A DNA stretch of 34,064 bases, from positions 1-34,064 of the forward strand of contig CABYCI010000011.1 in NCBI GenBank assembly GCA_902517425.1, given 5' to 3'. Position 1 is the stretch's first letter. Every line of letters starts with the position of its first letter. Under the pieces are notes generated by a model that searched no databases, was not told the DNA's origin, and worked only from the letters and a program-made list of their open reading frames with translations. Origin of the DNA: an uncultured SAR86 cluster bacterium (GTDB lineage Bacteria > Pseudomonadota > Gammaproteobacteria > Magnimaribacterales > D2472). Below, in pieces: positions 1-34,064 of the stretch. The position numbers and the translations under genes are program-made.

Positions 1-2
1 CA

Positions 3-908
3 GCTCAAATTCCCAATGATGAGGTTCTGCCGTATGAATTGATCTCTACTTTATTTTCAGATTACTCATATAAGCAAAGATGGGTTTACGTTCCAAAAAA
101 TACAAAAGCTCAATATAAAGAGGACTGGGTGTTTGATTTTCCTGAGGGATCTGCATTAATTAAAACGTTTTACTACCCTGTAGACGAAAGAGATCCTGAA
201 AAGGGCAAAAATCTTTTAGAAACCAGGCTTCTTTTAAGAAAAGAAGACGGGTGGGAAGCTGTATCTTACGCTTGGAATGATGAACAAAATGAGGCTTTCA
301 AAAAAGTTGCTGGTAAGACTATAAATGTAGCTTGGACAGACTTTATGGGAGTTGAAAAAAATGTCAGATATAGAGTTCCAAATGTTAATCAATGCAAAGA
401 GTGTCACGCGGCTGATGATAAAATAACCCCTATAGGACCTAAAGCAAGAAATATTAATAAAGACTATGAGTTCAAAGATGGAGAATTTAATCAGCTTGCT
501 TATTGGATGAATAGACAAATAATTGATGAATATCCTCTTAAGCTTACTTCACCTGTTGATTGGACCGATACCAGCCAAGACATCAATGATAGAGTTAGAT
601 CCTATTTAGATATCAATTGTGGTCATTGTCATTCACCAACAGGTAATGCAAACTCAACAGGTTTATATCTTCATTTGAATGAAACTAGGGAAACTCATTT
701 AGGAATATACAAGAAACCGGTTGCAACTGGTCGCGGGAGTGGAGGAATGAAATACTCAATAGTTCCTGGAAAGCCAGAAGAATCAATATTATTACATAGG
801 ATGATATCGATGGACCCAGGAGTAATGATGCCAGAATCTGGAAGAGCTCTTACTCATGAAGAAGCGGTTGAAATGGTCAAAGACTGGATTTTGTTACTTA
901 AGGACTAA
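3..908 (+). CDS. Cytochrome c-like domain protein (TIGR03806/HNE_0200-like family), 5'-truncated by window edge
   Basis: Open frame continues upstream to window start (AQIPNDEVLPYELISTLFSDYSYKQRWVYVP...). Two CXXCH haem-binding motifs (CKECH, CGHCH) and a C-terminal GKPEESILLHRM...MMPE segment typical of this family. Confidence 0.8.
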   Translation, partial: AQIPNDEVLPYELISTLFSDYSYKQRWVYVPKNTKAQYKEDWVFDFPEGSALIKTFYYPVDERDPEKGKNLLETRLLLRKEDGWEAVSYAWNDEQNEAFKKVAGKTINVAWTDFMGVEKNVRYRVPNVNQCKECHAADDKITPIGPKARNINKDYEFKDGEFNQLAYWMNRQIIDEYPLKLTSPVDWTDTSQDINDRVRSYLDINCGHCHSPTGNANSTGLYLHLNETRETHLGIYKKPVATGRGSGGMKYSIVPGKPEESILLHRMISMDPGVMMPESGRALTHEEAVEMVKDWILLLKD

Positions 909-914
909 TTAAAA

Positions 915-1463
915 ATGAGTAAGAAATATTTTCTTATTTTTTTATTATTTTTTTTAATTGGGTGTGAAGTTCAAGAATCAAAAAATATCTATAAGCCTCC
1001 TCAAGAACTTGAAAGCTTCAAAAATGTATTTGAATTAAACATTTATACAAATGATCAAATCAACCAGATTAAAATAAAGCTAAAGAAGCTTCTACAAACA
1101 GACGTTATCGATCTAAAAGAGCCTATTTCTATTAATTTTGATATTGAAGATATACCCGACTATATTGATTGTGGATATATGAATGAAGAGATTTACGTTA
1201 ACTACATAGAAAGAATATTTGGCACTCAACTTCAAGCAGATATTGGTATTAATGTAAAAATGATTAACGATGGCATTCTGTTTGAGAAATTCAACATAAA
1301 GTATACTTTTACATCAAAAGAAACAGGAACCAGATGGAGATTTGCGACCAACAAACCAAAAGATTTGCTTGTTGGGAATCCGGTATACGATGAAAACCCC
1401 TACAGAAAATGTTTATCCAAAAATACATTAGAAAATGAGATTATCAAATACTTCAGCCTTTAA
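915..1463 (+). CDS. Hypothetical lipoprotein
   Basis: N-terminus MSKKYFLIFLLFFLIGCEVQ has a lipobox-like LIGC; no family recognised. Confidence 0.6.
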   Translation: MSKKYFLIFLLFFLIGCEVQESKNIYKPPQELESFKNVFELNIYTNDQINQIKIKLKKLLQTDVIDLKEPISINFDIEDIPDYIDCGYMNEEIYVNYIERIFGTQLQADIGINVKMINDGILFEKFNIKYTFTSKETGTRWRFATNKPKDLLVGNPVYDENPYRKCLSKNTLENEIIKYFSL

Positions 1464-1929
1464 ATTTTTTTTCATTACTTTTTTAGTTTTGAATTCATTT
1501 AATAGTATTGCGGAAGAAACAAGTTTAATTGAGGGTTATTGGCTAACATCAGCATCAATTGTAGAAGTAAAAAAATGCAACAATGAGCTTTGTGCAACCA
1601 TCGAACATATTTTCGTTGATGAGGGCACAGATCCTAAGTCTATACTTGATGACAATAACAAGAAAAAATCTTTAAGAAACAGACCTTTGATTGGCATTAA
1701 TCTACTTGAAGGTTTTGAATACTTGCAAGCGAGTGAAACGCATTACAAAGAAGGCAAGATTTATGATCCAGGTCGAGGAAGAGTCTTTAAATCAAATCTC
1801 AAATTACTTAAAAGTGGTAATCTAAAAGTTGAAGGATGCTTTATGAGAGTCTGCGGTCATGAAGAATGGCAACCATTGAAAATTATGATCAATGAGGATG
1901 GAACAAGATCAGCAGAACTAAAAAACTAA
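1435..1929 (+). CDS. DUF2147-like secreted protein
   Basis: Signal peptide; GYWLTSASIVEVKKCNNELCATIEHI...GRVFKSNLKLLKSGNLKVEGC pattern resembles DUF2147. Confidence 0.7.
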   Translation: MRLSNTSAFKFFFITFLVLNSFNSIAEETSLIEGYWLTSASIVEVKKCNNELCATIEHIFVDEGTDPKSILDDNNKKKSLRNRPLIGINLLEGFEYLQASETHYKEGKIYDPGRGRVFKSNLKLLKSGNLKVEGCFMRVCGHEEWQPLKIMINEDGTRSAELKN

Positions 1930-1973
1930 TTTATAGTTAAGCATTTATACAAATATACTAATATTAATTAATT

Positions 1974-2333
1974 ATGAAAAAGATAAACTTCACATCAAAA
2001 TTTAGCAAGTTCACTGACCAGTGGTCTCCTAAAGTTATTGCGCAAATGAACGACTATCAATTTAAACTTGTCAAAATTGAGAATGACTTTACTTGGCACA
2101 AGCATGACGATACAGATGAGGTATTTATAGTGCTAGAGGGGCAAATATTTATTGAATTTGAGGACGAAACAATTGAAATCAATGAAGGTGAAATGTTAGT
2201 TGTACCAGCAGGTATAAAGCATAAGCCTTTTGCTGAAAGAGAGGCAAAAATAATGTTAGTTGAGCCATCAGGAGTTGTTAATACTGGAGACAATGAAGGA
2301 GAACTAACTGCACCTAATGATCAGTGGATTTAG
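1974..2333 (+). CDS. Cupin domain protein
   Basis: FTWHKHDDTDEVFIVLEGQIFIEFEDETIEINEGEMLVVPAGIKHKP: cupin motif 1/2. Confidence 0.9.
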   Translation: MKKINFTSKFSKFTDQWSPKVIAQMNDYQFKLVKIENDFTWHKHDDTDEVFIVLEGQIFIEFEDETIEINEGEMLVVPAGIKHKPFAEREAKIMLVEPSGVVNTGDNEGELTAPNDQWI

Positions 2334-2345
2334 ATATTTATCTAA

Positions 2346-3776
2346 ATGAAAAATATCTTAAAAAATAACCTTATATTTTATTTATTAATATTATCAGGTT
2401 GCGGAGGAGGTACCTCATCGCCTTTGCCAATTGATAATTCAAATCAAATACCTGAACCAATTGCTTTATTCAATTCTGATCCAATTACACTTCTTGATGC
2501 TGCAAGTTATTACTCCAATGCATGTAACAACCCATCATTTCAATTCTTAATTCCAACTAAGATAAATGAAGATGCTTATACAGACTTTATTGCACATTAT
2601 TGGTGTGACAGCCTTACTCCTGCAGAATACGATATTGCACCAACTGCAGATGCTTTAGTTGCCTACGTTAGTAATAATTTTGGAGAATATAAGATCGATA
2701 ATGTTAATGTTTTTGGTGAAATAAATCCAAAGCTTGGAGGCGCAAGTAGAAAGTATGCTCGCGGAGATATAAACGAAGATGGAAAAGACGACTTTGCTTT
2801 CGCAATAAACTGGGAAGATGGCAGAGCTTCATTTAATTATCAATCTATGATCTCAAATTATGCCAAACCAGCAATCCTTTTAAGCAATGATTCAGGTTAT
2901 CAGGTAATAAGATTAGGCACTGAAGATTGGGGTCATTCAGTTCAAATCAAAGATAACAAAGTATTTTTTGCTGGGCACTCATCACAAGTTTTTGAACTTA
3001 TTGAATCAAACTGGATTAATATTTCTGATTCTTATGACAATCTGAGTTTCGCAAGTTTCTTAATCTTCGATGACTTTATTATTAACAGTGTAAGAAAAGA
3101 ATTTTCTCAAGGACTTGAACTTATCAAAGAAAATAAAATTATTTCATCTATTATGATTGAAGAGTCATTTAAGGTTAATTTTGAAAGCTGGAATAATGCT
3201 GGCTCAAATAATTTCAGTGAATTAGGCGTTTACAACATTCAAGGTGAAAATTATTTTCATGGAATGATATCTAAGATGTGTAAAAAAGATGACATTATTG
3301 TTGCGACTATAAATGCAAGCAAGCTTATTTCAGGTGAGATAGAAGAAGGAGGCTATTATTCAGAATCTGAAACAACGCCTGTTGTAATATTTTCTTTTTA
3401 TGAAATTTACAATGAATCCCTTAGGGAACTTGATATTAATATTATTAACGAGGAGATCAATCATAATTTTAATTTTTTTGACTGTATTGATGTAAATAAC
3501 GATCAACGGAAAGACATTATTGCCCAAGTTTTCAGTGAACAGTGGAATGATCAAGATAATAACAGGGGAGTGCCGGAAGTATATATTAATGATAATGGAA
3601 GTTATTTCAATTTAGATACATCTAACTGGCCTGTTTACTCTTATACAGATGATTCTCAAGGTTATTTGTATGATATTGATGACAACGCAACTCCTGATTT
3701 AATTGTTTTCCCTTTAAAAATTAATACTTCAGGCAGCATTGAAATATATACCACAAATAAAAACATCACAGATTAA
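2346..3776 (+). CDS. Lipoprotein with FG-GAP/VCBS-like repeats
   Basis: Lipobox LILSGCGGG; repeated Asp-rich loops DINEDGKDDFAF, DVNNDQRKDIIA, DIDDNATPDLIV. Confidence 0.65.
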   Translation: MKNILKNNLIFYLLILSGCGGGTSSPLPIDNSNQIPEPIALFNSDPITLLDAASYYSNACNNPSFQFLIPTKINEDAYTDFIAHYWCDSLTPAEYDIAPTADALVAYVSNNFGEYKIDNVNVFGEINPKLGGASRKYARGDINEDGKDDFAFAINWEDGRASFNYQSMISNYAKPAILLSNDSGYQVIRLGTEDWGHSVQIKDNKVFFAGHSSQVFELIESNWINISDSYDNLSFASFLIFDDFIINSVRKEFSQGLELIKENKIISSIMIEESFKVNFESWNNAGSNNFSELGVYNIQGENYFHGMISKMCKKDDIIVATINASKLISGEIEEGGYYSESETTPVVIFSFYEIYNESLRELDINIINEEINHNFNFFDCIDVNNDQRKDIIAQVFSEQWNDQDNNRGVPEVYINDNGSYFNLDTSNWPVYSYTDDSQGYLYDIDDNATPDLIVFPLKINTSGSIEIYTTNKNITD

Positions 3777-3844
3777 TCTTTTCTCTGCTTCAAATTCTGA
3801 TCAAATATTATTAGTAGATCATGAAGTTATGTTAACTTGTGCTT

Positions 3845-5053
3845 ATGAGTAAATTTTTACTTCTTGTTATATTTATCTTAGTTACTGTATTTGTAATCTA
3901 TAGCCCAAACCTAATTCGCCTTTATAAGCTTTCTAACCTGTATAACGAAAAGACGATAGCCTATAACTTTATAAACATGGATAAGTTTTTTTTCATATCT
4001 GAGCCAATTTCTGCGTCCGATAATCCATACTTTTTTGAAGAAAGCTATATCAATTTGCCAACAACATATAGCCTTGATGGAGAGGAACACAATCTTATTG
4101 AAGGATTAGAATATTTTTCTACAGACGGATTAATCATTCTTCATAAAGATAAAATCCTTTATGAAAATTATTGGAACGGCAATGATCGTTATAGCAAGCA
4201 CATTTCATGGTCAGTAGCTAAGTCATTTTTATCTGCGTTAATTGGTATAGCCATAGATGAAGGTCTAATTGATAGCATTGAGGATCCAGCGACAAAATAT
4301 TTACCTGATTTTAAGGGCACTGGATATGATGGAGTTAAAATCAAAAATATTCTTCAGATGTCTTCTGGAGTTAGTTTCAATGAAGATTACGCAGACCCAA
4401 ATTCAGATATAAATAAGTTTGGCAGGGCTGCAGCAAGAGGAACACCATTTAGAGAGTTCGCAAAAACTTTAACAAATGGAAAAGAACAGGGGACTTATAA
4501 TCATTATGTCAGCATAGATACTCAAGTCCTTGGAATGATTTTAGAGTCAGTATCTGATATGCCACTTCGAGAATATCTCTCTAAAAAAATTTGGAGCAAA
4601 ATAGGCATGGAGAGCGACGCTTATTACATAACAGATAAGACTGGTGTTGATATGGCTCTTGGAGGATTAAATGCAACTCTAAGGGACTATTCCAAGTTTG
4701 GATATTTATATTTAAATAATGGCAGTTGGTTTGGTGAACAGATTGTTCCAAAGGAATGGGTAAAAGCTTCCTATACTCCCGATGCCGATCACTTAATGCC
4801 AAATGCTGGAGAATTATCTTCAAGCGAATGGGGGTATGGATATCAGTGGTGGGTCCCTGGGGACCCAATCACTGACTTCACGGCTCATGGAGTTTATAAC
4901 CAATTTATATATGTTGATCCAGAGTCAGGTATTGTAATTGCAAAAACCTCTTCAAACCACAGATTTAGAGCTGAAAAAGAATACTCAAAAGCAGCTCATA
5001 TAGCCATGTTTAGATCAATCACCAATCACATTAAGCAAAGAATAAGTGATTGA
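3845..5053 (+). CDS. Serine hydrolase, class C beta-lactamase-like
   Basis: SWSVAKSFLSALIG (SxxK), ...YLPDFKGTGYDGVKIKNILQMSSG, GYGYQWWVPG, AHGVYNQF. ATG at 3845 preferred over GTG at 3839. Confidence 0.85.
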   Translation: MSKFLLLVIFILVTVFVIYSPNLIRLYKLSNLYNEKTIAYNFINMDKFFFISEPISASDNPYFFEESYINLPTTYSLDGEEHNLIEGLEYFSTDGLIILHKDKILYENYWNGNDRYSKHISWSVAKSFLSALIGIAIDEGLIDSIEDPATKYLPDFKGTGYDGVKIKNILQMSSGVSFNEDYADPNSDINKFGRAAARGTPFREFAKTLTNGKEQGTYNHYVSIDTQVLGMILESVSDMPLREYLSKKIWSKIGMESDAYYITDKTGVDMALGGLNATLRDYSKFGYLYLNNGSWFGEQIVPKEWVKASYTPDADHLMPNAGELSSSEWGYGYQWWVPGDPITDFTAHGVYNQFIYVDPESGIVIAKTSSNHRFRAEKEYSKAAHIAMFRSITNHIKQRISD

Positions 5054-5115
5054 TTTGTATTAGATTTAATTCTTTCATAGAATTAGTACTGATATTCAAA
5101 ATCAAAGGAGAAGAA

Positions 5116-5727
5116 ATGAATACAAAGTTTATTAGTTTTATCGCAATAGTATTTTCAGTAAGTTCTTTAGCTGGCCATCATGAAGGCGGTCATATGCATA
5201 GTGATTCACCAAAATGGCAGATCAAAGCATATACAGGCGCTGCTCCAAGTTTTATAGGAGATTTCGCTTCAGTAGTTGGTGCTGACGGGACAGTTTTAAG
5301 AGAAGGAACAAATGGTTGGACCTGTTTAGCATTTACAGCAAATATGATGGGAGATTCAATGGATCCAAGAATGGCTACACCAGCATGCATGGATTCTAAT
5401 GCTATGGCTTGGGCAAACGCATATATGAATGAGGAAGTGCCAGAACTTACAAATGATGGATGGGCCTGGATGATTCATGGTGATACTGGCGCTGATAACT
5501 TTAGAGCATACTCTGAAGGAGATAAAGCCGGTACTGATCCAGAAGATTGGATTGAATCTGGCGCACATTTAATGTTGATGCCAAAAGATCCAAAATCTTT
5601 AGAAAATACGACGACTGATTTCAATACAGGATCACCTTATGTGATGTTTAAAGGAACACCATATGTTCATCTTATGATTCCTGTATCAGGATATTATGAT
5701 TTTCAGCCTGAGGCAGCACCTAAATAA
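5116..5727 (+). CDS. Secreted hypothetical protein with His-rich mature N-terminus
   Basis: ATG at 5116 preceded by AAAGGAG Shine-Dalgarno; signal peptide MNTKFISFIAIVFSVSSLA then GHHEGGHMHSD. Confidence 0.75.
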   Translation: MNTKFISFIAIVFSVSSLAGHHEGGHMHSDSPKWQIKAYTGAAPSFIGDFASVVGADGTVLREGTNGWTCLAFTANMMGDSMDPRMATPACMDSNAMAWANAYMNEEVPELTNDGWAWMIHGDTGADNFRAYSEGDKAGTDPEDWIESGAHLMLMPKDPKSLENTTTDFNTGSPYVMFKGTPYVHLMIPVSGYYDFQPEAAPK

Positions 5728-5737
5728 TTAAATAATA

Positions 5738-6049
5738 ATGGAAGAAGTCAAAGTCTATTTAATAGCAAATTTGCAGATACATGATGCTGATAAGTATAGA
5801 GAATACGAAAAAGGCTTCTTCCCAATATTAAAAAAACATGGTGGTGAGTTCATTACTTTTGATGACAACATCATAAACGTCGAAGGGGATAAGCCAATGG
5901 AAGGCAGAGTAATTTTATTTAGCTTTCCATCTGCAAAGCATGCTGATGAGTGGTATGCAGATCCAGAGTATCAAGAGCTATCAGAACATAGAAGAGCAAG
6001 CGTTACTACAACTTTGACCAGAGTTAGCGGATTACCGCCGAGGAAATAG
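5738..6049 (+). CDS. DUF1330 family protein
   Basis: YLIANLQIHDADKYREYEKGFFPILKKHGGEFITFDDN...EGRVILFSFPSAKHADEWYADPEYQEL. Confidence 0.88.
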   Translation: MEEVKVYLIANLQIHDADKYREYEKGFFPILKKHGGEFITFDDNIINVEGDKPMEGRVILFSFPSAKHADEWYADPEYQELSEHRRASVTTTLTRVSGLPPRK

Positions 6050-6053
6050 AAAC

Positions 6054-6359
6054 ATGGAAAGATATAAAACTTTTAAAGAATTTTACCCTTACTATTTATC
6101 TGAACACGATAATAAATATACCAAGCTTATGCATTTTATAGGCACAAGTATTGGAATCGTCTTTTTGATTCAATTCTTTTTAACTTTTAATTTTATAAAT
6201 TTATTATTTGCCTTACTGTCCGGCTATGCCTTTGCATGGGTAGGACACTTTTTTGTTGAAAAAAATAAACCAGCCACATTCAAATATCCATTCTATAGTT
6301 TCATTGGAGACCATAAAATGTATTTTGAAATCTTGCAGGGCAAACATAAAATTTTTTAG
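6054..6359 (+). CDS. DUF962 / Mpo1-like membrane protein
   Basis: FKEFYPYYLSEHDNKYTKLMHFIGTSIG...AWVGHFFVEKNKPATFKYPFYSFIGDHKM: conserved DUF962 pattern. Confidence 0.88.
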   Translation: MERYKTFKEFYPYYLSEHDNKYTKLMHFIGTSIGIVFLIQFFLTFNFINLLFALLSGYAFAWVGHFFVEKNKPATFKYPFYSFIGDHKMYFEILQGKHKIF

Positions 6360-6384
6360 AACATAAGTTTTAGTAAATTCTTAG

Positions 6385-7167
6385 ATGTCCTTGATTGATA
6401 TTGATTTTTGGGAAGACCCTCCATGGGGAGATGGTAAGCATAAGTATCGTCTTGGTTTAAAGCCAATTGAACGAGATAAATGGCTAAATAGAAAACCAAA
6501 TGAGACTTTATATAATCATAAAAAAAATCTACTAGACACCAGTTACAACAAAGTTATTGCAACCACAAAATACTCTTTAAATGCACAAAAACATTTAGCA
6601 GATATCTTTGAAATTAAAGATACGAAGTATCCTGATTTAATAGCAGAACTATGCTTAAACATTCAAGATGATTTATGTGTAATGGAGTCCAGTGATGAGC
6701 AGAGGCTTATTGCTGCAAGCATATGTTCTCCAAGTTATTGGGATGTGAGAACAAAGATTGGCAGGCCTCTAAAAGAAATTCATGATCCAGTGGTTTCATT
6801 GGATAAGAAAATAGGAGATAAAATCTCAACATTCATACGACAAGCACCAATAATGAAACCTTTTGCTAGACAAAATTGGTTAATACATGGCGATACAAAA
6901 AGATTCCATTTAAAGGAAGAAGAATCACTTAAAACAAATCCATCAGAGTGGTTCATAAGGTCTGAAAAAGAAACCATCTGTAGATATCATGAAGATTTCT
7001 CTCTTTTTACTATTAATGTTTTATTTCAACCTTTAAAAGAGATTTTCAATCATCCAAGGCAACAACACAGCCTTATCAATAGTCTTGAGCAATTGGATGC
7101 GGATGAGTCAGATTATTTTGGTGGCAATACTAAGATTAATATTTTATTAGAATATCTTTTAGATTAA
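6385..7167 (+). CDS. DUF3445 (haem-dependent oxidative N-demethylase alpha-like) protein
   Basis: KYRLGLKPIERDKWL...LNIQDDLCVMESSDEQRLIAASICSPSYWDVRTKIGRPLKEIHDPV...WFIRSEKETICRYHEDFSLFTIN. Confidence 0.75.
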   Translation: MSLIDIDFWEDPPWGDGKHKYRLGLKPIERDKWLNRKPNETLYNHKKNLLDTSYNKVIATTKYSLNAQKHLADIFEIKDTKYPDLIAELCLNIQDDLCVMESSDEQRLIAASICSPSYWDVRTKIGRPLKEIHDPVVSLDKKIGDKISTFIRQAPIMKPFARQNWLIHGDTKRFHLKEEESLKTNPSEWFIRSEKETICRYHEDFSLFTINVLFQPLKEIFNHPRQQHSLINSLEQLDADESDYFGGNTKINILLEYLLD

Positions 7168-7206
7168 GTGTAGTAAAATAGCTATTACATATATAGGGGG
7201 CTATAG

Positions 7207-7707
7207 ATGTATGGAGGAATTTCATTAATTGGCTGGTTCCACACTATTATTGGGACTGCTGGAATCATAACAGGCATTTATCTATTAATTAGGTATGAGT
7301 TTATTAATATATGGTCTAGTCTAGGCATGTTTTATATTATTTGTACCCTATTGGCATCAGGATCATCATTATTTATTTTTAGTGCAACTGGAGAATTTAA
7401 TGATGCTCATATCCTTTCAATTTTGACAATACTTGCAATTATTGGAGCATTTATTTTAGATAGATTTTCCCTATTCGGATTTTTAACAAAATACCTAAAG
7501 GAGCTAGCTCTATCAGTTACAATCTTATTTAGTATGCTTCCTACAACAGCCGAAGTTTTAAAAAGACTGCCACCTAAAAATCCATTTGTAGATTCAATTT
7601 ACGATCCTCTCATTATGAAATTTTATATGTCTTACCTTGTAATTTATGTAGTCTTTGCTATATATCAAATCTTTTTAATTAAAGGAGGGTCATATAATGA
7701 CAAATAA
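7207..7707 (+). CDS. Hypothetical integral membrane protein
   Basis: Four or so hydrophobic segments; SD-like ggggg upstream; overlaps downstream ALDH start by 11 nt. Confidence 0.6.
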   Translation: MYGGISLIGWFHTIIGTAGIITGIYLLIRYEFINIWSSLGMFYIICTLLASGSSLFIFSATGEFNDAHILSILTILAIIGAFILDRFSLFGFLTKYLKELALSVTILFSMLPTTAEVLKRLPPKNPFVDSIYDPLIMKFYMSYLVIYVVFAIYQIFLIKGGSYNDK

Positions 7708-9067
7708 TTTTGAAACAACTGTAACCAAATCTAAAGATATCTCTATGAGGTGGAGGAATATCCCAGCTCCTCAAAGGGGAGAAATGATTAGACAGTTTGG
7801 AGAGGAGCTAAGATCACAAAAAGAATCCCTTGCTCTAACCATTACCAAGGAAGCTAGAAAAATAAAAACGGAGTCTTTGGGCGAAGTGCAAGAAGCTATA
7901 GATATGTGTGACTTTGCAGTTGGCTTGAGTAGGCAGTTATATGGTTTAACCATGCCAAGTGAAAGACCAAATCATAGACTTCAAGAATTATGGCATCCTC
8001 TTGGAGTTGTTGGATGTATAACAGCATTTAACTTTCCTATGGCGGTTTTTGCTTGGAATTTTTGCTTAGCAGCTGTATGTGGAAATAGCATTATTTGGAA
8101 ACCAAGCCCACATGCAAATGAATGCGCTAAAGGCATTAAAGAAGCTTGGGATAAAGTAAGTGGCGACTTCTCAGATTTAGTTTTAATTTTAGAGGGTGGG
8201 AATGAAGAAGCTGTTTCCATATGCAAAGACAAAAGAATAGCACTTGTTTCTGCCACAGGAAGCACCGAAATGGGCAAGGAGTTAGCACCAATAGTTTCAG
8301 CCAGGCTGGGAAAACTTTTACTAGAGCTAGGAGGCAACAATGCAGCCATTGTATCTCCTTCAGCAAATTTAGATTTAACTATTAAAGGTATAGCTTTTTC
8401 TGCTTGTGGTACAGCTGGTCAAAGATGCACTTCTCTTAGAAGGCTATTTGTTCATAAAGATATTTATACGGATTGTGTAGAGAGACTTAAAAATTGTTTT
8501 GATGATTTAGTTATAGGCTGTCCTTCAAAAGAAAACTCACAAATAGGACCTTTAATTTCTGAAAACAGCTATAACTCAATGCAGAAAATTTTAGACTCTC
8601 TTAAGGCTAAGGAGGTTGAAGTTATTGGGGGTGATAGACTGGAAATAGAAGACCCAAAGGAATTCTATGTAAAACCTGCTTTGGTTCTTGTTAAAAATAT
8701 TGAAGATGAAATGCTGACAGAGACCTTTGCTCCAATTTTATATGTAAAAGAATATGAAGATATTAAGGATGCAATTCACATGCAGAATGATGTAGCACAG
8801 GGCTTAAGCAGTTCGATTTTTACAAATGACATAAGAGAATCTGAATTATTTCTAAGTGAAGATGGAAGTGATTGTGGAATTGCTAATGTAAATATTGGTA
8901 CAAGTGGTGCTGAGATTGGAGGAGCATTTGGTGGCGAGAAGGACACAGGTGGAGGAAGGGAGTCTGGTTCTGATGCATGGAAAAATTATATGAGAAGAGT
9001 AACTGCAACTGTCAATTATGGTGAAGAGTTACCCTTAGCTCAAGGAGTTGAATTTGATGAAAGCTAA
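7697..9067 (+). CDS. Aldehyde dehydrogenase, ALDH7/alpha-aminoadipate semialdehyde dehydrogenase-like
   Basis: ELWHPLGVVGCITAFNFPMAVFAWNF, LLELGGNNAAIV, GTAGQRCTSLRR, GTSGAEIGGAFGGEKDTGGGRESGSDAWKNYMRR. Confidence 0.92.
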   Translation: MTNNFETTVTKSKDISMRWRNIPAPQRGEMIRQFGEELRSQKESLALTITKEARKIKTESLGEVQEAIDMCDFAVGLSRQLYGLTMPSERPNHRLQELWHPLGVVGCITAFNFPMAVFAWNFCLAAVCGNSIIWKPSPHANECAKGIKEAWDKVSGDFSDLVLILEGGNEEAVSICKDKRIALVSATGSTEMGKELAPIVSARLGKLLLELGGNNAAIVSPSANLDLTIKGIAFSACGTAGQRCTSLRRLFVHKDIYTDCVERLKNCFDDLVIGCPSKENSQIGPLISENSYNSMQKILDSLKAKEVEVIGGDRLEIEDPKEFYVKPALVLVKNIEDEMLTETFAPILYVKEYEDIKDAIHMQNDVAQGLSSSIFTNDIRESELFLSEDGSDCGIANVNIGTSGAEIGGAFGGEKDTGGGRESGSDAWKNYMRRVTATVNYGEELPLAQGVEFDES

Positions 9068-10064
9068 AATAGCAATTGTTGGAAGTGGAAATATTGGATG
9101 GGCTTTAAAAAAATTATTGAAAGATGATTATGAAATCAGACAAGGTGATATAACTGATGGGTTCGATGCATCAGATATCACACAAGTAAAAGAATTTCTT
9201 AAAGATATTGATGCCGTAATATCAGCAGGACCATTCGCCGTTAATAAAAATATTGCTCAAGTTGCATCAGAAAACAGCATAGGGTATTTTGATTTAACCG
9301 AAGACGTTGAAACGACTGAATTTATTCAGTCTCTCGATTCATCAAATATCCTTATGCCTCAATGTGGACTAGCTCCAGGAGCTATCAACATATGCGCTGC
9401 TGGAATGATGGAGCATTTTGATAGTGTTAATGAAGTAATGATGAGAGTTGGTGCTTTGCCAAGGTTTACAACAAATGAAATGAGCTATTACCTCAGTTGG
9501 TCCACCAATGGATTAATAAATGAATATTGCAATGAAGCAGATGCTATATACGAAAGTAAAGCTATTAAAGTAATGCCACTTGAGGGCGCTGAAAAAATTG
9601 TAATCGATGGAGAGAGCTTTGAAGCATTTAATACAAGTGGGGGATGTGCAACTATGTGCGAGACCTATGAAAATAAAGTAGAAACACTTTCTTATAAAAC
9701 AATCAGGTATCCAGGGCATCTTAATCATATGAAATTTTTATTTAATGATCTTCATCTTAAAAAGAATAAAGAAGTCCTAGAAAAATTATTTGATAAAGAA
9801 GTCCCTAGAACTAAAAATGATGTAATTATATTTTTTGTAAAGGTCATTGGTCTAATTGATGGAGTTCTTCAGGAAAAAACATATCTTCGTAAAATCTATG
9901 GTGATGAGCATTATAGCGCAATCCAATTAACGACTGCATCAGGGGTATGTAGTGTATTAAAGATGTACTTAGATGGAAAAATCTCTAATAAAGGTTTCGT
10001 TAAACAAGAGTCTTTATCTTGGGATGATTTTATTGAAAATAAATTTGGTCAAGTATATGCTTAA
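9057..10064 (+). CDS. Saccharopine dehydrogenase / L-lysine dehydrogenase-like protein
   Basis: MKAKIAIVGSGNIGWALKKLL Rossmann motif; QCGLAPGAINICAAGM; YKTIRYPGHLNHMKFL. Overlaps ALDH stop. Confidence 0.82.
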   Translation: MKAKIAIVGSGNIGWALKKLLKDDYEIRQGDITDGFDASDITQVKEFLKDIDAVISAGPFAVNKNIAQVASENSIGYFDLTEDVETTEFIQSLDSSNILMPQCGLAPGAINICAAGMMEHFDSVNEVMMRVGALPRFTTNEMSYYLSWSTNGLINEYCNEADAIYESKAIKVMPLEGAEKIVIDGESFEAFNTSGGCATMCETYENKVETLSYKTIRYPGHLNHMKFLFNDLHLKKNKEVLEKLFDKEVPRTKNDVIIFFVKVIGLIDGVLQEKTYLRKIYGDEHYSAIQLTTASGVCSVLKMYLDGKISNKGFVKQESLSWDDFIENKFGQVYA

Positions 10065-10088
10065 CAATTCATACCCTATTAAAATTAA

Positions 10089-10784
10089 ATGATCGATTTC
10101 AATCTTTCGAGTACATCTCATATTATCTTTACGATGCTTTGTATCACCATGATTTTATTCTTACCAAGATTATTTATTGGAAGAAATGACTTGAGTAAGA
10201 ATATATTGATTACAGTAATTATTTCCTTAATTCTTACAAATCAAGGCATGGATTTCGTTAGAGAGGGCTATGAGATCGATAACTGGAAGCTTGGTCTTCC
10301 TCTTCATCTATGTGACTTTTCATCAGCTTCTATAATTTTATATTTTTTCACAAAAAGAAAGGAGTTTTTCTTATTTGCTTTCTTTGCAGGTATTTCTGGA
10401 GCTGGTATGGCAATTCTTACTCCTGACGTTTTGTATTCATTCCCACATATCGATTACATAAGACATATGATTGGACACTCAATGATTCTTCTTGGAGTAA
10501 CCTATGCAATTATTATTGATCACCAAAGACCTCAATTCAGAGATGTACACAGAGTTTTAGGAGTTTTAACAGTATTATTGCTCCTTATGTATCCTATTAA
10601 TTTTTTACTAGGACCACCGGCTAATTACTGGTTTGTAGTTGAAAAACCTCCAGGTTTTAATGTCACAGACCTTATGCGTGATGCACCTTATCATATGATC
10701 GATGTTTACATGCTAGCAGTTATTGTGTGCTATTTATTGTATGTTCCATATTTGATAAAAGACAGGGTAAACAAAAACTCATAA
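10089..10784 (+). CDS. YwaF/TIGR02206-like membrane protein
   Basis: LPLHLCDFSSASIILYFF...TPDVLYSFPHIDYIRHMIGHSMILLG...NYWFVVEKP. Confidence 0.8.
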   Translation: MIDFNLSSTSHIIFTMLCITMILFLPRLFIGRNDLSKNILITVIISLILTNQGMDFVREGYEIDNWKLGLPLHLCDFSSASIILYFFTKRKEFFLFAFFAGISGAGMAILTPDVLYSFPHIDYIRHMIGHSMILLGVTYAIIIDHQRPQFRDVHRVLGVLTVLLLLMYPINFLLGPPANYWFVVEKPPGFNVTDLMRDAPYHMIDVYMLAVIVCYLLYVPYLIKDRVNKNS

Positions 10785-11389
10785 TGCCAAGCGTATCTAC
10801 TAATCAAATTCCCAAGAGTTTTAGGGCCTATAGGCCTAGGGCTTTGCAATGGCTAGGAAGAACTGTGTTGTCTTTTCTTGGATGGAAAGTAAATGGAGGT
10901 ATATCAGATGAGCATGAAGGTAAAAAACTAGTTGTGGTTCTAGCTCCTCATACTTCTAACTGGGATGGAATTTTAGGTGTCGCTGCAATCGCAGGTCTTG
11001 ATGCAAAGATCACATTTATTGGTAAACATACTGTATTTAAATATTTTGCATTAGGTGCTTTTATGAGATACATGGGCGGTATTCCAGTTGACCGAACTAA
11101 GCCAGGCGGGATCATTCAAGATGCAATTGATCAGATTAGAGAAATGAATGGGACATTAATTGGTATGGCTCCTGAGGGAACTCGATCAAAGGTAAAAGAG
11201 TGGAAAACCGGATTTTTAAGAATTGCAGATGAATTGAATACAAAAATAGTACCCGCATCTATTGATTTTGCAAAAAAAGAAATTTTATTAGGTAAAATAT
11301 TTACGCCTTCTGGTGATAATCTAAAAGATATCTCAGATCTAAAAAAATATTACAGTGTTTTTACTCCAAAACATCCTGAAAAATATTAA
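10784..11389 (+). CDS. 1-acyl-sn-glycerol-3-phosphate acyltransferase-like (PlsC family)
   Basis: APHTSNWDGILG, GGIPVDRTK, MAPEGTRSKVKEWKTGFLRIA motifs. ATG at 10784 overlaps upstream stop (TAATG). Confidence 0.88.
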   Translation: MPSVSTNQIPKSFRAYRPRALQWLGRTVLSFLGWKVNGGISDEHEGKKLVVVLAPHTSNWDGILGVAAIAGLDAKITFIGKHTVFKYFALGAFMRYMGGIPVDRTKPGGIIQDAIDQIREMNGTLIGMAPEGTRSKVKEWKTGFLRIADELNTKIVPASIDFAKKEILLGKIFTPSGDNLKDISDLKKYYSVFTPKHPEKY

Positions 11390-13233
11390 CTCTTAGCCTC
11401 TTTAATCATATTTTCTACCATCTCTTCAACTATAAATAATGGAGGATTTCCATGATCCAAAACAGCAGAATGAAAATCTTTAATGCTAAACTTATCTCCT
11501 AATTCTGTCATAGCTTTCTCCCTTAATTCTAAAATTTTTATCATTCCCACCTTATAGCTAAGAGCTTGGCCTGGCCAAACAATATATCTTTCTATCTCGA
11601 CCCTCACTTCAGTATCTGACATACCCGTCTTTGATTTCATATACTCCATCGCCTCTTCCCTAGTCCATCTCTTGTAATGCATGCCAGTATCGACAACCAA
11701 TCTTACAGCTCTAAATATTTCACTCTGTAAAATGCCAAGTTCATCATATGGATTTTCAGCAAGACCAACTTCAAGAGCAAACCTTTCAGCATACAAAGCC
11801 CAGCCCTCAGAGAAAGCTGATGTTCTATAACCAAATCTTCTATACATAGTGAGATCATCATTTTCTAAAGAATGTGCAATTTGATGGTGATGACCAGGTG
11901 TTGCCTCGTGATAAGCAAGAGTTCTCATGCTGTAAGTAGGGGTCTGTTTTATGTCATATAGATTTGCATAAAATACTCCAGGCCTACTTCCATCTAATGC
12001 TGGTGCTTGATAGTAACCACCTGCTGCAGTTTGTTCTGAATATTCTGGTACAGCTTTCACAATTACTTCCGCCTTCGGCATTGTATGAAAATAATCTGTC
12101 ATAACATTAATGGCTTCATCAACCATTTCCGCATAGTCATTAACGACAATATCCTTTCTATCTGGAGTATCTGCATATAAGAATTCAGAACTTTCATTTA
12201 GTTGATTCATTAATTCGCCAACACTCTTATCTTTATCGTATCCAAGCATAGTAAGGATTTCTTTCATTCTGCTTGAAATTCTTTCTACTTCATCAAGCCC
12301 CATTTGATGAATCTCCTGAGGAGAATAATTAGTAGTTGTATAAGACCTTATTCTAAGTTTGTAATACTCATCCCCATTAGGTTGGGACCATATACCATGA
12401 TTCTTATTAGCATTATTTTGTGTTTTAACCATAAAGTCTTTAAGCAGAATAAAACCAGGCGTAACACTTTCATTTATTCCTTTCTTTATAGCATCTTCAA
12501 AATAATCCTGTTTCTCATTGTCAAGATTTAAGCCTTGAACTTTCTTCATAAATTGAGTGAATAGAGGGTGCTCTTCATAGCTATAGTTTATAAATTTATC
12601 AAGTTGCTCAATCACATGCCCATAAACAAACTCAGGAGGAAAGATGCCTGCTTTAGCTTGTTCTTCCAGTTCATAAAGAGTACCTAAATAAACTTCTTTG
12701 ATTAAATTCACTCTATCAACGAAACCTTGAGCTTCAGCTACATTTCTTACAGGATGCATATCACTCATAAATTCAATGGTGTTCAAATGGATTCCGCCAA
12801 TTTGATTCAATGGATAATCATGGTGTGGAAATTCTTTTAACTGCTTCAAGTTATTTTCATAATCAAATATGGCAATTTTTTTTGTACTTCTTTGAATATC
12901 AGTCAGTCTAGAATCTTTATATTTATGTAAAGTCTTTATTGATTTTTCTAGTTCTTTAATGCCTTTCTCGTTATCGCCTTCTTCTGGTATTGATAGTCTC
13001 GAATTATGCCCAGTGATCCAATCAAAGCTATCAAATAAACCTATATATGTTAATGCTTCAGGTGAATCAATAAGCCCAAGGGCAAGCTCTTTCCCTAAAA
13101 AGTGATCAATTGAAACAGGCTTCATAAGAAATAAGTTTGCAAGGTACAAAGATGCAACCCCAAGAATTATGAGTAACAGCCTTGAAGTTACATATAAAAA
13201 TTTTGAAACAGACTTAAGTATTTTTTTAATCAT
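11386..13233 (-). CDS. DUF885 family protein (M32-like putative peptidase)
   Basis: LAYHEATPGHHHQIAHS, RTSAFSEGWALYAERFALEVG, WPGQALSYKVGMIKILELREKA. Start trimmed from 13593 to ATG at 13233 (MIKKILKS + TM). Confidence 0.9.
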   Translation of the reverse strand: MIKKILKSVSKFLYVTSRLLLIILGVASLYLANLFLMKPVSIDHFLGKELALGLIDSPEALTYIGLFDSFDWITGHNSRLSIPEEGDNEKGIKELEKSIKTLHKYKDSRLTDIQRSTKKIAIFDYENNLKQLKEFPHHDYPLNQIGGIHLNTIEFMSDMHPVRNVAEAQGFVDRVNLIKEVYLGTLYELEEQAKAGIFPPEFVYGHVIEQLDKFINYSYEEHPLFTQFMKKVQGLNLDNEKQDYFEDAIKKGINESVTPGFILLKDFMVKTQNNANKNHGIWSQPNGDEYYKLRIRSYTTTNYSPQEIHQMGLDEVERISSRMKEILTMLGYDKDKSVGELMNQLNESSEFLYADTPDRKDIVVNDYAEMVDEAINVMTDYFHTMPKAEVIVKAVPEYSEQTAAGGYYQAPALDGSRPGVFYANLYDIKQTPTYSMRTLAYHEATPGHHHQIAHSLENDDLTMYRRFGYRTSAFSEGWALYAERFALEVGLAENPYDELGILQSEIFRAVRLVVDTGMHYKRWTREEAMEYMKSKTGMSDTEVRVEIERYIVWPGQALSYKVGMIKILELREKAMTELGDKFSIKDFHSAVLDHGNPPLFIVEEMVENMIKEAKS

Positions 13234-13267
13234 GATAGAATTTATTTTTAAATTATTACTCACTATT

Positions 13268-13963
13268 ATGTCAGAAAATATAGCCACTCTTAAGAAGGAA
13301 GAAGATATATCGATACTTACATTAGATGATGGAAAAGCTAATGTTTTTTCAGCAGAAATGTCCAAACAAGTAAACGACTGTTTAGACCAAGTTGAAACAG
13401 AAAAAGGATGCCTAATAATAACTGGAAAAGAAGGCATGTTTTCTGCAGGCTTGGATTTAAAAACTATCCAAAGTGGAGATGTAGATAAGATTATGAAGAT
13501 GTCCACAAATGCTTTCAAATTGTTGGCAAGAATATTTTCCTTTCCAAGACCAGTTATTGCAGCCTGCTCAGGACACGGAATAGCTTTAGGCACTTTTTTA
13601 CTTTGTTGCTGTGATTATAGGATAGGGGTAAAGGGTGAATTTATGCTTGGAGCAAATGAAATGAGAACCAATATGGTCATCCCAACACCAATTCTTGAGC
13701 TAATTAAATTTAGAGTTAATGATTCTCATAAATATAGGGCTGTTCTTGGTGCAGAGATGTATACCTTAGAGCAGGCCATAGAACCTGGACTAATTGATGA
13801 GGTTGTAAAGCCAGAAGATTTAATGAAAGCTGCAAAAGAAAAGGCAAAAGATCTTCAAACCATGGGACATCCCAGCTATAGCATTACAAAAGAACTTTTT
13901 ATTGCAGAACCAATGTCCAAAATCAATGATGCTATGAAGGAATTGACTAGTAGCGGCAAATAA
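13268..13963 (+). CDS. Enoyl-CoA hydratase/isomerase (crotonase) family
   Basis: GKANVFSAEM, GMFSAGLDLKTIQ, RPVIAACSGHGIALGTFLLCCCDYRIG. Start trimmed from 13169 to MSENIATL. Confidence 0.92.
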   Translation: MSENIATLKKEEDISILTLDDGKANVFSAEMSKQVNDCLDQVETEKGCLIITGKEGMFSAGLDLKTIQSGDVDKIMKMSTNAFKLLARIFSFPRPVIAACSGHGIALGTFLLCCCDYRIGVKGEFMLGANEMRTNMVIPTPILELIKFRVNDSHKYRAVLGAEMYTLEQAIEPGLIDEVVKPEDLMKAAKEKAKDLQTMGHPSYSITKELFIAEPMSKINDAMKELTSSGK

Positions 13964-13973
13964 ATATCTATTT

Positions 13974-14477
13974 GTGAGGAACGAATTTCAATATAAGGTT
14001 AAAGAGTTTTCTAGCTCTGTTAGCCAGTCTTTGTTATTGGAAATTCTTGCTCTTAATCAAGATAATACTCCAGAAGTTGGGAGCTTAGCTTCAATTAAAG
14101 AGCTACAAAATTTAGTTACACAAAGCTCAAACAATTACTATATCTCTCTTAATGATACAGTTATAGCATTTATGATCTGTTTTAGGGAGAGGTCTAGCTA
14201 TCATTCTGTTAATTACAAATTCTTTAGCAAAAAAGAAAACAAATTTTTATATGTAGACAGAATTGCAATTAAAGATACTTATAGAAGAAAGGGCATAGCA
14301 AAAAATCTTTATTCAATTATTGAAATGCAAGCTAATGCTGAATCAATACCTTTATGTTGCGAAGTTAATACAATTCCTTTAAATGAGATCTCTATAAAAT
14401 TTCATCAAGATTTTGGCTTCTATCGAGTGGGCGAAAATGATTTTATAGATCATTCAGTGGCATATTTTCAAAAGTAA
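13974..14477 (+). CDS. GNAT family N-acetyltransferase
   Basis: FLYVDRIAIKDTYRRKGIAKNLYSIIE...NEISIKFHQDFGFYRVG; GTG start. Confidence 0.85.
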   Translation: MRNEFQYKVKEFSSSVSQSLLLEILALNQDNTPEVGSLASIKELQNLVTQSSNNYYISLNDTVIAFMICFRERSSYHSVNYKFFSKKENKFLYVDRIAIKDTYRRKGIAKNLYSIIEMQANAESIPLCCEVNTIPLNEISIKFHQDFGFYRVGENDFIDHSVAYFQK

Positions 14478-14520
14478 ATTGTATTTTTATAAAATATAAA
14501 TCTTTAGTATCATTAATCTA

Positions 14521-15381
14521 ATGGAAACCTCGTTACTTTTTAAAACATTAATAATTCTTTCAGCTCAACTAGCCCTAGTTTTGGTTATGTGTTTTTATAC
14601 TTTAAAACAAGCAAGGCTGGCATATGAAAATAACTCAACATTATTTGGCATGTCTTTTAGAGGGGCTGTAAATATGAAGAACAAGCTTAATCTAATTCCA
14701 TATACTGAGATAAAAAAAACCTTTCCCAAGCCTATGGTCAAATTTGTTGATAAAAATACAACACTTCACAAACAAGCAAATAATCAAGATGAAGTAATTA
14801 GTCTTCTTAAAGATGGCTATGAACATCAAGCTTCGGCTAACAACTTCATTTTAGGCTTAATGATTTTTTGGTTCGTGACTCTATTCGGTACAGCAATACT
14901 TACATCCTTTCTCGATATCAATATTTGGATAGGAATGACACTTTTTACTTTATGCAGTTTAAGTTTTGGACCTCTTCTGGCATTGATAATGTTGGAGATG
15001 GATGAAAATGATGGATTTACAGCAATGAAAATAGTTCTTGTAGTTACTATTTTAACTGGCTTTATCGGTTATGGAGATTTTATTTCTTTTGCAGACAGCA
15101 CCCTTTTTGCAACCATACTCTTTATTTCTTTGATCGCTCTTTTATTATTTAATTTTGCTCGTTTTTTTATGGAAATTAGTAGAGCAACAACAAGGGCTGC
15201 AGCAATTTTTGGCTCTTTCCTTTTTTCATTGTATTTACTCTATGATTTTAATTATATTAAAAAAAAATCAGGTCTATCTTCATCTAATGATTGGGAAACT
15301 GCGTTAGATATGGCTTTTATACTTTATTTGGACATCATCAACTTGCTACTTGAAATATTAGATGCAATGAGTAATTCCTAA
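14521..15381 (+). CDS. Hypothetical membrane protein
   Basis: 286 codons, multiple TM segments; no family recognised. Confidence 0.6.
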   Translation: METSLLFKTLIILSAQLALVLVMCFYTLKQARLAYENNSTLFGMSFRGAVNMKNKLNLIPYTEIKKTFPKPMVKFVDKNTTLHKQANNQDEVISLLKDGYEHQASANNFILGLMIFWFVTLFGTAILTSFLDINIWIGMTLFTLCSLSFGPLLALIMLEMDENDGFTAMKIVLVVTILTGFIGYGDFISFADSTLFATILFISLIALLLFNFARFFMEISRATTRAAAIFGSFLFSLYLLYDFNYIKKKSGLSSSNDWETALDMAFILYLDIINLLLEILDAMSNS

Positions 15382-15459
15382 TTTATTAGCCTCTATATCA
15401 ATTAATTACTACTATATTTATATTATTTGGCTTTTTATTTATCTATAATTACTTAGATT

Positions 15460-16773
15460 ATGAACAAATTTATTATATTTTCTCTATTAGTTACCTCTTT
15501 TAATATCTTGGCTGATCTAAAACAGAATTTAGATAAAGATTTAGACAGCCTTATGGAAAAAGTAATTGAGTGGAGACACGACATTCATGAACATCCAGAG
15601 CTTGGCAACAGGGAGTTCAAAACATCAAAAAAGATAGAAAATCACCTAAGATCTCTTGGTATTAAAGTTGAAACTAATATTGCTTATACAGGTGTGGTTG
15701 GAATGTTAGAAGGTGATTTGCCTGGTCCAACAATGGCCTTAAGGGCAGATATGGATGCTCTTCCGGTTGAAGAAAAAACAGGTTTACCTTTTGCCTCAAA
15801 AGTAAGAACAACTTATTTAGGCAATGATGTTGGGGTAATGCATGCATGCGGCCATGATGCTCATGTTGCTATATTAATGGGTGTTGCTGAATTCCTAGCA
15901 AAAAATAAATCCAGTTTAAAAGGTAAAGTTATGTTTATTTTTCAACCTGCTGAAGAAGGTCCACCAGAAGGAGAAGGAGGGGGAGCTGAAATGATGTTAG
16001 CTGAAGGCATCTTTGAAAGATATAACCCAGAAGTTATTTTTGGATTGCATGTTACTAATATTCCAAATGGTGTTCTATCAGTTAAATCGGGCCCAGCTAT
16101 GGCTGCAGCATCAGCATACAGAATAAACATAAAAGGTGTTCAAACGCACGGATCAACACCTTGGTCTGGAATTGATCCAATAATGGCTACAGCAGAACTA
16201 ATAGAATCTCTAAACACTATTGTTAGCAGAAGAATTAATATTATTAATAATCCTGCTGTTGTTTCTGTTGGCCTTGTAAAGGCGGGTACAAGAAATAATA
16301 TAATTCCTGAAGATGCACAGATTATGGGAACTATAAGGACTTTCGATCCTTTACTAAGAAAGCAAATATACGAGGAAATTGAGCAAATAGCCAAAGGCGT
16401 GGCACTTGGAACAGGAACAGAAATATCTGTTGAATTTGATGTTGGTGGCTTTTACCCAGTGACTTTCAATGAACCAAAATTAGTCAATGCAATGAAAGGC
16501 TCTCTAATGGAAGCCTCACCTGGAAGATTTTACGAATCAAATATCCCTGTTACTGGTGCTGAAGATTTTTCATATTTTTCTCAAGAAGTTCCTGGGATGT
16601 ATTTTTGGCTGGGTATTAATAAGCCTGGAGTTGGTTTAGAATCAGCTAACTTTGGAGAAAGAACAGATGTTGCAGGAAATCATTCACCATATTTTTATGT
16701 TGATGATTCTGCTTTAGATGAAGGAGTTAGAGCCTTCGTTTATCTGATTGACGATTATCCAGTAAAATTTTAA
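15460..16773 (+). CDS. M20 family amidohydrolase (hippurate hydrolase-like), exported
   Basis: RHDIHEHPELGNREFKTS, ALRADMDALPVEEKTGLPFAS, MHACGHDAHVAILMG, FQPAEEG; N-terminal signal-like segment. Confidence 0.95.
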   Translation: MNKFIIFSLLVTSFNILADLKQNLDKDLDSLMEKVIEWRHDIHEHPELGNREFKTSKKIENHLRSLGIKVETNIAYTGVVGMLEGDLPGPTMALRADMDALPVEEKTGLPFASKVRTTYLGNDVGVMHACGHDAHVAILMGVAEFLAKNKSSLKGKVMFIFQPAEEGPPEGEGGGAEMMLAEGIFERYNPEVIFGLHVTNIPNGVLSVKSGPAMAAASAYRINIKGVQTHGSTPWSGIDPIMATAELIESLNTIVSRRINIINNPAVVSVGLVKAGTRNNIIPEDAQIMGTIRTFDPLLRKQIYEEIEQIAKGVALGTGTEISVEFDVGGFYPVTFNEPKLVNAMKGSLMEASPGRFYESNIPVTGAEDFSYFSQEVPGMYFWLGINKPGVGLESANFGERTDVAGNHSPYFYVDDSALDEGVRAFVYLIDDYPVKF

Positions 16774-16799
16774 AAATATTTTTAATAAGGAGTTCTTAA

Positions 16800-17774
16800 G
16801 TGCCTATTCATAAACATATCGAAGAAAACATTTCTATACCAGTTATTGGAGCACCACTTTTCCTGGTTTCAGGACCAGACTTAGTTATTGCTCAATGTAA
16901 AGCTGGAGTCATAGGCTCTTTCCCGGCTTTAAATGCGAGACCTCAACATGTTCTTGATGAATGGATTGTTAGAATTAAGACTGAACTTGCTGAATACCAA
17001 GAACAAAATCCTGATGCAAAAGTTGCCCCGTTTGCCGTAAATCAGATTTGTCATGGATCAAATGATAGATTAATGCAAGATATGGAGACATGTGTAAAAC
17101 ATGAAGTGCCAATAATTATCACCTCATTAAGACCACCAGCAGAAGTTGTTGAAGCTGCACATAGTTATGGCGGTCTTGTTTATCATGATGTTATTAGTGT
17201 CAGACATGCAAAGAAAGCGGCTGAACAAGGTGTGGATGGTTTAATTTTAGTTTGTGCAGGAGCTGGAGGACATGCTGGAGCATTGTCACCATTTGCTCTG
17301 TTAAGAGAGGTCAAGAAATGGTTTGATGGAACAGTAATTTTATCAGGCTCAATTGGTGATGGACATGCAGTTGCTTCCGCAATTGCACTAGGTGCAGATT
17401 TTGCATATTTAGGCACTAGATTTATTGCTACGGAAGAAGCTAATGCAGATCAGGAATATAAAAGAATGTTAGAAGCAAGTGCTGCTGAAGACATCGTTTA
17501 CTCTTCACTATTTACAGGAGTGCATGGCAATTACCTAAAGCCATCTATCAAGAATGCTGGACTAGATCCTGATAACCTACCAGATGCAGATAAATCATCT
17601 ATGAATTTTGGATCAGGTGGCAATACTGATTCAAAAGCATGGAAAGATATATGGGGGTCAGGGCAGGGAATTGGCGCTATAAAGGATTCTCCATCTGTTG
17701 CAGAGCTTGTCGGTAGAATCAAATCAGAATATGAATCGGCCTTTAATACATTCAAAACAAAAATTAGTGGTTAA
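16800..17774 (+). CDS. Nitronate monooxygenase family protein
   Basis: IPVIGAPLFLVSGPDLVIAQCKAGVIGSFPALNARP, LVCAGAGGHAGALSPFALL, GADFAYLGTRFIATEEA; GTG start, SD AAGGAG. Confidence 0.93.
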   Translation: MPIHKHIEENISIPVIGAPLFLVSGPDLVIAQCKAGVIGSFPALNARPQHVLDEWIVRIKTELAEYQEQNPDAKVAPFAVNQICHGSNDRLMQDMETCVKHEVPIIITSLRPPAEVVEAAHSYGGLVYHDVISVRHAKKAAEQGVDGLILVCAGAGGHAGALSPFALLREVKKWFDGTVILSGSIGDGHAVASAIALGADFAYLGTRFIATEEANADQEYKRMLEASAAEDIVYSSLFTGVHGNYLKPSIKNAGLDPDNLPDADKSSMNFGSGGNTDSKAWKDIWGSGQGIGAIKDSPSVAELVGRIKSEYESAFNTFKTKISG

Positions 17775-17783
17775 ATAAATCTG

Positions 17784-17951
17784 ATGATAGAAACAGTAAT
17801 TATAATTCCGATTTTGTGGATCGTTATGGTCGTCATCTATACACTTTTATTAAAGAATATTGAAGGAACTAAAGGTATTACATCTGAGTATCAGACCAAA
17901 GATGGCATAAAAAGAACTGCCAAAAAAGACAGAGAAGACTTCATAGTATGA
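17784..17951 (+). CDS. 55-aa putative single-pass membrane microprotein (not in supplied ORF track)
   Basis: Manual translation: MIETVIIIPILWIVMVVIYTLLLKNIEGTKGITSEYQTKDGIKRTAKKDREDFIV*. Fills the gap between two operonic genes; ATGA overlap with next gene. Confidence 0.7.
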   Translation: MIETVIIIPILWIVMVVIYTLLLKNIEGTKGITSEYQTKDGIKRTAKKDREDFIV

Positions 17952-18823
17952 GTAAAGCCTTGGGCTTTATTGGCTTGGGTGTGATGGGGTTCCCCATGGC
18001 AGGACATCTTGCAAACCAAAATAATAATATTTCTGTTTTCAATAGAACACTAGAAAAATCTAAAACTTGGAATACCAAATATCAAGGTGTTATTTGCAAC
18101 TCCCCAGCAGAACTTGCCAAATTATCAGATGTAATAATGATCTGCATTGGAAATGATAACGATGTTAGAGATGTAATTTCAGGAAGAGACGGAGTGATTA
18201 ATTATCTTAAGAAAGGATCAATAATAGTTGATCACACAACAACCTCATCAGAACTGTCTATGGAAATGAATGAATTGCTTAACTCTAAAGACATCTTTTA
18301 TATTGATGCTCCTGTATCTGGAGGTGAGGCAGGCGCTCAATCTGGCCAATTATCGATCATGGCTGGTGGAGACAAAGAAGCATTTAATTCGATTGAAAAA
18401 ATTTTAGAACCATATACTAAGTTTATTAAATATATGGGGCCATCTGGATCAGGTCAGCTTACAAAGATGGTCAATCAGATATGTATTGCTGGACTTATTC
18501 AGGCATTGGCTGAAGGTGTTAATTTCTCAAAAAAAGTTGGCCTAAACACTCAAGATGTTCTTGAAGTTGTCTCAAAGGGCGCAGCACAATCATGGCAGAT
18601 GGAAAACCGATGGGAAACAATGACTCAAAACAAATATGACTATGGATTTGCTGTTGATTTAATGAGAAAGGATTTAGACATAGTATTAAAAGAAGCAGAC
18701 AAATCTAATATCAGTCTCGATGTCACCAAAATTATTAATGAATTTTATAAAGACATTCAAGATGCTGAAGGAGGTAGATGGGATACTTCCAGTTTGCTAA
18801 AAAGGTTAGAAGAATTAACCTAA
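17948..18823 (+). CDS. 3-hydroxyisobutyrate dehydrogenase-like NAD(P)-dependent oxidoreductase
   Basis: LGFIGLGVMGFPMAGHL, FYIDAPVSGGEAGAQSGQLSIMAGG, GSGQLTKMVNQI. Confidence 0.92.
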   Translation: MSKALGFIGLGVMGFPMAGHLANQNNNISVFNRTLEKSKTWNTKYQGVICNSPAELAKLSDVIMICIGNDNDVRDVISGRDGVINYLKKGSIIVDHTTTSSELSMEMNELLNSKDIFYIDAPVSGGEAGAQSGQLSIMAGGDKEAFNSIEKILEPYTKFIKYMGPSGSGQLTKMVNQICIAGLIQALAEGVNFSKKVGLNTQDVLEVVSKGAAQSWQMENRWETMTQNKYDYGFAVDLMRKDLDIVLKEADKSNISLDVTKIINEFYKDIQDAEGGRWDTSSLLKRLEELT

Positions 18824-19183
18824 AAAGAATCTAGACGAATAAATAAAAACCCCATACCCAAATACAATCATAGCCGAAGCAGTTTCAAGTGAATCCATAT
18901 CTGTAGAATTTGTATCAACCATAGTGTAATAACTATCAGGATTAGAAATTAACCAGCCAACGCCAATCAGATGAGTAAACATTATCAAAGCAACAATCCA
19001 ATTCAATGGTTGTGATGTAAATACAATGAAGGAAGCTAAAATAATAAAGATTAACTCTATTGTTAAAACAGCATTTATATTTTTTCTTTTTAATAAATAT
19101 CTTAAAAGGCTATAACCTTTTATATATGAATAAAAAAGCACAAAACCATATAAAAAATATAAAGAAGAGAGCAAGTAAATCAT
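18815..19183 (-). CDS. Hypothetical membrane protein
   Basis: 122 codons, TM-rich; 3' end overlaps the convergent neighbour by 9 nt. Confidence 0.6.
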   Translation of the reverse strand: MIYLLSSLYFLYGFVLFYSYIKGYSLLRYLLKRKNINAVLTIELIFIILASFIVFTSQPLNWIVALIMFTHLIGVGWLISNPDSYYTMVDTNSTDMDSLETASAMIVFGYGVFIYSSRFFLG

Positions 19184-19237
19184 AAAAAATATTTTATAGC
19201 ACGTTTAGTAATCTGAGAATCATTTACTAAGTACAGG

Positions 19238-19357
19238 CTAGTGGTGAGGTGGCTTTTCATATTTTATTGGGGAAAATTGGGGTTTTTTACTTTCATCATA
19301 TTTCTTATATTTAAACTTATTGAGTTTTGATGAAGTATTTTTTTTTGGCATTCTCAT
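19238..19357 (-). CDS. 39-aa lysine-rich putative small protein (not in supplied ORF track)
   Basis: Manual translation of the reverse strand: MRMPKKNTSSKLNKFKYKKYDESKKPQFSPIKYEKPPHH*. Occupies an otherwise empty co-directional gap; no strong SD. Confidence 0.4.
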   Translation of the reverse strand: MRMPKKNTSSKLNKFKYKKYDESKKPQFSPIKYEKPPHH

Positions 19358-19414
19358 GTATAGATTTTTTATCTTTCATTTATCAATTTAGCAACAGCAG
19401 AATTACTTTCTCCT

Positions 19415-20395
19415 CTAAATTTCTATAACAATATTTCCAATAATGGAGCCACTCTCCATTGCATTATGAGCATCAACAACGTTATTAATCGAATAGGTTT
19501 TTGAAATCATATGTTTTAGAGATTCTTGATTTAATAATTCTGAAAGCCCGCTCAATATTTCTTTTCTAAATGTCCCTTCAATTGAATATATAAGAAAAGT
19601 ATCAATTTTAACGCCTTTGAACATTAGATTATAGAAAGGAAGCTTTGGCTCCATTTCTGCCATTGAGCCATACGTTACAATCACACCATTAGAATTTATA
19701 ATCTTTTCGTTAATTGGAAGATTGCCTCCAAACTCAACTTCAAAGATTCTGTCTACACCATTGTTATTGGTATATTCCATGACCACTTCAACGACATCTT
19801 CAGTGTTATAGTTAATTATTTTATCTGCTCCAGCAGAACTGGCAATATTAGCTTTTTCATCATTACTTATTGTTGTGATTACATTAGCGCCAGCTAACTT
19901 GGCTAACTGAATTCCATAAAAACCCACGGCACCCGCTCCACCAGAAACCAAAACCGTTTTATTTTTAACAGAACCATTTGAATGTATTCCATAATAAGCA
20001 GTCGATGCTGGAATGCCCATACATGCTGCTGATTCATATGAAACATTATCGTTTATCTTAACCGCCTGTAGATTAGGCAAGGTAATAAATTCTGCGCATG
20101 TACCATGAGATCTTCCAAATGCTGCATTCCATATCCAGACTTTTTCACCAATTCTACTTTTATCAACACCCTCACCAACATCTATAATTTCTCCACTACC
20201 ATCAGAATGTGGTATTACAGCTGGAAATTGAAGTGGGCCTCTTGCACCCGCCCTGGTTTTTACATCTGATGGGTTTATGCCAGATGCTCTAACCCTAACC
20301 AATACTTCTCCTGCAATTGGCACAGGATTATGTTGTTCCCCAATTTGAAGAACGTCTTCTGCCTTACCAGTTTTTGTGTACCATACAGCTTTCAT
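19415..20395 (-). CDS. NADPH:quinone reductase-like / MDR superfamily alcohol dehydrogenase
   Basis: MKAVWYTKTGKAEDVLQIGE, VRASGINPSDVKTRAG, VLVSGGAGAVGFYGIQLAKLAGANVITT. Confidence 0.92.
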   Translation of the reverse strand: MKAVWYTKTGKAEDVLQIGEQHNPVPIAGEVLVRVRASGINPSDVKTRAGARGPLQFPAVIPHSDGSGEIIDVGEGVDKSRIGEKVWIWNAAFGRSHGTCAEFITLPNLQAVKINDNVSYESAACMGIPASTAYYGIHSNGSVKNKTVLVSGGAGAVGFYGIQLAKLAGANVITTISNDEKANIASSAGADKIINYNTEDVVEVVMEYTNNNGVDRIFEVEFGGNLPINEKIINSNGVIVTYGSMAEMEPKLPFYNLMFKGVKIDTFLIYSIEGTFRKEILSGLSELLNQESLKHMISKTYSINNVVDAHNAMESGSIIGNIVIEI

Positions 20396-20397
20396 TT

Positions 20398-21183
20398 TTA
20401 ATCCATATATTTCATCGACAGGCTTTCAGTATTGCCATCTATAACCAGCATTTGACCTGTAATCTTTTTTGCTAAAGGTGATATTAAATATACTAACATT
20501 CCAATAATCTCTTCAACATCGATAAATGTTTTTAAAGAGGTTTGTTCTAAATAAGCAGATTTGATTTTTTCTGAAGTTGTACTTCTATATTCTGCTTCTT
20601 TTTCGATAACATTCTCAATTCGCTCTCCATTGACCGAACAAGGACAGACAGCATTAACTCTTATATTATTTTCACCGTACTCCATAGCCCATGTTTTTGT
20701 TAATCCAATTAAACCCCATTTTGTAGCAGAGTATGCAGATCTTAAAGGATTACCTAAAAAAGATGATGTGGAACCAATATTAATAATTGATCCTCCATTG
20801 TTTTTTAGAAGTGGAATAGCAGACTTTGTTACTAGAAACAAACCATTCAAATTAACATTTAAGGTCTCTTCCCATTTATCAAAATCTATATCTTCAAGCT
20901 TTCCCGATGGCCCTGAGATACCAGCATTGTTAATCAAGACGTCGATGCTATTAAATTTACTTTTTATGTCCTTAAAGAAAGAATGAACATCAGATTCATT
21001 AGACACATCAGCATGGTAAGCATAAATTTCAGGATTATTATTTGAAAAAGACTTTAGAATTTTTTTGTTTACGTCACATACCATTACCTTAGCTCCAGCT
21101 TTTGATAAAGCAATCGCTACTTCTGAACCTATTCCAGATGCTCCAGCTGTGATAACAATCTTTAAATCCTTAATGTGATCCAT
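20398..21183 (-). CDS. Short-chain dehydrogenase/reductase (SDR)
   Basis: VITAGASGIGSEVAIAL, VLINNAGISGP, YSATKWGLIGLTKTWA, QMLVIDGN. Confidence 0.94.
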   Translation of the reverse strand: MDHIKDLKIVITAGASGIGSEVAIALSKAGAKVMVCDVNKKILKSFSNNNPEIYAYHADVSNESDVHSFFKDIKSKFNSIDVLINNAGISGPSGKLEDIDFDKWEETLNVNLNGLFLVTKSAIPLLKNNGGSIINIGSTSSFLGNPLRSAYSATKWGLIGLTKTWAMEYGENNIRVNAVCPCSVNGERIENVIEKEAEYRSTTSEKIKSAYLEQTSLKTFIDVEEIIGMLVYLISPLAKKITGQMLVIDGNTESLSMKYMD

Positions 21184-21200
21184 AAATTCTGTATAACTGC

Positions 21201-21617
21201 CTATAGATCGCCTTTTTTGCGAATTTCACTTCTTTGAACTTCAAATTTTTCACCATATCTCGCAGCAAGTTTTTCTTGGTTTTCACTAATAACCTCATAA
21301 GGATCTAAATTAAGAGAAGCGCATGCAGTTACCCAGTACCACATAATATCTCCAAGCTCTCTTTTCATATGAAATATATTATCTTCAGAAGGAGGCTTGC
21401 CTTGAAGGTACATCTTTTTGACAATCTCAACAAACTCACCTGTTTCGCTACCCAGGCCGAGAGCTGCAGTAAGTAATCGAGGTGTTTTAATGCCTGAGTT
21501 TTGCTCAATTTCATCAAAACTTTTCTTTAGAGCATCTAAATCAATACTTGGCTCACTTGTTACTTTTGTTACAAAATCAGTATAGGTACTGAAGAATTTT
21601 TTTATTTCTTCGCTCAT
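21201..21617 (-). CDS. MazG-like nucleotide pyrophosphohydrolase
   Basis: LGLGSETGEFVEIVKKMYLQGKPPSEDNIFHMKRELGDIMWYW; start trimmed to ATG 21617 preceded by GGGAGA. Confidence 0.85.
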   Translation of the reverse strand: MSEEIKKFFSTYTDFVTKVTSEPSIDLDALKKSFDEIEQNSGIKTPRLLTAALGLGSETGEFVEIVKKMYLQGKPPSEDNIFHMKRELGDIMWYWVTACASLNLDPYEVISENQEKLAARYGEKFEVQRSEIRKKGDL

Positions 21618-21668
21618 ATTTTCTCCCAAATGTTATTTAATAATTTTATCATTTAAGCCAAGATTATT

Positions 21669-22655
21669 TTAAAAAAGCTCCTTATCCCATGGTAATGATG
21701 AAACAAAATTTCCAGTAAAAGCTTTATCCTTTTCAATAACTTTTTTATTTATCAGATCAACACCAGATAAATATTCATAATCTTTCATAGTTCTTTTGTT
21801 TCCTAATCCAAATATTCCTTCTATTTTGTTATTAATAATATTATTTAACTTTTTAATGCTAATTTCTTCCCTTTGATGCCACTTTGTCTCTCTATTGCTA
21901 TCTTCATCTTCATCCCAATGCAACTTCCTTTTGATATCTGTAGTTTCAGTATACAAATGAAAAATTGGAATTGCTGGTAAATGAAATATTCCAAAACCTC
22001 TTGTAAAAGCCCTGAGCATTATGGATATTTCTTCTCCATAAAAATAAAAATCAGAGTCATACGGGATTTGTTTTACAAATTCTTTTGTTGAAAATAAAAA
22101 TCCTGCAGCTATTAAATATCCATGAGATATTTCTTTTGTTGCAATCGATCCAATTTGCCTACAAAAATTTTCTTTTATAAACATGGCATCTTCTCTGTAA
22201 GCAATGGTGTGGGTATTGCAATCACTTTTATTAAGCTCAAATTTTTTAGTTTCAATACTAACAACATCAAAAGAGCGAGGGTAACAAGTAATAATTGGAA
22301 GTTGATGCATTTCAGAATCAACAGATCGTATTTCTTCGATATATTTTATTAAATATGAATCCCAACTTTGATCAAATTGCATATGGGAATCTATCTGAAG
22401 GTAATATTCTTCATCTTCAAATTTTTCTTGTATCCTTGATCTAGCCCAACATGGGCCCTCAGAATCCAAAGGATCAATATGCTCGTACTTTATTTGATTA
22501 TTAAATTTAATAGATTCTATATCTAGAGGAATAGATGATTGATCACAAATACCAAAAATGAGGTTTTCTGGCATATCAGATTTCTCATATGCACTTTTGA
22601 TTGTCGTCTCTAGAAGTGCATCTTGATATGAAGCTATCGAAATAAAGATTTTCAT
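21669..22655 (-). CDS. GlcNAc-type glycosyltransferase (PF11397 / GT60-like)
   Basis: MKIFISIASYQDALLETTIKSAYEK, GPCWARSRIQEKFEDEEYYLQIDSHMQF, YDSDFYFYGEEISIMLRAFTRGFGIFHLPAIPIFHLY: strong match to remembered PF11397 motifs. Confidence 0.85.
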   Translation of the reverse strand: MKIFISIASYQDALLETTIKSAYEKSDMPENLIFGICDQSSIPLDIESIKFNNQIKYEHIDPLDSEGPCWARSRIQEKFEDEEYYLQIDSHMQFDQSWDSYLIKYIEEIRSVDSEMHQLPIITCYPRSFDVVSIETKKFELNKSDCNTHTIAYREDAMFIKENFCRQIGSIATKEISHGYLIAAGFLFSTKEFVKQIPYDSDFYFYGEEISIMLRAFTRGFGIFHLPAIPIFHLYTETTDIKRKLHWDEDEDSNRETKWHQREEISIKKLNNIINNKIEGIFGLGNKRTMKDYEYLSGVDLINKKVIEKDKAFTGNFVSSLPWDKELF

Positions 22656-22682
22656 TACTATTTAAATTTAATTTACAAAAAT

Positions 22683-22690
22683 AGTATAAT
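22683..22690. promoter_or_regulatory. Overlapping divergent -10 elements (TATAAT on +, TATACT on -)
   Basis: AGTATAAT in a 46-bp intergenic region. Minus strand reads TTGGTT-N17-TATACT toward the glycosyltransferase; plus strand TATAAT lies 11 nt before the P4H ATG. Confidence 0.55.
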
Positions 22691-22701
22691 TTGAATCGAA
22701 A

Positions 22702-23319
22702 ATGAAACCAAAAAAAATATCTGAAAACGTAACCCTATATTCTACTAATCCTATGGTTTATGTAGTGTCTAATTTTCTTTCTGATTTAGAATGCGACTCA
22801 TTTGTAGAACTTGGCAAAGGAAAAATGGAAAGGGCAACTGTCATCACAGATTCAGAACACGAGGTTCATGCCAGTAGAACTAATGACTATTGTTGGTTAG
22901 AGCATAGTGCAAATGATGTTGTTCATGAGGTTAGTAAAAGATTTTCAGTATTAGTTCAGATGCCTATAAATAATGCTGAGCAATTTCAGCTTGTTTATTA
23001 TGGGCCAGGCAATGAATATAAGCCTCATTTTGATGCTTTTGATAAAACAACTGAAGAAGGCCAAAATAATTGGTTTCCTGGCGGTCAGCGAATGGTTACA
23101 GCCTTGGCATATTTAAATGATGTTGAAGATGGAGGAGCAACTGATTTTCCAGAAGTGAACGTTTCAGTCAAACCAAACAAAGGAGATGTTGTTGTGTTTC
23201 ATAACTGTATAGAAGGCACTACAGAAATTAATCCAGATGCACTGCATGCTGGTTCTCCAGTTGTTGCTGGAGAGAAATGGGCGGTCAATCTCTGGTTTAG
23301 AGAATCAGCAATCTATTAA
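22702..23319 (+). CDS. Prolyl 4-hydroxylase family 2OG-Fe(II) dioxygenase
   Basis: YYGPGNEYKPHFDAFD (HxD), ALAYLNDVEDGGATDFPEVNVSVKPNKGDVVVFHN, HAGSPVVAGEKWAVNLWFRE (distal His and 2OG-binding Lys). Confidence 0.93.
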   Translation: MKPKKISENVTLYSTNPMVYVVSNFLSDLECDSFVELGKGKMERATVITDSEHEVHASRTNDYCWLEHSANDVVHEVSKRFSVLVQMPINNAEQFQLVYYGPGNEYKPHFDAFDKTTEEGQNNWFPGGQRMVTALAYLNDVEDGGATDFPEVNVSVKPNKGDVVVFHNCIEGTTEINPDALHAGSPVVAGEKWAVNLWFRESAIY

Positions 23320-24161
23320 TTATCTACTTTAAGTGACCTTTGACTGTCAGCAATATTGTATAAATGTTCTTGTGCTTCTGGTTTTAGCTGAGCTACCCCC
23401 ATTGTCAAAACATCAATAATAGCTGTATAAGCAATTCTAGATGTTACTGGTTTTGATATTCGATTATTTATACCTACATCAATAGTCAATGGAAAATCAC
23501 AAACATTTGCTAGTGGAGTATTACCAGGCATTATTCCAATAACTTTGACTCCATTTTTTCTAACAATTTTTACACTATCTATTAAAGCAGCAGTTGTTCC
23601 TGATTGAGAAATTGCAACTACAACATCATTTTTTTCTAAAGAATTTGCTGACATGAATTGAAGATGAGGGTCTGAAATATACGATGAAGGAATTTTTAAT
23701 CTAAAAAATTTATGCTGTCCATCCATAGCAACAGGGGCTGAACCTCCAAAAGCATAAAATTCAACTCTTTCTGCATTTACCAAAGTTTCTATAGCACTCT
23801 CTAATATATCTTGATCAATTTGAGATCTAACATTAAGAATCTCACTAATGGTGGTATCAAAGACTTTTTCACATAACTCATGAATAGAGTCATCTTCTTT
23901 TATTTCGTACATAACAAAGTAATCGTCAGCCGCTAGTTGCTGAGATAAATTAATTTTTAGATCCTGAAATCCAGTAAAACCTATAGCTTTACAAAACCTT
24001 ATGAGCGTTGGCTCGCTGATTCCCATAGCTTCAGAAGCCTCCGCTGTTTTCATAGTAATAATAGATTTAGGATCCTTAAGGACAAATTCACCAACGACCT
24101 TTTCAGATTTTCTTAAATCAGGAAGTGAATTTTTAATTTGTCTCAATAATTTTGTCGACAT
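23316..24161 (-). CDS. MurR/RpiR family transcriptional regulator with SIS domain (HexR-like)
   Basis: LPDLRKSEKVVGEFVLKDPKSIITMKTAEASEAMGISEPTLIRFCKAIGFTGFQDLK HTH; SIS domain FGGSAPVAMDGQHKFFRL...AISQSGTTAALIDSVKIVRKNG. Confidence 0.92.
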   Translation of the reverse strand: MSTKLLRQIKNSLPDLRKSEKVVGEFVLKDPKSIITMKTAEASEAMGISEPTLIRFCKAIGFTGFQDLKINLSQQLAADDYFVMYEIKEDDSIHELCEKVFDTTISEILNVRSQIDQDILESAIETLVNAERVEFYAFGGSAPVAMDGQHKFFRLKIPSSYISDPHLQFMSANSLEKNDVVVAISQSGTTAALIDSVKIVRKNGVKVIGIMPGNTPLANVCDFPLTIDVGINNRISKPVTSRIAYTAIIDVLTMGVAQLKPEAQEHLYNIADSQRSLKVDN

Positions 24162-24164
24162 AAG

Positions 24165-24179
24165 GTTAGAATATCTAAC
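24165..24179. promoter_or_regulatory. Inverted repeat GTTAGA-ata-TCTAAC between the regulator and uvrD
   Basis: 6-bp perfect arms; contains overlapping -10-like hexamers (TAGAAT on +, TATTCT on -) within a 42-bp divergent intergenic region. Confidence 0.45.
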
Positions 24180-24203
24180 TTAACCAAAAAAATGAATCCC
24201 TAA

Positions 24204-26378
24204 ATGGATGTATCTCATATTTTAGACAATTTGAATGACGACCAAAGGAATGCTGTTACATCCGAAAAGCAGCATTTACTTGTTTTAGCAGGCGCTGGCT
24301 CTGGAAAAACTAGGGTATTGGTCCATAAAATTGCATGGGAAGTTGAGGCTTTAGGTGTTAATCCTTCTTCAATTATGGCAGTTACTTTTACCAACAAGGC
24401 TGCTAATGAAATGCGATCAAGAATAGAGTCTCTATTGCAGGCTCCAATGATAGATTCTTGGGTTGGAACTTTCCACGGCTTATCTCATAAACTCTTAAAA
24501 AGATTCCATAAAGAAGCAGGCTTATCCAGTGGATTTACTATTATAGATTCAGATGATCAGCTTCGAATTGTAAAAAGAATCTCTAAAGAATTTAGTTTAG
24601 ATGAAGCTACTTGGCCAGCACGACAAAGTCAGTGGCAAATAAATTCTTGGAAAGATGATGGACTTCGAAGTAATGGTGTAGACGATAAAGGAGACTTTTA
24701 TACAGAAACAGTTAAAAAGGTATACAAAGAGTATGAGGAGATTTGTCAAAGAGACCATTTAGTAGACTTCGGCGAGCTTTTATTAAAATCTTATGAATGT
24801 TTGTTAAATTCAAAATCTGTGAAAACTTTTTTTCAAACAAGATTCAAATCTGTCTTAATTGATGAGTTCCAAGATACAAATACGATTCAATATAAGTGGC
24901 TACAGGAAATTGCCTCTGACAAAGCAAATATAACTGCAGTTGGCGATGACGACCAATCAATTTATGGCTGGAGGGGTGCAAAAGTAGAACATGTAAACGC
25001 CTTTACTGAAGATTTTAAAGATACCGAAGTGGTTAGACTGGAGCAAAACTATAGGTCAACAAACATAATTCTCAATGCTGCAAATGCGCTTATTGGCAAT
25101 AATCAAGATAGACTTGGTAAAAACCTTTGGACAGAAAAAGTAGAAGGCGAACAAATAATTCTTTATCAGGCTTACAACGAACAAGACGAGGCTAGATTTA
25201 TTGCAGATATTTTAAAAGACTGGATGCATAAAGGTGGGGCATATGAGGAAGCAGCAGTTTTATATAGATCAAATGCTCAATCCAGAGCAATAGAAGAAGC
25301 CCTATTAAGATTAAGCATTCCTTATAGAATTTATGGAGGACTTAGGTTTTATGAAAGATTAGAAATAAAAAATGCGATAGCCTACTTAAAAGTTGTTTTT
25401 AATAACAACGATAACCCATCCTTTGAAAGATCCATTTCTAATCCTACGAGGGGAGTAGGAGAGAAGACCCTCGCAAAGATTCGAAATACTGCAAAACAAT
25501 TTAATTTATCTTACATAAAAGCATCGGCTAAATTGGTTGATGAAGGAACTATTGGCGGAAGAGGCGGTGCAGGACTAAGAGATTATTTAGAATTTATTGC
25601 CGGATGCAAATCTTTTATTGAAGAGAATTTATTATCAGAACTGATGGAACTCATTATTAAAGAAACTGGTTTGTACGCCTATCATGCAAAAGAGCCAGGA
25701 GAGAAGGGTAAAACTAGAACAGAAAATTTAGAGGAATTAATTACTGCCACCAAGAACTTTGAACAAAGCGTAAGTGAAGAGAAGACTAATCTAGAGATTG
25801 CTGAAAATTATTTAGATATTATTTCTTTAGATTCTGGAGATAGGCAAGCTTCAGAACATGATGATGCAGCTCAACTAATGACAATGCACTCAGCTAAAGG
25901 CTTAGAATTTAAATTAGTACTTCTTACTGGACTTGAAGAAAGTTTATTTCCTCATGGCAGATCGATGGAAAGCGCCTCTCAACTAGAGGAAGAGAGAAGG
26001 CTATGTTATGTCGCGATAACTAGAGCGATGGAAAAACTTTATATAACTCATGCTGAATCAAGAAGATTGCATGGTACAGATACCTTTAATCCTCCTTCAA
26101 GATTTTTGCGTGAAATACCAAAAGATCTTATCGACGAAATAAGGCCTAGAGCACAAACCAATATTCCTTATAATAGAAAAGACTTTAACGAAACAAAGAT
26201 GGAATTTGAGGAGGAAATTGGGATTTCATTAGGCCAGAAAGTTCTTCATAAGAAATTTGGTGAAGGTATTGTTTTAAATTATGAGGGCTCTGGAGATACC
26301 GCAAGAGTCCAAGTAAATTTTGATGACTCTGGAACAAAATGGTTAGTAATGGCATATGCAAATCTTGAAAAATTATAA
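24204..26378 (+). CDS. uvrD: UvrD-family superfamily 1 DNA helicase
   Basis: LNDDQRNAVTSEKQHLLVLAGAGSGKTRVLVHKI, VTFTNKAANEMRSRI, VGDDDQSIYGWRGA, MTMHSAKGLEFKLVLLTGLEE, EEERRLCYVAITRA. Confidence 0.95.
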   Translation: MDVSHILDNLNDDQRNAVTSEKQHLLVLAGAGSGKTRVLVHKIAWEVEALGVNPSSIMAVTFTNKAANEMRSRIESLLQAPMIDSWVGTFHGLSHKLLKRFHKEAGLSSGFTIIDSDDQLRIVKRISKEFSLDEATWPARQSQWQINSWKDDGLRSNGVDDKGDFYTETVKKVYKEYEEICQRDHLVDFGELLLKSYECLLNSKSVKTFFQTRFKSVLIDEFQDTNTIQYKWLQEIASDKANITAVGDDDQSIYGWRGAKVEHVNAFTEDFKDTEVVRLEQNYRSTNIILNAANALIGNNQDRLGKNLWTEKVEGEQIILYQAYNEQDEARFIADILKDWMHKGGAYEEAAVLYRSNAQSRAIEEALLRLSIPYRIYGGLRFYERLEIKNAIAYLKVVFNNNDNPSFERSISNPTRGVGEKTLAKIRNTAKQFNLSYIKASAKLVDEGTIGGRGGAGLRDYLEFIAGCKSFIEENLLSELMELIIKETGLYAYHAKEPGEKGKTRTENLEELITATKNFEQSVSEEKTNLEIAENYLDIISLDSGDRQASEHDDAAQLMTMHSAKGLEFKLVLLTGLEESLFPHGRSMESASQLEEERRLCYVAITRAMEKLYITHAESRRLHGTDTFNPPSRFLREIPKDLIDEIRPRAQTNIPYNRKDFNETKMEFEEEIGISLGQKVLHKKFGEGIVLNYEGSGDTARVQVNFDDSGTKWLVMAYANLEKL

Positions 26379-27463
26379 TGAATAAAATTATTTCCTTATC
26401 TTTAATAATTCTAATAGCTGGCTGCTCCAGTGAAGCTATAAATGTTGAGACAACATCTATCGATAAAGATACAACATACAATTGGAGACTAGTTACTTCG
26501 TGGCCAAAGAATTATCCAGGACTTGGAATGGCACCAGAGCGTATTGCAGATCTTGTTGAAGAAATGAGCGATGGTCAAATGACAATAACTGTTTACGGGG
26601 CTGAAGAACAGGTTCCAGCATTTGGAGTATTTGATGCTGTTTCTAGTGGCTCTCATCAGATGGGTCATAGCGGAGGCTACTTTTGGAAAGGAAAAGTGCC
26701 TGCTGCACAATTTTTCACTAGTGTTCCTTTTGGATTAACAGCCGATGAAATAAATGCATGGGTCAACAGGGGCGGCGGTTTGGAGTTATGGAGAGAAATT
26801 TATGCTCCATTTAATATCTATCCAATCCCTGCAGGAAACACTGGAACTCAAATGTTTGGTTGGTTTAACAAAGAAATTAATTCTCTTGATGATATCAAAG
26901 GCCTCAAAATGCGTATTCCTGGTATTGGTGGCGAGGTATTAAAAGAAGCAGGTGGAATTCCAGTTACACTTCCAGGTGGAGAGCTTTTCACAGCACTTCA
27001 AACAGGAGTAATAGATGCAACTGAATGGGTTGGTCCATACAATGATCTGACCTTTGGCTTTCATCAGGCAGCAAAATATTATTATTATCCAGGGTGGCAT
27101 GAACCTGGCCCAATGCTTGAATTATTAATCAATATGGATGCCTGGAACTCTTTGCCAAAACATTTACAAGTTATTATTGAGACTGCTTCCAAAGCGGTGA
27201 ATCAAGACATGCTGGATGAATATTTAGCAAAAAATAATCAAGCACTTACGGAATTAGTTGATGTTCATGGCGTTGAGCTAAGAAAGTTACCAGATGATGT
27301 AATAGAAGAATTTAGAAAGATTTCTAATAAGATTCTTGATGACTTAGCCAAAGAAGATGAGTCTATTGCAAAGGTATATGATTCATATCTAAAATTTAAG
27401 AATAATGTATCTGCTTATCATCAAATCTCTGAAGATGCCTTTGTAGAATCAAGAAATAAATAG
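26378..27463 (+). CDS. TRAP transporter substrate-binding lipoprotein (DctP/TakP-like)
   Basis: Lipobox LIAGCSS; WRLVTSWPKNYPGLGMAPERIADLVEEMSDGQMTITVY, GWFNKEINSLDDIKGLKMRIPGIGGEVLKEAGGIPVTLPGGELFTALQTGVIDATEWVGPY. Confidence 0.92.
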   Translation: MNKIISLSLIILIAGCSSEAINVETTSIDKDTTYNWRLVTSWPKNYPGLGMAPERIADLVEEMSDGQMTITVYGAEEQVPAFGVFDAVSSGSHQMGHSGGYFWKGKVPAAQFFTSVPFGLTADEINAWVNRGGGLELWREIYAPFNIYPIPAGNTGTQMFGWFNKEINSLDDIKGLKMRIPGIGGEVLKEAGGIPVTLPGGELFTALQTGVIDATEWVGPYNDLTFGFHQAAKYYYYPGWHEPGPMLELLINMDAWNSLPKHLQVIIETASKAVNQDMLDEYLAKNNQALTELVDVHGVELRKLPDDVIEEFRKISNKILDDLAKEDESIAKVYDSYLKFKNNVSAYHQISEDAFVESRNK

Positions 27464-28065
27464 TGCTTGAAGACTTAACTTTTAAATATCTTGGTGTTGT
27501 TAATTACCATGAAACATTAGATTTAATGAAATCTCATATACAAAGTGAGAATTTCACTAATGAGATTTGGTTGCTTGAACATCCACCAATATTCACTCTT
27601 GGAACAGCAGCAGATAGAAGCCACATCTTAAATGCAAAAAAGATTCCAGTTGTTCAATCAGATAGAGGAGGAGAGGTGACCTACCATGGGCCTGGCCAAC
27701 TAGTTATCTATTTCTTACTCGATATAAAAAAATTAGATTTTAGTCCAAAGAAATTAGTCTTAACCATACAAAATTTTATTAAAGATTTACTTAAACAAGT
27801 TTCAATTGACTGTAATTTTGTTGAGGGTGCGCCTGGGGTATATGTAGATAAAAAGAAAATTGCCTCTATCGGGTTAAGAATTTCAAAAGGGAAAACTTAC
27901 CATGGCATTAGTCTTAATTTTGATATGGACCTTTCACCATTCAAACAAATCAACCCATGTGGCTATGAAGGTCTTGAGGTTACACAGATAAAAGATTTAA
28001 ATAAAGATATATCTAAATTACAATTAGAGAAATTAGTAATAGATTTACTAAGAAATATTTTTTAA
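27463..28065 (+). CDS. lipB: Octanoyltransferase LipB
   Basis: [83 protein letters not shown] start. Confidence 0.95.
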
Positions 28066-28067
28066 TC

Positions 28068-29030
28068 ATGGAAATAATTACTACAACGAAGATAACCAAT
28101 AGAGATGGCATCAAAGCTATTAAAAATGGTCAAAAATTTAATAAGTATGCTGATATTCCAACACCTAAGAAACCTAGCTGGCTCAAAGTAAAAGCAGAAT
28201 TCAATCCAAATTTTCACAAAGTAAAAGAACAAGTCCAAAGCAAACAACTTTATACAGTTTGTGAGGAAGCTCACTGCCCAAACATAAGTGAGTGCTGGTC
28301 TGCAGGAACAGCAACTTTTATGTTGATGGGATCGGTATGCACAAGAGCTTGCAAGTTTTGCTCAGTCGATACTGGAAATCCTAACGGATGGCTCGATAAG
28401 GATGAGCCAATGAATACTGCTAAGGCTGTTGAGATAATGAAACTCAAATACGTTGTCTTAACATCTGTAAACAGAGATGACCTTCCTGATGGAGGAGCTC
28501 AGCATTTTGCTGATACAGTAAAACTAATAAAAGAATTAAATCCAAATACTGCTGTTGAAGCATTAACACCAGATTTTAAAGGCCTGTCATCTTCGATAGA
28601 TACTTTAGTAAATTGTGGATTAGAAGTTTTTGCACAAAACATCGAAACGGTGGAAAGACTTACGCATCAAGTTAGAGATATTAGGGCAGGGTATAAGCAA
28701 ACATTAGATGTGCTAGCAGAATCAAAACACATTAATCCAAAAGTGCTTACTAAAACAAGTATCATTCTTGGCTTAGGAGAAACTGATTTGGAAATAGAAG
28801 AAACCATGGATGATCTGATTGCTAATAAAGTTGATATTTTAACCATTGGTCAATACTTAAGACCGACTATCAACCACCATCCAATTGAAAGATGGGTCAC
28901 ACCTGAAGAGTTTGAAAAATATAGAGAAATAGGATTAAAAAAAGGTTTTCTTGAGGTAATGTCAGGACCTATGGTTCGTTCTAGCTATAGAGCAGAAAGA
29001 GCCCTTGAAAAAAATAATGCAGGACTTTAA
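28068..29030 (+). CDS. lipA: Lipoyl synthase LipA
   Basis: [33 protein letters not shown] (radical SAM), [34 protein letters not shown]. Confidence 0.97.
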
Positions 29031-29598
29031 CTCAGCTTTAAATTCTCCACTTGTATCGTTTATGGAAACTATTTTTATAGTAGCTTTTATTTTTTCATTC
29101 ACCTTAGCCTGGTATTTATATAAAAATAAAAGTAACTACCTAATAACTGCCCTTCCTTTATTTGTTCTTGCTTCTCACCAACTTGAAGAATATGTTCTAT
29201 CCCCCTTGATGTTAGAAGATAAATATCATTTTTTAGAATGGGCCTATAGATCTGGAGTTTATATTTCTCCCATCGAAGTAGTTACAATTAATACAGTTCC
29301 CTATCTTTTATTGCCATTATTATTCCTTATAAAACCATCAACAAAAATATTTGCCATTTTGTTTTTATTTAATTCTTCTTTAATGCTTTCAAATGGAATG
29401 TTTCATATAGGCCTAGCAACAGCCCAAACCGATTATAGTCCTGGCATGATAACTTCCTTATTACTTTTCATACCCCTATACATAAAATCACTTTCCCTAG
29501 CATCTAAAAACTCTTTGCCAATAAAAGCACAAATTGCATTAACAATATATGGCTCAATTGCTCACTTTTTAATGATTTGGCTGGTTAAAATACTTTAG
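29017..29598 (+). CDS. HXXEE domain-containing membrane protein
   Basis: [13 protein letters not shown] (HxxEE) and hydrophobic segments; ATG 29017 preferred over TTG 29005; overlaps lipA 3' end. Confidence 0.65.
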
Positions 29599-29616
29599 TT
29601 TTATAATTCCAATTGA

Positions 29617-30099
29617 CTAAAGGCTAGAATTTCTTATTAACTGTTCTCTTTTTTTAATATATTCTTCTTTAGTAATAGTACCATTCTCAAAAAGTAGATT
29701 TAATCTTCTTAAATTAGTTTGAAGGTCTAAAATTGGCTCATTTTTATCGAAACCCTCACAGCTTTTTGAAACAGCTATTCTATGAAGATGAATGTATCTT
29801 GCTTTAGCTGCATTTATCTCCACGTCATCCCCTTCAGTAAGATCCATAAAAAAGTACGGAAAAATAAGAAGACCACCTGCTGCTGCTAAACCAATATTTT
29901 TTTTCCATTTTCCTGTTTCATCTGATCTCAATTCATTACCAAACTGAGCAGCTGAATTAATTTTTGATGTTAGCTCTGAACATGTCAAGTTATAATCGCC
30001 TGACTGAACTACATCAACTGGTCTCGGAGGAGATCCAGCACAAGAGAATAAAACAAAAGAAAAAAAGAGGGCGACTTGCCACCCTCTAAATTTATTCAT
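29617..30099 (-). CDS. Lipoprotein with C-terminal SHOCT-like domain
   Basis: LFSCAGSP lipobox; C-terminal LRRLNLLFENGTITKEEYIKKREQLI. Confidence 0.7.
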   Translation of the reverse strand: MNKFRGWQVALFFSFVLFSCAGSPPRPVDVVQSGDYNLTCSELTSKINSAAQFGNELRSDETGKWKKNIGLAAAGGLLIFPYFFMDLTEGDDVEINAAKARYIHLHRIAVSKSCEGFDKNEPILDLQTNLRRLNLLFENGTITKEEYIKKREQLIRNSSL

Positions 30100-30101
30100 T
30101 A

Positions 30102-30485
30102 TCAATTAAATAAACCGGATTTATTTTGAACATCAGATTCTGACATAGAATTTCTCTTTACAGTGCCATCATCATTAAACAAAATGACCAATTCTTTTCT
30201 TGTTCCAGAAAAACTTGAACCAAACAAATTAACTAATGGTACATAATTGATTGCATCAGCCTTTAGATCATCTAATCTATATTTCCATATCTCCATACCG
30301 CCATCGGTAAATGTTGTTTCATATGGTGACCCATACATAGCTTTAATTTCAGCTTGAGTTGTAATATTGTTTATTATCTTAGTAGCAACAGAAGATTCTG
30401 TTTCCTCTTTAAGAGTCTGATTTCCTGTACTTGCGCATCCCGCAACAAAAATTATCAATGTAAATAATAGTATTATATTTTTCAT
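30102..30485 (-). CDS. SmpA/OmlA (BamE)-like lipoprotein
   Basis: Lipobox VAGCAS; ITTQAEIKAMYGSPYETTFTDGGMEIWKYRL; SD GGGAGG upstream. Confidence 0.7.
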   Translation of the reverse strand: MKNIILLFTLIIFVAGCASTGNQTLKEETESSVATKIINNITTQAEIKAMYGSPYETTFTDGGMEIWKYRLDDLKADAINYVPLVNLFGSSFSGTRKELVILFNDDGTVKRNSMSESDVQNKSGLFN

Positions 30486-30562
30486 TGTTTCCTCCCTATT
30501 TAGTTAAGCATACAGTAAAGTAAATATATTTAATATAATCTAGGACTATATATGTACATTAT

Positions 30563-30591
30563 TTGCACACATATAATGCAGAATATATATT
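30563..30591 (+). promoter_or_regulatory. Sigma70-type promoter for DUF805 gene
   Basis: TTGCAC (30563-30568) -17 nt- TATATT (30586-30591); SD AGAGAGG before ATG 30613. Confidence 0.5.
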
Positions 30592-30612
30592 CGTTAAGAG
30601 AGGTAAATTTAT

Positions 30613-30987
30613 ATGAATATGAAAGAAGCGTTTGTTTCGGTTTTTCTTAAGTGGAATAATTTTAGTGGAAGGGCGTGTAGAAGTGAGTTTTGGTACTTCT
30701 GCTTAGCTATTACTCTTATAAGTATAGTACTCACAATTGTTGAATACTCGACTGGCATGATGGATCCTGTAACCATGTTCGGACCTGTCAGCTTTTTATT
30801 TAACATCTTAGTTATTATTCCTTCAATATCTGTTACTTCAAGAAGAATGCAAGATAGAGGTATTTCTGGTTGGTGGCAGCTTTCCTACATAACACTTATT
30901 GGCTTGTTAGTTATAATTATTTTGTGCATGCTTCCTGCAAAAGAAGATGAAAATAAATGGGGAAAAAATCCTTTATTGGACTTGTAA
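30613..30987 (+). CDS. DUF805 family membrane protein
   Basis: WNNFSGRACRSEFWYFCLAI...SVTSRRMQDRGISGWWQLSYI...EDENKWGKNPL. Confidence 0.93.
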   Translation: MNMKEAFVSVFLKWNNFSGRACRSEFWYFCLAITLISIVLTIVEYSTGMMDPVTMFGPVSFLFNILVIIPSISVTSRRMQDRGISGWWQLSYITLIGLLVIIILCMLPAKEDENKWGKNPLLDL

Positions 30988-30988
30988 T

Positions 30989-32326
30989 CTAGATAATTAG
31001 ATTTGGAAAAATAAGTACTAGGAAAAGTATAAGTAACTGAATAAATATAAAAGGAATGACACCTTTATATATTTCAGATGTTTGTATGCTTTCATCAGCA
31101 ACTCCCCTCAAATAAAATAACGAGAATCCAAAAGGCGGTGTTAAAAATGATGTTTGAAGGTTAATTGCAAACAATATAGCCAGCCATACTGGATCAAAGC
31201 CCATCATAAGAAGCGGCGGCGCTATTAAAGGCACTATTACATAGCAAATTTCTATAAAGTCTAAGATAAAACCTAACAAAAATATTACAAGCAATACAAA
31301 AATCAATGCAGTGTATGAGCCACCAGGTAGAGAACTAAATATAAGATTTATTAATTCGTCTCCGCCAACACCCCTAAAAATTAATGAAAATATTGAAGCG
31401 CCAATAAGAATAGTAAAAATCATGGTGGATACAACAGCAGTCTTTTCAGATGTTTCTTTGATAAAAGTTAGATTAATTTTTCTATTGATAAATGCTATTA
31501 CCAGTGCTCCAAAAGCTCCAATGGCTGCCGCCTCTGTAGGTGTAGCAATCCCAGCAAAAATTGATCCTAGAACAAGAAAAATTAAAGTAATAGGAAGTGC
31601 AAGAGTTTTAAATAAATCTATTTTATTAATGCGTTTTTCGTCTGAGTAATTTTTAATATTTAAATTAGTTTTATTTTTATAAATTGTGTAAAAAAGATAA
31701 CCAAGACAGATCAATATTCCTGGAACAATCGCACCTATAAAAAGATCACCCACTGTAACTGTTTGTTGAGAAAAGATACCCATATTGTTTTGAGCCCTTT
31801 GATAGGCATTTGACATAACATCACCCAAGAGAACCAAAGCAATGGATGGAGGTATGATTTGGCCTAACGTTCCTGTTGAGGCAACAAGACCTGCTGAAAA
31901 ACTTTTTTCGTATCCTTGGTTGATAAGAATTGGTAGTGACATAAGCCCCATAGTTACAACAGTTGCTCCAACGATACCTGTGCTAGCTGCTAAAAGAGCC
32001 CCAACAATTATTATTGATATTGATAAGCCACCTTTTGTTCTCCTAAAAGCAGTTGCCATGTTCTCTAACATTTTTGCTGCAATACCTGACTTTTCTAAAA
32101 TAGTTCCCATGAAGATAAATAGTGGCACTGCAAGCAAAGTAACATTATTCATAATGCCAAAAATTCTTATGGGTATGCTTTTAAAAATGGTTGGATCAAA
32201 TATTCCAAATGGGATACAGATCAATGCAAAGAGTATTGATACTCCTGCAAGGGTAAATGCAACAGGATAACCAATTAATAATGCGCCACATATTAATAGT
32301 AATAAAAGTAGGGGTATTAGTTCCAT
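30989..32326 (-). CDS. dctM: TRAP transporter large permease (DctM)
   Basis: LTLAG..., VPLFIFMGTILEKSGIAAKML, GALLAASTGIVGATVVTMGLMSLPIL, ASTGTLGQIIPPSIALVLLGDV, TPTEAAAIGAFGALV. Confidence 0.94.
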   Translation of the reverse strand: MELIPLLLLLLICGALLIGYPVAFTLAGVSILFALICIPFGIFDPTIFKSIPIRIFGIMNNVTLLAVPLFIFMGTILEKSGIAAKMLENMATAFRRTKGGLSISIIIVGALLAASTGIVGATVVTMGLMSLPILINQGYEKSFSAGLVASTGTLGQIIPPSIALVLLGDVMSNAYQRAQNNMGIFSQQTVTVGDLFIGAIVPGILICLGYLFYTIYKNKTNLNIKNYSDEKRINKIDLFKTLALPITLIFLVLGSIFAGIATPTEAAAIGAFGALVIAFINRKINLTFIKETSEKTAVVSTMIFTILIGASIFSLIFRGVGGDELINLIFSSLPGGSYTALIFVLLVIFLLGFILDFIEICYVIVPLIAPPLLMMGFDPVWLAILFAINLQTSFLTPPFGFSLFYLRGVADESIQTSEIYKGVIPFIFIQLLILFLVLIFPNLII

Positions 32327-32790
32327 CTGTTTTTAATAAACTGATAAAAAAGAGTAATTAATAGCGTGATTGGAAATAATGTAATCAAAGTTTTTTGAAT
32401 ATACACAAATCCTAGACCACCTGCCTCAGTAGATACCTCTTTAATCTTCCATGCCATAGTAATTAACTCAATTGAGAAATAACCAACAACAAAACATAAA
32501 GGCAACAAGAAAAGAAGACTAAAGAAAAAATTTATTTTAGTTTTGTATAAATTTGATGATTCTCTATAGAAGATATCAACTCTTACATGCTCATCTTTAT
32601 ATTGAACATATCCAGCACATCCTAAAAAGACTAATGCATGCATATACATTACTAATTCTTGAATGCCTGTTAATCCGATTCCTAGGAAATATCTAGCCAC
32701 AATTATAACTATCATCAATATTGTCATAGTGGGAATCATCAATGATATGAATTTTCCTAAAGAATTTATTATTTTTTCGATGTTTATCAT
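32317..32790 (-). CDS. dctQ: TRAP transporter small permease (DctQ)
   Basis: ARYFLGIGLTGIQELVMYMHALVFLGCAGYVQYKDEHVRVDIFY; start trimmed to MINIEKII. Confidence 0.88.
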   Translation of the reverse strand: MINIEKIINSLGKFISLMIPTMTILMIVIIVARYFLGIGLTGIQELVMYMHALVFLGCAGYVQYKDEHVRVDIFYRESSNLYKTKINFFFSLLFLLPLCFVVGYFSIELITMAWKIKEVSTEAGGLGFVYIQKTLITLFPITLLITLFYQFIKNRWN

Positions 32791-32825
32791 TGAATATGTC
32801 TTTATATATTCGTTAGAATACACTC

Positions 32826-33599
32826 ATGATTATAGTACTTTCTCCAGCAAAAACACTTGATTACGAATTTGAGACTGATGGAAACCATTCGGTGCCGTCC
32901 TTCTTAAGTCAGTCGTCTAAACTTATAGGTCAATTAAAGAAAAAAGAACCTAAAGATATTGCATCACTAATGGGACTCAGCGATAAGCTGGCAACATTAA
33001 ATTATGATAGATATCAATCCTGGACAGCTTCTAAAAAAGCCTCCAATGATTCAAAGCCTTCTTTGCTTGTTTTTAAAGGAGATGTTTATCAAGGACTTCA
33101 GGCTGAAGATTTAACCAAAAAAGAAATGAATTTTGCTCAAAAGCACGTGAGAATTTTATCTGGTCTTTATGGAATCTTAAGGCCATTAGATTTAATGAAG
33201 CCATACAGACTAGAAATGGGAACTAAATTAGAAACATCACAAGGCAAAAATCTTTACGAATTTTGGGGTGACAAAATACAAAAGAATGTTTTGGATGAAT
33301 TAAAAAATCAAAAATCTGATCTTTTAATTAATCTTGCTTCAAAAGAATATTTTACTGTTTTAGGTAAGGTGCCTGAGGACGTTAATGTTATTTCTCCAGC
33401 CTTTAAGGATTATAAAAATGGCAAGTATAAAATTATTAGTTTTTATGCAAAGAAAGCAAGAGGGCTTATGGCTAGATGGATTATTCAGAATAAAGTTACA
33501 GATTTTGAAAATCTAAAAGACTTTGATGTAGAAGGTTACAAGTATTCAAAGGCTGAGTCCACTTCTACAACACCTGTCTTTTTAAGAAAACAGTCTTAA
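32826..33599 (+). CDS. yaaA: Peroxide stress protein YaaA (DUF328)
   Basis: MIIVLSPAKTLDYE, FKGDVYQGLQAEDL, LSGLYGILRPLDLMKPYRLEMGTKL, LINLASKEYF. Confidence 0.96.
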   Translation: MIIVLSPAKTLDYEFETDGNHSVPSFLSQSSKLIGQLKKKEPKDIASLMGLSDKLATLNYDRYQSWTASKKASNDSKPSLLVFKGDVYQGLQAEDLTKKEMNFAQKHVRILSGLYGILRPLDLMKPYRLEMGTKLETSQGKNLYEFWGDKIQKNVLDELKNQKSDLLINLASKEYFTVLGKVPEDVNVISPAFKDYKNGKYKIISFYAKKARGLMARWIIQNKVTDFENLKDFDVEGYKYSKAESTSTTPVFLRKQS

Positions 33600-34064
33600 G
33601 AATCTGATTCGTTAAATTTCTTTACGTCTACCATTTTATTGAATTCAGCTTCTCTTTTTTCCATATTTGCTGTCATGGCTTCAGTCATATCTTTTTGACT
33701 TAACATAGCTCCACTCCATAAGGCGTTATATTCTAAGCTATCTTTAACTGAATGGTCTCTAGAATAATTCATTACTGCTTTTAAACCATAAATTGCAACA
33801 GGTGATTTTGTAGCAATTTCTTTAGCAAGAGTATTTGCAGCCTCAAGCATTTTTGCTTGTGACTCATAAGTGTCACTTACCAATCCTGTATCTTTTGCTT
33901 CATCCGCATACATTCTTCTTCCGGTATAAGCCATTTCCCTCATTTTAGAATCAGGAATTAATTTAGGCAGTCTTTGCAGCGTTCCAACATCAGCAGCCAT
34001 GCCAATATTAATCTCTTGAATACAAAAGAATGCATCGCTTGAGGCTAATCTAATATCACAAGCT
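33596..34064 (-). CDS. Enoyl-CoA hydratase/isomerase family protein, 5'-truncated by window edge
   Basis: Reverse-strand frame continues past the reported Met to the edge: ACDIRLASSDAFFCIQEINIGMAADVGTLQRLPKLIP, a crotonase core. Confidence 0.88.
   Translation of the reverse strand, partial: ACDIRLASSDAFFCIQEINIGMAADVGTLQRLPKLIPDSKMREMAYTGRRMYADEAKDTGLVSDTYESQAKMLEAANTLAKEIATKSPVAIYGLKAVMNYSRDHSVKDSLEYNALWSGAMLSQKDMTEAMTANMEKREAEFNKMVDVKKFNESDS

Follow-up and report, generated by a model that had tools for sequence, protein, structure and literature searches.

A divergent prolyl 4-hydroxylase and GT60-like glycosyltransferase gene pair in SAR86 bacteria, a candidate module for hydroxyproline glycosylation

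The gene pair and its predicted enzymes

The window, by which we mean the whole stretch of 34,064 nucleotides analysed here, comes from a SAR86-type genome (0.93 Mb, 60% complete), and its relatives at the protein level are SAR86 MAGs and single cells. SAR86 is an abundant, mostly uncultivated ocean bacterium. The original prediction placed a PF11397-type glycosyltransferase (GT) on the minus strand and a collagen-type prolyl 4-hydroxylase (P4H) on the plus strand, with divergent start codons 46 bp apart, and this layout was confirmed by the open reading frames and by Pfam (Table 1). The HMM check proposed with it gave 148.2 bits against PF11397 for the GT (curated cut-off 21) and 62 bits against PF13640 for the P4H (cut-off 27). 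Ahead of the P4H start lies a TATAAT-like box, AAAAATAGTATAATTTGAATCG, with at most one or two substitutions across the window and three genus members. Purifying selection acts on both genes, dN/dS values in close genome pairs being 0.04–0.12 for the GT and 0.009–0.08 for the P4H, the latter range excluding one pair of decayed copies.

Table 1. Positions of the gene pair and surrounding features in the window
Feature	Position	Strand	Remarks
MazG-like pyrophosphohydrolase	21201..21629	-	left edge of the pair's slot, outside the module; abuts HexR in pair-less relatives
PF11397 / GT60-like glycosyltransferase (GT)	21669..22655	-	328 aa, GT-A type; Pfam, AF2, Foldseek
Divergent intergenic region	22656..22701	.	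46 bp; TATAAT-like box just upstream of P4H start
Collagen/algal-type prolyl 4-hydroxylase (P4H)	22702..23319	+	205 aa; Pfam, phmmer, AF2, Foldseek
HexR/RpiR-type regulator	23316..24161	-	right edge of the slot, outside the module; found with or without the pair
LipB-like gene	27463-28065		by context
Lipoyl synthase	28068-29030		Pfam

A sequence search of the PDB retrieved nothing related to the GT, and fold search alone gave matches: the nearest solved folds to its AF2 model (pLDDT 93.3) identified by Foldseek were polypeptide GalNAc-transferases of family GT27 (probability 1.00), which initiate glycans on polypeptides and carry a DxH motif. The GT differs from these enzymes in having no lectin domain, in its low identity (12–17%; TM about 0.5–0.6) and in its assignment to another Pfam family, and shares with them a GT-A fold, a DxH metal motif and a general likeness to polypeptide transferases. 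Because of this resemblance in fold, we infer from the model that the acceptor is probably a polypeptide. The motifs comprise DSH at residues 89–91, GEE at 207–209 and H233, and D89, S90, H91, W98, D99, E208, E209, H233 and W247 are invariant across 27 SAR86 GT sequences. One genome (G001, L080:8691-10451) carries a tandem second, partial GT copy, ~60% identical, between the GT and MazG.

The P4H retrieved Bacillus anthracis and Chlamydomonas P4Hs (3itq/2jig) with phmmer at 4e-32 and 7.5e-31, and in alignment it keeps the Fe ligands H109, D111 and H182 together with the 2OG-binding K192, roles assigned by homology. The top Foldseek match to its AF2 model (pLDDT 91.7) was 3gze, Cr-P4H-1 with bound (Ser-Pro)5 (TM 0.85), compared with 0.81 for 7zsc, 0.59–0.67 for PHD2 and 0.60–0.63 for DdPhyA, which ranked about 36th. 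The algal enzyme with its Ser-Pro peptide thus precedes BaP4H, the nearest bacterial solved structure, and human collagen P4H, with PHD-type enzymes further away. By this comparison, the P4H is of the collagen/algal type rather than the PHD type of Dictyostelium PhyA. In the P4H tree, the SAR86 enzyme falls in a group separate from BaP4H/PPHD-type enzymes (support 91, not starred).

Joint inheritance of the pair in SAR86

The usual gene order is MazG-GT-P4H-HexR-UvrD-DctP-LipB-LipA. The GT was found in 11 and the P4H in 10 of 34 genomes of the genus, and each occurs in 47 of the 107 genomes of family f1; many of the surveyed genomes are incomplete MAGs. The two genes are divergently adjacent in every family-f1 genome that has both, giving 46 genomes when a contig from a different SAR86 family is counted (G181), with starts about 40–67 bp apart. 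Because 46 genomes share the same divergent layout, the arrangement is not due to chance. The G181 contig may be misbinned, since it is 3.5 kb long and carries a GT that clusters with those of one genus in family f1. Lone genes in family f1 are accounted for by contigs that end at the GT (G018, G062) or at the P4H (G091) and by a single genome, G086, in which the P4H is kept and an unrelated type of protein, a putative oxygenase of 272 aa, stands in place of the GT.

The case of G086 counts against the two-step module proposed below. Its substitute protein (L108:8771-9589) shows an HRD...H pattern and resembles a domain (about 30% identity, E 5e-7) that other SAR86 genomes carry fused behind a P4H domain (L443:7104-8465 and L439:6540-7994). 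The P4H thus seems to associate with partners of more than one type.

Both genes are absent from 33 genomes that retain MazG and HexR; the flanks abut in 26 of these (-11 to 82 bp), and the remaining 7 have one other gene in the slot. On a tree of the flanking gene UvrD, built like our other trees from quick searches, presence of the pair requires 10 changes, and branches with good support compel at least 7 of these. Across 7 independent comparisons, a change in one gene was matched by the other in 6–7 cases and opposed in none (p about 0.016–0.031), with UvrD lying near the locus and possibly sharing the history of the pair. Joint loss is explained in part by linkage, since the family-f1 genes adjoin and one deletion removes both.

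Linkage also underlies the likeliest alternative: that the two genes have unrelated jobs and are neighbours by descent in a dispensable MazG-HexR slot, lost together through one deletion or recombination event. The conserved MazG-GT-P4H-HexR-UvrD synteny of family f1 and its clean empty slots are what such a history would leave. In SAR86 family f4, moreover, the P4H stands before UvrD-LipB-LipA with no GT there, and the GT is found at another locus, adjoining a DUF179 (YqgE/AlgH-like) gene. Against this reading, the pair and MazG have stayed together in G100 and G102 though moved away from HexR, and the GT is almost never found without the P4H, even where the two are unlinked. Across 203 genomes of the order, where strong P4H matches only were counted and kinship inflates the raw association, 60 of the 62 genomes with the GT also have the P4H, both exceptions having their GT at contig ends; 10 have the P4H without the GT. 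This one-way dependence is the pattern predicted by a hydroxylate-then-glycosylate order. All 14 family-f4 genomes with the GT have the P4H, a count that tells little because the P4H is near universal in that family, where five further genomes have it without the GT. The f4 P4H begins with a hydrophobic helix, and the basic segment that follows suggests a cytoplasmic membrane-bound form.

A further argument against mere neighbourhood comes from the decay of the P4H. Its iron ligands are lost in four genomes, entirely in G080 and G081 and by a change of HxD to RxD (His to Arg) in G048 and G052. All four belong to the eight genomes with a divergent GT subtype, B, as against none of the 36 with subtype A. 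The ligand-less P4H pair is under relaxed selection, with a dN/dS of 0.32, compared with 0.01–0.08 in live P4Hs and 0.07 for the GT of the same pair. The four seemingly dead P4Hs are still encoded as open frames beside the GT, a point against the proposed two-step module. The restriction of decay to subtype B is suggestive and involves few independent events. At positions 65, 93, 178 and 206, which flank the catalytic motifs, the GTs of subtype B and of f4 depart from those of subtype A.

Hydroxylase and transferase outside SAR86

A genome of another class (G875) encodes a P4H, a PF11397 domain and a TTL/ATP-grasp domain in one frame of 875 aa (L244:487-3114, minus strand). The P4H occupies residues 12–205 with its catalytic residues intact, and the PF11397 domain scores 222 bits. 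In our trees the P4H of this fusion groups with SAR86-like P4Hs and the GT domain falls beyond the clade of SAR86 GTs; therefore, the association of P4H and GT arose separately. The original prediction would have lost its force had adjacency been confined to close relatives, and the fusion places co-occurrence well beyond them. A separate fusion in another class also counts against neighbourhood by descent, which, with the observations from SAR86, we regard as unlikely.

Two observations surround the fusion. The gene that begins 5 bp downstream of it (L292:6864-8039) encodes an S58 (DmpA-type) peptidase whose N-terminus is signal-like, and a Thioalkalivibrio plasmid, pTK9001, encodes a P4H-TTL/ATP-grasp fusion without a GT (WP_018940603.1; L288:8722-10590), both domains of which are also present in the G875 protein.

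Our phylum sample comprised about 400 genomes, the whole-genome survey being of Pseudomonadota. It included 29 other genomes with GT60, many of them checked within about 1.5 kb only, and a P4H link was seen in just 1 of these. Ten other GT60 genomes outside SAR86 are without a P4H of the SAR86 type, and the GT family therefore does not generally need a P4H; in three genomes from elsewhere in Gammaproteobacteria, no GT60 gene was found next to a P4H. Standalone P4Hs of the SAR86-like subfamily likewise occur without GT60. In family f247 (L294, L295, L297, L301, L303), a conserved series of genes begins with a SAR86-like P4H and continues with phosphoglucose isomerase and NTP transferase (GalU-like), hinting at a link between the P4H and UDP-sugars; the f247 genomes with this series gave no GT60 match.

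PF11397 genes are found in varied surroundings. In family f216 and relatives, of another class (L226, L231, L239), the transferases are fused to a methyltransferase domain. Genes of this family without a P4H lie between two giant adhesin-like ORFs in G361 (L202), beside ORFs resembling type VI secretion parts in G597 (L304), and beside annotated phage-tail and VgrG genes on an Azospirillum plasmid (L289). Viral contigs carry GT60 in at least 80 loci and P4H in others. A phage origin of the pair was considered and rejected: a single viral locus combines the two families within 5 kb, with only a weak P4H match (27 bits).

A candidate two-step modification and its known counterparts

Both proteins are intact members of their families, conserved and co-inherited beyond mere neighbourhood, and domains of the same families are fused elsewhere. 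Co-inheritance, fusion and dependence, all of them genomic evidence, point to a functional coupling of the GT and P4H. We think it probable that the pair forms a two-step module acting on a polypeptide, in which the P4H makes hydroxyproline and the GT glycosylates it. In such a module, hydroxylation of one or a few prolines of a cytoplasmic polypeptide by the P4H would depend on O2, 2-oxoglutarate and Fe(II), and the GT60-like transferase would then add a sugar, probably an N-acetylhexosamine, to the new hydroxyl. The acceptor hydroxyl would thus be that of hydroxyproline, with both enzymes presumably acting on the same residue.

A small-peptide or non-protein acceptor, such as a peptide natural product or an envelope peptide on which the P4H and GT act as tailoring enzymes, is improbable. 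It would suit the ligase domain and neighbouring peptidase of the G875 fusion, the joining of a P4H to the same ligase type on the Thioalkalivibrio plasmid, and the fast evolution of the GT, whose mean identity within the genus is 0.70 against 0.88 for the P4H; however, none of the genes beside the SAR86 pair was recognised as a conserved partner of ligase, peptidase, precursor or transporter type, and the fold of the GT is nearest to polypeptide transferases. We give very little credence to the idea that the two enzymes share a protein on which Ser/Thr (or another residue) receives the sugar from the GT, with the P4H serving for tuning or recruitment alone, possibly already the case in subtype B: the substitutions of subtype B and f4 GTs beside the catalytic motifs, the persistence of dead P4Hs as open frames under weak purifying selection and the GT60 members that initiate mucin-type O-glycans in the protist Golgi (PMC8724618) are compatible with it, but the P4H ligands are kept in 36 of 36 subtype-A genomes in the tree, and the dead P4Hs may be plain decay.

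For the hydroxylate-then-glycosylate module itself, the closest counterpart is the modification of Skp1. Skp1 and SCF are eukaryotic. The Skp1 pathway (PhyA and Gnt1, CAZy GT60; Dictyostelium, Toxoplasma, Pythium) similarly has a P4H in the cytoplasm and, after it, a transferase of the GT60 family, whereas the SAR86 pair, being bacterial, would have no Skp1/SCF, is encoded by divergent genes and includes a P4H of collagen/algal rather than PHD type. Because the P4H subclass differs and Skp1 is eukaryotic, we have not filed the pair under this pathway. According to PMC8724618, the P4H and GT60 enzymes of protists act in sequence, and in the plant pathogen Pythium, as cited there, a single dual-function P4H/GlcNAc-transferase modifies Skp1, with both activities in one protein like the two domains of G875. 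The original prediction of a hydroxylate-then-glycosylate pair is upheld in part: its coupling is favoured by joint presence and absence, the G875 fusion, the dependence of the GT and the decay restricted to subtype B, and it is weakened by a P4H outside the Skp1-type subclass and by the single link among the other GT60 genomes sampled.

Plant and algal hydroxyproline O-glycosylation (the Cr-P4H-1 class) offers the nearest P4H fold, that of Cr-P4H-1 with a Ser-Pro peptide. In plants, hydroxyproline glycans are assembled in the secretory pathway by transferases of other families. Their linkages are described in PMC8724618. Among bacterial P4Hs, those of BaP4H and PPHD type act on EF-Tu (PMC7864055; PDB titles 5v7y, 4iw3). 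The Bacillus anthracis and Pseudomonas enzymes share the P4H fold and Fe/2OG residues with the SAR86 enzyme at about 30% identity or less, and no report of a glycosylation partner or step for either was found in the literature searched.

To our knowledge, hydroxyproline-linked glycans are known from eukaryotes only, and the literature searched, with subscription journals mostly outside it, contained no report of bacterial hydroxyproline glycosylation by a P4H and GT60 pair. Our findings suggest that hydroxyproline may be glycosylated in bacteria as well. For the wider proposal, a bacterial hydroxyproline O-glycosylation that arose in parallel with the Skp1 pathway of protists, in which an O2-dependent collagen-type P4H makes the acceptor for GT60, partners are modular and subtype B has become independent of the hydroxylase, we see the chances as evenly balanced. 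Modularity here means that the same P4H subfamily would pair with GT60, a TTL/ATP-grasp ligase or a second oxygenase. If true, the existence of such a system in bacteria would be relevant to how the Skp1 oxygen-sensing pathway arose, SAR86 would gain a protein modification dependent on O2 and 2-oxoglutarate, and hydroxylation by bacterial P4Hs would be joined by a second step. With the G875 fusion, this reading can be tested on a single recombinant protein.

No proline-rich, Ser-Pro or collagen-like target was found near the pair or in the window, in keeping with the earlier remark that none was evident there. The products of MazG, HexR, SDR and other neighbouring genes were rejected as operon-partner targets, their presence and absence being independent of the pair. 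Downstream of MazG on the minus strand, positions 19415-21183 of the window form a second variable slot, reaching to a small minus-strand ORF at 18815-19183; the SDR/quinone-oxidoreductase pair that occupies it is absent or exchanged for unrelated genes in relatives.
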